From a virus, in IMG/VR virus record IMGVR_UViG_3300003322_000486, positions 1-51,589 of that record: a stretch of DNA of 51,589 nucleotides; one strand, given 5' to 3'. Position numbers and translations under genes: made by a program. Numbering within the stretch: position 1 is the first letter of the stretch; every line of letters starts with the position of its first letter. Shown here one piece after another: positions 1-51,589 of this stretch. The notes beneath the pieces were generated by a model that was not told where the DNA came from, searched no databases, and was given only the letters and a program-made list of their open reading frames with translations.

Positions 1-20
1 CACCTTTCCAGCCATTCGGG
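1..20. repeat. Terminal overlap, left copy
   Basis: The first 20 bases are identical to 51570..51589. Joining them closes the sequence into a 51,569-bp circle and reunites the two parts of one gene, so this is an assembly overlap of a circular or circularly permuted genome rather than a biological terminal repeat. Confidence 0.9.
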
Positions 21-176
21 AGTGAGGGGAATAGGATTAATAGTACCGCTATCAAAATTAAAATATCCCTCAATTTCACAATACCCATTATTCGCCTGCC
101 CGATTTCTATTATTGAGTCCACTTCCCCATTAAACATTACCAGATTACCTAATCGCAGATCTTTAGCTTGTATCAT
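1..176 (-). CDS. Conserved phage protein, 5' part (gene crosses the contig join)
   Basis: An ATG at 176..174 opens a frame that runs off the left end of the window and resumes at the right end (51569..51379). The N-terminal part has the pattern KDLRLGNLVMFNGEV and then NPIPLTPEWLERCG, typical of a family common in Bacteroidota phages and prophages, which ends in YLHQLQNLYFALTG. No function is known. Its first 14 bases overlap the 3' end of the upstream gene, showing tight translational coupling. As assembled, the two halves are out of frame by one extra base in the CCC run at 51566-51568. Removing that base gives an uninterrupted protein of 121 residues. I therefore treat this as one gene with a probable consensus error at the join. 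A true frameshift cannot be excluded. Confidence 0.8.
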   Translation of the reverse strand, partial: MIQAKDLRLGNLVMFNGEVDSIIEIGQANNGYCEIEGYFNFDSGTINPIPLTPEWLER

Positions 177-354
177 CGTAATTTTTATTCCGCCACGCCT
201 TAAATGGCACAGCGCGGTCAAAAATATTTGTTTTCTTCACCACTCGCAGGATATCGGAAGCGAGCATATTATAGACGTGCTTTCGCTTCATGCGTTTAAT
301 CCTTCCAGCCCGGCCCCTTGCCCTGTATATGTGTGAGAACGGCTCTTTGAACAT
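163..354 (-). CDS. Small basic hypothetical protein, 63 aa
   Basis: A short, strongly basic protein (many Arg and Lys, isoelectric point clearly above 9) with no recognisable domain. It starts 12 bases after the stop of the LuxR-type HTH gene, and its last 14 bases overlap the start of the gene that crosses the contig join, so it sits in a packed operon. A second in-frame ATG at codon 22 would give a 42-residue protein that keeps the basic segment. I keep the longer form because its spacing fits the operon better. The charge is compatible with nucleic-acid binding, but nothing in the sequence proves it. Confidence 0.5.
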   Translation of the reverse strand: MFKEPFSHIYRARGRAGRIKRMKRKHVYNMLASDILRVVKKTNIFDRAVPFKAWRNKNYDDTS

Positions 355-366
355 GAGCCGGTGAAA

Positions 367-567
367 CTACGAAACCGGGCCAATACTTGCAATGCTGATC
401 TTTAACATATTGACTACTAATTGGGTTACAGTCTTGCAGTTCTCTTTGCGCTTCATCGTGCTAATCCTTTTTTCTACGGTCTTTTTCTTCATATCCAGCA
501 TTGCGGCTACTTCCTTTACAGTAAAGCCACTGCCGAGCAATTGGATAATTTGGTCGTTTGTTTTCAT
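367..567 (-). CDS. Small LuxR/GerE-type helix-turn-helix protein
   Basis: 66 residues that are almost entirely one DNA-binding domain. Residues 5-40 read as a LuxR/GerE-type HTH (G-F-T-V-K-E-V-A-A-M-L then K-K-K-T-V-E-K-R-I recognition helix, followed by C-K-T-V-T-Q-L-V). There is no receiver or ligand domain. Its ATG overlaps the stop of the upstream glycosyltransferase-like gene by four bases (ATGA). It is one of the last genes of the early/middle operon, shortly before the palindromic late promoter at 51309-51361, so a late-gene activator role is plausible by position. That role is inference; the domain call is from visible motif pattern only. Confidence 0.7.
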   Translation of the reverse strand: MKTNDQIIQLLGSGFTVKEVAAMLDMKKKTVEKRISTMKRKENCKTVTQLVVNMLKISIASIGPVS

Positions 568-1298
568 TCATATTGAGATTTATGGGGGTATAATTCCTGC
601 AGCACTTTCAGCAATCCGCCTTCCCTTGCCCGGTCACCGATGGAGAACCAGGGGCGTTCGTAGATCATATCACGGATCTTGCTGGCAGGGTATACTTCGT
701 TTATTTTAAGGTCTGACTGTTGAATCCATTCTTCATCGACTAATTCATACATCCCATAGATGGTTTTAAGACAATAACCAAAAGGTTTAGACATATCTAA
801 TAGTCTTTGAAGTCCTTTCCAACTTTGCTTATTATACAAAATTGGACAATGTACATCACAATAAAGCGGCTCAAAGTTCGGCAGCCATGCCAAGGCATAT
901 TTATTAAAATGCTCAATTGTATTGCTTACCGACCGTCTGTATAAAGTGATAGTCTTGAAGTCTTTCAGAAAACCATCAAAGTAATTCGGGAACAATTCGG
1001 CATTGTAATCCTGCAGCAGAAAATGGTCATCGTTCATGAACAGGAAATCTTCTGTTACCCGATCGTCAGCGCAGGCAGCCAGTATCTTACAATAGATATT
1101 GCGCTCCTTGTCGTAGATTTTATCGCCATAATCCGGGCATGGGATATGCACCACATTGCGCAGCCAGGGCGGCTTCTCTCCAACAATAAATACCTCGCCA
1201 TAACCGGTTAGGTGCTTTTCTACCGATCGCAGGCAGAAGCGTAGTTCAGTATCGTTCCAGCGGCTGCCGGTGCCCAGGGGGATCACAATGCTGGTCAT
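564..1298 (-). CDS. Stealth-like glycosyltransferase
   Basis: 244 residues. The N-terminus (V-I-P-L-G-T-G-S-R-W-N-D-T-E-L-R-F-C-L-R-S-V) and the acidic metal/nucleotide-sugar motif F-L-F-M-N-D-D-H-F at about residues 86-93 match the nucleotidyl/glycosyl transferase core of Stealth-type enzymes (sugar-phosphate transferases of capsule synthesis) and related GT-A folds. No signal peptide or membrane segment, so it should act in the cytoplasm on a nucleotide sugar and an unknown acceptor. It overlaps its upstream neighbour (1295..1298) and downstream neighbour (564..567) by four bases each, so it is translationally coupled within the glycan-modification block that also holds two GT9-like proteins and two methyltransferases. 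The acceptor could be phage protein, DNA, or a host surface glycan. Confidence 0.65.
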   Translation of the reverse strand: MTSIVIPLGTGSRWNDTELRFCLRSVEKHLTGYGEVFIVGEKPPWLRNVVHIPCPDYGDKIYDKERNIYCKILAACADDRVTEDFLFMNDDHFLLQDYNAELFPNYFDGFLKDFKTITLYRRSVSNTIEHFNKYALAWLPNFEPLYCDVHCPILYNKQSWKGLQRLLDMSKPFGYCLKTIYGMYELVDEEWIQQSDLKINEVYPASKIRDMIYERPWFSIGDRAREGGLLKVLQELYPHKSQYE

Positions 1299-1585
1299 CT
1301 GCTTTGCGTTTCTTTAACTACTTCCTCCAATGCCCGGCATAAAGTAAAAAATACCTCTGCACTTTTTTCTGCTCGCATAGTCGCATCTCTGCCAGATTTT
1401 ACAGAATTCCATCTATCAACAGCAAGATCTTTTAAAAGTGTTGTCACAATAGCGTTTTGATCTTCAGGCTCATGTTTCCGGATGATAGTTAACATCTCGA
1501 TGGCAGTTTCATCCGCGGACTTAGCTTTATTGATAGGAGCTTCTGGTATATGTTTAAAATCTGGTATTACTTTTTTATTTCTCAT
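1295..1585 (-). CDS. Hypothetical protein, 96 aa
   Basis: No recognised domain. Residues 20-96 look all-helical and charged, with a segment rich in Ala, Glu and Lys (S-A-D-E-T-A-I-E-M-L-T-I-I-R-K-H). It ends in a four-base overlap with the Stealth-like gene start and begins 26 bases after the stop of the 64-residue gene upstream. Placement inside the sugar-modification block suggests an accessory role there, but this is position only. Confidence 0.55.
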   Translation of the reverse strand: MRNKKVIPDFKHIPEAPINKAKSADETAIEMLTIIRKHEPEDQNAIVTTLLKDLAVDRWNSVKSGRDATMRAEKSAEVFFTLCRALEEVVKETQSR

Positions 1586-1611
1586 ATTATTTATTGCCCA
1601 TCCGGGCCGGT

Positions 1612-1806
1612 TTATAACGGTTCAATAATTGCTGAAACCGATACTTCAAATCTGCTGACAACCGATATCCTTGTATCTAAACGAACAGTATTGACATTGA
1701 CTTCTAACAAAGCCTCATTGTCTAACTTAGCATTAGCCTCAGTAATCAGCCTTTCAATATCAGCTTTTACTTGCTTACATAAATTGAATACATCTCCCGT
1801 TTCCAT
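1612..1806 (-). CDS. Hypothetical protein, 64 aa
   Basis: I start this gene at the ATG at 1806..1804, one base after the stop of the methyltransferase gene, because the longer open frame uses a non-ATG start deep inside that gene. The product (starting M-E-T-G-D-V-F-N-L) has a helical first half and a beta-prone, Val-rich second half (V-N-V-N-T-V-R-L-D-T-R-I-S-V-V). It resembles short phage proteins of unknown function. No catalytic motif is visible. Confidence 0.5.
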   Translation of the reverse strand: METGDVFNLCKQVKADIERLITEANAKLDNEALLEVNVNTVRLDTRISVVSRFEVSVSAIIEPL

Positions 1807-1807
1807 T

Positions 1808-2449
1808 TTATTTTCTTTTAAAAGCCATTGATAAAATGTTCGGCAGCCCATGCGCCGACTTCCTTACAATGTCCTCATGATGGCTTATGGCCTTCCATTC
1901 CCATCCTAAAGAGTCCATCATTGACGCAAGCGAGAACTGATTAAAATGCCTGATATGCTCATCCGGCTTGCGGTGCTTATAGTAGCTGTCGAACCATTCT
2001 TTGCCCTGGGTTATAAAATGACAACAAGGTAGTGATACAACCAGTGTTTCGCAGGGTAGATCCCGAACAAACTCAACCGACGGGAAATGCTCAAGCACAT
2101 CCCACATGGTAATAACGTCGGCCTTAACAATCTCCGGCATTTGGTAGGCCCCATCGAGCGGAACGCCGGTTACGTCGTGACCGTATACAAACCGCACATG
2201 CTGTTTTGCAAAGTTGATGAAGGCGCCGTTTCCATATCCAACATCCATGAGGGAGGTTATAGGCTTACCATGCGCACTACAGACAAACCCATACCGCATA
2301 GCCTGCAGTAGTTCGCTTTGCCTAGTGTATTCCGGGTTGTTGTAAATGGCAGAGTATTGGGCATCGTAAACGTATGGCCGGTGATCGGTTTGAACGATTA
2401 CCCCGAACCGGTCAACCTCGTATTTTCTTCCGTGTGATTCAAATTTCAT
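1808..2449 (-). CDS. SAM-dependent methyltransferase (class I, Methyltransf_23-like)
   Basis: 213 residues with a class I Rossmann methyltransferase layout: motif I M-D-V-G-Y-G-N-G-A-F at about 68-77 binds S-adenosylmethionine, D92 in Y-G-H-D-V follows strand 2, the W-D-V-L-E-H-F motif at 116-122 is characteristic of the Methyltransf_23/UbiE-like clan, and V-V-S-L-P-C-C-H at 137-144 is the post-IV strand. This family often methylates sugars or small molecules. Its ATG overlaps the stop of a 40-residue gene (2446..2449). With the neighbouring glycosyltransferases it probably completes a sugar-decorating pathway; the substrate is unknown. Confidence 0.75.
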   Translation of the reverse strand: MKFESHGRKYEVDRFGVIVQTDHRPYVYDAQYSAIYNNPEYTRQSELLQAMRYGFVCSAHGKPITSLMDVGYGNGAFINFAKQHVRFVYGHDVTGVPLDGAYQMPEIVKADVITMWDVLEHFPSVEFVRDLPCETLVVSLPCCHFITQGKEWFDSYYKHRKPDEHIRHFNQFSLASMMDSLGWEWKAISHHEDIVRKSAHGLPNILSMAFKRK

Positions 2450-2568
2450 TGTTCAAAGAGTTTTAAAATTTCATTTGCAATTTGTTCGTAGGATTCAGGA
2501 TCAATGCAGTTTATTTCTTCAATTGCAATTTCATGATCCTTAAGAATTTCGATTATCTTTTCTTTCAT
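2446..2568 (-). CDS. Small acidic hypothetical protein, 40 aa
   Basis: An open frame of 40 codons beginning ATG at 2568..2566 that overlaps the stop of the GT9-like gene by four bases and overlaps the start of the methyltransferase gene by four bases. Perfect ATGA coupling at both ends is the main evidence that it is real. The product (M-K-E-K-I-I-E-I-L-K-D-H-E-I) is helical, rich in Ile and Glu, and resembles a small acidic acyl-carrier-sized or adaptor protein, but it lacks the D-S-L motif of acyl carrier proteins. Function unknown. Confidence 0.6.
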   Translation of the reverse strand: MKEKIIEILKDHEIAIEEINCIDPESYEQIANEILKLFEQ

Positions 2569-3311
2569 AATAAATGCTCATTTGAAGTTCTTAACAAGCA
2601 ATTGGTTTTATGCGGCTTAGGTTCCAGGTAGTAGGTCTTACCAATAGATTGAGCGAGAGCGAGCGTTGATGACTGATTACAATATATCACATCTGCTCTC
2701 TTTACGATAGCCGCCAATTGAAGCATATTAAGAGTCGGAATATGTGTTATTCTAACATTCCAATTTTCGCAGAAATTCACATATTCTTCAAAGGTTCCCA
2801 CAAAGTAGACGGGTTGAGTTAATGAGCTGTATAATTTAGCCCAATCATATTTACTCGTCATTTTCATCTGCTCATTGGTAATATGCCTACCGGTGTAATT
2901 AATGAGCGTAAATTTTTCAGGCATTCCAAAAAAACGACTCCACCTTTCCACATCTACTTCTGGCAGCACTAACCATGGTTCCTTCCAGTTAGGATAATTC
3001 ACATTGAATGCATCCATGTACCGTTTCACAATATGAACAACTCCTTTCAGTGGCTGCAACCTGGCCAAGTCGAGATCATAGTCAATATGAATATCCGGCG
3101 CCTGCTCCATATACGCCAATCCTGAAGGATATTCGCGAACCTCTTTGATATAAGGCTGATGCAATAGCAGGTCCTTTAATGAGCTGTAAAGACTATTACA
3201 GCCGTCAGGTGTTGTTTCTGGCAGGTAAAGGATGCCGCCGCCGAGTTCCCGGATTGTTGGCAACGAAAATATCACATCCCCGATTTTTCCCCCGTGTCTG
3301 AATGTTTTCAT
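2565..3311 (-). CDS. Glycosyltransferase family 9-like protein
   Basis: 248 residues. The N-terminal R-H-G-G-K-I-G-D-V-I-F-S-L-P glycine loop is the GT-B acceptor-side signature of heptosyltransferase-like (GT9) enzymes. L-I-N-Y-T-G-R-H at mid-protein and the late motif C-N-Q-S-S-T-L-A-L-A-Q-S-I-G-K match the donor-binding region, where bacterial enzymes have a G-x-D-S-x-x-x-H-x-A-x-A pattern. It is shorter than bacterial heptosyltransferases (about 320-350 residues). A second, diverged member lies at 4118..4993. It overlaps the genes on both sides by four bases. The acceptor sugar or polymer cannot be read from sequence. Confidence 0.65.
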   Translation of the reverse strand: MKTFRHGGKIGDVIFSLPTIRELGGGILYLPETTPDGCNSLYSSLKDLLLHQPYIKEVREYPSGLAYMEQAPDIHIDYDLDLARLQPLKGVVHIVKRYMDAFNVNYPNWKEPWLVLPEVDVERWSRFFGMPEKFTLINYTGRHITNEQMKMTSKYDWAKLYSSLTQPVYFVGTFEEYVNFCENWNVRITHIPTLNMLQLAAIVKRADVIYCNQSSTLALAQSIGKTYYLEPKPHKTNCLLRTSNEHLL

Positions 3312-3577
3312 TTAACCTTAGGTTTTGTCACTTTTAAAAACCAATTTTTACCTATGAACTTAAATTCTTTACGCCATCCTGTTAATGGAATAATCCAGCC
3401 CTGTATAGAATACCATTGTTCGATCTTATACTTCACATCCCCGCCAGGTGCATAGCCGCCTGGCGCAATTGATACCTCATACATTTTAAATTCAGTGATT
3501 ACTTTTTGTTGGCACCTTGTCAATCTTACAAAGAACCATTGAAAAACCACCTTGTTTACAAATTCTAACTTTGTCAT
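3308..3577 (-). CDS. Hypothetical protein, 89 aa
   Basis: Aromatic-rich small protein (F-Q-W-F-F, Q-W-Y-S-I-Q-G-W, N-W-F-L-K) of probable beta structure in the second half, with no family I recognise. Starts 4 bases before the methyltransferase stop and ends in an ATGA overlap with the GT9-like gene. It belongs to the sugar-modification block by position. Confidence 0.55.
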   Translation of the reverse strand: MTKLEFVNKVVFQWFFVRLTRCQQKVITEFKMYEVSIAPGGYAPGGDVKYKIEQWYSIQGWIIPLTGWRKEFKFIGKNWFLKVTKPKVK

Positions 3578-3581
3578 AATT

Positions 3582-4115
3582 TTAAATATGGGCTAAAAGA
3601 ATGTTATTAATAACAGGGTTTGATAAATAAACAAGCTTGTAGTCCGGGTTTATCTCCAACAACTTTGCCTCTATGTCCTTCTTCGTCCAGCCGGTTACTT
3701 CTGGGTGAGTCAGGATCAAAATATCATCGATCAATATCGTATGTGTTTTGATGGGGTGCATTCTAATTTGTTCCAATTCTTTCATCAGCGGGAATGGGTT
3801 TTCAGCAGGCGGCTCATCGTCGAATAGCTGACTGTGGGCATCCAGCCAGATCATTGCAGGCTCTCTTATATCCATAAAAAATATCTCCAGATATTTTGCA
3901 CTATCGCCGCGAACTACAGTGATGTACTTTTTGCCTTTAAATCTTTCGCAGCAATGCTCGACATTGGCAAGGCTGATATCCATGCTCTTGATGTCTTTAA
4001 ACCCGGCCTGGCGGGCCAGTTCAATGCTATCACCTACAAAGGATCCAGTTTCTATAAAGATGTTATGATTTCCCTTATAATGCTTAAAGTAGTTTTTGAA
4101 CGGATGCATACTCAT
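3582..4115 (-). CDS. Class I methyltransferase-like protein (FkbM-related fold)
   Basis: 177 residues. I-F-I-E-T-G-S-F-V-G-D-S at about 19-30 is a SAM-binding motif I in the E-T-G-x-x-x-G variant common in phage and capsule-locus methyltransferases. S-M-D-I-S at 44-48 supplies the acidic residue after strand 2, R-G-D-S-A-K-Y-L at 69-76 resembles the motif that follows in FkbM and macrocin-O-methyltransferase relatives, and W-L-D-A-H-S at 90-95 is the strand-4 metal/catalytic region. Two bases separate it from the GT9-like gene upstream. Likely role: O-methylation of a sugar put in place by neighbouring transferases. Confidence 0.65.
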   Translation of the reverse strand: MSMHPFKNYFKHYKGNHNIFIETGSFVGDSIELARQAGFKDIKSMDISLANVEHCCERFKGKKYITVVRGDSAKYLEIFFMDIREPAMIWLDAHSQLFDDEPPAENPFPLMKELEQIRMHPIKTHTILIDDILILTHPEVTGWTKKDIEAKLLEINPDYKLVYLSNPVINNILLAHI

Positions 4116-4117
4116 GA

Positions 4118-4993
4118 TTACAGCTTTTTGAATAATTCATAATCGTTTTTGATCCAGTCATAAATCGCTTCCGGCTCACAGAACAAACACTCCTTTATGT
4201 TACCCGCTGCAATCCTGGAAGGTTCAGCCCACATGTTGATTATACCCTTGTCCTTCACCTGGTAGAACATCACGCCATCTTTGCCAAGGGTTTCATTAAT
4301 GATTGATAAACCTGAAGGGAAGCCGATAAAGTAGCTGAGGCGCTTTAAAAGCTCGATCACGACCCCTAAAGATTGGCCGGTGGTGTTTATGCGCTGAATA
4401 TTATACAATGCCAATTCGTTCATTAATGGCTCTGTAATGCCTTCATCGTAAGAGGCGCCAATTATTACAAAGCAAATGTCTTTACCCTTGTAAAGTAACT
4501 TTATCAGCTTGAACCATTGCCGGGCATCCCATCCGCCAGCATTGCGGGCGTTACTGTATGCGGATGGATAGATCCCGATATAAATAAGATCATCCGATAA
4601 TATTTCGGCGGCAGTCTTGTGATCTTCCTCAGTGGTAATGTAATTCAGCTTATAGCTTGTTGGCAGGTCGGGGAAAAACTCTTCAATGCGCATCCCTGAT
4701 TCCAGATGCTGGTTAGCTGTCAAGTGCATTGTACGCTCGTTTATATCCATCCAGCGGCGTTTTTTGCCCTGTATGTTTTCACGGGAAAGTTTTTTGTAAG
4801 AAAGACCCGGAACATACTCGGCTGATACCGCTACTTGCGGCAGGAGATCAAAAAGGGGTTTACCGCGCTGGGGTGTACCGTCAGGTATTTGGAAGTGAAA
4901 ACGCTCGTTGGCGTTGATTAGCTTTTGAATTAGCCAAATAGAATCGCCGATGCCGGGGCATACTTTAATTGTTCGAAAGTTTTTATCAGTCAT
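4118..4993 (-). CDS. Glycosyltransferase family 9-like protein (GT-B fold)
   Basis: 291 residues. V-C-P-G-I-G-D-S-I-W-L-I-Q-K-L near the N-terminus is the glycine loop of GT9 heptosyltransferase-like enzymes. Y-I-G-I-Y-P-S-A opens the C-terminal Rossmann half, and G-F-P-S-G-L-S-I-I-N-E-T-L-G-K corresponds to the donor-nucleotide motif. No membrane segment. The leader carries CTTTAAAAAATCACT immediately before the ATG, a leader motif seen before several genes of this phage. First gene of the glycan block after the short gap 4994-5035, so it may respond to a separate initiation signal, although no promoter consensus is clear. Confidence 0.7.
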   Translation of the reverse strand: MTDKNFRTIKVCPGIGDSIWLIQKLINANERFHFQIPDGTPQRGKPLFDLLPQVAVSAEYVPGLSYKKLSRENIQGKKRRWMDINERTMHLTANQHLESGMRIEEFFPDLPTSYKLNYITTEEDHKTAAEILSDDLIYIGIYPSAYSNARNAGGWDARQWFKLIKLLYKGKDICFVIIGASYDEGITEPLMNELALYNIQRINTTGQSLGVVIELLKRLSYFIGFPSGLSIINETLGKDGVMFYQVKDKGIINMWAEPSRIAAGNIKECLFCEPEAIYDWIKNDYELFKKL

Positions 4994-5035
4994 AGTGATT
5001 TTTTAAAGTCAAAGGATTACTGATGAAATCTCGGT

Positions 5036-5317
5036 TTAATCTTCGCCTCTCAGCTTTTTGGCTTCCTGCATTTGTTCTATTCTTTGCTGCCAGCTAGATT
5101 TGGTCATCCTATATTTATTTTTCTCCTTTTCTTCCAGATATTTCAAACAGAAATAAAAAGGCAGGATTATGACGGCAATCGCCAGTGGTGCCCATAGCGG
5201 GCTCGTAATCCACCACCATGACCAGTCAATGACTTTGCATAGTTTCAAAACCAAAAAGACCAAGAATAAAAGACCGGCAAAGCCGATACCGCCTGAATTT
5301 GAATTGTTGTTGCTCAT
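5036..5317 (-). CDS. Small membrane protein with two transmembrane segments
   Basis: 93 residues. After a Ser/Asn/Gly-rich start, residues 11-30 (G-F-A-G-L-L-F-L-V-F-L-V-L) and about 40-60 form two hydrophobic segments separated by a Trp-rich hinge (D-W-S-W-W-W-I). The C-terminal 30 residues are charged and probably cytoplasmic. Short proteins of this type are common in phages and conjugative elements and have no assigned function. It lies 62 bases downstream of the TPM-domain membrane protein, so the two may work together at the membrane. Confidence 0.65.
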   Translation of the reverse strand: MSNNNSNSGGIGFAGLLFLVFLVLKLCKVIDWSWWWITSPLWAPLAIAVIILPFYFCLKYLEEKEKNKYRMTKSSWQQRIEQMQEAKKLRGED

Positions 5318-5379
5318 TTTGTTTTTATTATTTATTATTTGAATTACCTATTTTATCCAGCGTGAATAATCCTTTTTGT

Positions 5380-6267
5380 TTACCAATCATTTGAACTTCC
5401 GCCGCCAGAAAAGCCGCTATCGTACGAACTGCTGCTATCACTGCTGCCGCTTCCCCAATTACCATAATCTGAACTGCTGGAACTTGATGAACTTGAATTA
5501 TCTGTATCATACGATCGGCTGGGAGGTGTGTAATCCTCGTTATAGCTTCGATTGGATGACGTATAATTCGATTCGTTGCTTATGATAACTGGTGTGATAT
5601 AGTTTGAATGGCCGTAATATGGGATAGTTTCCGGGGAAATTGTCTCCTTTGAAGTCTTTTTCTTTCTTTGTTTTACCCAAAAATAAATCACCCAAATAGA
5701 CATTGTAATGCCTCCCAATATCAGGCCCATTATTAACAACCAATTCGATTGTTGAGCATTTTTCTTTTTCAATTCGTCTACCGTCAATTTCTGCTGCTCA
5801 GCCTGAGCAGGCTTAAGGGCTTGTGTAATTTCATCTACCAAAAACAATAAACCTGTACCATATTTTTGTGAACGGAAATAAGGTTTAATCTCATCAGTCA
5901 GGCGCTTTGCGGTTATATCTGGTATAGTGCCTTCCAGGTGGCTAGCGACTTCCAGCCGCTGTTTATGTTCTTGAATTGAGGCAACATATACAATACCGTT
6001 TGCTGCGTTACCTACATGCCACTTTCGGCCGATCTCCCTGGCATAATCTTCGATTTGATAATTATCGGGAAGGTGATCTACTAATACAATAGCCATCTGC
6101 ACGCCGTACTGAGTTTCAACCTGGCGTAGCAGCTTATTGATGGCTTGCTTGTCTGAATTATTTACAACGCCTGCAAGGTCATTGATATAAGTTCCCGGTT
6201 GTGGGTTAGGGATTTGGGCGGTAACTACTGAGGTTACCAGCAATAATAACAGTGTGAGGTTTTTCAT
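5380..6267 (-). CDS. TPM-domain membrane protein with secretion signal
   Basis: 295 residues. Residues 1-18 are a signal peptide (hydrophobic L-L-L-L-L-V-T-S-V-V-T-A-Q). About 26-150 is a TPM domain (Y-I-N-D-L-A-G-V-V near the start, Q-Y-G-V-Q-M-A-I-V-L-V, N-G-I-V-Y-V-A-S, Y-F-R-S-Q-K-Y-G-T-G-L). A transmembrane helix lies at about 176-198. The C-terminal 60 residues are a Ser/Tyr/Gly-rich tail ending G-F-S-G-G-G-S-S-N-D-W, as in YgcG-type host proteins. The TPM domain should be periplasmic with the tail inside. The family is cellular, associated with membrane-protein repair or phosphatase activity; finding it in a phage is unusual and suggests a captured host gene that alters the envelope of infected or lysogenic cells. 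Confidence 0.75.
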   Translation of the reverse strand: MKNLTLLLLLVTSVVTAQIPNPQPGTYINDLAGVVNNSDKQAINKLLRQVETQYGVQMAIVLVDHLPDNYQIEDYAREIGRKWHVGNAANGIVYVASIQEHKQRLEVASHLEGTIPDITAKRLTDEIKPYFRSQKYGTGLLFLVDEITQALKPAQAEQQKLTVDELKKKNAQQSNWLLIMGLILGGITMSIWVIYFWVKQRKKKTSKETISPETIPYYGHSNYITPVIISNESNYTSSNRSYNEDYTPPSRSYDTDNSSSSSSSSSDYGNWGSGSSDSSSSYDSGFSGGGSSNDW

Positions 6268-6357
6268 TTTAAAATGTATTGATTACTTTGAATTGATCCT
6301 TTATCCTACGCCTGAATCATCTTGCCCCACCTGGCGGAGACAGGAGGCTACCGTTAG
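6268..6357 (-). other. Leader of the TPM gene with an imperfect GC-rich hairpin
   Basis: A 90-base gap. Minus-strand RNA can fold CCTG with CAGG and flanking GCC/GGC pairs around 6313-6340. No promoter consensus is convincing. It is one of several gaps in the early unit that hold a hairpin. Confidence 0.3.
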
Positions 6358-7086
6358 TTATTCTGGCTTTGGTGATGGCGTGACCTTATGGCTATCGTCG
6401 CATTCATAATGCCAGATACGGGTTCCATGATAATCGCTCATTGCGCTACCCTTAAACCCTCTTTTACCACATTTGCAGCACTTATCCCAATACCTACGCT
6501 TTATTCGTTCCCATGGGTGAAACTGAATTTTCCAGTGGTGTATATGCCAGCGTGGATGTTTGTACCAGGGCCGCAGCTTGCGCATGATATCAGAAAGAAC
6601 AACGGTAACAAAGTGGTTGATTCTTTCTTCTTTGCTTTCCACGCCGTAAAACATCTTAATAGCGTTATGTAGGCTGTCTACCGGATTCTCGGCAAAATGC
6701 ATGATCTCATGCAGGTGCTTGCGCATAAAGTGATCGTGTTGCCTTCTGGTCCTATTATTGGCATTCCCTCCGTTTTTGTACATGAATACCGCCCATGAAG
6801 CCTGATGGTACATACAGAGTGTAATTCCCATAGGGCTGAATTTTGGATATCCGGCTTCATTAAACCAATGGTTATGTTTGAACTCGAATTGAAAGTCATT
6901 TTTAACTTTCTGCACCAGGTCTTTGGGGACATGGTGTATTCTGACAAACCATCCACAACTATCGTCGGTGCCATCCTTTTCAGGATCTACGTGCCAGATG
7001 GTGATTAATGGGCTTCTATAATGCCCGTTCTTTTTCTTTTTTGCGCCCAGGTATATTTCATGAGCTACTGTCATTGGATCGTGCAT
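6358..7086 (-). CDS. Conserved phage protein with C-terminal zinc-binding motif
   Basis: 242 residues of a family seen in many phages, without known function. Landmarks are Y-L-G-A-K-K-K at the start, a central H-D-H-F-M-R-K-H-L-H-E-I-M segment, the W-H-I-H-H-W-K-I-Q-F-H-P-W-E-R motif near residue 190, and a treble-clef-like C-C-K-C-G-K-R-G-F then W-H-Y-E-C-D near the C-terminus that could bind zinc. Very rich in His, Trp and aromatic residues. It starts 15 bases after the 85-residue gene and reads as part of the accessory early operon. Confidence 0.65.
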   Translation of the reverse strand: MHDPMTVAHEIYLGAKKKKNGHYRSPLITIWHVDPEKDGTDDSCGWFVRIHHVPKDLVQKVKNDFQFEFKHNHWFNEAGYPKFSPMGITLCMYHQASWAVFMYKNGGNANNRTRRQHDHFMRKHLHEIMHFAENPVDSLHNAIKMFYGVESKEERINHFVTVVLSDIMRKLRPWYKHPRWHIHHWKIQFHPWERIKRRYWDKCCKCGKRGFKGSAMSDYHGTRIWHYECDDSHKVTPSPKPE

Positions 7087-7101
7087 GTTTATTGCTTTGG
7101 T

Positions 7102-7359
7102 TTATTGTTGAAACTCAGGCAATTTACCTAAGTAGTAATGCCGGTCGTTTATTGTGGCAAAAGTCATGTAGTAATAAATATCGTTCTTACTATAGTCTGC
7201 TTCGCCCATCTGAAGAAATTCCCGGCTACAATATTGAGGTGCGACAATTTCCCCGCAGTGCATTCTAAGTTCCTCGTCAACCTCGTCCAATGGTTGCAGA
7301 TATTCATCCAGTTGCTTGTCAGGGAATTTAGCTTCCCATTGCTTCAATGTCTTTTTCAT
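7102..7359 (-). CDS. Hypothetical protein, 85 aa
   Basis: An acidic protein with a helical first half (K-T-L-K-Q-W-E-A-K-F-P-D-K-Q-L-D-E-Y-L) and a beta-prone Tyr-rich end (D-I-Y-Y-Y-M-T-F-A-T-I-N-D-R-H-Y-Y-L-G). The start overlaps the end of the HTH gene by four bases. No family recognised. Confidence 0.55.
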   Translation of the reverse strand: MKKTLKQWEAKFPDKQLDEYLQPLDEVDEELRMHCGEIVAPQYCSREFLQMGEADYSKNDIYYYMTFATINDRHYYLGKLPEFQQ

Positions 7360-7673
7360 TCATTATCCTCCTTTTTGTTTGTGGTTCTTTTAGACTGTCT
7401 TACATTATACCACTTTATCACATTCTTAATAGATTGCGGGTGATTATAGCCTAATATAGAGGCGATGCTCCTAAGTGTATGACCTTGATTTTGCAGCTGA
7501 ATTGCTTTTATAGCGATCTGATCCCTCAGCTCATCTTCTGTGACAAGCGGTATATTATTTTGTTTTAAGAACTCTGTCCAGCTTTTTTCTTGTGACCAAC
7601 CCAGCATTGACGCGCCAATACTATAACCATGGTCATGAGCCTCTTTTAGTAGCTCCTTCATTGATTTATCCAT
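7356..7673 (-). CDS. Helix-turn-helix protein, 105 aa
   Basis: Residues 60-90 (A-I-Q-L-Q-N-Q-G-H-T-L-R-S-I-A-S-I-L-G-Y-N-H-P-Q-S-I-K-N) form a resolvase/MerR-like HTH with the usual G-x-T-x-x-x-I-A-x-x-L-G spacing, followed by a basic tail (R-Q-S-K-R-T-T-N-K-K). The first half is helical and may dimerise. It overlaps both neighbours by a few bases. Possible regulator of the accessory early genes; target unknown. Confidence 0.6.
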   Translation of the reverse strand: MDKSMKELLKEAHDHGYSIGASMLGWSQEKSWTEFLKQNNIPLVTEDELRDQIAIKAIQLQNQGHTLRSIASILGYNHPQSIKNVIKWYNVRQSKRTTNKKEDNE

Positions 7674-8760
7674 TATCTACCTCCTTTTCAATGAAGTATT
7701 CGCCCTTTTCAAATGCCCATTGAGTATGTTCTAATACCCAATCGCATTCATTCCAGTAATCCCCATTAGGCATAGTAATCTTAACTTCCAACCTCTTGTT
7801 ATCGTAAATTTTGACCACCTCAAATGAGCTACCTTCCATGTGGATGTTGCAAAACTTCAATCCGGACTTAATTTCGATGGCTTTCTTGTCTGCCTCCTTT
7901 TCCTCTGACCCTGGCTTTTGTTGTTTGAAAATATCATATAATTCGGCGGTAGAATATCGTAACTCATCTTCTCCGTAAACCCATTTTTCACAAATAGGGT
8001 CATATCCCTTTGCGCTATGTTTAATCCAATCTGCAAAAGCAATCGCCACCTTAGCCGATTCGAGCGCAGGAACAGCATTCTTCAACGCTGCCTCCATCTT
8101 ACCGGCCCTTTCTTTCAGCTGGTCATAATCCTTGCAACGGTTCAATACAAAGTCAGTGCAACTATGACCAAGTTTTATGTCGCCGTGCTTTTGCGCGTAA
8201 TCCAGTACCGGGCTCATTACCGATATGGCTTCTTTCTTCCATCGGCGAAGCTGTTCCAGTTCAGCCTGTAAGTCTGTTGCTCCGCTTTCATCCAGCCATT
8301 CGACATCTTCAAGTTCTTGTGGTGATCTGTTACCATCGTAATCAACTCCCACAGCCCCAAATGGGAAATTGAAATAGTAATCATATAAGAAATCCCCGCT
8401 ATAACATTTCCCTTTGTATTTTAATGGCAAATCGCGCATTTTGCCTGCTGGCATTCTTTCAGACGCCTTCACCCACACTGCTGAATGGGCTTTTAATTCA
8501 TCGTACTTTTGCTTCCATATTGCCCAGGCAGTGGCACCGGCTACGTACCCATTACATTTGTCATGATTGTAAAATTGTCTGCCCCCATCATAGGGAACAA
8601 CAAAGCCATACTTTTCAGCTTCCTGATTTATTTGGTTTGTAATTTCTTCTGGTAGCTGCACATCGGCAGGGGTATTGTTATTGTTCATTGCTTCGCTTTT
8701 GCATGTTTTAAATTCAAATTCGCTTTCGAGTAATATATCAGTTTGGCGCTCTGTTGGCAT
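7666..8760 (-). CDS. Phage protein with DUF551-like segment, 364 aa
   Basis: A mosaic protein. Residues 30-85 resemble small phage proteins that begin Q-I-N-Q-E-A-E-K-Y and contain G-Y-V-A-G-A-T-A-W-A. About 95-165 is DUF551-like (W-V-K-A-S-E-R-M-P and later V-E-W-L-D-E-S), a domain in many phage accessory proteins. A coiled-coil-like stretch follows (L-Q-A-E-L-E-Q-L-R-R-W-K-K-E). The C-terminus carries a short beta-rich unit (G-D-Y-W-N-E-C-D-W-V-L-E). No enzyme motif. Such proteins are thought to be assembled from exchangeable modules; a second DUF551-like protein lies at 10328..10507. Confidence 0.6.
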   Translation of the reverse strand: MPTERQTDILLESEFEFKTCKSEAMNNNNTPADVQLPEEITNQINQEAEKYGFVVPYDGGRQFYNHDKCNGYVAGATAWAIWKQKYDELKAHSAVWVKASERMPAGKMRDLPLKYKGKCYSGDFLYDYYFNFPFGAVGVDYDGNRSPQELEDVEWLDESGATDLQAELEQLRRWKKEAISVMSPVLDYAQKHGDIKLGHSCTDFVLNRCKDYDQLKERAGKMEAALKNAVPALESAKVAIAFADWIKHSAKGYDPICEKWVYGEDELRYSTAELYDIFKQQKPGSEEKEADKKAIEIKSGLKFCNIHMEGSSFEVVKIYDNKRLEVKITMPNGDYWNECDWVLEHTQWAFEKGEYFIEKEVDNG

Positions 8761-8789
8761 CTGAATTATTTTTGTTTATATAAGATTCG

Positions 8790-9125
8790 TTAAACCAGTA
8801 AATCAGCTTTTGTGATTTTAAAAGTCTTTTTAGTTGGGTAATACATTTGTGGGATCTTTTCATTTATAGCTATGAAATCAATAGAGTCGGAAATAATCTT
8901 ATGAATTTTATCATATTCGTTTCCTTCTTCTGAAAATCTTTCCTCATTGATTCGATCCATAATCCAATCAACTGATAGTGTTACTAATGGTTCTAAAGAA
9001 GATTCATGCACAGTTATTTCCCAATCTTCCGGTAATTCTGGTATATCATCTTCATCAATATCTAAATCCATAAGGAGGTCACCAATTTCTGAATAAAAGT
9101 TATCTTCATAAAAAAAGTTTTCCAT
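8790..9125 (-). CDS. Acidic hypothetical protein, 111 aa
   Basis: Strongly acidic in its first half (D-L-D-I-D-E-D-D-I-P-E-L-P-E-D-W-E), so it could be a DNA-mimic-like or protein-binding factor, but that is only a charge argument. The C-terminus is basic (K-K-T-F-K-I-T-K-A-D). No family recognised. AT-rich relative to its neighbours, with 29-35 base gaps on both sides. Confidence 0.5.
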   Translation of the reverse strand: MENFFYEDNFYSEIGDLLMDLDIDEDDIPELPEDWEITVHESSLEPLVTLSVDWIMDRINEERFSEEGNEYDKIHKIISDSIDFIAINEKIPQMYYPTKKTFKITKADLLV

Positions 9126-9160
9126 TTTTTATATTTTTTCTATTAGAGCATATTGTTTTG

Positions 9161-9970
9161 TTACGTTTCAAGCAAACTATTATACAGGGCTAGCACTTTT
9201 TCTTGGGTGGTCTTGCCTATTTCAAATCTATCTCCCCGGCCATTCAAAACTGCATACACTACTGTCTTTGTGACATTTAATATCTTTTGTATTTCTTTAA
9301 TAGCCTTTTTTACTTCAGGTGGATTTTTATTTGTCGTTGTGTTATAGGTAGTCATGGCTTTATCAATAGGCCACTTCTGAAGTCTTTGTTTTAACACATA
9401 CGACTTTATACCCAGTTGTTTGGCCCACTCCCATCTGGTTTTGGTTACCCCTTTATATTCAATAACCTCCATATTACTTCTGTTCAACATCTGTTCTTCA
9501 TTAGTAGCCCATCTACAATTACCTGGCTCATAGTCACCTTTACTATCTGGATATCTGTCTATTGAATGTTTTAGCGTGGGCTTTGGCCCCATGTCAGTCA
9601 AAAAGTTAGGAAAGCTATACCGCCACCTATCACATACTGAAATACCTTTTGCTCCATACTTTTTAAATGAAGGGTCAATCTCGTAATAACATCTTCTAAT
9701 CATACCAGCCCAGCATTTGTATTCAGGGGACCGGGATACAGGAGGATTATTTTTGAACCCCTTTAGTTTCATTCTTTTAGAAACACATTCACTTTGATAG
9801 CATCCACAGGACTTAGTGAAGCCGCGCCTTAAACTATTGGTCAATACTTCCTTAATATTCCCGCATTCACATACACATAACCACGCTGGCCGACCAGCCT
9901 TTCGAGTTAAGCTTATGGCCGTTAGCCTGCCGAAACATTTACCGGTTAAATCTGTATGAGGTTTACTCAT
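9161..9970 (-). CDS. HNH-type homing endonuclease-like protein
   Basis: I start at the ATG at 9970, which overlaps the upstream gene, and not at the longer non-ATG frame. The 269-residue product has an N-terminal zinc-finger-like module (D-L-T-G-K-C-F-G-R-L-T then C-V-C-E-C-G-N and S-C-G-C), then the nuclease-type core Y-K-C-W-A-G-M-I-R-R-C-Y, Y-G-A-K-G-I-S-V-C-D-R-W, S-I-D-R-Y-P-D-S-K-G-D-Y-E-P-G-N-C-R-W-A-T. The C-terminal 60 residues hold a LacI-like HTH (I-Q-K-I-L-N-V-T-K-T-V-V-Y-A-V-L-N-G). This layout is a widespread group of free-standing phage endonucleases that spread by cutting phage genomes lacking them. It interrupts a run of small accessory genes. Confidence 0.75.
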   Translation of the reverse strand: MSKPHTDLTGKCFGRLTAISLTRKAGRPAWLCVCECGNIKEVLTNSLRRGFTKSCGCYQSECVSKRMKLKGFKNNPPVSRSPEYKCWAGMIRRCYYEIDPSFKKYGAKGISVCDRWRYSFPNFLTDMGPKPTLKHSIDRYPDSKGDYEPGNCRWATNEEQMLNRSNMEVIEYKGVTKTRWEWAKQLGIKSYVLKQRLQKWPIDKAMTTYNTTTNKNPPEVKKAIKEIQKILNVTKTVVYAVLNGRGDRFEIGKTTQEKVLALYNSLLET

Positions 9971-10331
9971 GGTTGTGCTCCTTTTGTTGATTATACCATT
10001 GAACGCCTTCAAATAAATTATCAAAAGCCCTTTCAATGATGTTATAAAGAATTGAGCGCCCAATAATTTCTTTTAATTCAGAATGCTCAAATTGTTGTTT
10101 GGGAGTAGTAAATTTCAGATCCACAAACCTATGCCATACCGGCATCAACCATGACCAGTCTGAATGATATTCTAAATAGGTCAAAGGATCAGGAATATCT
10201 GAGAACAAAAAACACCAAAGTACAGTACCCTCTTTATATCCATGTAGGCCGCCTTCTGGGATGATTTGCTTTACGCCGCCCATAAACACAGCTATTACTT
10301 CATTCTTTTGCTCCGTTGTTAATTTACTCAT
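9963..10331 (-). CDS. Hypothetical phage protein, 122 aa
   Basis: I use the ATG at 10331, which overlaps the stop of the 59-residue gene upstream. The product begins M-S-K-L-T-T-E-Q-K-N-E-V-I-A-V-F-M-G-G and has a tryptophan-rich centre (Y-H-S-D-W-S-W-L-M-P-V-W) that matches the pattern of a frequent Bacteroidota phage protein of unknown function. The C-terminus is helical and ends in H-N-H-E. Confidence 0.6.
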   Translation of the reverse strand: MSKLTTEQKNEVIAVFMGGVKQIIPEGGLHGYKEGTVLWCFLFSDIPDPLTYLEYHSDWSWLMPVWHRFVDLKFTTPKQQFEHSELKEIIGRSILYNIIERAFDNLFEGVQWYNQQKEHNHE

Positions 10332-10507
10332 GGCTTCTCCCTCCAATGTGTTGGTGTGTAATAAACGTACATGCTGCCATCAGGGAAGTACCATAATTTG
10401 CCAACCAGCTTTAAGTCTTGTATCATGCCAGATGGCGATTTTGTTTCAACTACAAAGTGTTGTTCTGGCAACTTTTGGCCTGTACTTATCCATTTATTTT
10501 CTTTCAT
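10328..10507 (-). CDS. DUF551-like protein, 59 aa
   Basis: A short gene bounded by ATGA overlaps on both sides (10504..10507 with the secreted-protein gene, 10328..10331 with the 122-residue gene). The product starts M-K-E-N-K-W-I-S-T-G-Q-K-L-P-E and ends near Y-Y-T-P-T-H-W-R-E-K-P, the beginning and end of the DUF551 family (usually 60-75 residues, W-I-S-V-x-x-R-L-P to T-H-W-x-P). The family is very common in phages; function unknown. Confidence 0.75.
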   Translation of the reverse strand: MKENKWISTGQKLPEQHFVVETKSPSGMIQDLKLVGKLWYFPDGSMYVYYTPTHWREKP

Positions 10508-10812
10508 CCCTTCTTCAATTTATATGTCAGCACCTCTAAGGGTGCTTTAATTACTTTTTTCTTGTCATCGAGGTATAATTCTTCGCCTGTCCACCAGCGA
10601 ACGACAAACCCCGGTTTGGTGTGTAAGATTGCTGGGCCATTGTCGTAGTAGACAATAAGGGTGGCGCGGAGCGTGTCAGGATTTGTGCGCATAGGCATAA
10701 GCCGTATAACGGAATCGGTTGTTGCAATTATTGGGTATTTTGATGCGCTAGTGGTCTGACAAAAGCAATCCAGCGAACCGCTGAACAGCCAGAGTAGAAG
10801 GAGTTTTTTCAT
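10504..10812 (-). CDS. Small secreted hypothetical protein
   Basis: 102 residues with an N-terminal signal peptide (M-K-K-L-L-L-L-W-L-F-S-G-S-L-D-C-F-C-Q). The mature part is beta-prone with Y-Y-D-N-G-P-A-I-L and F-V-V-R-W-W-T-G. Two Cys residues in the signal region could allow lipoprotein processing but there is no good lipobox. Predicted periplasmic. Being in the early/accessory operon it could alter the envelope during infection; no family recognised. Confidence 0.55.
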   Translation of the reverse strand: MKKLLLLWLFSGSLDCFCQTTSASKYPIIATTDSVIRLMPMRTNPDTLRATLIVYYDNGPAILHTKPGFVVRWWTGEELYLDDKKKVIKAPLEVLTYKLKKG

Positions 10813-10851
10813 GATGTTTTTATTCAGTTATATAATCAGGTTTACCGGTTG

Positions 10852-11127
10852 TTACTTTTTATATTCTTCAAACGTTTCAGGCTTCCACGATGTTGATGGT
10901 ATGCCGTTTATTTTGAATGTGGATATTTTTGGCTGCACATAAATATCCGGACACAGTCTACTCCAATGGCCTGCCATATATTCAACGTCTGATATAAATG
11001 CTTTTTCTCCCTTCGTGTGCATGATGTACCCACCTATGCTAATTATGTCACTGGCGAATGTGACCTCTTTGTAAATCAAATCATGGAAGTCGCTTCTTTC
11101 TTCCGAAGCCTTTAATAATAGTCTCAT
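10852..11127 (-). CDS. Hypothetical protein, 91 aa
   Basis: Mixed alpha/beta protein with no recognised domain (E-V-T-F-A-S-D-I-I-S-I-G-G-Y-I, then D-V-E-Y-M-A-G-H-W-S-R-L-C-P-D). Starts 22 bases after the MmcB-like nuclease stop and shares the operon. Confidence 0.5.
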   Translation of the reverse strand: MRLLLKASEERSDFHDLIYKEVTFASDIISIGGYIMHTKGEKAFISDVEYMAGHWSRLCPDIYVQPKISTFKINGIPSTSWKPETFEEYKK

Positions 11128-11149
11128 AAATAGTTTGGTTTACCAGTAG

Positions 11150-11641
11150 TTAATCTGTTTCTTCGGCGTTAAGATCCATTGCAAAAGCAGCCCAGTATTC
11201 ATCCCGCGTAATCTCTTTGTCGATGAACTTTTGCCGCCAGATGTTTCGCCAGCGGAAGTACATCTTATTCGCCAACAGCTGCCAGTTATCGAATCTGCGA
11301 TCATGCAACCGGCTCGGCTTTTTCTCAACACTCACATGGCCGGTTTCCCACACGTATATCAGGCCGTATCGTTTGTCAACTTCATCTTTCTTTATCAGGT
11401 CTTTCGGGCATACATAGTAGAAATAATTCGCGCCTTTGTCCGATTGGTGCTTCTCTTTTTTGGCGTCGTTGAAGTAGTCTGACCGACTTATCTTTATTTC
11501 GAACTCTTTTGCCGTACCTCCAACATCCAGCGCCCAGTAATCCGACTCCCAGCCATAGATAAAAGCATTGGGCACCTGGTAGGGATATTCCCGATTGTCG
11601 ATCCATGCGGCCAGTTCCTTTATGATGTCCTTTTCTGTCAT
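11150..11641 (-). CDS. MmcB-like / PD-(D/E)XK nuclease-fold protein
   Basis: 163 residues resembling MmcB-family DNA-repair proteins and related phage nucleases. D-V-G-G-T-A-K-E-F-E-I-K-I-S-R-S-D-Y at about 40-57 fits the PD-(D/E)XK core (acidic strand then E-x-K), followed by a K-K-E-K-H-Q segment and N-Y-F-Y-Y-V-C-P-K-D-L-I, then G-L-I-Y-V-W-E-T-G. It overlaps the start of the ASCH-type gene by four bases. Probable DNA-acting nuclease of the accessory operon; polarity and target unknown. Confidence 0.6.
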   Translation of the reverse strand: MTEKDIIKELAAWIDNREYPYQVPNAFIYGWESDYWALDVGGTAKEFEIKISRSDYFNDAKKEKHQSDKGANYFYYVCPKDLIKKDEVDKRYGLIYVWETGHVSVEKKPSRLHDRRFDNWQLLANKMYFRWRNIWRQKFIDKEITRDEYWAAFAMDLNAEETD

Positions 11642-12504
11642 AGGTATGAAGGTTTACCAGTAGTAGATAATACTTTCCAATTGCAGCTAAACACCCACTC
11701 GTTGTTATTCCAGGAGTCGGGGCCGTGGCGCTGTTTCCAAAGTGTTTTGAAACTTTCTTTAGGCTTTACATTGAATTGCCCATATTTGTAATCTCGATAC
11801 CATACACCTACTGGACTCCCGCCGTAACCGTGATGAAACTTCTCAATGCCCTCTGCCTTTGCTTCTTCTTCAGTAATATCCTGTACTCTTTTACAAACTT
11901 GGCCTACATTTTCCAGCCATATACGGGAGGCTTCGCGGGGCATGGTGACGGGGGAGCGCCATGAAACGTCATTGTGTCCAATATCATGGGATGAATAGCA
12001 ATACTCGTAGGGGATTATATCATACTCGCCCTTACATTGTGACACATATATTTCGTCCCGGCCATCCGGTTTTTCACCGGCTGCAATACGCCCGATACAA
12101 TGTTTTTCTTTTACATACAGAATGCTTCCCATTCTTTTAAATCTGGCTACTGTTACTTCGCCCCCATCTTTTGTAAGTAGAATTGGGTCAATCAGTTTGT
12201 CCACCCAGTACATACCATCTTCTGGCGGCATTCCTGTTTGCCATTCACTATCACCTGCAAAACCAAACGGTGATTTAAGATTGTATGAATGAAAGCTATC
12301 TACATCAGACTGAACATGGTAACGCCATTCTTGACGATCTCCATTTCGCCACAGGTAAGGATGTTTTGAAAGGCCCCAATCCATTATGTTAGTTCCGAAA
12401 TGGTCATGGTTAGGCACAGGAGCAGGCACCGTATGCCTTGTCTTTCTTCCTTCAATAATAGCCTTTACATCGTCTGTGGAGAGTGTTAGGGGTATTGCTT
12501 TCAT
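11638..12504 (-). CDS. ASCH-type phage protein, 288 aa
   Basis: Starts M-K-A-I-P-L-T-L-S-T-D-D-V-K-A-I-I-E-G-R-K-T-R-H, the usual opening of phage ASCH-like proteins, which recognise or edit RNA or modified nucleobases. The core P-R-E-A-S-R-I-W-L-E-N-V then V-Q-D-I-T-E-E-E-A-K-A-E-G-I and the end F-K-T-L-W-K-Q-R-H-G-P-D-S-W-N-N-N-E-W-V-F match the family from end to end. An insert at about 30-110 is specific to large phage members. It shares one base with the second ASCH-like gene upstream. Function in phage is unproven. Confidence 0.65.
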   Translation of the reverse strand: MKAIPLTLSTDDVKAIIEGRKTRHTVPAPVPNHDHFGTNIMDWGLSKHPYLWRNGDRQEWRYHVQSDVDSFHSYNLKSPFGFAGDSEWQTGMPPEDGMYWVDKLIDPILLTKDGGEVTVARFKRMGSILYVKEKHCIGRIAAGEKPDGRDEIYVSQCKGEYDIIPYEYCYSSHDIGHNDVSWRSPVTMPREASRIWLENVGQVCKRVQDITEEEAKAEGIEKFHHGYGGSPVGVWYRDYKYGQFNVKPKESFKTLWKQRHGPDSWNNNEWVFSCNWKVLSTTGKPSYL

Positions 12505-13022
12505 TAGTATTCAATTTTATCAGACCACGAAATAATTTGGCCGGAGAATTCAGCCCCCCTTTTCTTTGGATGTACGGCGAACCAGTTAATAAAGTCCTCC
12601 GCTTCAAGTCCATCTCTCCTGGATATGATTGATATTGATGCGCTAACAGCATCGAATGCGCCAGACCCTACACCAGGTATCTGCCATATCAATTCACCAT
12701 CTACAGCATGTATGTTGAACTGCCACACCTTCTTAACCTCTACCTGCGCAAACTCGATCTGCTTACTTCGGTATGGCTTATCCGACCATATACGCAGGCT
12801 GGCCATGTCACCGTCCTTCCAGCGATTACCGGTGCGGATGGTGTGCCACTTTGGTTGATATAGGTATTCATTCCGTTGAAAGTTTAATATCTCTTCTTTT
12901 AGCAAGTCGGTGTTCAATATGCTTACTTCCGGGCATGCCCATATCTTTTCAACAAAGTGGGTATGTTGGCCGGTCTTAGGGTGGCCTTTCGGAAATTGAC
13001 GGCTGAATGGTAGTACTTTCAT
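12504..13022 (-). CDS. Second ASCH-like phage protein, 172 aa
   Basis: Contains P-K-W-H-T-I-R-T-G-N-R-W-K-D-G-D-M-A-S-L (about 58-77), the K-x-H-T-I-R...R-W-x-x-G motif of short phage ASCH-like proteins, followed by a strand-rich region I-E-F-A-Q-V-E-V-K-K-V-W. The helical part G-L-E-A-E-D-F-I-N-W-F corresponds to the usual D-G-F-x-x-x-x-D-F-x-x-W-F ending. Overlaps both neighbours by 1-4 bases. Paralogous only in fold to the adjacent 288-residue protein. Confidence 0.6.
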   Translation of the reverse strand: MKVLPFSRQFPKGHPKTGQHTHFVEKIWACPEVSILNTDLLKEEILNFQRNEYLYQPKWHTIRTGNRWKDGDMASLRIWSDKPYRSKQIEFAQVEVKKVWQFNIHAVDGELIWQIPGVGSGAFDAVSASISIISRRDGLEAEDFINWFAVHPKKRGAEFSGQIISWSDKIEY

Positions 13023-13624
13023 ACTGTTTTGTTTTGAGGTCTGTTTCCGTTACATTTATTTGCAACTTCAATTAACCATTTCGCTAATGCTATTGGCGTA
13101 TGTTCTCGTTCAGCCCTGGTAATTTCCTTTCTATTGTCGTTCACCCTTCCAAATCTGTTTTTCTTATTTAATCCAACCACATGTGTTACTGCATCAAACC
13201 TAAGCGGAATAGGAGGTAATTCAGATTCTGCACATCCGCATATGTATAACAGTGTTTTCTTCCTTGCTTTATGACCAAACCAAAACTGATCAATGCAAAT
13301 ACTATAGCCCCCATATCGATCTTTCATACCTGTTTTTGGAAGCTTCAGAAATGGCCATAATCGACTTGCTGCCGGGTGCTCCAATACTCCACCATATTTA
13401 CGAATCCATTCAATTGATTTTATTGCAAGTTCCTTCTCTCCCTCTCGCGGCTTTGCAAAGTGAACCAGCTTACCCCAGGCCCTACAGGGCGGATGTGCTA
13501 TGACCGGATTGCCGCCGGGCCATTTTGTCGCATCCCTTTCTATATCCCAACAATCAATCCCTAATGCCTTATAGACACTATCCTTTCGGACAAACAAAGC
13601 TGATATGAGCGGCATTTGGTTCAC
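13019..13624 (-). CDS. Cytosine-C5-methyltransferase-like phage protein lacking motif I
   Basis: 201 residues. V-I-A-H-P-P-C-R-A-W-G-K-L near residue 42 corresponds to motif IV (P-P-C catalytic loop) of C5-cytosine methyltransferases, G-G-V-L-E-H-P-A-A-S-R-L-W to motif VI, and F-W-F-G-H-K-A-R-K-K-T-L-L-Y to motif VIII. The F-x-G-x-G SAM-binding loop (motif I) is absent, replaced by A-L-F-V-R-K-D-S-V-Y. It is about half the normal enzyme length. Proteins of this exact layout recur in phages and may be divergent or inactive methyltransferases or base-binding proteins. It overlaps the ASCH-like gene by four bases. Confidence 0.6.
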   Translation of the reverse strand: MNQMPLISALFVRKDSVYKALGIDCWDIERDATKWPGGNPVIAHPPCRAWGKLVHFAKPREGEKELAIKSIEWIRKYGGVLEHPAASRLWPFLKLPKTGMKDRYGGYSICIDQFWFGHKARKKTLLYICGCAESELPPIPLRFDAVTHVVGLNKKNRFGRVNDNRKEITRAEREHTPIALAKWLIEVANKCNGNRPQNKTV

Positions 13625-13626
13625 GA

Positions 13627-13833
13627 TTAATATTTCCTTTTACAATCCGGTCTTATAAATTGATATTTCTCTCCATACCACCAGGCGCTGCCAAACTTGA
13701 TATGCTGCCTGTCTACGAACACGCCATGCTGATTTAATACGCTATAAGTTCTAAGCACTACATTATGCTCTCTTCTTTCCCGGGTGATACCGCAACGAAT
13801 GCAGGTGTTGTTGGTCCAGCGGTGGCGGGTCAT
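13627..13833 (-). CDS. Small zinc-ribbon-like protein, 68 aa
   Basis: Begins M-T-R-H-R-W-T-N-N-T-C-I-R-C-G-I-T-R-E-R-R, a C-x-x-C knuckle common in small phage proteins, with a further Cys near the C-terminus (R-P-D-C-K-R-K-Y) that could complete a metal site. Basic overall. Located two bases from the methyltransferase-like gene. Likely nucleic-acid or protein adaptor; unproven. Confidence 0.6.
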   Translation of the reverse strand: MTRHRWTNNTCIRCGITRERREHNVVLRTYSVLNQHGVFVDRQHIKFGSAWWYGEKYQFIRPDCKRKY

Positions 13834-13855
13834 AATCCAATTACTTTTACTGTTT

Positions 13856-14125
13856 TTAATCTCTATAGCCCCAATCTTTTCTTATATTGGTTATGTTCCT
13901 TTTTCTATTAAAATTTATGCTGCCATAAAATTTTTTATTAGCTTTAGGCGACTTATACTTTTCCTTCATCTCTGGCAGCTCTTCCTGAACGGTAAGCTGT
14001 TGAAATTTCTTTCCATACAACTTTTTCCATTTTTCTATAATGGCTTCTTTTTTTGCTTCGCAAGAGAATTGTTGTTGTGCAACAAGGTCCTTTCCGTTCT
14101 TGAGATATACATACCGGATACTCAT
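13856..14125 (-). CDS. Basic hypothetical protein, 89 aa
   Basis: Lys-rich protein with a helical centre (C-E-A-K-K-E-A-I-I-E-K-W-K-K-L-Y-G-K-K-F). No recognised family. First gene after the 211-bp gap that follows the primase-helicase gene. Confidence 0.5.
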   Translation of the reverse strand: MSIRYVYLKNGKDLVAQQQFSCEAKKEAIIEKWKKLYGKKFQQLTVQEELPEMKEKYKSPKANKKFYGSINFNRKRNITNIRKDWGYRD

Positions 14126-14336
14126 ATAATCGGTTTTTACAGCCTGCCACGATTGCCATGTTTTTTCACCCTTCCTATACCCGCCTACCTATACAGCCTT
14201 TTTTATTAAAAAATCAACTAATTACTCTATTTGTATAGAAATGATGGCTATCGTGGATTTGATTATAAATTGTTAGTTATCAATATTGGTTTTAGCCGTG
14301 AAAGCGTAAAAACTCATAATGGATGGCCTCGATAAA
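14126..14336. other. 211-bp AT-rich gap after the replication genes
   Basis: No credible gene. It holds an AT-rich palindrome around 14199-14213 (TTTTTTATTAAAAAA-like) and an imperfect inverted pair, CACGATTGCCAT near 14147 and ATGGCTATCGTG near 14241 (11 of 12 complementary). Next to a primase-helicase such AT-rich DNA could be an origin region, but there are no convincing iterons. No promoter consensus was found on either strand. Confidence 0.3.
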
Positions 14337-16871
14337 TCACGGATTCGCTTTTTTCACAGTGATTTCAATTCCGCGATTAAGCCCGGAAACTCTTTTTTTG
14401 ACCACGATATGAGGGACAGGCATAATCATTTCAACAGAATCATGGATGCCCCCTGAGAACCTTTTTGCGCTAAAAAACTTCTTTTCTGTACCGGAAGAAT
14501 TCAGAAAATCTTCATGCAATTGGGTAAAGATTGCAGGCTCAAACGCCCGCTCCTTAATCCAGTCATCAAACCACTCAATGAACTCATCACCGTATTTCAA
14601 CCTGATGTGCTTGCGCCGGACTTTAAGTGTTGAACCGGTTTCCAGGATGCCGGCCGACATATAGCCTTTGCAGCACTCAAACATGAAGTTGTAGAACAGG
14701 CCCCACTGGGTTAGATCCCAATCCGTGAACAGGTTATGCCCGAAATGCATAACCGGAGTGTTCTCAGCGCCGAAGAACCCGGCAAACTCGAAAGTCTTTT
14801 GCCTGCGCCGGGCGTGGGCGCCATTGTTGATAATGGTGTAGTTGGTCGTGAAAACGATTTTAGGGCTGTCTTTATACGGTATGAACAGTTCGTCCTTGTT
14901 CTTCTTTTCAACGGTAATACCCTCGGTAATGATGCTATAGAAGCCCTCAAAGTCGACATTCTTGCGAGTATCCTCGATGGCAATAAGCTTGGTATCCAGG
15001 CCCACCCGCTGAAATGCGAAGTTTTTGTCCAGTTTGAAGTTCTTGCCATCCACTCGTTCGGTGTTTACGAGCTTTGATATGGCGGTCAGGAAGATGCCTT
15101 TGCCGGTCCCGCCGCCTTTGCTTTCGTTATCATTTTCTTCAGCCAGGATCACGCAATAGGGCTTTGCCGGATCCTTATATTTGTGCAGCAGATAACCGAT
15201 CAGGGTGCATGCGTACTTAAATTTATCTTCATCATTGCCGCTTATACAGTTAATGAACTCGCCATACTCGGGCGCTTTATCGGCTATATCCGGATCGATC
15301 TTTATTTCAAAGTCAATGATCTGGGTTTTCCAGACAACGCGGTTAACCTCGGCGTAGCTCACTACAGATATATTGTCAGCGGTTATTTTAACAACACCAT
15401 TTTTGAAAGGGAAAAAAGCGGTGTCCACTTCGTCGGCCAGTAAGTTATATTCTCCGCGGGGCAGGAACTCCAACAATCCATTGCTGAAAAACTGATCATG
15501 CGATTTCAATATCAGGCCTTTAAGGTCATCAGGAGTAATGCCCCCATCGAAAGTATCAGGCAACCGGTCAATGTACTCGATGACAAATTTCTTCATATAT
15601 TCACTGCTGGCTTCCTGAAGGAACCCGTCTTTGCATTGTACTATCCGGTATATGGTACTGTTTTTGTCATAGTAAAAAAGCGCAAAGCCGCCATGCTGGT
15701 GCAGAAAGTCGATCAGCCGGCCGCGGTTGATCACCGCCTGGTTCTTGTCGTTCACATCCCAAAAAGTACATACCCGTTCTCCCCAGATCTTCGACAGATT
15801 AGCGATCATCTCTTTTGCCTCTGTTTCGCTTTTCTTTAGATCGACGATAGCATAGTTCACCAGCTGTTCATCGGTCAGTCCTTCCCGCTTCTTTTTGAAG
15901 ATATTGCGCTCTTCCTTTTCACCGTAGAATACCCGCTTTTCACCGTAGCCAGCAGTCAATAATTTTTTAGCCGCCTGGCTGCTATCACCTTTGCATTCCA
16001 GTATTTTGAATACCCCATAGTGTGTGTAAGCATGCCCGACCTCAAATTCGCTGCTTGTGGTAAAGGATTTGAATAACCGTTTTTCATGGTGGTAGTCTGC
16101 GCTGATCCCCTTGCTTTTGCCCGGCCGCCGGAAGTAAGTGCGGGCAGATGTTTGTCTCACAGCTACCCATCCATGCTGCATGAGCAGACCGATAATATCC
16201 CCCCGGTTATTATAGTCATCCCAGGGCGTGGTAAAAAACTCCTTCGTTGAGTTGTTGATAATATACTCCCGCTTTGGCGGCTCAACCACTTCGTTATAAG
16301 ATCGGGCAAGCTCAACTAAAATATCGCGCTGATCTGCCGTTATTGTTGGAATAGCCTTGCCCTGGGTGATCTTATAACCTTCACTCGGCGGCGCCACGAC
16401 ATATCCCCCCTGGCCGCGGGTTTCAATAAGTACCCTGATTTTATCAGAAGGGTTCTGCGCAAGCTCATCGGCCGACGCCGGCCGTTGCGCCAATTTTTGA
16501 TTGCCTTCAATTTTTTCACAGTGATAATATAGATGATAGCCACCGGACCTGGTTTGAATGATCAACAATGCATTGCGTAGGTCCGGATCATTATCAGCAA
16601 TGTCCTGCAGGTAGTTTTCAAACAGTTTACCGGTAAGGTCGTACTTCGTATCAATGTCGATTACTTCCAGGTTGCCGGATGACTTGCCGCAGACAACGGA
16701 CAATGTTTTTGCGTAAGGGAGTTCAAAGCCTTGTTCTGCTTCTTCTATGGTGATAAGTGACTGCTGGTATTTTTTCCATTCGAAACATGGTATTTTGTTT
16801 TCGTTGGTCGGGATAACACAAATGCCTTTATTAATATACTCGTAGGCAGCTATTAGTAATCGGTTCTTCAT
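14337..16871 (-). CDS. Primase-polymerase / superfamily 3-type helicase
   Basis: 844 residues. The N-terminal bifunctional primase-polymerase domain (about 1-200) has the metal-binding I-D-I-D-T at 71-75 and T-R-S-G-G-Y-H-L-Y-Y-H at 107-117. The C-terminal part carries G-G-G-T-G-K-G-I (Walker A, about 583-590), L-I-A-I-E-D-T (Walker B region) and I-V-F-T-T-N-Y (sensor/motif C), as in D5/DUF5906-type replicative helicases. It should unwind the phage origin and prime synthesis. Its ATG overlaps the VRR-NUC gene stop by four bases. No phage DNA polymerase is visible, so host polymerase III is probably recruited. Confidence 0.85.
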   Translation of the reverse strand: MKNRLLIAAYEYINKGICVIPTNENKIPCFEWKKYQQSLITIEEAEQGFELPYAKTLSVVCGKSSGNLEVIDIDTKYDLTGKLFENYLQDIADNDPDLRNALLIIQTRSGGYHLYYHCEKIEGNQKLAQRPASADELAQNPSDKIRVLIETRGQGGYVVAPPSEGYKITQGKAIPTITADQRDILVELARSYNEVVEPPKREYIINNSTKEFFTTPWDDYNNRGDIIGLLMQHGWVAVRQTSARTYFRRPGKSKGISADYHHEKRLFKSFTTSSEFEVGHAYTHYGVFKILECKGDSSQAAKKLLTAGYGEKRVFYGEKEERNIFKKKREGLTDEQLVNYAIVDLKKSETEAKEMIANLSKIWGERVCTFWDVNDKNQAVINRGRLIDFLHQHGGFALFYYDKNSTIYRIVQCKDGFLQEASSEYMKKFVIEYIDRLPDTFDGGITPDDLKGLILKSHDQFFSNGLLEFLPRGEYNLLADEVDTAFFPFKNGVVKITADNISVVSYAEVNRVVWKTQIIDFEIKIDPDIADKAPEYGEFINCISGNDEDKFKYACTLIGYLLHKYKDPAKPYCVILAEENDNESKGGGTGKGIFLTAISKLVNTERVDGKNFKLDKNFAFQRVGLDTKLIAIEDTRKNVDFEGFYSIITEGITVEKKNKDELFIPYKDSPKIVFTTNYTIINNGAHARRRQKTFEFAGFFGAENTPVMHFGHNLFTDWDLTQWGLFYNFMFECCKGYMSAGILETGSTLKVRRKHIRLKYGDEFIEWFDDWIKERAFEPAIFTQLHEDFLNSSGTEKKFFSAKRFSGGIHDSVEMIMPVPHIVVKKRVSGLNRGIEITVKKANP

Positions 16872-17128
16872 CTTAGTTTCTCAAGTTCTTTAAGGTCAGT
16901 TACTACAAATGTTTTGAAGCCCTGTTCCTGTAGTTTTCGGATACGGTAGAATTGAAGTTCCTCGGGGCGTTTGCCGGGTTGCTTCCATTCAATAAAGTAA
17001 GCTGTGGTCTTTCGGAGGATTAAAGTATCAGGTATTCCATTTGTGTTTGTCTGAATAAGGTGGATCACCATCCAACCCCATGATTCAAGAAGCTTTGTTC
17101 CTTTGCGTTTAATTTCGCTTTCAAGCAT
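16868..17128 (-). CDS. VRR-NUC domain nuclease
   Basis: 86 residues, a stand-alone VRR-NUC domain. G-I-P-D at 31-34 supplies the catalytic Asp, F-I-E-W-K-Q-P-G-K at 45-53 the E-x-K pair, and Q-F-Y-R-I-R-K-L-Q-E-Q-G at 59-70 the conserved C-terminal helix; the E at residue 3-5 belongs to the first helix. Viral VRR-NUC proteins are Holliday-junction or replication-structure nucleases. It overlaps both the helicase (one base) and the primase-helicase (four bases), the classic order helicase, VRR-NUC, primase of many siphoviruses. Confidence 0.9.
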   Translation of the reverse strand: MLESEIKRKGTKLLESWGWMVIHLIQTNTNGIPDTLILRKTTAYFIEWKQPGKRPEELQFYRIRKLQEQGFKTFVVTDLKELEKLR

Positions 17129-18381
17129 CAGGCCGGTTGTTTTTTGATCTGATAGTCCTTTTTAAAATGCGTTAGGGTGTAATCTTTCTTATTGAGTACA
17201 GTATTGTAAATCTTTTCCTCAATGCCTCCCTCACTGAATATCCAGTAGATAACCGCTTCTTTACTCCTGTTTTTATCTTGCAATCTTTCACGGGCCTGCC
17301 AGTAGCTAACGGCAGCGTAATCAATGTTTAAAAACACCAGGCAATCTGCGGTAGCCAGGTTAACTCCTTCACGTCCACTCTGTATCTGGCTGTAGAATGT
17401 TTTATCACTGTACTGGTTAAATTCGTCGGGATCTTCTGTAAGACGATCTGCACCAAATACGCTGATAAGCATTATTCTTTCAGCTTGAAACTTGTAGAAT
17501 ACCCCGATCTTCTTGCCTACAAAGTGCTCTTTGATAAACTTGGCTTTACTATTGTCGAACACAATAGCAGATTTATTTTCGGTTAACACCGTCCCTGAAT
17601 ACATCTGGTGCATTTTGTTCATCAACTTAACCTCAGTATCAGCTAATATTTCCTGCCCATCCTTGCCAACATAAACCCGGTGTTTCCGCAGGTATTCCGT
17701 CAACCAATAAGTACCACGCTGCATTTGAACTTTCAAAACCTTCTCTTCAATCACCTGGTTAAAGCCGGCTTCCTCCTGTGTGTAACTGATAAATAAATGC
17801 TTTGTCATGCTTTCAATCTTATCCTTATCAGCATGGCTATAGTCATTGATCTCCCGGTTATAGAAGTACTTTTTTTTGACCGTTACATAATCCTTAGCCC
17901 ATTTGTAAAAGTTTGAATATTCCTTAAACGGGCTGAATGAACTGATATAAAACTGATGGAACAATTGGCTGTATCCTTCCGGAGATGGGGTGCCGGATAA
18001 ATAAATGATCGGTTTATCCATGCATAATTTCCGTAACTCTTTGGTTCGTTCAGCTGCCGTTGGGAACTGGCCCAGCCCGTGGGCTTCATCAAGTATCACC
18101 AGGTCGAACAGGTAATCAGGCGAAAGATTGTAAATCTGCTCATAGTTCGTGCAGATCAGTTTAAATGTCGGATTAAGGTTGTCATAGTCAGATTTTACGC
18201 TGCTGATCGCTTTCTTTTTTGTAAGAAACAATACCCACTTGGCGCCATATTTATCAGCAGCAGATAAGGCGGTTAATGTTTTCCCTGTTCGTGGCTGCAT
18301 TGATAGGTAGCAGATTTTAAGAACAGCAAGCATTTTAGCCGCATCTGTACTTATGCTTTCCTGGTAGTCTCGTAGTTGCAT
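17128..18381 (-). CDS. DEAH-box (SNF2-like, superfamily 2) helicase
   Basis: 417 residues. M-Q-P-R-T-G-K-T-L-T-A-L at 28-39 is motif I (Walker A), L-V-I-L-D-E-A-H-G-L at 94-103 motif II, Y-L-S-G-T-P-S-P motif III, G-R-E-G-V-N-L-A-T-A-D-C-L-V-F motif V and Y-W-Q-A-R-E-R-L-Q-D motif VI (normally Q-x-x-G-R). Length and layout fit phage replication or recombination helicases of the SNF2 type. It overlaps both neighbours by single bases or codons. Confidence 0.85.
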   Translation of the reverse strand: MQLRDYQESISTDAAKMLAVLKICYLSMQPRTGKTLTALSAADKYGAKWVLFLTKKKAISSVKSDYDNLNPTFKLICTNYEQIYNLSPDYLFDLVILDEAHGLGQFPTAAERTKELRKLCMDKPIIYLSGTPSPEGYSQLFHQFYISSFSPFKEYSNFYKWAKDYVTVKKKYFYNREINDYSHADKDKIESMTKHLFISYTQEEAGFNQVIEEKVLKVQMQRGTYWLTEYLRKHRVYVGKDGQEILADTEVKLMNKMHQMYSGTVLTENKSAIVFDNSKAKFIKEHFVGKKIGVFYKFQAERIMLISVFGADRLTEDPDEFNQYSDKTFYSQIQSGREGVNLATADCLVFLNIDYAAVSYWQARERLQDKNRSKEAVIYWIFSEGGIEEKIYNTVLNKKDYTLTHFKKDYQIKKQPA

Positions 18382-18806
18382 TAGAACGGGCCCTCCTCAG
18401 GATCGGCTGCAACTTCGGCTCCTTCCTGCTCACCTTCACCGGCGTTTTGATTAAATAAATTATTTTCTTCATTTATCATGTTCCAGTCAAATGTTGTCAT
18501 CTGCTCAATGCCTACCAGGGTATTACTGTCTTTGCGAATAATTGTCTTTTTGCCATTAGCTGGCTGATTCAGAATTACTTCACACTCAACCTCCCGGTGC
18601 TCGTAACCATCGGCTACCTTAAATGAAAGGTTATTGCAGGCCGCTTTCGCTTCATTGATCTTGGCGGTCCATTGGCTAGTAACAGACTTCTTTTCTTCTG
18701 TAAGAGATACAACCTTTTTTGTCTCATTGGCTAATTGTACAGATAGATCATGAATCTCAACGGCTGTAAAATCGTAACGGAGTGTGCGTTTTTCGGTGGT
18801 GTTCAT
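18381..18806 (-). CDS. Coiled-coil phage protein with SSB-like acidic C-terminal tip
   Basis: 141 residues. Residues 20-60 form a charged helix (S-V-Q-L-A-N-E-T-K-K-V-V-S-L-T-E-E-K-K-S), then G-Y-E-H-R-E-V-E-C-E-V-I-L-N and K-K-T-I-I-R-K-D-S-N-T-L, as in a common phage family often near replication genes. The unusual part is the end: an acidic stretch closing with D-P-E-E-G-P-F, which imitates the C-terminal tip of single-stranded-DNA-binding proteins. The SSB-like protein upstream ends the same way. It overlaps the helicase start by one base, so it is probably part of the replication complex. Confidence 0.65.
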   Translation of the reverse strand: MNTTEKRTLRYDFTAVEIHDLSVQLANETKKVVSLTEEKKSVTSQWTAKINEAKAACNNLSFKVADGYEHREVECEVILNQPANGKKTIIRKDSNTLVGIEQMTTFDWNMINEENNLFNQNAGEGEQEGAEVAADPEEGPF

Positions 18807-18840
18807 TTACTGATATTGTTTGATGAAAAATAAAATGGTG

Positions 18841-18969
18841 TCATTTTATTTCCATAGTGTTGGCAACGGATTTTATTTCGGTCATGAGGTCTAAAAAATC
18901 CCTGATAGTATAATCAGCGTTTTCTTTTATCATTGAATCTATCAGGGATATTTGTTCGTCGAGGGTCAT
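18841..18969 (-). CDS. Small hypothetical protein, 42 aa
   Basis: An ATG at 18969, three bases after the SSB-like stop, opens 42 codons (M-T-L-D-E-Q-I-S-L-I-D-S-M-I-K-E) ending TGA at 18841. The spacing and helical amphipathic sequence support a real gene, but there is no family match. The remaining 34 bases before the next gene show nothing clear. Confidence 0.5.
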   Translation of the reverse strand: MTLDEQISLIDSMIKENADYTIRDFLDLMTEIKSVANTMEIK

Positions 18970-18972
18970 CAG

Positions 18973-19578
18973 TTAAAAAGGGGCATCTTCCATATTTTCG
19001 TCAGGTTCATTTTCACCGGCGGCCGCCGCAGCGCCTTTAGGTAGCTTCGGAACAATCTCGGTATTGACCATATTCTCAAGGAACTCCATAATGTCGCTAT
19101 CATCCCATGTTTCCTTTCCTTTTACCTTGATCTTTTTAAGATCAGGAATACCGTTAGGGTTGTCCTTTGTATAGTACCATTTTACAGGTACACCATGCTG
19201 GGTAATGAACAGTGATGTTTTATTTTTATCGCCTTCCTTTTTCAGGTTAGGCGTAATCACCACATCGTTATTTAGGTCGATGTTTGGTAACATTTTTAAA
19301 AATGCAGCCGAGTAACCCGAAGAATAATTCATCTGCAGGATGGCATCCCCATCTTCATCGGTTAATGTTACGTTCCAGAACTTACCGAAGTCGGCATGAT
19401 CGCGAACGGCTATGCCTGTTATGCGGCCTTTCCAGCCTTTGTAATATTCCTCGTGAACGGTTTTCCCATTCTTATTAACCCGCTCTTTTGAAGTGGCAGT
19501 AGGACTAAGAACCCTCTTACAAATTTGGCCGTTACTAATTGTTAGATAGATGGCATTGTTTGCTATAATTGCGCCCAT
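18973..19578 (-). CDS. Single-stranded-DNA-binding-like protein
   Basis: 201 residues. Beta-rich first 150 residues (G-R-I-T-G-I-A-V-R-D-H, F-W-N-V-T-L-T-D-E-D-G, D-V-V-I-T-P-N-L) suit an OB-fold, with an acidic, flexible C-terminus ending D-E-N-M-E-D-A-P-F, matching the D-x-P-F tip by which SSB proteins recruit partners. Position directly before a helicase and next to the exonuclease supports SSB function in replication or recombination. Fold assignment is inference from pattern and neighbourhood. Confidence 0.7.
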   Translation of the reverse strand: MGAIIANNAIYLTISNGQICKRVLSPTATSKERVNKNGKTVHEEYYKGWKGRITGIAVRDHADFGKFWNVTLTDEDGDAILQMNYSSGYSAAFLKMLPNIDLNNDVVITPNLKKEGDKNKTSLFITQHGVPVKWYYTKDNPNGIPDLKKIKVKGKETWDDSDIMEFLENMVNTEIVPKLPKGAAAAAGENEPDENMEDAPF

Positions 19579-19613
19579 AATTGTTGTTTTTTAATTGTAT
19601 GTTAAAAAATTGG

Positions 19614-20393
19614 TTATTTGATTTGATGACTAAGCTGATAAGACAACTCGCTCGGCTTCATCTGGCCTCGCTCCGCTTTCCATAATTGATGCGTAGCCTG
19701 GAATAGCGGCCAATCCTTGCCGATCTCGTCAGCTTTACGCTCGATCAGTTGCCAGCCCTTGCCCTGGACAGAGCCCGCCTTTCCATCTGTCCGGGTATTG
19801 GCATTAAGCCATAAAATTCCATAGCCTTCAATTTTTAGGTCAGGCTGTACTTCTTCCAATAGCTTCCTGTAGGCAGCCATTTGCAGCCAATAGTGATCGT
19901 ACAGGCTATTAGAAGTCTTTATGTCAAGGATCAGTAACCGGCCATTAAACTCTACCACCCGGTCAAGGGTGCCAGCAAACCCAAGATTATCGCTTATAAG
20001 GTTAAGCTCTGAGTGAATGATATTAATCGGAAAACGGCGCCGGAATTCGACGTATCGCTCAAACATTGACCATTCAAGCAATTTGTACTCAATATTGCCT
20101 GCTTCGTTAATGAGCGCCACTTCTTCACCGGCATCGTATCGCTCTGTAAGTTTGTGAACGGTAGATCCACGGTCACCGGCTTCATCCCGGATACTGTCGG
20201 CATCTTCGCCAACCTTTTTTAACCACTCATAAAACCCTGCAGACTTAGGATAGCAATCCAGTATAGTTGTAACCGATGGAACATAGTTGCCCAGTTCAGT
20301 GAGATAGAACCTGGTATCAAGGAAAGTGATCTGCCGGGATGTGAAGTCAATCCGGTAGTTCTTTGAGTGGAGCTGGGTTATTACTGCAGACAT
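19614..20393 (-). CDS. PD-(D/E)XK exonuclease (Cas4/RecB-like)
   Basis: 259 residues. G-S-T-V-H at 76-80 (conserved His), E129 in I-H-S-E-L-N-L, D144 in G-F-A-G-T-L-D-R, L-D-I-K-T-S at 156-161 (the D-x-K pair), and Q-M-A-A-Y at 171-175 make a complete Cas4/RecB nuclease core. In phages this class serves recombination (recE-like) or host DNA breakdown. It is followed by the SSB-like gene, as in two-component recombination modules, though no annealase of the Erf or RecT type is recognisable. The leader has CCTTTAAAAATACTTTT directly before the ATG. Confidence 0.85.
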   Translation of the reverse strand: MSAVITQLHSKNYRIDFTSRQITFLDTRFYLTELGNYVPSVTTILDCYPKSAGFYEWLKKVGEDADSIRDEAGDRGSTVHKLTERYDAGEEVALINEAGNIEYKLLEWSMFERYVEFRRRFPINIIHSELNLISDNLGFAGTLDRVVEFNGRLLILDIKTSNSLYDHYWLQMAAYRKLLEEVQPDLKIEGYGILWLNANTRTDGKAGSVQGKGWQLIERKADEIGKDWPLFQATHQLWKAERGQMKPSELSYQLSHQIK

Positions 20394-20411
20394 AAAAGTA
20401 TTTTTAAAGGG

Positions 20412-20705
20412 TTACGAATTAACTTCCATCAAACCAACCGCGGCATCGAGTTTCGCCTTTGCTTTGGCATATGCTGATTCAAACTCTTCTTTGGTGCATG
20501 GCTCTCCCAGTTGTAATAGGGTTTCGATTTCCTCTGAATAGTGTTTCCCATCCTCAGGAGACCATATGCTAATCATCCTTTTTCTAACTGTGATTATCTG
20601 CCCAGCTTCATTGATATAATGAATATTATCAAGGTAGTCCTTGTAAAACGCAGGGGTCTTTAACTCAACGGTTTCCTCTACTTGTTTTTTGATAGTTAAT
20701 TGCAT
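20412..20705 (-). CDS. Conserved phage protein, 97 aa
   Basis: Small acidic protein (Q-L-T-I-K-K-Q-V-E-E-T-V-E-L-K-T-P-A-F-Y-K) of a type often beside phage exonuclease genes. Has a beta-prone middle (G-Q-I-I-T-V-R-K-R-M-I) and an acidic helical end. No enzyme motif. The 71-base leader holds the hairpin at 20740-20760. Confidence 0.6.
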   Translation of the reverse strand: MQLTIKKQVEETVELKTPAFYKDYLDNIHYINEAGQIITVRKRMISIWSPEDGKHYSEEIETLLQLGEPCTKEEFESAYAKAKAKLDAAVGLMEVNS

Positions 20706-20739
20706 AACTTTATGCTTCGTTTAGATGTGTTTTTAAAGT

Positions 20740-20760
20740 GGCCCGGCTCCTAACCGGGCC
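20740..20760 (-). terminator. GC-rich hairpin in leader of the 97-aa gene
   Basis: GGCCCGG and CCGGGCC pair around a 7-base loop. On the minus strand it is followed by ACTTTAAAAACAC and then the gene start about 35 bases on. It lies inside the early operon, so it may be a partial terminator or mRNA-processing/stability hairpin and not a complete stop. On the plus strand it is followed by TTTGTTT. Confidence 0.55.
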
Positions 20761-20776
20761 TTTGTTTGGTTATCAC

Positions 20777-21415
20777 TTATCCTTCAACACCGCCTTCTTC
20801 GGCATCTTGAGTTGCTTCCATTGCCTGGTCCTGTGCTGCACTTTCCTGTGCATTAGTGGCTTGCTCGTTAACTGCGTCGGACTTCAATTCGTCAGGTTGC
20901 TTTGTGTTTGGTTCCATTGTATTTGTAACGCTGTCCTTTACAGCGGGGTTAACATCATGGACGTTACCGATGATCTCTATGTCTTCAATTTGATAGTAGT
21001 AAGCGGGGGTGTTGAAGTGAGCCGGGTTGCACCACATGAACTGATAAAGCACACCATTGTCCCTGGTATATCCGCTTTGCATATCCTTTCCGAATATTTT
21101 GAATCCACCGTCTCTCCAATACACCGAGTCGATCGTTTCGAAACCATATACTCCATCTTTATCTTTCTGCTCTTTTTGAAAGCCGCGCAAGGTGTCTCCC
21201 TCGTATATGTCTATTACATTTTTATCCTTAAGGCCCGTGAACTGACCGACTGTTTCCGGAATGACTTCTGCCATGTAACACTCATAATCATCGCGTTTGA
21301 TATGGCCGGTAACACCAAATAATATAAATGCCTCTTCTTTCGATGTTGATACGTAACTACCAACTACCCATTCGCCGTTATCTTTCCGCTTCCCTCTGAA
21401 TTTTATTTCACGCAT
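20777..21415 (-). CDS. YopX family protein
   Basis: 212 residues beginning M-R-E-I-K-F-R-G-K-R-K-D-N-G-E-W-V-V-G-S, the YopX signature, then A-E-V-I-P-E-T-V-G-Q-F-T-G-L-K-D-K-N and I-Y-E-G-D-T-L, all typical. The C-terminal 55 residues are an unusual acidic, Gln/Ala/Thr-rich tail (A-T-Q-D-A-E-E-G-G-V-E-G) not found in the core family. YopX proteins are widespread in phages of Gram-positive and Bacteroidota hosts; function unknown. Confidence 0.85.
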   Translation of the reverse strand: MREIKFRGKRKDNGEWVVGSYVSTSKEEAFILFGVTGHIKRDDYECYMAEVIPETVGQFTGLKDKNVIDIYEGDTLRGFQKEQKDKDGVYGFETIDSVYWRDGGFKIFGKDMQSGYTRDNGVLYQFMWCNPAHFNTPAYYYQIEDIEIIGNVHDVNPAVKDSVTNTMEPNTKQPDELKSDAVNEQATNAQESAAQDQAMEATQDAEEGGVEG

Positions 21416-21453
21416 AATTTTTATTTTTAAGCCGCAATAGGCGACGATGTTAA

Positions 21454-21663
21454 CTAAATCTCCTTTTCGCTTATCATGTTCAACGCCTCTATCACTTCAG
21501 CAACAGTTAAGTCTTTCACACAGCTGAACTTCTTAAGCAACCGCATCGAGTGCGTAATCTGCCAGCGGGTATGTGCATCGCCCGCCAGTATTGCCTGCGC
21601 CAGTCGCATTGCGTTGCCATCGGCGGGCAGTGAAAGAAAGGCCTGTTTCTGTTGCTTTGTCAT
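21454..21663 (-). CDS. Hypothetical protein, 69 aa
   Basis: Helical protein (M-R-L-A-Q-A-I-L-A-G-D-A-H-T-R-W-Q-I-T) with no recognised family. Its leader carries the strongest early hairpin (21684-21704) followed by CTTTAAAAATCATTCATC and the ATG. Confidence 0.5.
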   Translation of the reverse strand: MTKQQKQAFLSLPADGNAMRLAQAILAGDAHTRWQITHSMRLLKKFSCVKDLTVAEVIEALNMISEKEI

Positions 21664-21683
21664 GATGAATGATTTTTAAAGAA

Positions 21684-21704
21684 CCCCGGCCCGATCTGCC
21701 GGGG
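21684..21704 (-). terminator. Hairpin upstream of the 69-aa gene
   Basis: CCCCGGC pairs with GCCGGGG (7 bp, 7-base loop). On the minus strand it is followed by TTCTTTAAAAATC and, 20 bases on, the ATG of the next gene. Not followed by a clean U-run, so a strong intrinsic terminator is doubtful; attenuation or mRNA processing is possible. Confidence 0.5.
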
Positions 21705-21754
21705 CAACCCTGTACCTTTTATACTGTAAGTAAACCTAAGAGCATTTTTAAAGG

Positions 21755-21778
21755 AGCTGGCTGTAGACACAGCCGGCT
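21755..21778 (-). terminator. Second hairpin in the 21664-21808 gap
   Basis: A ten-base-pair stem (AGCTGGCTGT with ACAGCCGGCT, one G-U pair) closed by a four-base loop AGAC, followed on the minus strand by CCTTTAAAAATGC. Together with 21684-21704 this 145-base gap has two independent strong hairpins and no gene. Confidence 0.5.
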
Positions 21779-21808
21779 TAAACGATTGCATAGCCATATG
21801 AAAAGAGA

Positions 21809-22150
21809 TCAATTCGATGTTATTCCCGCTAATAGCGACCCTTCCAGTGCATTTTCACGCTTACATATTGTCTCCATCAACCTGGTATAGTACCGGGAAC
21901 GATCACCGCGCGATATAGGCTCTCTGAATTGTTTTGAATAGAAGTCATCGACAACATTCTTCAGTTGTTCCAATTCTTCGAATGTCAAGCATGTCTGAAT
22001 GTTAGCACGAAGGAAGGTGTAGTAGTCGCTGGCAAGCCAGAACTTTTCCTTTGGCTTTTCCTTTTTGAATGGGTGGGTGCCTAAAAACAAGGCTATAGCG
22101 ATAATAAGCACTGTGCCTATTGCTACATGTGTGTAGAATGCAGGGTTCAT
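21809..22150 (-). CDS. Membrane-anchored hypothetical protein, 113 aa
   Basis: One N-terminal transmembrane helix (about residues 8-24, H-V-A-I-G-T-V-L-I-I-A-I-A-L-F-L-G) followed by a charged helical cytoplasmic or periplasmic domain (T-F-E-E-L-E-Q-L-K-N-V-V-D-D-F-Y). No family recognised. Located in the early operon among small unknown genes. Confidence 0.6.
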   Translation of the reverse strand: MNPAFYTHVAIGTVLIIAIALFLGTHPFKKEKPKEKFWLASDYYTFLRANIQTCLTFEELEQLKNVVDDFYSKQFREPISRGDRSRYYTRLMETICKRENALEGSLLAGITSN

Positions 22151-22162
22151 GGTATGTATGAT

Positions 22163-22399
22163 TTAAGAGTTTAAAGTCATTAGGTTTTCAAAGCATTGTT
22201 GTCCGAGTATATCGAGCATTATGCCCTCGCTGTCCTGCGCCTGGCTTTTAAGGTTTGTCACAAGCCGGCGAAAACTGTCTACATTTGGGTTCTTTACTAC
22301 ATTACTAATAGCCAAACCCCATATACTTTCTACGTCTACTTGCTGAAGGCATTTAAAGAACTGCCTTTCTTGTTCGGATAATGATTCAATGAAGTTCAT
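22163..22399 (-). CDS. Hypothetical protein, 78 aa
   Basis: Helical acidic protein starting M-N-F-I-E-S-L-S-E-Q-E-R-Q-F-F-K-C-L, no recognised family. Twelve bases separate it from the next gene. The 41-base leader contains a GCGCGC-centred palindrome but no clear promoter. Confidence 0.5.
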   Translation of the reverse strand: MNFIESLSEQERQFFKCLQQVDVESIWGLAISNVVKNPNVDSFRRLVTNLKSQAQDSEGIMLDILGQQCFENLMTLNS

Positions 22400-22440
22400 T
22401 CGAGAGGGTTTAGGGATTTAGCGGAGCCAAGGCGCGCAGA

Positions 22441-22758
22441 TTAACGCCCCGGATTTATAATATCATCCACTTGCTTAAGTGCGCCATTTGTAACAAGAAG
22501 CCGCTTCAGCATGATCAATTTCCCTTTTAACAGTGCAACATCTTCAAGCATTTGCTTTTTCTGTTGATCTTCTTTGAGCCTTCTTTTTGCATGTTCGGCT
22601 TCTAATTTCGCTTTAGCTTCGGGGTCGTCTTTGGCAATTATGCCAGTAAAAAGCGAAACCATAAATTCACCGGCCTGCCCTTTGTTAGGCAATTCATCCA
22701 AACCAGAAACGATCAAATCAAAATCCTGCTCAGTAAGCTGTAAGTCTTGTAAATTCAT
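22441..22758 (-). CDS. Coiled-coil hypothetical protein, 105 aa
   Basis: Starts M-N-L-Q-D-L-Q-L-T-E-Q-D-F-D-L-I and has a strongly charged helix (A-K-L-E-A-E-H-A-K-R-R-L-K-E-D-Q-Q-K-K) with heptad-like spacing through residue 90. Probably a helical oligomer. A frequent phage type with no function assigned. The 80-base leader (22759-22838) has a GCCGG/CCGGC hairpin. Confidence 0.55.
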   Translation of the reverse strand: MNLQDLQLTEQDFDLIVSGLDELPNKGQAGEFMVSLFTGIIAKDDPEAKAKLEAEHAKRRLKEDQQKKQMLEDVALLKGKLIMLKRLLVTNGALKQVDDIINPGR

Positions 22759-22838
22759 ATTGTAAATTGTTAGGTGTTAAAAAGAAGCCGGGCAGTACGG
22801 ATTTACTTGAACCGGCTATAGAGACCGTCCAACTGAAA

Positions 22839-23090
22839 TTATTTTACTGGAACCAAATATTTTTCTTCGAACTCTTCGGTTACGAGTTCGGTTTCGTCTA
22901 TATCTGAAAGAGGGGCATACCGCCATGCTGAGTACATGAAATAGTCACCGAACTCAACGAATTTGTAAGAGTAAATCCCTCCCCAGTCGCCTTCCCATGA
23001 CACTGTAAGAATGTCTCCCTCTCTTGGTTCGGGGCCAGCAAATTGAGGATTACCTCTGTCCTTGCTGTTAATACATATGACTTTTTTCAT
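22839..23090 (-). CDS. Hypothetical phage protein, 83 aa
   Basis: Begins M-K-K-V-I-C-I-N-S and contains P-R-E-G-D-I-L-T-V-S-W-E-G-D-W-G-G-I-Y-S-Y-K-F, a small SH3-like beta-barrel pattern common to a phage family of unknown function. The acidic C-terminus ends E-E-K-Y-L-V-P-V-K. Overlaps the upstream gene by four bases. Confidence 0.6.
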   Translation of the reverse strand: MKKVICINSKDRGNPQFAGPEPREGDILTVSWEGDWGGIYSYKFVEFGDYFMYSAWRYAPLSDIDETELVTEEFEEKYLVPVK

Positions 23091-23383
23091 TGCAAAGCGT
23101 TTTTGGGTTTATAAATTATTCGTAACTCGACCTTAACCACTTCCTTGCCCTTCATCGCCGACTGAATCTTTGCCATAAGAGGCAGCTTATGCGTTATAAT
23201 GATACTGTTTGCACAGCTTAACCAGGTCTGCATACTCGATACGGACTTTAACTGGTAGGTCATGAGCTTTCCATCCGCCAGCACTTTGCAGTCGGCAACC
23301 AATCTGAACTGCTTCCTGAACGCTTCCATAGCCTCGTCCTGCGGCTGAATTACGTGTACTAGGTTTGTTACTGTCAGATGCAT
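23087..23383 (-). CDS. Hypothetical protein, 98 aa
   Basis: I choose the ATG at 23383 because it follows CTTTAAACCCACTTAT, a leader motif recurrent in this phage. A TTG-started form from 23440 would add 19 Pro-rich residues and overlap the previous stop. The product (M-H-L-T-V-T-N-L-V-H-V-I-Q-P-Q-D) is alpha/beta with no recognised family. Confidence 0.5.
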   Translation of the reverse strand: MHLTVTNLVHVIQPQDEAMEAFRKQFRLVADCKVLADGKLMTYQLKSVSSMQTWLSCANSIIITHKLPLMAKIQSAMKGKEVVKVELRIIYKPKNALQ

Positions 23384-23436
23384 ATAAGTGGGTTTAAAGA
23401 GGTTCAGAGGTAAGGGAGGCGGATTCGGGTGGTTTT

Positions 23437-23637
23437 TCAATAATGCTTTGCTGGCTTCAAAATCTTTGCACGTAGATCCGCTTTCGCTTTAATTGCTATG
23501 TCGCTCAAGCCGGCTTCGGTTGATGTAGATACATCAGCCTCTAACAGCTTCCTTGTTTGTTGGCACTCGTAGGCTGCCGTTGAGAAAAGAGCTTCCAATG
23601 TCTTAAGCTTATCTAGTATCTTTTGTTTGTCGGTCAC
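23437..23637 (-). CDS. Hypothetical protein, 66 aa
   Basis: Helical, Ala/Lys/Leu-rich (K-I-L-D-K-L-K-T-L-E-A-L-F-S-T-A-A-Y-E-C-Q-Q-T-R). Second gene of the early unit, 66 bases after the Cro-like gene stop. No recognised family. Confidence 0.5.
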   Translation of the reverse strand: MTDKQKILDKLKTLEALFSTAAYECQQTRKLLEADVSTSTEAGLSDIAIKAKADLRAKILKPAKHY

Positions 23638-23703
23638 TGGTCTAAGTGTTTTTTGGTCGGATGAGGGTATTGCAAATACGGAGATTGGGTATTTTCTTTG
23701 TGG

Positions 23704-23934
23704 CTACTTTGTAATAATTGCGGGTTCAGCTTTCCCTTCTTCCAATATCTCATCAACCGCTAATCCAGTTTCCTCTTTAATAATAGCTGTAGATGATGGA
23801 GCAGTTAAGCGCACATCGCCGTCCTTAATCCACCTTTTTATTGTAAAGACCGAACAATCAAACTCTAATGCCAGCAGGTTTTGAAGCCTGGGGCTACCAT
23901 TAATCGCCGCCTTTGCCTTGTCCGTAAGTTTCAT
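23704..23934 (-). CDS. Cro-like small DNA-binding protein
   Basis: I start at the ATG at 23934 (76 residues); the longer frame runs into the divergent control region. S-P-R-L-Q-N-L-L-A-L-E-F-D-C-S-V-F-T-I-K-R-W-I-K-D-G-D is an HTH with the T-I-K-R-W recognition helix of phage Cro/CII-type or Bacteroidota prophage regulators. It is the first gene of the leftward early unit and is transcribed away from the CI-like gene, the usual lysis/lysogeny arrangement. It probably represses the repressor promoter or activates the early unit. Confidence 0.75.
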   Translation of the reverse strand: MKLTDKAKAAINGSPRLQNLLALEFDCSVFTIKRWIKDGDVRLTAPSSTAIIKEETGLAVDEILEEGKAEPAIITK

Positions 23935-23948
23935 ACTTAGTATATTTG
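23918..23948 (+). promoter_or_regulatory. Candidate rightward promoter for the CI-like gene
   Basis: TTG at 23918-23920, a 20-base spacer, and TATATTTG at 23941-23948 match the Bacteroidota consensus (TTG-N19/20-TAnnTTTG). Transcription would start near 23955 and give a leader of about 100 bases through the operator array. Half of this promoter lies inside the Cro-like gene. Confidence 0.5.
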
Positions 23949-23966
23949 TTAAGCATATTTGCAACA

Positions 23967-23996
23967 CAAATATACCACACAAACAACAATAAACAA
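23967..23996 (-). promoter_or_regulatory. Leftward early (Cro) promoter
   Basis: On the minus strand, TTG (plus 23996-23994), a 19-base spacer and TATATTTG (plus 23974-23967) form a perfect TTG-N19-TAnnTTTG promoter. Predicted start near 23960, 25 bases before the Cro ATG. The -33 element lies inside the AACAACA array, so a bound repressor would block it. Confidence 0.7.
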
Positions 23997-24042
23997 CACT
24001 TAACAACAGGTTTAGATAAATTTCAAACAACAATAAACAACA
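23982..24042. repeat. Operator array: AACAACA boxes at 10-bp spacing
   Basis: AACAACA occurs at 23982, 23992 and 24002 (exactly 10 bp apart) and again at 24026 and 24036. Within this lies a perfect 19-bp direct repeat (23980-23998 and 24024-24042). A diverged pair with the same 10-bp spacing lies inside the CI-like gene at 24247 and 24257. Direct repeats one helical turn apart between divergent regulators are best read as repressor-binding sites. Confidence 0.7.
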
Positions 24043-24056
24043 TTAGAAAAAATCTA

Positions 24057-24503
24057 ATGACAAACTGGGGACTAAAAAAAATTATCGAACAAATTCAGAA
24101 AGATGAGGGTATAGACCTCACTGAAATAGCTGCCAGAGCTGAGATAGATAGAAGTTATCTTAGTTCATTTATCCATAATAAAAGGGAAAAGCCAGCCAGG
24201 GATTCTTATGTAGGTAAGATTTCTAAGCACTTTCCAAGGCATTTTAAACAACATAAAACAACAGACAAAGAAGGCAAAGGTGACATAGAAACTAGTTTAA
24301 GAGAGATCCGGGAACTTGCAATTGCAATATTAACTGGTCAATCGGCTGGACACGAGGTAATAATGGGGGCGCTTGACAGATTGGAAGAAAACCCTGAAGG
24401 CTCGCTTTCCGCAGCAGCGGACAAATTAGCATTACAACTTGCTCAGAGGATGAAAGCGATTCAAAGGGGCACTGATGGAGAAACTCACATGAAAGGCAGG
24501 TGA
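24057..24503 (+). CDS. CI-like repressor (XRE HTH, no peptidase domain)
   Basis: I start at the ATG at 24057 (148 residues), because the longer frame begins inside the promoter array. Residues 1-60 are an XRE/Cro-type HTH (G-L-K-K-I-I-E-Q-I-Q-K-D-E-G-I, then L-T-E-I-A-A-R-A-E-I-D-R-S-Y-L-S-S-F-I). The C-terminal half is helical (S-L-R-E-I-R-E-L-A-I-A-I-L) and probably dimerises. There is no S24/LexA peptidase domain, so RecA-driven self-cleavage is unlikely and induction must use another route. Divergent from the Cro-like gene. Confidence 0.8.
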   Translation: MTNWGLKKIIEQIQKDEGIDLTEIAARAEIDRSYLSSFIHNKREKPARDSYVGKISKHFPRHFKQHKTTDKEGKGDIETSLREIRELAIAILTGQSAGHEVIMGALDRLEENPEGSLSAAADKLALQLAQRMKAIQRGTDGETHMKGR

Positions 24504-24597
24504 TGGGTTTTAAGAAAATAGAGTTCATGGAAGCAAATGTTATTTGTTAATGGTACGCCGGAAGTTGGTTTGTCTGATAAGAAAAGAGAAAAAGGGC

Positions 24598-24763
24598 GCG
24601 GCCTTCGTGAAGCGATCAGGCCCTAGGAAGCCCTTAAGCAGCACTACAAGCACGCGCCTTATCGGCGCCCTGTAGTCGACTTTGCTTAATTGAATTTCCT
24701 AGGTTCGATCGCCAAGTGACTAAAGACCAATATTTTTTACCGGGAACCCGGTACGAAGGCCGC
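24598..24763. ncRNA. Large structured element of unknown function (possible ncRNA)
   Basis: A perfect 11-bp outer stem (24598-24608 with 24753-24763) encloses a long interrupted hairpin and a second short one. Inner helices: 24612-24617/24707-24712 (6 bp), 24622-24629/24696-24703 (8 bp), 24634-24640/24683-24689 (7 bp), 24643-24648/24671-24676 (6 bp), 24654-24658/24664-24668 (5 bp, 5-base loop). A 5-6 bp hairpin at 24739-24752 abuts the outer stem. On the minus strand a TACTTTTG box (24770-24763) touches one end and a U-rich tract (CCCTTTTTCTCTTTT, 24595-24581) follows the other, so minus-strand transcription is favoured, but no -33 element was found. No known RNA family was recognised. Confidence 0.55.
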
Positions 24764-24966
24764 AAAAGTAATTTAAAAATGATTACCCTGGATGGAGTTT
24801 TTTGACAAGCATACAAATCGGTTTAAGTGAAAGGGGATATGAATTTACTATTTATTTATATTCCCCAGTGTGGGTAATAACGTTTATGTACAACCTTAAT
24901 CAAATTTTAAGAAATATTGCCATACAAGTTTACATAGTTCCATTTAGTTATACCCGGTTAGTGGTA
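24764..24966. other. Non-coding AT-rich stretch after the structured element
   Basis: With the structured element this is part of a 543-base gap between the CI-like gene and the DUF4468 gene. It contains an imperfect hairpin GGGGATAT...ATATTCCCC at 24833-24866, usable in either direction, and CCCAGTGTGGG just after. A 64-codon TTG-started frame here is hydrophobic, AT-driven and not credible. Confidence 0.4.
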
Positions 24967-24995
24967 TTGCATACATCTAAGATAGAACTAATTTG
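24967..24995 (+). promoter_or_regulatory. Promoter for the DUF4468 gene
   Basis: TTG at 24967-24969, 19-base spacer, and TAATTTG at 24989-24995 (one base short of TAnnTTTG). Predicted start near 25002, 45 bases before the ATG. Independent of the CI-like transcript, so the moron genes can be expressed in the lysogen. Confidence 0.55.
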
Positions 24996-25046
24996 ATACC
25001 ATAACAACCAATGTTTGACACTTAATCACATAAAATAACCCCGATA

Positions 25047-25577
25047 ATGAAACGATTATTTTTGCCCGTATTTATAACGCTATCCTTTTATTCGTACTCA
25101 CAAGATTCTGCACTTATTTATGCAAAGGTTATAATAATAGATTCTACTGACAAAAGCGACATATATGATCGCGCTCTATTATGGTGTTCAAAGTCTTTCA
25201 ATGAAAGCAAGGCAGCAATTAATGTAAAAGAAAAAGAGAGCGGTATAGTCGCCGGCAAGGCATCAATAACTAATATCTATAAAGTACCTGGCAAAAAAGA
25301 TAGTATTGCGAGTTGGGTTTTTAGTGACTATGTTTTTGATTGGGCAATAGAAGTAAAAGATGGCAAAGCAAGGTTTACGGCAAAGAATGTTGCCTATCAT
25401 GATGATTCCGGTAATCATCCAGTCTATATAAATAGTAAACCGCCCAATAAGGTTATGTTTCAGAAACCTGAGAAAACTCAAATTGAATGGGATATGTCAA
25501 AGAAGTATTTTATCGTTTATATGGACGGTTTAGCAGAAAGTCTTAAAGCCGATTTAACGCACAAGGATAATTGGTAA
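25047..25577 (+). CDS. Secreted DUF4468 protein (lysogenic conversion candidate)
   Basis: 176 residues. Signal peptide at 1-18 (K-R-L-F-L-P-V-F-I-T-L-S-F-Y-S-Y-S-Q). The mature part has the DUF4468 (TBP-like fold) pattern: Y-A-K-V-I-I-I-D, S-D-I-Y-D-R-A-L-L-W-C-S-K-S-F, K-E-K-E-S-G-I-V-A-G-K-A. This family is nearly restricted to Bacteroidota cells. On the lysogeny strand with its own promoter, next to an SGNH hydrolase, it is a classic cargo (moron) gene. A superinfection-exclusion or surface role is plausible but unproven. Confidence 0.75.
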   Translation: MKRLFLPVFITLSFYSYSQDSALIYAKVIIIDSTDKSDIYDRALLWCSKSFNESKAAINVKEKESGIVAGKASITNIYKVPGKKDSIASWVFSDYVFDWAIEVKDGKARFTAKNVAYHDDSGNHPVYINSKPPNKVMFQKPEKTQIEWDMSKKYFIVYMDGLAESLKADLTHKDNW

Positions 25578-25678
25578 TGGTGGTTAGCTCGGCGTATAAA
25601 TCCAACCATTTGAAACCCCAACGGTAGACAGATATAGTGCAGTTCATAATGAGATTCCCCAACCCCTAAATTGCTCAT

Positions 25679-26356
25679 ATGAAAAAAGCACTTTTATTTT
25701 CTATTGCCCTAAATGTTTTAATTATTGGAATTGCAATTGGTAAGAGGATTTATTACCGCCAGCCTAAAGCAGGGAAGCCTACGATTGTTATGTACGGCGA
25801 TTCGAGGATTGCAATGGGTGATTGGGCCGAAGGGCTAAAAAGGAATGATGTATATAATGCCGGCATTAGTGGAGCTACCACAGGGCTTTTACTGGATAGT
25901 TTAGATAGTAAAGTATTAGCGTTAAAGCCAAAGGTCTGTATTATTCAAGCTGGTATAAACGATACTCGTTCATTGGTGGCCCCCTTAACTACTTTAGACA
26001 ATTGCAGCAAAATCATCGATCAGTTGAAAGCCAATAACATCCAGATTATCATTAACTCAATTATACCTATTTCAAAAGACCCGTTCCAATATGCAATTAC
26101 AGATGAAAATATTATCAACCAGGTAGAGGAGCTTAACAAGCAACTTTACGTATTAGCTAAAAACAAAGGAGTGGAATATTTGGACCTGACCCCAAAACTG
26201 GCAGATGGGAAAAGAATCAAGCTTAAATATACTATCGATGGCGTCCATGTTTCGCCTGAGGGGTTTAAAGTATGGTGCGAGGCGATCAAGGGTATATTAT
26301 CTGTTTATGATAATCAATCACATACACCGGTAACAAAACCGGTAACAGCACATTAA
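25679..26356 (+). CDS. SGNH/GDSL hydrolase, membrane-anchored
   Basis: 225 residues. N-terminal hydrophobic anchor at about 4-20. All SGNH blocks are present: M-Y-G-D-S-R at 38-43 (nucleophile Ser42), G-I-S-G at 62-65, Q-A-G-I-N-D at 90-95 (Asn94), and T-I-D-G-V-H at 185-190 (Asp187, His190). Such enzymes remove acyl or acetyl groups from glycans or lipids, on the periplasmic side here. Its 3' end contains the left pair of integrase arm repeats (encoding P-V-T-K-P-V-T), so the gene is tied to attP. Possible prophage-encoded deacetylation of the phage receptor. Confidence 0.85.
   Translation: MKKALLFSIALNVLIIGIAIGKRIYYRQPKAGKPTIVMYGDSRIAMGDWAEGLKRNDVYNAGISGATTGLLLDSLDSKVLALKPKVCIIQAGINDTRSLVAPLTTLDNCSKIIDQLKANNIQIIINSIIPISKDPFQYAITDENIINQVEELNKQLYVLAKNKGVEYLDLTPKLADGKRIKLKYTIDGVHVSPEGFKVWCEAIKGILSVYDNQSHTPVTKPVTAH
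26327..26347 (+). repeat. Left pair of integrase arm repeats
   Basis: CCGGTAACA at 26327-26335 and again at 26339-26347, repeat period 12 bp. The same pair with the same period lies at 26557-26577 on the other side of the tRNA-like core, in the same orientation. These are best read as arm-type integrase binding sites, although this left pair lies inside the hydrolase coding sequence. Confidence 0.65.
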
Positions 26357-26435
26357 AAAACGACATAAAACGGCAATATTCAAAAAATTAAATGCCTGAC
26401 AAACAATAGGTTAAAAAATCAAAACCCTGCTCCTG

Positions 26436-26481
26436 CTGACTACGGATCAAAAGGTTTCTGGTTTGAATCCAGACGGGGTCA
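26436..26481 (+). other. attP core: 3' half of a tRNA-Arg(ACG)-like sequence
   Basis: CTGACTACGGATCA supplies an anticodon-loop segment (loop CTACGGA, U33, anticodon ACG, arginine). A perfect T-stem follows (TCTGG 26457-26461 with CCAGA 26469-26473, loop TTTGAAT), then the acceptor strand CGGGGTC and discriminator A at 26481. There is no 5' half, so it is not a working tRNA. Temperate phages commonly carry such a 3' segment as attP to restore the host tRNA on integration. Confidence 0.8.
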
Positions 26482-26484
26482 CGA

Positions 26485-26527
26485 AAGCCGAAATCCACGC
26501 CCACAGAGGGTTTCGGCTTCTTTTTTC
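26485..26527 (+). terminator. Terminator after the tRNA-like segment
   Basis: A 9-bp stem (AAGCCGAAA with TTTCGGCTT), extendable by a G-U and two G-C pairs, followed by a T-rich run (CTTTTTTCTCTCC). Located where the host tRNA terminator would lie, so the phage may also replace the tRNA terminator on integration. Confidence 0.8.
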
Positions 26528-26556
26528 TCTCCTTGTTTGTTGGCATTTAAGGGTCG

Positions 26557-26577
26557 CCGGTAACAAAAACGGTAACA
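26557..26577 (+). repeat. Right pair of integrase arm repeats
   Basis: CCGGTAACA at 26557-26565 and ACGGTAACA at 26569-26577 repeat with a 12-bp period, mirroring in distance, but not in orientation, the left pair. Ends 15 bases before the integrase ATG, so bound integrase could also regulate its own promoter. Confidence 0.65.
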
Positions 26578-26592
26578 CTTAAATGACACGCT

Positions 26593-27963
26593 ATGATTTC
26601 CCTCCGCAATGGCTGCAGTCGCAGCGAGATCACAGTTTATCCCGAACGTTGGAACATCGATCCTAACACCTTGCCTGCAAAGGATCGAGATGGTATTGTT
26701 GCCAAGATCCTGGCAACGGAATGGCGCGTTGTATACCGGTTCTACGACCCGGCTTTTAAGGGCACGGGCCTATGGGGTAAGCAGTTCGTCACAAAAGGAA
26801 TGAACCGGTATAAGGGGCTCGGTGAGCGGCAGGACTATGCCCGATCTGCCGTGGAAGAATTAACCAACCTTCTGGACAACGAATTTTATAACCCCATCAC
26901 CAAACGGTTTATCCTACCCAATTTTTCTGAGATCGATCATAATAGCCCGCTTTCTTATGCCCTGGCTGAAGCTCATAAAAAGCTGAAGTGCGCCAAAGGA
27001 ACAAAGGATGATATTGGCCGAGCCCTGGTTCATATCCAGGCGGCCATCAATGAACTGAAGCTGGCCCGTACACCAGTCGGCGAGATCAAGATCCGGGAGT
27101 GTATTATTCTGTTGAATAAAGTCCGGGAAATGAAGCATAAGAAACGAGATGCCGACATTGCCGTGTTGAAAAATGCTTTTAAGGCAAAGAAGGTAGACAA
27201 GGTGAAGTTTGCCGCCGAGATGCGGAAGCTGGAGAAATACCGGTTTGGCGCCAGCAGCTTCAACCACTACCGATCATACCTAATTATGCTGTTCAATGTG
27301 ATCGTTCCACTGGCCAATATGGCCGGCAACCCAGTCGAGAAAATCGGGAAGGAAAAGGAAATAAAGAAGATCCGCGACGTGCTTACTCCGGAGCAGCGTA
27401 CCCTGGTAAACGATTATCTACACAAACACTATTATGAATATTGGCGATTCTTACAGATATTCTTCCACTCGGGCGGGCGTATCACTGAAATGCTACGGGT
27501 AGAGTTGGCGCACGTAGACCTGGCCAACCAGCGATTTAAGGCCCTTATTTTAAAAGGAACCAGCTACGAAGAAGTATGGAAGGTCATTAAAAACATTGCC
27601 CTGCCCTATTGGAAGGAAGCTGTCGAAGAAGCAAGGCTACTAAAGGCCAATGGCCAACCTGTTTACTTATTCAGTAAAAATCAAAAACCTGGCCTGGTAA
27701 TGATTAACGAATCGCAGATCGGCCGACGCTGGCTGGAGCGAGTTAAATTCAAGGCCGCGCTGGGTAACGTTACGGCAGACTTCTACGCCCTCAAGCACCT
27801 GAACAGTACGGAAACCCGAACCCTTGCCGGCGCCGCCGCAGCCGCTGCCCAGAACAGCCACAAGTCAGAGGCCATGGTACGCAGTATCTATGACGTTAAA
27901 AGAGACGAACGGCAGGCCGATGAAATGAACAGGCTCAAAGAAGTTAATAATCCATTTGCATAA
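26593..27963 (+). CDS. int: Tyrosine recombinase (phage integrase)
   Basis: 456 residues. Box I: F-H-S-G-G-R-I-T-E-M-L with catalytic Arg296. Box II is unusual: where most integrases have H-x-x-R, this has Y398-A-L-K401-H402. His423 lies in N-S-H-K-S-E-A-M-V-R-S-I-Y-D with nucleophile Tyr433. N-terminal region M-I-S-L-R-N-G-C-S typical of Bacteroidota phage integrases, with a helical core-binding domain at about 190-260. It begins just downstream of attP, and a perfect terminator follows it. Confidence 0.85.
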   Translation: MISLRNGCSRSEITVYPERWNIDPNTLPAKDRDGIVAKILATEWRVVYRFYDPAFKGTGLWGKQFVTKGMNRYKGLGERQDYARSAVEELTNLLDNEFYNPITKRFILPNFSEIDHNSPLSYALAEAHKKLKCAKGTKDDIGRALVHIQAAINELKLARTPVGEIKIRECIILLNKVREMKHKKRDADIAVLKNAFKAKKVDKVKFAAEMRKLEKYRFGASSFNHYRSYLIMLFNVIVPLANMAGNPVEKIGKEKEIKKIRDVLTPEQRTLVNDYLHKHYYEYWRFLQIFFHSGGRITEMLRVELAHVDLANQRFKALILKGTSYEEVWKVIKNIALPYWKEAVEEARLLKANGQPVYLFSKNQKPGLVMINESQIGRRWLERVKFKAALGNVTADFYALKHLNSTETRTLAGAAAAAAQNSHKSEAMVRSIYDVKRDERQADEMNRLKEVNNPFA

Positions 27964-27970
27964 AAACACA

Positions 27971-28008
27971 ACCGCCACCCATTACCAGGTGGCGGTCTTT
28001 TATTATTT
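27971..28008 (+). terminator. Integrase terminator
   Basis: ACCGCCACC pairs perfectly with GGTGGCGGT (9 bp, 8-base loop), followed by CTTTTATTATTT. Begins 8 bases after the integrase stop. Confidence 0.85.
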
Positions 28009-28024
28009 CCTACCTTGCGCCCAA

Positions 28025-28288
28025 ATGAGAGATCCGCGGTATGATACGATCAGGGGCCTGCTACAAGAAAAGGCAATCGAGAAATTTACGGATATTTTTA
28101 ATTGGATTCCTTACACCGTCGTGGCCAACGATTTCGGTACCAATAACCAGCGCATCAAAAAGATGGTTGCCGATCCTTCTTTATGGACCCTGGGCGAAAT
28201 ATACAAGCTGGCGGACTTTATCGGATGCAACAAAAAGAAATTGGCAGAAATGGCAGTTGACCAGGTGGAAGATATGAATAAGGACTAA
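28025..28288 (+). CDS. Small HTH-like protein, paralogue of the 28352 gene
   Basis: I use the ATG at 28025, 17 bases after the integrase terminator, giving 87 residues. R-Y-D-T-I-R-G-L-L-Q-E-K, T-D-I-F-N-W-I-P-Y-T-V-V-A-N-D-F-G, then W-T-L-G-E-I-Y-K-L-A-D-F-I-G align along their whole length with the protein encoded convergently at 28352..28654 (R-Y-D-I-V-R-K-L-I, I-D-V-L-P-K-T-I-L-T-K-D-L-G, F-T-Y-G-D-T-K-K-I-A-Q-L-I). Small proteins of this pattern occur near Bacteroidota mobile elements; a DNA-binding role is likely by helical pattern but unproven. TACCTTGC lies just before the start and may be a -7 element with almost no leader. Confidence 0.6.
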   Translation: MRDPRYDTIRGLLQEKAIEKFTDIFNWIPYTVVANDFGTNNQRIKKMVADPSLWTLGEIYKLADFIGCNKKKLAEMAVDQVEDMNKD

Positions 28289-28289
28289 T

Positions 28290-28317
28290 AAAAAAAACGG
28301 CAGTGGTTGACCTGCCG
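28290..28317 (-). terminator. Terminator for the 28352 gene
   Basis: CGGCAG pairs with CTGCCG around an 8-base loop; on the minus strand it is followed by eight T's. Lies between two convergent paralogous genes. Confidence 0.8.
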
Positions 28318-28351
28318 GCTGTCTGCTTCTGAAATTGGAGGGGGGGGGAAA

Positions 28352-28654
28352 TTATTTGCTTTTTGGTTTAACTTTTCTGGCTTTTTTAGCAATGCCTTCC
28401 TTTGCCCTGCATTCGTTTAATATAATGGTAAATATTTGTTCTATCTCTACTTCAATCAATTGGGCGATTTTCTTTGTGTCACCATAAGTAAATCTGTGAG
28501 GTTCCTTTAAATACTTTTCGAAAGTTATATGGTGCATTCCTAAATCCTTGGTTAAAATAGTTTTCGGCAAGACATCTATAATGTCCTGGATAGTAACAAT
28601 ATGACCACTAATAATTAGCTTTCTTACGATATCGTATCGCTTGTCCTTTTCCAT
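28352..28654 (-). CDS. Small HTH-like protein, paralogue of the 28025 gene
   Basis: 100 residues, similar in full length to the convergent 87-residue protein (see 28025), with a Lys-rich C-terminal extension (K-K-A-R-K-V-K-P-K-S-K). The two genes face each other across a terminator and are each followed by separate stops. A run of nine G's (28340-28348) lies between its stop and the terminator. Its leader (28655-28680) has CCTTTATC shortly before ATG, resembling a -7 element with a short leader. Possible pair of regulators of the integrated state. Confidence 0.6.
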   Translation of the reverse strand: MEKDKRYDIVRKLIISGHIVTIQDIIDVLPKTILTKDLGMHHITFEKYLKEPHRFTYGDTKKIAQLIEVEIEQIFTIILNECRAKEGIAKKARKVKPKSK

Positions 28655-28800
28655 TTCCGGAAGATAAAGGGTAAATGATATTAAATATTTAAAAGCGTCA
28701 GGCTTTTACCTCAGAAACTATATTATGTAACCTTGTTTGTGCTAATATTCGACAGTGATAAAAAAGCAAAAGGCAAAAATATTTTCCTTTCTTTGCCGGA
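28655..28800. promoter_or_regulatory. Divergent control region between two small genes
   Basis: 146 bases separating a minus-strand gene (start 28654) and a plus-strand gene (start 28801). Both edges look alike when read outward: CCTTTATCTTCCGGAAATG on the left and CCTTTCTTTGCCGGAATG on the right, so both genes may have near-leaderless promoters with -7 boxes of the TTnnTTTG type. The middle is AT-rich with no clear repeats. Confidence 0.4.
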
Positions 28801-29016
28801 ATGTACACAGAGAAGGAATTAAACGAACTGGAGCAATTTTTCAAATCTACCACCCTACCAAAAGAGATTCAATTGACCCGCGATCAAAGGGTCTCAGATG
28901 TGAAGAAATTCATCGATAGCCACCTGCAGGTATGCCGGGGCAATTTAAACAACAAAGCTTTTCAGTCCTTTTACGACCGCCTGGTGAAGCTGAAAGATCT
29001 ATTGCAAAATCAATGA
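28801..29016 (+). CDS. Hypothetical protein, 71 aa
   Basis: Helical, charged protein (M-Y-T-E-K-E-L-N-E-L-E-Q-F-F-K-S-T-T-L-P-K) with no recognised family. The TTTCTTTG just upstream suggests its own promoter with a very short leader. Part of the lysogeny-strand island. Confidence 0.5.
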   Translation: MYTEKELNELEQFFKSTTLPKEIQLTRDQRVSDVKKFIDSHLQVCRGNLNNKAFQSFYDRLVKLKDLLQNQ

Positions 29017-29062
29017 AACCTTATTACATTCGTTAATGCCTGGATCAAAACCAGCACTTATT

Positions 29063-29158
29063 ATGAACTGGACATTTATATCTTGCTTTCTGCCTGCAAT
29101 CCTACCTGCAATTTTCTTGATTGCATACGGCATATACAAAAGGTCACAAAAGAATTGA
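29063..29158 (+). CDS. Single-span membrane microprotein, 31 aa
   Basis: ATG at 29063 opens 31 codons: a short polar start, one hydrophobic helix (F-L-P-A-I-L-P-A-I-F-L-I-A-Y-G-I-Y) and a basic tail (K-R-S-Q-K-N). The topology is that of small phage or toxin-like membrane peptides. 46 bases downstream of the 71-residue gene on the same strand and followed by GC-rich hairpins. Only composition and position support it. Confidence 0.35.
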   Translation: MNWTFISCFLPAILPAIFLIAYGIYKRSQKN

Positions 29159-29170
29159 TCAAACAATAAA

Positions 29171-29188
29171 CCCCGACAATCGCCGGGG
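29171..29188 (-). terminator. Second late-operon terminator
   Basis: CCCCGAC pairs with GCCGGGG (one G-U) around a 4-base loop; minus strand continues TTTATTGTTT. A second GC-rich hairpin (CCCC-GACCCA-GGGG) at 29201-29214 faces the plus strand, so the spot can stop transcripts from both sides. Confidence 0.65.
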
Positions 29189-29389
29189 CTCTACCCTTAC
29201 CCCCGACCCAGGGGTTTAAAAAAATCGTGTATAGTTACAGGAGTACGCAAATTGATTTTCAAATGGTTGAATCTTTTTAATAAAAAGTCATGTAAAGGTA
29301 CAGGACTTTAAAAGGCCCGGTAAGAGTACCAGGCCGAAACCAAAACTAACTGTTGCTATGAAAAAAACTGGCTGGTTTTTCAAAGAGTA
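29189..29389. other. Intergenic stretch between convergent units
   Basis: No gene seen on either strand. Contains hairpins for both directions, the terminator at 29314-29335, a partial repeat TACAGGA at two places, and an A7-CTGGCTGG-T5 stretch near 29360-29380. No attachment or origin-like array. Confidence 0.4.
29314..29335 (-). terminator. Terminator of the late operon
   Basis: GGCC-C-GGTA pairs with TACC-A-GGCC around AGAG; the minus strand then reads TTTTAAAG. Lies 55 bases past the stop of the last late gene. Confidence 0.6.
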
Positions 29390-29650
29390 TTATGCAGGCT
29401 CGTAAGTCTTTTCGAATATATCTGGCTTGCAAGGGTAGTATTCGCCATTAACGCCCTTTATAATCCAATCAAGGTTATCTGCGCGCATTGTTCCTTCAAG
29501 TGTTGGAATAAGAATATGAAACCCCTTTTCATCTTTATAAACTGGAAACATTACTCCATTTACGGTTTTACTGACAGGATGTTCGTTTTGTGAATAGACA
29601 ACGAATTGCTCCGCCTCAATTACTACCGGCCTTTTTTTGAATTTAGGCAT
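29390..29650 (-). CDS. Conserved phage protein, 86 aa
   Basis: Begins M-P-K-F-K-K-R-P-V-V-I-E-A-E-Q-F and ends with D-W-I-I-K-G-V-N-G-E-Y-Y-P-C-K-P-D-I-F-E-K-T-Y, a very widespread phage protein of unknown function, usually 80-100 residues. The family opening (K-K-P-V-V-I-E-A) and closing motifs are intact. Last gene of the late unit after the endolysin. Confidence 0.8.
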   Translation of the reverse strand: MPKFKKRPVVIEAEQFVVYSQNEHPVSKTVNGVMFPVYKDEKGFHILIPTLEGTMRADNLDWIIKGVNGEYYPCKPDIFEKTYEPA

Positions 29651-29680
29651 ATAAACTTGTTCGGTAACCCCGTCCCCGGC

Positions 29681-30247
29681 TTATTGAGTTAATGAATTAA
29701 AGATTTCCCTGAAGCGCCACACTTCCCGGCTGTAATCGTGGTTATACGTTCTGGCATCGATGTCCTTGCCCTCATTCAGCACCTTGGCGACATTTCCCTG
29801 GCCGCAGTTATACGCCGCTGTAATGGCCCGATGAAGGCTGTCACCCTGCAGGTTAGGAAACTTGGGTACCAGGTAGTGGCGCTTTTCTTCCAATACCTCA
29901 ATGGCTTTAAGGCAGGTTTTGTATGGATCTTTCCAGTCGCCGGATTTAACGAAATCAGGATAACTGCCGATGTCGATCTGCCAATAGCCAAAGCCATGGT
30001 AGCTTTTTTCTTTTTCACCGGGCCGCTGGCCATGGTCACCCCGCATTAGCGTGTGAATAACATCGGGTTTAATGCCTTCCTTCACATATCGGGCTATAAG
30101 AAAACCGGTTTCACGCATGGCCATGCCAGCCAGCCAGTCTTTGGTGTAGGGGTGATCAGGGTGTTTTGCTTTTGACTGGATCAATGCTATTTCGATAATT
30201 GGCACCAGGTTTACATTGATCCAGCGGAGGGTATCGCGTTCGGTCAT
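29681..30247 (-). CDS. Endolysin, lysozyme/transglycosylase-like
   Basis: I start at the ATG at 30247, which overlaps the upstream stop, and not at the longer 228-codon frame. 188 residues. G-M-A-M-R-E-T-G at about 41-48 carries the likely catalytic Glu46, G-F-G-Y-W-Q-I-D at 85-92 and A-A-Y-N-C-G-Q-G-N-V form the substrate cleft as in GH23 goose-type lysozymes and soluble lytic transglycosylases, and the late D-Y-S-R-E-V-W supports the fold. No signal peptide, so release needs the holin. Follows several membrane proteins, the usual lysis cassette order. Confidence 0.8.
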   Translation of the reverse strand: MTERDTLRWINVNLVPIIEIALIQSKAKHPDHPYTKDWLAGMAMRETGFLIARYVKEGIKPDVIHTLMRGDHGQRPGEKEKSYHGFGYWQIDIGSYPDFVKSGDWKDPYKTCLKAIEVLEEKRHYLVPKFPNLQGDSLHRAITAAYNCGQGNVAKVLNEGKDIDARTYNHDYSREVWRFREIFNSLTQ

Positions 30248-30666
30248 AAAAGATTTGGGATTAATAGAATAATTGAAAACGTAAGGGTACAAACCTTTAA
30301 GGATGCGCTGAATGCCCGGTGCTCGATGTGAAGGAGGCCGGCAACCCACCGCTGGGCAATATCCCACTGGGCTGTATCACCGATAAACCACCATTCCCGG
30401 TGAAGTACAAAGGAATTGATACAGCCATCGAACACCATCCAGGTAAGGGCACCCATGAAAAAACCGGCATGCCAATCGTGTGCAATCCGGCCAACAGTAT
30501 ATCCCATCCAGACATGGATAGCGCCTGCCCCCGCGTGCCACCAAAGTTTATAGCGGCGATCCCGGGGAGTGCCGTTCACCGCTCGATCATCCAGGAGGAA
30601 GTAGACCATTTGGATAATAAGCGCCGCGAGGCCGGTGGCAATCAATATGATAACTTCCAGGCTCAT
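30244..30666 (-). CDS. Multi-pass membrane protein, lysis-cassette neighbour
   Basis: 140 residues with several hydrophobic segments (about 5-25, 45-60, 68-82, 118-138) and an aromatic-rich W-W-H-A-G-A-G-A-I-H-V-W loop. Overlaps the endolysin start by four bases and the preceding membrane gene by four bases. Could be an additional holin-like or antiholin protein; no family recognised. Confidence 0.5.
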   Translation of the reverse strand: MSLEVIILIATGLAALIIQMVYFLLDDRAVNGTPRDRRYKLWWHAGAGAIHVWMGYTVGRIAHDWHAGFFMGALTWMVFDGCINSFVLHREWWFIGDTAQWDIAQRWVAGLLHIEHRAFSASLKVCTLTFSIILLIPNLL

Positions 30667-30950
30667 GTATTCGATAATAAAACGATAACAATTTCAATTC
30701 CTAGGGCAGTAAAGAACCAGCCCCAAAAAGGATTTGCAGCACCTTTTCCCAGCAATCTTTTGTTAATGTCAGTTAAGCCAACAATAATAGCCGCTGATGC
30801 GAAAGCGAATACGGGAGCTAAGCACCATGCCACCAATTTGCCGTGTGAATCAATATAATCCAGAAACCATACATTCCATAAAAGAACCGGCAGGAAGAGT
30901 GTAATTATCCCTGCAATGATGCCAATGGCGAAAAACTTTACGTCTTGCAT
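30663..30950 (-). CDS. Three-span membrane protein, holin-like candidate
   Basis: 95 residues with hydrophobic segments at about 5-27, 38-58 and 75-93 and short loops, a common holin topology. Directly upstream of, and overlapping, another membrane gene and then the endolysin. Assignment as a holin is by topology and context only. Confidence 0.5.
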   Translation of the reverse strand: MQDVKFFAIGIIAGIITLFLPVLLWNVWFLDYIDSHGKLVAWCLAPVFAFASAAIIVGLTDINKRLLGKGAANPFWGWFFTALGIEIVIVLLSNT

Positions 30951-30996
30951 ATAAATTGTTTTTGATAATTTTGTTTTGTCTTATTCATCTTGTATG

Positions 30997-31018
30997 GCTC
31001 ACTGGTGCAACGGTGGGC
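30997..31018 (+). terminator. Plus-strand terminator-like hairpin
   Basis: GCTCAC pairs with GTGGGC (one G-U) around a 10-base loop, followed on the plus strand by TTTTTTATTTTA. No plus-strand gene is nearby, so it could block antisense transcription into the lysis genes. The T6-A-T4 tail equals the ones found before two late genes on the other strand. Confidence 0.5.
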
Positions 31019-31022
31019 TTTT

Positions 31023-31652
31023 TTATTTTATCAACCCCAGCACCGCAGCCGCGGCCCCCAGTACTCCAGCGATCTTTGTTTTTAATTTCTGCCGCTTCAG
31101 GTCTTTGGCAAGTGTTTGGCTATCGGCAAACAATTGCTGGTAGGCTTTAAATAGGCTGTCGTAAGCCGCCTGTATTTTAGCAATATCTTTATCCTTCTCT
31201 TTATCTTTCGTGTCAAATTCGACACGTTGTGCTGCATTAACCCGGTTCAGGCTATCGGTATAAACCTCGTATTGCACCAGAAAGAAGTTCAGGTTGTTCA
31301 CCAGGTTCACCAGGCTGTCGATCTTTGCATTAAGGGCTGTGTCTTTGTTCACCTGCTTGATCTGGCCGGCGAGCGCCTTTGCCTCCTTCGCCCATTTGTT
31401 TACCTCCGCTTTCGCTTGCTCCTGACCGCTCATGAGGTCTTTTATGATCTCGTCCTGCTGGGCAATGTTCTTATTCAGGCTGTCGATTATGTACAGGTAT
31501 TGAGCTTTATGCGACTTCACAGAATCGTCATTGGCGATTACCTGCGCATGGTCACTGGCGTGGCTGTCGTGGTCTTTGTCGGGCTGCAGCAGGAAGAAAA
31601 TGCAGACGCCCAGGGTGACCAGGAGGCCGATAATGAAAAGATTCTTTTTCAT
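31023..31652 (-). CDS. Spanin-like coiled-coil membrane protein
   Basis: 209 residues. N-terminal membrane anchor at about 5-22 (L-F-I-I-G-L-L-V-T-L-G-V-C-I-F-F-L-L), a long charged helix at about 50-180 with coiled-coil spacing, and a hydrophobic tail (G-V-L-G-A-A-A-A-V-L-G-L-I). An inner-membrane anchor with a long periplasmic rod, in a lysis cassette, suggests spanin-like outer-membrane disruption; there is no lipobox. Overlaps the holin-like gene by four bases. Confidence 0.55.
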   Translation of the reverse strand: MKKNLFIIGLLVTLGVCIFFLLQPDKDHDSHASDHAQVIANDDSVKSHKAQYLYIIDSLNKNIAQQDEIIKDLMSGQEQAKAEVNKWAKEAKALAGQIKQVNKDTALNAKIDSLVNLVNNLNFFLVQYEVYTDSLNRVNAAQRVEFDTKDKEKDKDIAKIQAAYDSLFKAYQQLFADSQTLAKDLKRQKLKTKIAGVLGAAAAVLGLIK

Positions 31653-31972
31653 GCACTCTTTTTTGGGTCCATAGTTTTAACATCTTCGGGTATGCTGTCC
31701 TTCGGCTTCTTTGCATTGATAAACCCGGAAAGCATAGAGCCGCTGAACGAGCCAACGATAACACAGGTTAATGGAGACATTACAATGAGATCAGGCGGTA
31801 GTGTACCTCCGATATAAATCAAAATGAATATTGCTATTACATTTGATACAATGCTTACCCAAAACAATTTTGTAACAAAAACCTCATTACGTTTAATTGC
31901 CTCCTGATATTGCTTTAACAGGTGAAAGGCGAATCCGCCAAAGGCAAGTAATATTTGTTCGCTGTAATCCAT
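31649..31972 (-). CDS. Holin candidate, two transmembrane segments
   Basis: 107 residues. Hydrophobic segments at about 37-56 (L-F-W-V-S-I-V-S-N-V-I-A-I-F-I-L-I-Y) and 66-85, preceded by an amphipathic N-terminus and followed by a charged C-terminal tail (D-P-K-K-S). This is a typical phage holin layout. Lies between the 85-residue gene and the spanin-like gene. Confidence 0.55.
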   Translation of the reverse strand: MDYSEQILLAFGGFAFHLLKQYQEAIKRNEVFVTKLFWVSIVSNVIAIFILIYIGGTLPPDLIVMSPLTCVIVGSFSGSMLSGFINAKKPKDSIPEDVKTMDPKKSA

Positions 31973-31975
31973 GAT

Positions 31976-32233
31976 TTAGTGTTTTTTAAGTGAATCATAT
32001 GTAATTTCTTCCTCTGGCTCCTTTGCAGGCATAGTCTGTATGACTCGAAATTTATCAATCAACCGTTGGTCGTTTAGCATTTCAACCCTTGCCTGTAAAG
32101 CAGGAACGGCCTGCATAAGCTGCTTTACATCTTCTCGCATATCTTTCACAAGAAAGCATACAACAGCAATTAACCCTTTGAAAAGCCAATCAAATGCTGC
32201 TACTTTTACTTTGCTTATTGCATCCTGCTTCAT
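31976..32233 (-). CDS. Small anchored coiled-coil protein, 85 aa
   Basis: A hydrophobic segment at about 14-29 (W-L-F-K-G-L-I-A-V-V-C-F-L-V) is followed by a charged helix (D-M-R-E-D-V-K-Q-L-M-Q-A-V-P-A-L-Q-A-R-V-E-M-L). Resembles the small lysis-associated XhlA-type proteins with reversed order of elements. First gene after the tailspike. Confidence 0.5.
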   Translation of the reverse strand: MKQDAISKVKVAAFDWLFKGLIAVVCFLVKDMREDVKQLMQAVPALQARVEMLNDQRLIDKFRVIQTMPAKEPEEEITYDSLKKH

Positions 32234-32263
32234 TGAATATGTTTAAGGGTCGGATTAAATTAC

Positions 32264-35200
32264 TTACGGTTGGAATATAACCTTCCACATCTGAGCGGTT
32301 ATGTCATTACTTCCACCACCGCCACCACCTGCAGTACCTCTTATCTTTAAAACGTTAGTGGTTGTAAAGTCAAGACCACTACCATAAATGGTAACCGTTG
32401 AATAAATTTTATTGCTTGAATTATCTATGCTTATAACACTATAAGCCCTGGCTGTATTTGTACCAGTTCTTATTATAGTTCCTTTTACACTCCACGGACC
32501 TGTACCAGTTATTGTTAAGGCGCCAGCCCCTCCAATCGCAGTACCCGCGAAAAGTAGATCAACATTGACAGTTGCCGTGGCGTCATTAAAAACCCCAGCA
32601 GCTTCAAACTGGATTGATTGACCATTCGCTGTCAGAGTATTCGCAGGGATCGTTGTTGAATAAAGATCTGTAGCAGAAGTCCCAGTGTTGTTCGCATCTG
32701 TATATTGGGCATCTATAGTGGCAAAGCCACTGCCAGCACTCAACGACTCTATCTTATCGCGGATAGCATTCTTTGTGGGTACCTCATTGTTTCCGTTCCA
32801 GCCGCTCGCATCGTAGGCGTCATCGGCGACTATGGCAGCACCATTTACGCTGAGTTTTTCTGATCCCACTGCAGACGTACGGTTGATTAGAAATGCCCCC
32901 GCTGATGTAAGTCGGGCATTCTCGACGTTATTGGTTCCGAAAATCATCGGCTGCGCGTTTAGTGTGCCAATTGCCATACCAAGGCCGTTGCTGCCATCGT
33001 GGATTAAGAAAGTGCGATCGGGCCGGCTCAGGCCGAAAAGGTTACCAGCGGCATCTGATGCCCCGCCTATCAACATACCGGAATAGGCGTTGAATGATCC
33101 CCGGTTGTTTTGGACATAGAAAGATGAACTGCCCGATGCGCTCGCGTTATTGATAACGAGCGATACGCGATTGGTGCTACTACCGTTTATCGTTAGCGCA
33201 TCGTCTACAGAGGTATTATTGATACTCGTAGTGCCGTTTGCGCCAACCTTCAACTGATCCGCATAGGTAGCATTGCCTATGCTTATGTCCCGGATCGTAC
33301 CGGTACCGGTGTATGTGGATTTCAAACTATATCCGCTCGATCCATTTGCCAGGATTTGAAATAATTCAGTATTTGAATTGGTCGTATTGGGCCCGCTCCA
33401 TTGTTCTGTGTTATATAAGCTGAGCCATGATTTAGGCAAGCCGCTGCCTCCCGTTCCTGATGGACTCATATATAAGCCTTGGGAAGCGTTACCAGACACA
33501 GGCGATAAACGCATAATACTGGCATCGCTGATGGGTGACCAGTTATAAAAGTAGTTTTGGGCCCCGCCGTTCTGGCCCCCTCCATAACTTGTTAACCCGG
33601 CATATACCCGATTATTTCTATCTACTGCTGATCCGGTTTGGGTAACAAAAATGCTATCACCTCCGTATTTATTGAACATGCTATTATCAATACCAACCTC
33701 CGCATGACCTAAAGTATACCCGTAGATATTACCTCTACCATAGTTTGCAGAATCGCTAATAATGTGCGTATAATCTAACCATGATGGTGCACCTAAAGAG
33801 CTTCCTTGGAAAACTTCAAGAGCGAGATTTTGAAAGTTGAAATACACGACACCTGGCGCAATATCCCCCAATATAGTACTCGCAGGTATATATATGCTGT
33901 TTTTAGCCCAGTGGGCATCTACATATGTTCCAACTACAGGGTAGTTACCATGAATCAAGGTTATCCCATTCGGACAGCTATGGGCAATTACGTGATCCAT
34001 ACTTACGCTCTCTGTAACGACTATACCATACTTGAACCCGAACACGCTGACGTTTTTTAAGGAGGTGTATATTTCCGATGACAATTGTCCGCATATTAAC
34101 CCCGCTACTTCATTGGAAGGCTTCTGTGTGTTATGAATAGGGCCATTCCAACTGATAAGCACATTTTCCATGGGGCTGCTGGATGCATTGTAAAAGTTGA
34201 ACCCGCCCAGGTCCGGCCCGCCGCCCGCACGATTTTGCTCGACCAATAACGCCAGATTCTTCACCGTTACCATGTTATAATTTATATAATTGGCATACAG
34301 GAAACTATTTGCTTTAGCCGCAAAAACTGCAGGCCGTATGCCGCTGCCGTGGATTATACTTACCAATGTTGTATTGTACTTTGGTGTAAGTGTATCCGAA
34401 AACAATGCAGAAGGCGTGTGACCCGGTGGCATTAACCCGTCAATTACTATACTTTTCCTGAAGTTGAAAGAAGAATCACCAATATCCGAAACAGGTATAT
34501 TGATCTGACAATTGCAGTCGCTGCCTGAATGGTTAAGTGTTCCACCCAGCACGTAGAACTTACCAGGACCTGGCGGCGGAATCACTACCCGCGCATCCCC
34601 GCCGTTGGCATCTGCCGTATTTAAGGCCGCTTGTATTGCAGGGACGTTATCGGTGCCATAGATTATAGTATCGCCGCTGACAGTACTTCCTGCGGAGTTG
34701 TTCAGCGTCACGGTTGTTGAGTTGGTGAACCCAGTGATTGTTGTTACCAGGTCCTGGCCACTGGCGGCTGCGCGTCTAATCCTGATCCATTTCCCAACAT
34801 CCCCTGAGGTGAACCCGCATGAACTACATGTAAGCGTCGCGGATCCATTGGTCATTGATGCCGTGTACTTCTCTTTGCCATCCGCGATGGCGCCATAATT
34901 CAGGATATTATAAACTTTCTCATACCGTTTATCGGCCGTTGTTGTATCTAATCCGCTGCCACCGCCTGCACCAATTGCTGCCCTTAATGCCGCGGATGAA
35001 TCGTTAAGATCAGATTGTGTTACCAAGTGGTTGGTGCTTGATGTATCTGTATTGCCTATTGGAAGGATGCCTGTAATCGCATTGGATGACGCCAGATTAA
35101 TTGCTCCAAACCCAATTGATGTGCCATTGCGCCGAAGAACCTGGCCATCTGAACCGGCTGTAATATCAGCAACATTGCCTGTTGAGTTTGCTGACCGACC

Positions 35201-35704
35201 AATAACTGATAACCCAGAAGACTGCCTCAGTTTACTATCTGAAACCGAATTACTTGCTATAGTAGGATTAGGGTATGTTCCTGTCAGATCACCACCGGCC
35301 GGGCCTGATGGAGCGCCACCTCCGCCGCCAGTACTATCAATATAGGCATACTGCCAACTTCCTGCTCGATAATATTCCACCGTATCGGTCCCTGGCCGTC
35401 GCCGCAACCCCGTAATACCATTACCTCTCAATAGAATCGATAATGTATCACCGAGTACCGTTACTAGATTGGCCGTACTGTCATTAAGCGCATAGAAGTT
35501 TTTAACCTGGCCGCCATAAGCACTATCTAAAAAGTTTGTCATACCGATCATTGCGGTGTTCAGCCTTAGATTTTGGAATGCCTCTACTGCGCTATTACGT
35601 ATCCAATGGTTAATGAATGATCGTAAGGTATCGGTATTCTCGAATTGAGCCTTTACGGACATGGCGCTTATAATAATGCAAAAGATGACTATTAACTTCT
35701 TCAT
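32264..35704 (-). CDS. Tailspike/tail fibre with signal peptide and pectate-lyase-like beta-helix
   Basis: 1146 residues. Residues 1-20 look like a true secretion signal (K-K-L-I-V-I-F-C-I-I-I-S-A-M-S-V-K-A-Q). A collagen/trimer-like linker at about 125-150 (G-G-G-G-G-A-P-S-G-P-A-G-G-D-L-T-G-T-Y). A pectate-lyase-3-type beta-helix opens at about 265 (Y-N-I-L-N-Y-G-A-I-A-D-G) with V-P-A-I-Q-A-A-L-N-T-A-D-A, probably a sugar-degrading spike. A low-complexity head-binding or trimer region follows, and the C-terminus is Gly-rich (G-G-G-G-G-G-S). It lies after the tail-tip genes, as expected for the receptor-binding protein. A secretion signal on a cytoplasmically assembled phage protein is odd and noted in the findings. 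Confidence 0.75.
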   Translation of the reverse strand: MKKLIVIFCIIISAMSVKAQFENTDTLRSFINHWIRNSAVEAFQNLRLNTAMIGMTNFLDSAYGGQVKNFYALNDSTANLVTVLGDTLSILLRGNGITGLRRRPGTDTVEYYRAGSWQYAYIDSTGGGGGAPSGPAGGDLTGTYPNPTIASNSVSDSKLRQSSGLSVIGRSANSTGNVADITAGSDGQVLRRNGTSIGFGAINLASSNAITGILPIGNTDTSSTNHLVTQSDLNDSSAALRAAIGAGGGSGLDTTTADKRYEKVYNILNYGAIADGKEKYTASMTNGSATLTCSSCGFTSGDVGKWIRIRRAAASGQDLVTTITGFTNSTTVTLNNSAGSTVSGDTIIYGTDNVPAIQAALNTADANGGDARVVIPPPGPGKFYVLGGTLNHSGSDCNCQINIPVSDIGDSSFNFRKSIVIDGLMPPGHTPSALFSDTLTPKYNTTLVSIIHGSGIRPAVFAAKANSFLYANYINYNMVTVKNLALLVEQNRAGGGPDLGGFNFYNASSSPMENVLISWNGPIHNTQKPSNEVAGLICGQLSSEIYTSLKNVSVFGFKYGIVVTESVSMDHVIAHSCPNGITLIHGNYPVVGTYVDAHWAKNSIYIPASTILGDIAPGVVYFNFQNLALEVFQGSSLGAPSWLDYTHIISDSANYGRGNIYGYTLGHAEVGIDNSMFNKYGGDSIFVTQTGSAVDRNNRVYAGLTSYGGGQNGGAQNYFYNWSPISDASIMRLSPVSGNASQGLYMSPSGTGGSGLPKSWLSLYNTEQWSGPNTTNSNTELFQILANGSSGYSLKSTYTGTGTIRDISIGNATYADQLKVGANGTTSINNTSVDDALTINGSSTNRVSLVINNASASGSSSFYVQNNRGSFNAYSGMLIGGASDAAGNLFGLSRPDRTFLIHDGSNGLGMAIGTLNAQPMIFGTNNVENARLTSAGAFLINRTSAVGSEKLSVNGAAIVADDAYDASGWNGNNEVPTKNAIRDKIESLSAGSGFATIDAQYTDANNTGTSATDLYSTTIPANTLTANGQSIQFEAAGVFNDATATVNVDLLFAGTAIGGAGALTITGTGPWSVKGTIIRTGTNTARAYSVISIDNSSNKIYSTVTIYGSGLDFTTTNVLKIRGTAGGGGGGSNDITAQMWKVIFQP

Positions 35705-35708
35705 ATAT

Positions 35709-36470
35709 CTAGTTACTAAATGTTATAGTGTAAGGTGTTCCAGAAAATCCATTATCACACACCGGCGTTATTGTAATAGTAAATGTCCCGACAGAGGCCA
35801 GTACCGGCAACCTCCACGATGTAGGTATGTTACCATCCGTGAAAGCAGTCTGAACGCCGGAATTGTAGCTTCCGCCAACTTTTTGGACTACATAATCCCA
35901 CCGTGTAATAGTAGCGCCGCCAGGCACCATTGAATCAATGAACACAAACCTGCGAGTTGGGAAGTGATTGCTATCCATATGAGCTGTATCTATTTCCGCG
36001 TCACAGTTAGGGATAGGGTTGTTTGGATTTGGCGGGTTGGGATTAGGCGGCGTTATAATTTGATCTGGTGTACCGCTGCCTGATAATGTTATATTACCCG
36101 TAGCAAATCCTTCTGAACCGCCACCAAGGTTTACATTTATCGGCAAAGCATATCCAGTAATCGTTTTCTTAAGGCCCAGGTTATCGTAAAACAATAGGCG
36201 AAAGTTTATATCTGCCATATTTTTAAAGTAATCCAGCAGGTTAAAAGCTACAGGCAATATATTATCATCAACTATTAATCCGCTCAGCTCGATCTGATAA
36301 TCTAACGACTGGCCCTTTTTCCTTTTCCATACCCCATCACCAACAGTTTTTACATTTTTTGTCTCCATTGAAAACTGTATCTCTACACTCTCGGCACAGC
36401 CGTAGTTAAAGAAGTTGCCCCCTTTATAAAACTGAATAATAACGTCCGTGCCAAGTATAGGATCTGCCAT
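35709..36470 (-). CDS. Tail protein with tail-tube-like domain and Ig-like end
   Basis: 253 residues. About 1-130 (M-A-D-P-I-L-G-T-D-V-I-I-Q-F-Y, F-S-M-E-T-K-N-V-K-T-V, Y-Q-I-E-L-S-G-L-I) resembles the TP901-1-type tail tube fold, a Pro/Asn linker (P-P-N-P-N-P-P-N-P-N-N) separates it from a C-terminal beta-sandwich of about 100 residues, possibly Ig-like. A second, shorter tail-tube protein is at 41335..41781, so this may be a tail-tip or minor tail protein related to it. Five bases upstream of the tailspike gene. Confidence 0.55.
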   Translation of the reverse strand: MADPILGTDVIIQFYKGGNFFNYGCAESVEIQFSMETKNVKTVGDGVWKRKKGQSLDYQIELSGLIVDDNILPVAFNLLDYFKNMADINFRLLFYDNLGLKKTITGYALPINVNLGGGSEGFATGNITLSGSGTPDQIITPPNPNPPNPNNPIPNCDAEIDTAHMDSNHFPTRRFVFIDSMVPGGATITRWDYVVQKVGGSYNSGVQTAFTDGNIPTSWRLPVLASVGTFTITITPVCDNGFSGTPYTITFSN

Positions 36471-38582
36471 TTATCCACCAGTTGTATTTGTATCAAATAT
36501 GTAATTGAATGATTGATGACTGCCTAACTGTTGGCCATCATCTGTGTTCGCTGTATTAATCACCTCCACTAAATTCAGATTCACCCAACCTTTTATTAAG
36601 TCCATTTTCATGGGGGGCACCAATACAAAATCACGTTTTGGTGTTATATCCATAAGCCTATACCGCTTATGAAAACCAATAGGGTATTTTACCAATTGGT
36701 TATTTTGCGGCGAAAAGTTTAAGCCATTGAAAGTCCCTTCAAGCGCATACATGCGCCGGTAACTATTGTTGAAACGAGCGATATTCAATAGCTCTTTAAA
36801 ATGCCTGCTTTCGAAAAGAATTGGGAATGGGACATAGCCATACCGGTACCAAGTTGGTGTTGTTAACTGCCCCCCAAAAAGTAAAGCGCCCTTTAATAGT
36901 TTCTTTGGCGAATCGCTTATTTTGACTTCATCTTCTGCGACATCAGGGAACACTTTATTTTGATCGCGAAACCAGTAGTCGCCCTTAACCTGTATATAGC
37001 CGCCTGATATGAATGGGTAATACTGGAAATCGAAATTCCTGAAGAAAGCCATATTGGGCGTGTTGTTATCCATTACATTAATCAGTTGGATATACATAGT
37101 GCCATCAACAGGAATAGGCTGAGAGGTGAGATTAACCGATTTATAAATCTTTGTATGATCGGTCCCATCGGCATATTCCAAAAAGATGGATTCTACTGCT
37201 GCGCCATTGCGGCGCCATCTATTAGTTACACCAGCACCATCACGCCAGAAGTAGTAGTTGCCACCTGCATTTGGCACAATATAAACTGTCGCAACTGCTA
37301 TTGTTAACTGTGCGCCAAAGTTGAATGATAGTTTAAAATCCAATGATAGGCTCACCTTATCACCGACATAAACGGGCAGCCCTTCACTTTGAATAACCTG
37401 AGTATTGGTCGTTGATTTTGAAATAACAATCTCCCGGTTGATCTCAATACCAAATTGGTTATAGGATGACCGGCGCCATGCACTATCGATTGGAGGCAAC
37501 AAAGGTGGATTGTTGAATGTACCATTATCCCAATCCGGGATAGTATAATCCTGATAGGTGCCTATAACAGTCGCCGTATCATCTCCGTTTTCATCAGTCT
37601 GATATACCGTACCGGTAGATCCCGGTATTGCCGTACCACGTTCGAACTTGTTATTCTTTGGCAACTCCAACCATACCTCGTAATTATATATAGTCTTTGC
37701 GCTCTTAATTGCAAACCTGGAATAAATTTGCTGATCCTCGTTAATCGGGTAAATATCAACAGCCTTTCCAATTTGCCCATGGTTCTCTGTTTCCTTAGCG
37801 CCTACCGGGTTATCACCGTTTGAATCGTAATCCACATAATAATCCCCTACTGCCGCAACGAATTGTAATTCCCCAACGGCCTTTATTTGCCAATACCCGT
37901 TCCAGTATTCCAACCTGCAAAATTTATCGAGGATCAACATTAACGCATCATAGCAGCTCACAAATGTTGTAGGCGACGCTTGAAATGTTCGATAGTTCAA
38001 TTGAGTTTGAGCGAACATATCATAATTCAACCCATCTGCCTTATCGTTCATCTGGGTATTGAAGTAGCCACACCTTACCCGGATAGGTAGATCTAACAAT
38101 GTTTGTTTTAGGGCCCCGGCGATGATCTTAATAAGCGTATGGTCACCTGTAAACTGCGCGCCATTAATATCAACAAGTTTTATATCTTTCAGAAGTGAAA
38201 GGCCATTAGTTGCCCGGATGATAACCTCGTACGGCTTATCTTGAAATAGCGCATTACCTTCATCAGGAGTAATAAACCCTTCAAAATACTTCAGGCCGTC
38301 AACGAGCACAACAATTTTCCATTCATCATGCTCGGCCGTAATAAATGTCTCCCAGGTGATAGCGTCGTTTATATCTGACCATATGGATAATGTGAGTTCG
38401 CGGGTTATAATTGTGCTATCGTACTTCGTTTGTCCTTCGCTCTTATCGCTTAACTCGAAAGAACTGCACATATACTCAGGAACAGGACTAACTGTAGGGC
38501 CATCCTTTTTATAGATGGTAGCTAGTACTTCCTGATTCTGTTCGTTTGTGAAGTGTACTTTATATGTTGCAGAATAGGCCAT
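36471..38582 (-). CDS. Tail tip/baseplate protein, 703 aa
   Basis: A large beta-rich protein (Y-S-A-T-Y-K-V-H-F-T-N-E-Q-N-Q near the start, then P-S-P-V-P-E-Y-M) typical of Bacteroidota siphovirus proteins directly after the tape measure, which form the tail tip or baseplate hub. No hydrolase motif is visible. Shares one base with the tape measure gene, so they are translationally coupled. Confidence 0.6.
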   Translation of the reverse strand: MAYSATYKVHFTNEQNQEVLATIYKKDGPTVSPVPEYMCSSFELSDKSEGQTKYDSTIITRELTLSIWSDINDAITWETFITAEHDEWKIVVLVDGLKYFEGFITPDEGNALFQDKPYEVIIRATNGLSLLKDIKLVDINGAQFTGDHTLIKIIAGALKQTLLDLPIRVRCGYFNTQMNDKADGLNYDMFAQTQLNYRTFQASPTTFVSCYDALMLILDKFCRLEYWNGYWQIKAVGELQFVAAVGDYYVDYDSNGDNPVGAKETENHGQIGKAVDIYPINEDQQIYSRFAIKSAKTIYNYEVWLELPKNNKFERGTAIPGSTGTVYQTDENGDDTATVIGTYQDYTIPDWDNGTFNNPPLLPPIDSAWRRSSYNQFGIEINREIVISKSTTNTQVIQSEGLPVYVGDKVSLSLDFKLSFNFGAQLTIAVATVYIVPNAGGNYYFWRDGAGVTNRWRRNGAAVESIFLEYADGTDHTKIYKSVNLTSQPIPVDGTMYIQLINVMDNNTPNMAFFRNFDFQYYPFISGGYIQVKGDYWFRDQNKVFPDVAEDEVKISDSPKKLLKGALLFGGQLTTPTWYRYGYVPFPILFESRHFKELLNIARFNNSYRRMYALEGTFNGLNFSPQNNQLVKYPIGFHKRYRLMDITPKRDFVLVPPMKMDLIKGWVNLNLVEVINTANTDDGQQLGSHQSFNYIFDTNTTGG

Positions 38583-40675
38583 TAACCTAACCTCCTTCTT
38601 GAGCTGCGCACTCTTTCAAGGCCGAGTTCGAGATCTGTTAGGCTAATACGTATGGTTGGCGCCAAAGCTATATTTGAGTTTGTATTCATACTCAGCCGCC
38701 CAATCATATCCGGCAGCTTATCGAGAGGTATAATAGCTTCTTTGCCCGCCTCACCGAATATGCCAAGCGTGGGGCTGGTTGCGATACCGCCCTGAGCAAG
38801 TTTGGGTACATCAAATTTGAAGTTCTTTAATAGGGCGCCTGTGGCTACTAGTGCCAAACCAACCGCAATACCTATAGCTTCTCCCCCTGGGGCAAAGAGC
38901 TTTTTTAAGGCTGCTTTTAAAGCTTTTACAAGGTTAGAAGTGACTATTATTTCCTTACCCACTTGCTGCAATATTCCGCCTACAATACCTAGTAATCCTT
39001 GGGCTGATTTTGCAAGTGTACTACTAACTCCTTCGCCAGAAAACAACCCTGCAAAAGCTGCCCCGACTACTTCCGCCCCCTGAACGGCAGCCTCTTGAAC
39101 ACCATTAGCAATCGAATCAATTACTGCTGCAAATTGATTTCGTATTGCCTGCCTTTTATCAGCAAAACCTTTTCCGAATAATTTTAGATCAATCTCAAAT
39201 TGAGTGGGTATAGTTATTTTTTTGTCGAAGCCAGCGGCTTTCGCTATTACCGAGGATATATCCTTCTGATTTATATCAGCAAGGACTACCTGAGTGAATC
39301 TAACTTTCGGGATTGCTTCTAGTTCGATAGCCTGCTTTGTGAAAGCGTCATTGAGCTCATTCTTAAACCCTAATATTTGTTGATCGAGTTCAGCCTTTGA
39401 GAGTTTGTTCTTCCCCTGGTCACGGATGGCGATTTTGACCTGTAATTCAAATATTGCCTCCTGGATGCCCACTAGTTGGGTAGCATCTTTTGTAGCGGCT
39501 TTAATCTTTTCAAGAGCTTCCAGGCGTTTTTTTAGCGCATCTTCTATCTTTTGATCTCCTTTTGTGTCAAGGTCTTTGAATTTAAGGCCCGCCTCAACGG
39601 CATCGTTCAAGTTTTTACGTAATAATGTTTCCTGTTCAATTAACTGATTCCTGGTGCTATTCTTTGCAGTTAGTTCATCTTCTGTATCAGCAAGTTTACT
39701 TTTTGCAGATTTTAGATTGTCCGTCAAGTTTATAATTCGGGTTGACTGGCTTTCGTTTACGATCCGTCTATTAATAGCATCACCTAATTTATTTTCCGAA
39801 TCAGTGACACCTTTTTGAGCTTCAGCGATTTTATTTTTGGACTTTAAAATATCATTATCAGCCTTAGCAATTTGCTTTGCTACATTAGCTATTTCATCTG
39901 CGAAAGCCTTTTGTACGGCAGAATTGATAAGCGCTTCTGTGTATTGAGAAACCGTTGTTGCGAGTTTTCCTGTCAGTGCATCTTCAAGTTTTAAGTCACC
40001 AAAATATGACTTATTGATATCCTTCAGCTCTTCAAGTGCTCGTTTGCGATCTCGGTATGGCTTGTTGCCGTCAGAAACAACGGCTGCTAATGCCGTTACA
40101 GTCGTTATTTGTCCCTCAACACTGGCTGTGGCTTCACCCCTGGTTAATTCAACATCTTTTAACGCCTTCGCCAATTCTTTGGCTTCCTTCTTTGCTTCTT
40201 GTGTAGCTTGTGAAGACCCCGTCAAACCTCGTGTCCATGCACCAAAACCAGCTGTCGCGAATGTAACTGCAGCTGTAGCCAAAGAGAGCGCAAGACCTAA
40301 GCCGCCGCCGCCCAGCAGGGATGCCCCTAGCGCTTTTAGCGCACCGCTGGCTGAACCTGTCTCAGCTCTTAACCGCTGAAATGATTCCAGCAAAGGGTTA
40401 AGGTTATTTGATATACCAACAAAGCCAAAAGGGGCATCTTGAGCTACTCTTCCCAAATTTGTAAGGGCAGCGGCAGCCTGATTTGCTCCTGCAGGAACCT
40501 TTGTTTTAAGCGTATCAGCAGTTTTTTGAACTGCAGTATCCAGCTTAGGCAATGCGCCTGCCGGGCCTCCAACAGCATCACGCACGCGGCCCAGCGACTC
40601 AGTTACTTGCCTGCTCGCCTGGACTATCCCTGAAGGATCGCCACTTACAATTATCTTGATGTTGTTATCCGCCAT
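38582..40675 (-). CDS. Tape measure protein
   Basis: 697 residues. Long charged helical regions (about 170-480) with Ala/Lys/Glu heptads, hydrophobic spans at about 120-145 and 600-630 (G-I-A-V-G-L-A-L-V-A-T-G-A-L), and a C-terminal G-G-I-A-T-S-P-T-L-G-I-F-G-E-A-G-K-E-A-I-I-P-L-D segment that is typical of tape measure proteins. Length scales tail length; at about 1.5 Angstrom per residue the tail would be near 105 nm. It follows the tail chaperone genes, as usual. Confidence 0.85.
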   Translation of the reverse strand: MADNNIKIIVSGDPSGIVQASRQVTESLGRVRDAVGGPAGALPKLDTAVQKTADTLKTKVPAGANQAAAALTNLGRVAQDAPFGFVGISNNLNPLLESFQRLRAETGSASGALKALGASLLGGGGLGLALSLATAAVTFATAGFGAWTRGLTGSSQATQEAKKEAKELAKALKDVELTRGEATASVEGQITTVTALAAVVSDGNKPYRDRKRALEELKDINKSYFGDLKLEDALTGKLATTVSQYTEALINSAVQKAFADEIANVAKQIAKADNDILKSKNKIAEAQKGVTDSENKLGDAINRRIVNESQSTRIINLTDNLKSAKSKLADTEDELTAKNSTRNQLIEQETLLRKNLNDAVEAGLKFKDLDTKGDQKIEDALKKRLEALEKIKAATKDATQLVGIQEAIFELQVKIAIRDQGKNKLSKAELDQQILGFKNELNDAFTKQAIELEAIPKVRFTQVVLADINQKDISSVIAKAAGFDKKITIPTQFEIDLKLFGKGFADKRQAIRNQFAAVIDSIANGVQEAAVQGAEVVGAAFAGLFSGEGVSSTLAKSAQGLLGIVGGILQQVGKEIIVTSNLVKALKAALKKLFAPGGEAIGIAVGLALVATGALLKNFKFDVPKLAQGGIATSPTLGIFGEAGKEAIIPLDKLPDMIGRLSMNTNSNIALAPTIRISLTDLELGLERVRSSRRRLG

Positions 40676-40994
40676 TGTTAAAATTTAATTCCCCTGCTTC
40701 CTGGTATCTTCTTTTAATCGCTTCGTATCGCTCTCGAAGGCTCACTGTTTTAGTGCCTTCTTTCTGAAATGCTTCATTGACAATTTTCCTGCGGTCGTTC
40801 TTTTCCATATATGGCACAATCGAGGCGAGCAACATTCGCTGAAAGTCATCTTTACGCCGCCTACTGTAACCTTTACGCTTTTGCAGATATTCAATCAGGC
40901 TATAATCATAGAACTCCCACGGATGTAATCCTAACTCCCCAAATGCTTCCTCACATAGTTCATCAAACGTCAACGAGCTGTGTGTCTTTGCCAA
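40665..40994 (-). CDS. Tail assembly chaperone, frameshift extension (T-like part)
   Basis: No ATG or GTG begins this frame; the only start-like codon is TTG at 40994, overlapping the 3' end of the upstream G-like chaperone by 32 bases. The frame is open back to a stop near 41045, so it is best read as the extension of the upstream gene by a +1 shift (see findings). The product (H-S-S-L-T-F-D-E-L-C-E-E-A-F-G-E-L-G-L-H-P-W-E-F-Y) has the size, charge and helical pattern of a chaperone T domain. Overlaps the tape measure start by 11 bases. Confidence 0.6.
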   Translation of the reverse strand: MAKTHSSLTFDELCEEAFGELGLHPWEFYDYSLIEYLQKRKGYSRRRKDDFQRMLLASIVPYMEKNDRRKIVNEAFQKEGTKTVSLRERYEAIKRRYQEAGELNFNNGG

Positions 40995-41325
40995 CCTCCC
41001 CGTTGGCTGAAGGGCTGGCCGAGAAAATACTATTATACCGGTTTATAATGTCTGTAATGGTTGGCATGTCCAGATCATTAAACCATGCTGTTACATCATC
41101 AGCTGTAAAGTCTGCCGGCTCTTTCTTACTCAAACAATTTGAAAGCAATGCAGCATGAAATATTTTTTCAGCATAAGGGAGTATGTCGGTAAATAATTCC
41201 GATTCAGCTTTGAAATCCAATGGATCTACCCCGGCCACATCCTTTATACAGCGAAGCGTCCCAATATTGAACTTTAGCCCGCGGGCTTTGCCTCCCAATT
41301 CCAGGGAGAGATAATTATTAACCAT
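40963..41325 (-). CDS. Tail assembly chaperone (G-like)
   Basis: 120 residues between the tail tube and tape measure genes, the fixed position of tail chaperones. Beginning L-S-L-E-L-G-G-K-A-R-G-L-K-F-N-I-G-T-L, with A-D-D-V-T-A-W-F-N-D-L-D and an end in G-E-V-G-K-D-T-Q-L-V-D-V. The gene ends inside the next gene, and a GGGG run (codon GGG followed by GAG) near the end could allow a +1 slip. Confidence 0.65.
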   Translation of the reverse strand: MVNNYLSLELGGKARGLKFNIGTLRCIKDVAGVDPLDFKAESELFTDILPYAEKIFHAALLSNCLSKKEPADFTADDVTAWFNDLDMPTITDIINRYNSIFSASPSANGEVGKDTQLVDV

Positions 41326-41334
41326 AAGTAATTA

Positions 41335-41781
41335 TTAAGAATCGGCTGTGTTGTCAATTGTTCCTGATGTCGCGAAAGCCCAGTTGAACTTAATCAGATC
41401 GCCTTCCTGAGCTGTCACCGTAGCTTCAGTAAAGTACCCCTGCCCATCCAGGTATACAGCGGCTCCCTTAGCAACACCAGAACCAGAATCGGCTATATTT
41501 TGATAAATGAAATACAGCTTTGTCTTACTTTGGCACCATGCCTGAATGTCCTTAAACGTAGCCTGGTTGGCCGCCGGCGCACCATCTACAATACCACTAC
41601 CAGAAAGTTTTGTTTCCGGCGTGTCTACGGCACTGAAAGCGCCGCATTTTGTTTTTGTGGTAGTAACATTGGAGGTAGTTGAGGCTTGTGAGCTTTCCTC
41701 ACAAACAATGGTCTTAAAACCACTGTTTTGAGAAGTACTAACCCAAAGCGTTACCAGCGTACCTTGTAATTCAGTTGACAT
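41335..41781 (-). CDS. Major tail tube protein
   Basis: 148 residues of the TP901-1-like tail tube family: M-S-T-E-L-Q-G-T-L-V-T-L-W-V, C-E-E-S-S-Q-A-S, a K-L-S-G-S-G-I-V-D-G-A-P loop, and Y-F-T-E-A-T-V-T-A-Q-E-G-D-L-I-K-F-N-W-A-F. Sits between the tail terminator-like gene and the chaperone, in the usual order. Confidence 0.75.
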   Translation of the reverse strand: MSTELQGTLVTLWVSTSQNSGFKTIVCEESSQASTTSNVTTTKTKCGAFSAVDTPETKLSGSGIVDGAPAANQATFKDIQAWCQSKTKLYFIYQNIADSGSGVAKGAAVYLDGQGYFTEATVTAQEGDLIKFNWAFATSGTIDNTADS

Positions 41782-41791
41782 TGCTTTTTAT

Positions 41792-42244
41792 TTAAGGTGT
41801 TTGAGTAATTCTTGTTTTAAAAACCATTGCTTTGCTGATTTGCCATACATCAACCAGTTTTTCAAACTGGTATGACTCGCTTACATACTTCACATATGAA
41901 AGCTTGAATGGCGCATCAACTGAGAGACCGAATGATGTTCTGGTAGGGAAAAGAACCTGCAACATCTGATCGGCTATATTTTCAATGATCGTTTTCGAGT
42001 TGGTGGCCTTGCGGCGATTTACAACAGTGATATTCAGATCAACTTCTTTGCCCCACGTTTGCTTTGTATTAGCTTCATTGGCCTGCTGCCCGCCAATGAG
42101 CATATATAGGTCATGGTCAGTTATCCCCAAATCCAGCTTCTCGTCTACTATTGGCACTTTTTGGATAGGATCACCAGGGATGGCTATCGCATTAAATAAT
42201 GCGATATAAAAACCTTTCCGTACTGCTTGCCCTACATCGTTCAT
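41792..42244 (-). CDS. Tail terminator-like protein (DUF3168-like)
   Basis: 150 residues starting M-N-D-V-G-Q-A-V-R-K-G-F-Y-I-A-L-F, with a beta-rich core and helix pattern of tail completion proteins (D-V-D-L-N-I-T-V-V-N and W-Q-I-S-K-A-M-V-F-K-T). Overlaps the gp10-like gene by four bases. Confidence 0.6.
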   Translation of the reverse strand: MNDVGQAVRKGFYIALFNAIAIPGDPIQKVPIVDEKLDLGITDHDLYMLIGGQQANEANTKQTWGKEVDLNITVVNRRKATNSKTIIENIADQMLQVLFPTRTSFGLSVDAPFKLSYVKYVSESYQFEKLVDVWQISKAMVFKTRITQTP

Positions 42245-42825
42245 TCTATCAGTGATTTAATAATTGCTCCTATTCTTCGCCTTAATCGTTCCTCGGCCGG
42301 TTTCAACTGAGTGAAGAAATAAGGCTGTGGTTTTATACCGTACTTTTTAATCTTCTGCCAGATAAGAAAAGCTACTTGTTTGTCTTGTTGATCTTTTGTG
42401 GTTTTGCTTCCGGTCCTGCGCCTTGTTTTAACGCTAAATGTTCCGGCTATACCTTTTCGTTTTACCCACTGTTGCAACGCATCTATTGGGTTTCCTTGTC
42501 CTCCTACTGGCCCCTTAAGTTGGCTGGCTATGCTTTCTAACCCCGGTGGGATTACTGCTTTTGTTTTGGTACCAAATTCCAGGTACCCGGCATAGAACGA
42601 TTGGGCGACCACCTCAAATGTCAATGGCCCTGTATTGGCAACAGAAATGGATTGCTTCAACCTGGCTTCGTCTGCTGGCGCATCTCTCTTTGCTCCATCT
42701 TTAATTTCCCCAGCTGTAAACTTCAGTTCTTCGGCCAGCTCCTTTTGTGTTCGCTTCGGCAACTGATCGAACACGTTAATCAGCTTATCGAGCCCCTGAA
42801 CTTTAAATGAGAAACCGGTTGCCAT
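42241..42825 (-). CDS. HK97 gp10-like head-tail connector
   Basis: 194 residues. F-K-V-Q-G-L-D-K-L-I-N-V-F-D-Q-L-P, I-K-D-G-A-K-R-D-A-P-A-D-E-A-R-L-K-Q-S-I and Y-A-G-Y-L-E-F-G-T-K are the HK97 gp10 family signatures, which occur in the neck. A C-terminal helical extension of about 70 residues is present. Overlaps its downstream neighbour by four bases. Confidence 0.8.
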   Translation of the reverse strand: MATGFSFKVQGLDKLINVFDQLPKRTQKELAEELKFTAGEIKDGAKRDAPADEARLKQSISVANTGPLTFEVVAQSFYAGYLEFGTKTKAVIPPGLESIASQLKGPVGGQGNPIDALQQWVKRKGIAGTFSVKTRRRTGSKTTKDQQDKQVAFLIWQKIKKYGIKPQPYFFTQLKPAEERLRRRIGAIIKSLIE

Positions 42826-43104
42826 TTACAAAGTGTTGATCTTTACAAAATCCCACTCATTAACAATTTTGTTTTCTGGCTGCAAGTTTATTGTTCGCCA
42901 TTCAGCAACTATATCAACTTGCCGGGTCTTGCCCTCCTCAATTCTGACCTTGTCAGTATAAAACGATATGGTTATAATTCCTGGTTCTATATCCTGTACA
43001 GGCTGCTGTTCAATACGGAACTCACCTACAAACTCTTTTAGCTTCTTAAAGAATCCGGGCATTCCTACAACTTCATAAGTACATTTAACAAATACGTTTT
43101 GCAT
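42826..43104 (-). CDS. Hypothetical neck-region protein, 92 aa
   Basis: Beta-prone protein (N-V-F-V-K-C-T-Y-E-V-V-G-M-P, G-I-I-T-I-S-F-Y-T-D-K-V-R-I) between connector genes. Sharing one base with the upstream adaptor gene, it is probably another small connector or closure protein, with no motif to prove it. Confidence 0.5.
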   Translation of the reverse strand: MQNVFVKCTYEVVGMPGFFKKLKEFVGEFRIEQQPVQDIEPGIITISFYTDKVRIEEGKTRQVDIVAEWRTINLQPENKIVNEWDFVKINTL

Positions 43105-43445
43105 TATCTTACCTCCGATAAATCAAGTTTATACATCCTTCGTTTTTCTCCCACGAGCGTGAATGTGTCGATGCTGAACGATCTGGATTCGTAGGTCACC
43201 CGCACATCTTTGCTTAAGCCGACTTCAATCTCCTTGCGCCACCATATCCATGCTTCGAATGTTTTAACGCTTTCATCGTACCCCGTTTCAAAGGCACGGT
43301 AATTGCGTTTTACCTGGAAAAATCCCCGTGTGGTAAACCAGTCCGAATAACCTTCGTTTTGGCCGCCAGTGCCATCTGATGACTTGTTGACCTGCTCCAG
43401 CTTCAGCACCATTCTCATTTGCCCTATGGTTGGAACGAACGACAT
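43104..43445 (-). CDS. Head-tail adaptor (SPP1 gp16-like)
   Basis: 113 residues: P-T-I-G-Q-M-R-M-V-L-K-L-E-Q-V, then T-R-G-F-F-Q-V-K-R and a W-W-R-K-E-I-E-V core, V-T-Y-E-S-R-S-F-S-I-D-T-F-T-L at the end: the head-tail joining family. Shares one base with the connector gene upstream. Confidence 0.75.
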   Translation of the reverse strand: MSFVPTIGQMRMVLKLEQVNKSSDGTGGQNEGYSDWFTTRGFFQVKRNYRAFETGYDESVKTFEAWIWWRKEIEVGLSKDVRVTYESRSFSIDTFTLVGEKRRMYKLDLSEVR

Positions 43446-44032
43446 TAGGCAATAATTGATTTACGTTTATAAGGTGCCGCTATTTCCATGGCCGCCTTGC
43501 ATATATCCACATTGGCCGTGGCGAACTGTTGTTGTTGGTCCCCGGTATTCACATAATTCCACGCTATTTGTACTAGCCACGCCCGGCGCAAGCCTTCAGG
43601 TATATTTGATGGTGTATAGCCAGCTGTATATTCAACTTCCATATAACAGGCAAAAGGCTTTTCTATCCACTTGAATTGATTACCCCTAATTGTATAACCT
43701 GTACCATCAGTAAGTACATTACCATCAATATCCTTCACACTTGTTAAATCAGTTACTGGCCCAAACGGGATATCTACATTACCGCACTCATTGCGGATAA
43801 TTGCCCTATAGCCCTTTACCGCCAATGACAACCCGGTAAATTGTTCCAATTGCTCCCGGCTATCCTTCATTATCAATTGCAGCTTTGTATCATCATCATC
43901 GAACTGATAGCTTCCGGAGGTGTCAAACTGCAGGTTTAAATGCTGTTTCACCTGGGCCAGTGTACCAGGTTCATCGTCAATGCTTGCTACTGGAGTAACA
44001 ACTTGCACCTCTATGACATCGTTATACTTCAT
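43445..44032 (-). CDS. Head-tail connector (gp6-like)
   Basis: 195 residues. Four-helix core with L-A-Q-V-K-Q-H-L-N-L and L-Q-L-I-M-K-D-S-R-E-Q-L-E-Q-F-T-G-L, then V-E-Y-T-A-G-Y-T-P-S-N-I-P-E-G-L-R-R-A-W-L, the usual gp6 connector end. Its ATG directly follows the hairpin at 44043-44065. Confidence 0.8.
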   Translation of the reverse strand: MKYNDVIEVQVVTPVASIDDEPGTLAQVKQHLNLQFDTSGSYQFDDDDTKLQLIMKDSREQLEQFTGLSLAVKGYRAIIRNECGNVDIPFGPVTDLTSVKDIDGNVLTDGTGYTIRGNQFKWIEKPFACYMEVEYTAGYTPSNIPEGLRRAWLVQIAWNYVNTGDQQQQFATANVDICKAAMEIAAPYKRKSIIA

Positions 44033-44042
44033 ATTAAAGAAA

Positions 44043-44065
44043 GGAGGCCGGATAACCGGCTCTCC
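44043..44065 (-). terminator. Hairpin between major capsid and connector genes
   Basis: GGAG and GCCGG pair with CCGGC and CTCC (one bulged T, ATAA loop), and the minus strand then reads TTTCTTTAATATG into the connector start. A weak terminator after the abundant capsid gene would reduce expression of the connectors. Confidence 0.6.
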
Positions 44066-44084
44066 ATTTCAGTTATTCAAAGGT

Positions 44085-45356
44085 TTAAGAAGTTGAACTG
44101 TTGCCGAAGTCAGCAACGATGATCGATGCAGGCAGCATCGCGTTGAGTTCCTCGTAACACTCAATACGGGCTGTTATTTTGTTCTCGGTGAAGTTGTTGG
44201 CATCTTCTTCGCTGAATGCGATAGAAAGACCCTCTACTTCCACACGCTCAATGAAGTCGTTATCGATGATAACTACCTTATCGTTGGATGGCACCCAGGA
44301 TACAGGGATGATTGGCACACCGCTAATGCGGATAGATCCATCCTGCTGGCTGAGTACGCCGCCACTTCCCTGGTAGTAACCGTTTGTGTACAACAGCTTG
44401 TTCAGTGTTGCCATGGCTTTATAGGAAAGCAGACCATAAGAAGCACTGAAGTTTGATTGATTCTGGTTTGCAATCCAGTCGATCAATTGTTTTACATCGT
44501 CGGTTTCAGAGGTGGTTGTTGAACCGGTTGCGGCAGTAGCCACCACATCATAGAAGTAGCGGTTTTCTTTCATGAAGAAATCCCGCATCAAAAGACGTGG
44601 CAACGTGTTCTGCAACCAGGGTAGAGATTTTGCAATTTGCCGGCTGAATCGAGCAATACCGGCAATAAACTTATTAACAGTCTGCACTTCTGTGAAGTCA
44701 TAATCAATCTGGCTTTTCCCGGAACCTTCAGTTTGTAGGCCAAGGCCACCTTGGGAACCAGATTCTTTGTAGGTCACATACAGACCTGTATCTGACTGCA
44801 CAGCAGGTATCAGATCGCGGAAGTTGGTTTTCTGCGATGGCAAAATAGCCTGGCGTTGATTGTAGGTGATTACTGAATCGCCGGTCAGCGTGTTGGCTAA
44901 TGTCATATCAGCCACGGTCTTTGTACTCATGTCGATAGGGCCATCAAATGACATGCTGAATGGCTTCCCCTTTTTTACGGTTTTAACGCCATCCATGATC
45001 TCCTGACCTTTTTCTGCGATTGCTTCGGCCAGTGTCTTAGCTTGCTTGCGTTCAACCTTTTTGCCATCATTCAGGGCTTTCAGATCTGTTATGAGCTTAT
45101 CCAATGCCTTCTGATTTTCCGCATCGGCGGCGTCTTTTTCGCCCTGCCATTTTGCGAATGCTTTACTGGCCTCGTTTACAGTTTTTAATTGTTCAGCAAG
45201 TTCAGTCTTTATAAAATCCTTGCTTTTGGTTTCAATGGCCGTTTGGAGATCGCCGATAGCTGATTTTAATTCAGCCTTTTCTTCGGGAGTGAAACCACCC
45301 TTTGTTTCTGTTGCTGCTGCATCCAGGAAAAACAGCCATACAAATTTTCTTTTCAT
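44085..45356 (-). CDS. Major capsid protein (HK97 fold)
   Basis: 423 residues. The first 115 are a charged coiled-coil delta domain (E-K-A-E-L-K-S-A-I-G-D-L-Q-T-A-I), normally removed by the prohead protease. The HK97 core follows (I-T-Y-N-Q-R-Q-A-I-L-P-S-Q, V-T-Y-K-E-S-G-S-Q-G-G, F-T-E-V-Q-T-V-N-K-F-I, D-W-I-A-N-Q-N-Q). Residues 1-13 (K-R-K-F-V-W-L-F-F-L) are hydrophobic but lie in the delta domain. Placed after the protease gene, in the usual order. Confidence 0.9.
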   Translation of the reverse strand: MKRKFVWLFFLDAAATETKGGFTPEEKAELKSAIGDLQTAIETKSKDFIKTELAEQLKTVNEASKAFAKWQGEKDAADAENQKALDKLITDLKALNDGKKVERKQAKTLAEAIAEKGQEIMDGVKTVKKGKPFSMSFDGPIDMSTKTVADMTLANTLTGDSVITYNQRQAILPSQKTNFRDLIPAVQSDTGLYVTYKESGSQGGLGLQTEGSGKSQIDYDFTEVQTVNKFIAGIARFSRQIAKSLPWLQNTLPRLLMRDFFMKENRYFYDVVATAATGSTTTSETDDVKQLIDWIANQNQSNFSASYGLLSYKAMATLNKLLYTNGYYQGSGGVLSQQDGSIRISGVPIIPVSWVPSNDKVVIIDNDFIERVEVEGLSIAFSEEDANNFTENKITARIECYEELNAMLPASIIVADFGNSSTS

Positions 45357-45365
45357 CGTTTGTTG

Positions 45366-46127
45366 TTAATTGTTAAGAAATTGAGTTAATCCCCAGTTTC
45401 TCGACTTAACTACAGGCTGAGTGGTAACAACCGGCTCCTGAGTGCTTTTGGGCGGCTCATTTCCTTTTGTGAGGTCTAAGAATAACTGTTGTATTTGCTT
45501 GAGCTCGATTTCGAGCATATCACAAGTTTCGTCTGTAAATGTGCCATGACGCAGGCTCTTAATGATAATATCAATGCGCTTTGCCAGCCTATCGGCTTTC
45601 TGTTCGCCCTTAATGCCTAATAACGGGGTGTTAGGATTGGCGCCCAGGAAGGTGAGCGAGCTACCTTCGTACAATTTGATTTCGGTCAACTCCCTGGCCA
45701 CCTCTCCGCTTTTCCAATCGCTCCATGGCGTCACCTGGTTATACTTGATAGTCCGATAACCTATACTGTGTTCTGTAATGAGACCGCTATCCACCATCTT
45801 TATGAACTCCTGAGCCAGGGTATGGGTGCCCAGCTGGCTTTCATAGTACAGTCCCTTTTGATCTTCCTGCAACAACGTGAGCTTTCCCAAAGGCTGCTCC
45901 CAGTTGTGGTTCATGATGTGCTTTATGCGGGGTTTGGCGGACATTGGCCCTGACTCGCTGAGGGTCTTTGTAAAGGCTCCTTTCTTTATTACATCGCCGT
46001 CGCTGTCCACCGTACCGAAGTCCGAAAAGTAACCGGTAACGATTCCCTTCCGACCATCAATGTCTTTAAAACTCACCGGTAACGCCTGTGAGATGTCAGC
46101 ATCTTTATATTGATAAACACTATCCAT
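45366..46127 (-). CDS. Prohead protease (HK97 family)
   Basis: 253 residues. Catalytic region with I-M-N-H-N-W at 71-76 (His74) and L-I-T-E-H-S-I-G-Y at 116-124 (Ser121). V-T-G-Y-F-S-D-F-G and V-I-K-K-G-A-F near the N-terminus also fit the family. The C-terminal 60 residues are a flexible extension. It cuts the capsid scaffold and itself during assembly. Confidence 0.85.
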   Translation of the reverse strand: MDSVYQYKDADISQALPVSFKDIDGRKGIVTGYFSDFGTVDSDGDVIKKGAFTKTLSESGPMSAKPRIKHIMNHNWEQPLGKLTLLQEDQKGLYYESQLGTHTLAQEFIKMVDSGLITEHSIGYRTIKYNQVTPWSDWKSGEVARELTEIKLYEGSSLTFLGANPNTPLLGIKGEQKADRLAKRIDIIIKSLRHGTFTDETCDMLEIELKQIQQLFLDLTKGNEPPKSTQEPVVTTQPVVKSRNWGLTQFLNN

Positions 46128-46138
46128 GTTTACTTTTA

Positions 46139-46999
46139 TTAATTTTTTAATTCAACCAGTATTGTTTGCAACTCGGCCCTCAACCTGCCCCTTACTCTTA
46201 TCTGTGGCTGATCTTCTTTTGGTATCAACCTGCCATTTGCATCACGCATTGCCACTATTTCTGAAAAGCATCTACAGTTGATCGTATTGGCGCCACTTGC
46301 TTTAGGATCTCCAGGAAACTCCATTTGTTCGCCTCCCACCGTATACATTCCGTCCTGATTCACAGTCTGCCCATCGGCGCTTAAATGTACATGGCGGGTA
46401 CGGTTATCATGAACTGCAACCCAGCGCTTTTGTGTCTTATACTCAAACTTGTCGGCCGCCAGCTCAGTGCCATAGTTAATCGCCCTATTGCTCTCAGTTC
46501 TGAGTATTCGCCTTACCCGGCCGTCCAGATAATCCTTTCGCTCGATATCTTCGACCATCTGCTGAATGCTCCATCCTTGATCGATTCCTTTACTGATTAC
46601 CTCCATAATGTAATCTTTGGTAGTATCGCTTATCGGTATTACGACCTTATCGAATAGATGCAGCTGGAAGTAGTTCAATATTTGCTGCGTCCATTCCTCA
46701 TTATATCCGAATGACGATCGTTTCTTTTGAACCTTCGGCAGCCGGCGCAATTCGCCTAATACCTGGCCAGCTTTCGCCAGCCCTGCCATTACATACAGTT
46801 GGTTGATGACCGGCGCTATTGCCTTGTTCCACAATTCCAAATTCATGTTGGCTATAGCTTGATCTTTGCCATATTGCTGCAGGTCTGATGTGAAAGAACT
46901 TAGTTGTTGTTTTATGGACTTCTCAACAGCCGGATAAAAGGCATCTTCATACTTCCGTCTTAATTTCTCATTCTGCCTTATTCGTTGTTGTTGGGTCAT
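46139..46999 (-). CDS. Phage Mu F-like minor head protein
   Basis: 286 residues. The C-terminal Phage_Mu_F domain is clear: R-I-L-R-T-E-S-N-R-A-I-N-Y-G, K-R-W-V-A-V-H-D-N-R-T-R-H-V-H, then N-C-R-C-F-S-E-I. The N-terminal 120 residues are a long charged helix (R-I-R-Q-N-E-K-L-R-R-K-Y-E-D-A-F). Part of head assembly. Its ATG lies at the end of a hairpin and U-tract (47010-47041). Confidence 0.85.
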   Translation of the reverse strand: MTQQQRIRQNEKLRRKYEDAFYPAVEKSIKQQLSSFTSDLQQYGKDQAIANMNLELWNKAIAPVINQLYVMAGLAKAGQVLGELRRLPKVQKKRSSFGYNEEWTQQILNYFQLHLFDKVVIPISDTTKDYIMEVISKGIDQGWSIQQMVEDIERKDYLDGRVRRILRTESNRAINYGTELAADKFEYKTQKRWVAVHDNRTRHVHLSADGQTVNQDGMYTVGGEQMEFPGDPKASGANTINCRCFSEIVAMRDANGRLIPKEDQPQIRVRGRLRAELQTILVELKN

Positions 47000-47009
47000 A
47001 AATAAAAAA

Positions 47010-47041
47010 GGGTCAACTACCCATTTCTGAGTAATTGACCC
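47010..47041 (-). terminator. Hairpin and U-tract fused to the Mu F-like start codon
   Basis: GGGTCAA pairs with TTGACCC (7 bp, with further pairs inside), followed on the minus strand by T6-A-T3 and the ATG itself. Between the Com-like gene and the head gene. Two further hairpins (GCGC-TATAT-GCGC and GGGTA-...-TACCC) lie earlier in the same 105-base gap. Confidence 0.65.
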
Positions 47042-47104
47042 ACTATTTTTAACCGGGGTACTGTTTATGGTTACCCTATGTTTGGCGCATATAGCGCACT
47101 GTTT

Positions 47105-47344
47105 TTAATATGACGGAAAGCCCGAATATTCTCTTTTTTCTCTGGTTCTGAGCTTCCCAAAAGCTTCAGGCGATACTTCCCTCGACTCTTCCACGCTTGC
47201 AATAATCGTATTTGTAACTCCGCACCTGCACGTAATCTTAATATGACCGACTTTCATTTGAGAGTCTTCAGCCAATAACTTTCCACAGTTACAACATCTT
47301 ATGCCATTTTTCTTACTCACTCCAAACTGATTTATAATGTTCAA
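47105..47344 (-). CDS. Com-like zinc-ribbon protein
   Basis: 79 residues. I-R-C-C-N-C-G-K-L-L at 15-24 followed by V-G-H-I-K-I-T-C-R-C-G at 32-42 resembles the Com protein of phage Mu (R-C-x-x-C-x-K-L-L ... I-x-C-P-x-C), a small zinc protein that binds mRNA and turns on translation of the mom gene. Here the second knuckle is C-x-C instead of C-x-x-C. The gene lies directly before a strong hairpin at a head-gene start, the kind of element Com binds. No mom-like gene is recognised. Confidence 0.6.
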   Translation of the reverse strand: MNIINQFGVSKKNGIRCCNCGKLLAEDSQMKVGHIKITCRCGVTNTIIASVEESREVSPEAFGKLRTREKREYSGFPSY

Positions 47345-47519
47345 TAACTTTTTGTCGTTCTTCTTCCGTATTAGCGGCGCCCAATTTGATTTTCATTATC
47401 TCCCGGAAATGCTCTTTTTCCATCCTGGTATTGGGACAATCTGCCCTGCCGCTTTTAGGGTTTGGCTTCTTGCGGGTATAGATCACAATGGTGCTATTCA
47501 CAATTTCTTCGTCCGTCAT
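47313..47519 (-). CDS. Hypothetical protein, 68 aa
   Basis: Basic protein (T-R-K-K-P-N-P-K-S-G-R-A-D-C-P-N-T-R) with a helical C-terminus (R-E-I-M-K-I-K-L-G-A-A-N-T-E-E-E). Overlaps the portal gene by four bases and the Com-like gene by 32 bases. The overlap makes it a translationally coupled gene of the head module; no family recognised. Confidence 0.5.
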   Translation of the reverse strand: MTDEEIVNSTIVIYTRKKPNPKSGRADCPNTRMEKEHFREIMKIKLGAANTEEERQKVIEHYKSVWSE

Positions 47520-48979
47520 TTCGCTACCCTCAAATAATCATTTAACCCTACTTTGCTCAAATTATCGTTAATGGCCTGCATCTCCGCATCACTGATGTTA
47601 TTCAACAGGTCAGTCAATGGCACTTTGTTGCTATCAATAAGAATCAGGTCCTTTGGTAATTCATCTGGTACATCCAGACCCATTAATTCGAGCTTGTACA
47701 CTTCTGGTACCGGTAACTGACTAACCCATCCCCATTTCTCTTTTTGATCTTCCTGCAGCTCTGTATATACTGACATATCGAAGTCTGCATATACATTCAC
47801 TCCTTTGAATCCCCAATCGGTTTGCAGCTTCCGGTTAAAGTGATCTCGTTTTGCTGTCAGATGCGGCAATGCGCACCTTGTAGTTAATGCCTTCTCGGCT
47901 TCTTTCAGGCTGTTATAGGTCTTGTTGTCAGGATCATTGCCTAACTGAGAAGGGATGCCCCATAGATTGAATATGCGCCTTAAATCAACTGCCTCAATGC
48001 CAGTAAGATCCATATCCTTCAAAGTATTCCCGACACTTACATAGCCCATTTTATAACCACTGAAAGCGAGTTTACCGTAGTTTTCTGCACCAGTATTTTC
48101 TTTTGCCCAGCCGCGTTTCACCACCCCAGCCTGAGCTTCCCTGCCAGTGATCGGCACCTCGTTATCATCTACGTATATAATACCGGCGGCTCCATTATTA
48201 TCAAGCTGCACAGATCCGGCTTTCTTTGCAGCGTTGTTCCTGGTTAGTGTTCTGCTGCCGGCCTTTAATGGGCTCATGCCCATTAATCCTGCACCACCTA
48301 AACTATACTCAGGATTCCAGAACTTAACATGCAATACTTCTTCCTTACTGAACTTCTTTATTTCACCACTTTGCAACTGCCAGCCTACAATGCGCTGAGG
48401 CCACTGTGTTGTTGCAATTGGCCTCACATACTGAGCCGGCATATTGAAAAGCTCCTGCGGCAATCCCTGGTTGGCCCCTGCATCAAGCAGATTTGCCCAC
48501 AGCATCTCGTTGCCGGTTATCATCTTCATTCCGGCGCCATCAGCTATAAGATCGTTCCAGGTTGTTCGTTCATTGGGCCATTGCATTAGCTCATTGAGCT
48601 TCCCCATCTGCCGGTTATAATTGGTGATGGGTTCCAGCGCTTTCTTTCGCAACTGCAATGCCTTCTTAAACCCTTCTGCGTCGAATTTACCGCTGATGAT
48701 CGCACTGTATTGCTTCAGGGCTCCTTCGTCTACTACTTGGTATAATCCCCACGGCGCTACCCGAATCTTATCCATGATAAGCATAACACCGGCATATACG
48801 ATATCATTGGCCTGATAGCCTTCTGAAATATAGCAGGCCAACTTATCGCTAATCCATGTGATTGTGCCATTGATTTCAATGAACTTGCCCTGCCCGGGCG
48901 CAGGTATTAAGCTGCCATTTGGCGGCGGTGATGCTTTAATGCCCAATAAACGCGCTCCAAGTCGTTGTAATTTATTCAT
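47516..48979 (-). CDS. Portal protein
   Basis: 487 residues of the HK97-type portal family: M-G-M-S-P-L-K-A-G-S-R-T-L, L-W-G-I-P-S-Q-L-G-N-D-P, Y-N-S-L-K-E-A-E-K-A-L-T are conserved. Forms the dodecameric DNA gate at one capsid vertex. Overlaps the terminase by four bases and the 68-residue gene by four bases. Confidence 0.9.
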   Translation of the reverse strand: MNKLQRLGARLLGIKASPPPNGSLIPAPGQGKFIEINGTITWISDKLACYISEGYQANDIVYAGVMLIMDKIRVAPWGLYQVVDEGALKQYSAIISGKFDAEGFKKALQLRKKALEPITNYNRQMGKLNELMQWPNERTTWNDLIADGAGMKMITGNEMLWANLLDAGANQGLPQELFNMPAQYVRPIATTQWPQRIVGWQLQSGEIKKFSKEEVLHVKFWNPEYSLGGAGLMGMSPLKAGSRTLTRNNAAKKAGSVQLDNNGAAGIIYVDDNEVPITGREAQAGVVKRGWAKENTGAENYGKLAFSGYKMGYVSVGNTLKDMDLTGIEAVDLRRIFNLWGIPSQLGNDPDNKTYNSLKEAEKALTTRCALPHLTAKRDHFNRKLQTDWGFKGVNVYADFDMSVYTELQEDQKEKWGWVSQLPVPEVYKLELMGLDVPDELPKDLILIDSNKVPLTDLLNNISDAEMQAINDNLSKVGLNDYLRVAK

Positions 48980-50172
48980 ATTGCACCGCCAATTGGCTTG
49001 AATATAAATCCGGTTAAATGTGTGAATATGGCATATCTTATTGCATCCATCAGGTGGTCGTTAAACTTCACCGGTTCATCCAGCACCTTGCCATCTTTAT
49101 CTGTTTTCCACTTATAACTCTTGATTTCCTTTAGGATGTTGGCTGACCGCTTAGTGATATACAGCGGCATGCTCTTTACTTTGCGTATGCCTTCCAAAAC
49201 ATCCTTATCAGCCGCTATTGCATTATACCCAGCCCTGCATATTTCCTCAATCGTTTTCGGTTCTGCTGCATCGCAATATGTTTGAATGCCCTTTGTTAAT
49301 CCTAATTGCTGATAACGAGCTATAAGGTCGTTGGTGGTCAGCTTTGTTTCATAGAGCAATTCATCCAGGTACACGCCTCCTTCGTAAAATTCAACATCTA
49401 CAAGCGCGGAAGGCACGTTAAATCCGAAGTCCTGACCTCTTATCCTTTCGCCGCGGTTCGGCATTTCGTCCACCAGCTTCCAATGCGTATAGATGGTTTC
49501 CGAACTAGTGCCCCGTAAGCCAAGGCCAAATACTTTCCACAGGTTTTCGTCAACATCTTTCAGGGCCTCAATTTCCTCCACCTGTTCTTTTGTAAGATTC
49601 GCCAGGTTGTTCAGATATGTACTAACAATCAGCTTATTGCCCGGCTTATCTGCTACCTCATATACCCAGCTGTATTCATCAGCAGGATTAAAGTCGATAA
49701 ATATTCGCTCCCTGGTCCGTAATGCCAATTGCAGGTAAGTATCTCGACTGAGAAGGTTTGCTTCATTGATGTAAAGTATATCCCTGCCCGGCCCCCTTAC
49801 TTTCTTACTGTCATCTGCTCCAAAGAACTCTATATAACTACCCGTTGATGGGAAAGTATAAATTTGATCGGTACGGTTGAAATTATCCTCTACGAAAATG
49901 TTTTGCTCTTCAAGATTGAGTAGTACATCCTTCCGGGCCCCTTTCTTAAGGTGTGGCAAAGAAGGACTCACAATGCTGATCTCCTTCTTGCCATACGGCT
50001 TACCAGTAATTTGGTTTTGGCCCCCGCTCGCTATGTCGATCATTAACTGAGAAAGCGAAAACGTTTTGCTTGACCTGGTACTGCCCTGATTGGCAATTAC
50101 ACGGTAGAGCCCCTTATCATATGCTTTCTTATTGGCCCAAAATACTGGTGTCGTGCTTGTCTCAATCGTCAT
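48976..50172 (-). CDS. Terminase large subunit
   Basis: 398 residues. ATPase: N-Q-G-S-T-R-S-S-K-T at 29-38 (Walker A), I-L-Y-I-N-E-A at 132-138 (Walker B variant with Asn, usual in PBSX-like terminases), I-F-I-D-F-N-P coupling motif. Nuclease: Q-D-F-G-F-N-V-P-S-A-L-V-D and later acidic residues in the C-terminal half. Pumps and cuts phage DNA. Confidence 0.9.
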   Translation of the reverse strand: MTIETSTTPVFWANKKAYDKGLYRVIANQGSTRSSKTFSLSQLMIDIASGGQNQITGKPYGKKEISIVSPSLPHLKKGARKDVLLNLEEQNIFVEDNFNRTDQIYTFPSTGSYIEFFGADDSKKVRGPGRDILYINEANLLSRDTYLQLALRTRERIFIDFNPADEYSWVYEVADKPGNKLIVSTYLNNLANLTKEQVEEIEALKDVDENLWKVFGLGLRGTSSETIYTHWKLVDEMPNRGERIRGQDFGFNVPSALVDVEFYEGGVYLDELLYETKLTTNDLIARYQQLGLTKGIQTYCDAAEPKTIEEICRAGYNAIAADKDVLEGIRKVKSMPLYITKRSANILKEIKSYKWKTDKDGKVLDEPVKFNDHLMDAIRYAIFTHLTGFIFKPIGGAI

Positions 50173-50653
50173 CGGGCAATGGTTGGTTGCCTGCCTGCTG
50201 TTTGTAAAGAACTGTTACGCCTTCGGGGGTCCGCACATCTACATCTTGCTTTTCTCTCAGCCCGAGATCTCTTGCTATGATGTTTGCATTAAATGCGCCT
50301 ACGGCTGCTCCCTCAAATTTCTGTGTATACATAATCTCGTCCACACGCGTTATGACAGCGGAAAAATCTTCACTTAAGTTTTCGTTATTCTTTAAATCCT
50401 TCCAGAATGACGCGCTTGCGCCCAGATAAACGCATAAACCTGAAAGCGTATAAGGCCTTGCAATGGGGACCTTTATAATCTCGCCGGCCATGTCCCCTGA
50501 CTTAACTGCTTCGTTTTTCCACCAAGGATGCGCATCGCACCAATTGAAGTATTCTGCACATGCTTCCCATAGCAGTTCGGGAGTACTAAATAATTTATCC
50601 CGGCCATGCTTCGATCTTAACTTCCAAAACTGATTACCCGCCGGCGCTGCCAT
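50162..50653 (-). CDS. Terminase small subunit
   Basis: 163 residues. N-terminal DNA-binding region (F-S-T-P-E-L-L-W-E-A-C-A-E-Y-F-N-W-C then T-L-S-G-L-C-V-Y-L-G-A-S-A-S-F-W) typical of phage small terminases that have E-L-x-x-x-x-x-E-Y-F-x-W. C-terminal G-A-F-N-A-N-I-I-A-R-D-L-G-L. Overlaps the large subunit by 11 bases. Its ATG ends a hairpin and U-tract (50665-50689). The packaging site probably lies close by. Confidence 0.85.
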   Translation of the reverse strand: MAAPAGNQFWKLRSKHGRDKLFSTPELLWEACAEYFNWCDAHPWWKNEAVKSGDMAGEIIKVPIARPYTLSGLCVYLGASASFWKDLKNNENLSEDFSAVITRVDEIMYTQKFEGAAVGAFNANIIARDLGLREKQDVDVRTPEGVTVLYKQQAGNQPLPDDD

Positions 50654-50664
50654 AAAATAAAAAA

Positions 50665-50689
50665 CCGGGATAGCGCTTATGCTTCCCGG
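50665..50689 (-). terminator. Hairpin and U-tract fused to the TerS start codon
   Basis: CCGGGA-(t)-AGC pairs with GCTTCCCGG (9 bp with one bulge, 6-base loop). The minus strand then reads T6-A-T4-ATG. An earlier hairpin (CGGTAG-...-CTACCG) lies at the 3' end of the HNH gene. Confidence 0.65.
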
Positions 50690-50747
50690 GCAATAAAGTT
50701 AGATTGAATATGTTTAATTCACCGGTAGGATATTTACTACCGAATTT

Positions 50748-51308
50748 TCATGGCATCTTAATTTTAAGTTCTTCGCCAGTGAGGGCGATGATTTTATTTA
50801 TTACAGCAATATCGTCTCTTTTTACATTATACTCTTTGGCTATATCAATAATTTCAGATCCACTATTTATTCTTTGAATAATAATCGGTATATGGTTGTA
50901 CGGCACAAATCCCGATCGCTTCCCTATTGATTTATAATAATCTTGTGTGTTTCTTGCCTTACTTCCATAAGATAAATTCGAATGATGATTATTTTCCCTA
51001 TTCCCATCTTTATGCATTACAACAAGTCCTTTGGGGCGAGGGCCAATAAAGGCGGCAGCAACCATATGATGTATCATTTTATTTTCGCTTTTGCCATTTT
51101 TGCATAATGTGACAAAAAGATACCCATTCCGTTTGTGCTGCTTTAATAAACGTTCTCTTATCGTCTTCAAATGTGTGGTTCCGGTTGAAGTCGTTCTACA
51201 CACAAATCGAGCTATTGATTTTATTAATCCGGTATTGCTTATTTCGTATTCAGGGAAGCCTTCAACTTTGTTCCAAATAACAACCGGATTTGTTGTAAAC
51301 TTGTTCAT
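50748..51308 (-). CDS. NUMOD4-HNH homing endonuclease
   Basis: 186 residues. NUMOD4 start (W-N-K-V-E-G-F-P-E-Y-E-I-S-N-T-G-L-I-K), the HNH core M-I-H-H-M-V-A-A-A-F-I-G-P-R-P and V-V-M-H-K-D-G-N-R-E-N-N-H-H-S-N-L, then a C-terminal HTH (I-I-D-I-A-K-E-Y-N-V-K-R-D-D-I-A). A typical free-standing homing nuclease. First gene of the late unit, directly after the late promoter; homing enzymes often sit next to terminase genes. Confidence 0.85.
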   Translation of the reverse strand: MNKFTTNPVVIWNKVEGFPEYEISNTGLIKSIARFVCRTTSTGTTHLKTIRERLLKQHKRNGYLFVTLCKNGKSENKMIHHMVAAAFIGPRPKGLVVMHKDGNRENNHHSNLSYGSKARNTQDYYKSIGKRSGFVPYNHIPIIIQRINSGSEIIDIAKEYNVKRDDIAVINKIIALTGEELKIKMP

Positions 51309-51340
51309 GTAAATTTGATTTAGGAGTATTTCAAATTTAC
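51309..51340. repeat. Palindrome at the late promoter
   Basis: GTAAATTTGA at 51309-51318 and TCAAATTTAC at 51331-51340 form a perfect 10-bp inverted repeat with a 12-base centre. It abuts the HNH start codon. One arm holds the -7 box of the late promoter, so this is more likely a protein-binding operator than an RNA hairpin. Confidence 0.65.
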
Positions 51341-51361
51341 AATTAAACCCGCTACCAGCAA
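51332..51361 (-). promoter_or_regulatory. Late-operon promoter
   Basis: On the minus strand: TTG (plus 51361-51359), 19-base spacer, TAAATTTG (plus 51339-51332), a perfect Bacteroidota promoter. Start expected near 51325, about 17 bases before the HNH ATG. The -33 element is in the loop of the preceding terminator. Confidence 0.7.
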
Positions 51362-51378
51362 TGGGACTAGCGGGTTTA
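51344..51378. terminator. Terminator of the early/middle unit
   Basis: TAAACCCGCTA pairs with TAGCGGGTTTA (11 bp) around a 13-base loop, immediately after the stop codon of the gene crossing the contig join. It can act in both directions and separates the two leftward units. Confidence 0.8.
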
Positions 51379-51570
51379 TTATACTATAATTGTTAGATCA
51401 GAACCAGTCAGGGCAAAGTAAAGGTTTTGGAGCTGGTGGAGATATTTAATATGATGCAAATACCATATCCATCCTGAGCCTACCGTCTCAATTGAAAAGC
51501 CTTCATAATCCCACCTTAATCGCCTATATCCATCAAAAGAGGGCATTCTCATAAGATCTGGCACACCCAC
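51379..51570 (-). CDS. Conserved phage protein, 3' part (gene crosses the contig join)
   Basis: C-terminal part of the gene that begins at 176..1: after the join it reads V-P-D-L-M-R-M-P-S-F-D-G-Y-R-R-L-R-W and ends Y-L-H-Q-L-Q-N-L-Y-F-A-L-T-G-S-D-L-T-I. This end is highly conserved in the family (Y-x-H-Q-L-Q-N-L-Y-F-A-L-T-G). The frame break relative to the 5' part is one base in the CCC at 51566-51568. The stop TAA at 51381-51379 is followed at once by the terminator. Confidence 0.8.
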   Translation of the reverse strand: MGVPDLMRMPSFDGYRRLRWDYEGFSIETVGSGWIWYLHHIKYLHQLQNLYFALTGSDLTIIV

Positions 51571-51589
51571 ACCTTTCCAGCCATTCGGG
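51570..51589. repeat. Terminal overlap, right copy
   Basis: Identical to bases 1-20; see the left copy. Confidence 0.9.

Follow-up and report, generated by a model that had tools for sequence, protein, structure and literature searches.

Is the large multi-helix element beside the CI-like repressor gene of a phage an RNA or a DNA structure, and what might it control? The element lies in IMG/VR virus record IMGVR_UViG_3300003322_000486, whose whole stretch of 51,589 nucleotides is called the window below; since it carries integrase, primase, exonuclease, portal, capsid and terminase genes, we take the window to come from a temperate tailed phage.

A conserved RNA beside a phage repressor gene

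Folding of the minus strand of 24598-24763 gave a minimum free energy of -77.3 kcal/mol (z -6.3) and none of the shuffled sequences was equally stable; the plus strand gave -69.7 kcal/mol (z -6.3). The helices that a preliminary description had drawn here from the sequence are all in place, and read on the minus strand they make up an outer 11-bp stem, a short CCGGG hairpin and a long bulged arm (Table 1). The minus-strand box and the U-rich run that it had seen at the two ends are there as well. The box, TACTTTTG, shares one base with the outer stem, the stem's first, and fits TAnnTTTG, the Bacteroidota promoter consensus (PMC9723704). As had been suspected, the element belongs to no known RNA family: Rfam 15, with 6S, Flavo-1 and riboswitches included, gave no match for the window and the locus even at E<=10.

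Searching phages by blastn with the whole element returned only chance matches, and the integrase used as bait gave no relatives. With the repressor as bait we obtained two contigs, L004 and L005, both with a diverged copy of the element in the same place. A DNA pattern made from these and the window led to seven further phages, and a later pattern without the apical hairpin to an eleventh, L124. Four of the 13 loci of the second viral pattern scan (L010, L011, L013 and L016) were rejected as chance matches without the RNA, and five pattern matches in bacterial-genome contigs (L019-L023) were also due to chance. The element is present once in the window's phage record and once in each of nine phage relatives.

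Ten phages were aligned with a covariance model (R2) whose structure was given by hand, a first model (R1) from a poor MAFFT alignment having been discarded. Every helix is kept in the ten phages, with 94.2% of the cells paired and both partners altered in 26 of 57 pairs; the 63 double-changed cells, against 18 expected in shuffles, were reached in 0 of 500 shuffles, in an alignment that carries some bias toward the structure as it was fitted to the model. When the partner columns were slid by 1-3 positions the covariation signal was gone. The earlier impression that the arms are too regular for chance is thus borne out by both kinds of shuffling. All nine phage copies with an intact 5' end begin at TAnnTTTG, and all of them have a U-run at the 3' end. 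Because of the helix covariation, this start and this end, we assign the element to the minus strand as an RNA: the folded stretch is a real, strongly conserved RNA.

The surroundings had been taken for a gap without genes; this does not hold, since a minus-strand ORF, referred to here as the Cys4 ORF, starts about 60 nt 3' of the RNA. An ORF of this kind (71-81 aa) is found on the RNA strand in 11 of 11 phages and starts 28-110 nt after the U-run. Its ten aligned copies have only the start Met and the four Cys as invariant residues. The phage loci contain 290 ORFs with lengths of 60-100 aa; the Cys4 motif occurs in 16 of them, and 15 of the 16 are this ORF (some loci overlap, and the 15 entries represent 11 phages). 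Because the repressors encoded opposite are unrelated, repressor coding is unlikely to account for the Cys pattern. The ORF has no PHROGs family, and its AlphaFold prediction (mean pLDDT 52) was uninformative.

The HTH of the repressor itself is recognised weakly (PHROG 1337, E 9e-4; Pfam HTH_19, E 0.0023), with homologues in L004 and L005. Throughout the phages a convergent HTH gene turns its 3' end to the RNA, and the sequences of these genes are very different; one phage (L012) showed no intact frame for a repressor. Several other features were noted nearby. Repeated AACAACA(A/T)TAAACAACA-like motifs (23970-24050), likely operators, lie between the repressor and a divergent Cro-like gene. 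A weakly conserved block, TTCCTAACC..TTAAACC, stands some 40-75 nt 5' of the TAnnTTTG box in phages and is possibly an activator or repressor site. Divergent from the RNA, the window carries a DUF4468 secreted-protein gene (25047-25577, plus strand), and several phage relatives have similar or other secreted-protein genes in the same place; these upstream genes may be lysogenic conversion genes.

Table 1. Features of the RNA and its neighbourhood. Positions are those of the window, except where a chromosomal locus is named.
Feature	Location	Strand or orientation	Basis
CI-like HTH repressor gene, convergent with the RNA	24057-24503	+	weak HTH matches
Small (Cys4) ORF, 78 aa, CxxC-x5-C-x15-C, antisense to 3' part of repressor gene	24292-24528	-	ORF list and homologues
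Structured RNA, putative leader, about 175 nt	24589-24763	-	folding, model match, covariation
U-run 3' of stem	24589-24593	-	sequence
Segment C (CGCGCC), directly 5' of U-run; alternative partner of B; terminator-like stem of fold 2	24595-24600	-	window and family-wide comparison
Outer stem P1, 3' arm; overlaps segment C	24598-24608	-	folding and covariation
Long bulged arm (fold 1)	24611-24713	-	folding and covariation (helices 3-6)
Segment B (GGCGCG): partner in apical hairpin or of segment C	24653-24658	-	fold comparison
Apical hairpin GCGCC-GATAA-GGCGC	24654-24668	-	phage homologues
AAAAATATTGG..CTTTAGT segment, conserved, mostly single-stranded	24714-24738	-	alignment
Short hairpin ACCGG-GTTC-CCGGT	24739-24752	-	folding and covariation (helix 2)
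Outer stem P1, 5' arm	24753-24763	-	folding and covariation (helix 1)
-7 promoter box TACTTTTG (TAnnTTTG, Bacteroidota housekeeping sigma factor)	24763-24770	-	sequence and homologues
Septu PtuA	L052, L060	upstream of RNA, divergent	
Kiwa KwaB and Argonaute	L057	upstream of RNA, divergent	
Type I methylase	L060	upstream of RNA, divergent	
Putative AbiC and AAA_13	L061	upstream of RNA, divergent	
PbeA/PbeC	L064	upstream of RNA, divergent	

The RNA family in Bacteroidota chromosomes

Model R2 matched 17 of 395 sampled Bacteroidota genomes (at full length where listed) and 16 of 149 genomes of one family, with up to five copies each. We built a further model (R3) on 30 of the chromosomal matches, with no phage-record sequence in it. 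R3 matched 50 of the 395 genomes (13%), with up to six copies and a best E of 1e-33, and recovered the phage window with an E of 5e-5, E-values of such home-made models being rough; it matched none of 498 genomes (249 + 249) of two other phyla. Because the filters were strict and few candidates were scored per genome, the 13% should probably be read as a minimum. The RNA family is thus widespread in Bacteroidota and common to phages and chromosomes. Twenty chromosomal loci gave no Rfam 15 family match at gathering scores. As a named example, plasmid pB3-10 of Rhizosphaericola mali carries the RNA just 5' of a hypothetical gene. Two genomes (G495 and G334) hold five and six copies, several of them ahead of SusC or sigma-factor genes, and at one locus (L123, 4424-4601 and 4707-4896) a weak second copy (E 0.007) stands in tandem behind a clear one.

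The nearest downstream ORF is co-directional with the RNA in 58 of 60 chromosomal loci, a count that comes from simple ORF calls on related, hence not independent, loci, and the distance to the gene is sometimes merely 22-36 nt. In 13 of the first 20 loci an operon of SusC, SusD and a third gene follows the RNA; the third product, of about 870 aa, looks like an S9-type peptidase and is likely to be one. At other loci the RNA stands 5' of ECF-sigma-like genes or of genes for secreted proteins or lipoproteins, mostly identified by eye from their sequence. On the other side, a small divergent gene starts 78-146 nt upstream of the RNA in 43 of 62 loci, and most, not all, of those tested are HTH genes by Pfam. 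Defence genes were seen at five loci (Table 1), mostly behind a small gene of HTH type, and the unit of RNA and SusC appears there to form one border of a hotspot of defence genes.

Two mutually exclusive folds

The long arm found in the phages (fold 1) comprises 41 pairs in the 30 chromosomal sequences; 93.9% of its cells are paired, and its 93 double-changed cells, against 31 in shuffles (0 of 500), support it. In the same sequences the 3' half alone can form another structure (fold 2), in which B pairs with C, D pairs with a 3' partner and a GGUAU..GUACC hairpin forms, the whole abutting the U-run. Of the cells, 99.1% were paired in one calculation and 98.6% in another; in the second, 7 pairs are double-changed against 0.9 in shuffles (0 of 500). 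Thirteen columns of the alignment are paired in both folds, and in all 13 the partner is different. Chromosomal members therefore have two mutually exclusive folds, both backed by covariation. Judged by its sequence anatomy, fold 2 ends in a hairpin with a U-run that resembles an intrinsic terminator. The two folds of the chromosomal members differ little in energy: the mean is -57.4 kcal/mol unconstrained and -53.0 kcal/mol when the terminator helix is imposed, and a few sequences have the terminator fold as their structure of minimum free energy.

Pairing of B with C is possible in 10 of 10 phages, with at least 6 pairs and one G-C/A-U double change, and its covariation taken alone is weak (30 of 500 shuffles). 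Segment C is contested between P1 and B, and fold 1, P1 included, lies 13-20 kcal/mol below fold 2 in energy. The switch is therefore best supported in the chromosomal branch, since phage fold 1 is far stabler and phage B:C covariation is weak. A leader peptide was also considered and rejected: one internal frame alone recurs, and several members (L072, L075 and L077, for example) lack its ATG, judged by eye, so a conserved peptide is unlikely.

A probable attenuator and its alternatives

An attenuator would be built in just this way, with a downstream gene in the RNA's orientation, a second fold that resembles a terminator and a competing fold that covaries, and on these features of sequence we consider the RNA to be, probably, a 5' leader acting as a transcription attenuator. 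The minus-strand promoter would start the RNA, the first part of which would pair with the 3' half to give the long, sensor-like arm of fold 1. Once freed, the 3' half would fold on itself into the long hairpin that ends at the U-run, and at this hairpin RNA polymerase would halt. Whether the downstream gene is transcribed would then depend on which of the two folds a signal stabilises. The gene controlled in chromosomes would encode an ECF sigma factor or a secreted protein or belong to a SusC/SusD operon; for the phage, the products of read-through would be the Cys4 protein and an antisense RNA across the CI-like repressor gene at its 3' end. Because the Cys4 transcript would run antisense through the end of the repressor gene, read-through could adjust lysogeny through the protein, through transcription antisense to the repressor, or through the two together. 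Of the earlier suggestion that a phage RNA is antisense to the repressor transcript or regulates it, a structured minus-strand RNA aimed at the convergent repressor has stood, and the effect on the repressor is what we infer. The preliminary description did not include the terminator fold, the downstream Cys-rich ORF or the large chromosomal family 5' of SusC and sigma-factor operons.

Besides the greater stability of fold 1 and the weak B:C covariation in the phages, two points weigh against an attenuator: in many chromosomal loci 200-900 nt separate the RNA from the gene, which leaves room for a second promoter, and an own promoter and terminator are equally expected of a stand-alone small RNA. 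Such an RNA would act in trans by binding a protein or by base-pairing, would always end at the U-run, and would have the neighbouring genes as targets or as merely linked bystanders. The box and the U-run, the presence of up to six copies per genome and the conserved, mostly unpaired AAAAATATTGG segment would all suit it. We nevertheless hold it to be rather unlikely, because the co-directional downstream gene found in nearly all chromosomal loci is not expected of a free RNA and the covarying second fold needs a reason. The position ahead of long SusC-SusD-third-gene operons would also fit a site of processive antitermination (nut-, put- or EAR-like), at which a protein or the RNA itself would modify RNA polymerase to cross downstream operon terminators, and the apical hairpin of the phages, a 5-bp stem with a GNNAA pentaloop, has what we take to be a likeness to boxB. 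This hairpin is identical in the phages whose search pattern included it, and the seeming invariance of the GATAA loop is largely due to that selection; it differs in L124, which was found without it, and in chromosomal members, so there is no fixed boxB. The element moreover ends in its own terminator-like hairpin, and antitermination seems improbable.

An element that works as DNA is the least probable of these readings, and we give it hardly any weight. Its large inverted repeats would suit a cruciform or a mobile-element remnant such as a MITE, and the order of its parts had been likened to a retron msr-msd. All intact homologues, however, carry the strand-specific promoter box and U-run, each phage has a single copy, and the helices covary; an alternative fold and a co-oriented gene also speak against a DNA structure. 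As for the retron likeness, the window record has no reverse transcriptase (RVT_1), and none came to notice among the neighbouring genes looked at, those of the chromosomal loci being annotated in part.

The probable attenuator resembles riboswitches and protein-controlled attenuators such as the trp leader with TRAP in being a 5' leader with two exclusive folds, one of which has a terminator-like hairpin with a U-run, and in having a co-oriented gene 3' of it. It differs from them in matching no Rfam family and in standing in phage immunity regions as well as ahead of SusC operons. Lambda OOP and similar antisense RNAs of phage immunity regions are transcripts that oppose the 3' end of an immunity gene. 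The transcript considered here would likewise do so; the folded RNA itself, in contrast, is located beyond that gene, has far more structure and precedes an ORF overlapping the repressor. In Flavobacterium psychrophilum, also of the Bacteroidota, structured 5' elements and Rfp sRNAs have been described, with TAnnTTTG promoters and in some cases without Rfam matches (PMC9723704); the leaders named there are those of pheA, hisG, ftsY, acsA, alaS and rimP, not SusC. Among the many Bacteroidetes RNA candidates of another study (PMC8040213), HMP2_4078 and HMP2_1032 are near phage genes or TonB but are shorter (109 and 106 bp) and palindromic. The text of these two papers does not describe the family; as published candidates were compared by description, it may already be listed under a number.

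A broader picture, which we regard as doubtful, is that of a Bacteroidota-wide switch RNA, often accompanied by small HTH genes, that would tie SusC and sigma-factor operons to adjoining defence operons through a common, perhaps infection-related signal, and that temperate phages would have captured to govern their immunity by way of a Cys4 protein encoded antisense to the repressor. A large, undescribed family of RNAs with two covarying folds, found ahead of SusC-type receptor operons, beside defence operons and in phage immunity regions, would be among the more widespread regulatory RNAs of Bacteroidota, and the regulation of SusC-type receptors, together with lysogeny in the poorly understood phages of these bacteria, would become directly testable.
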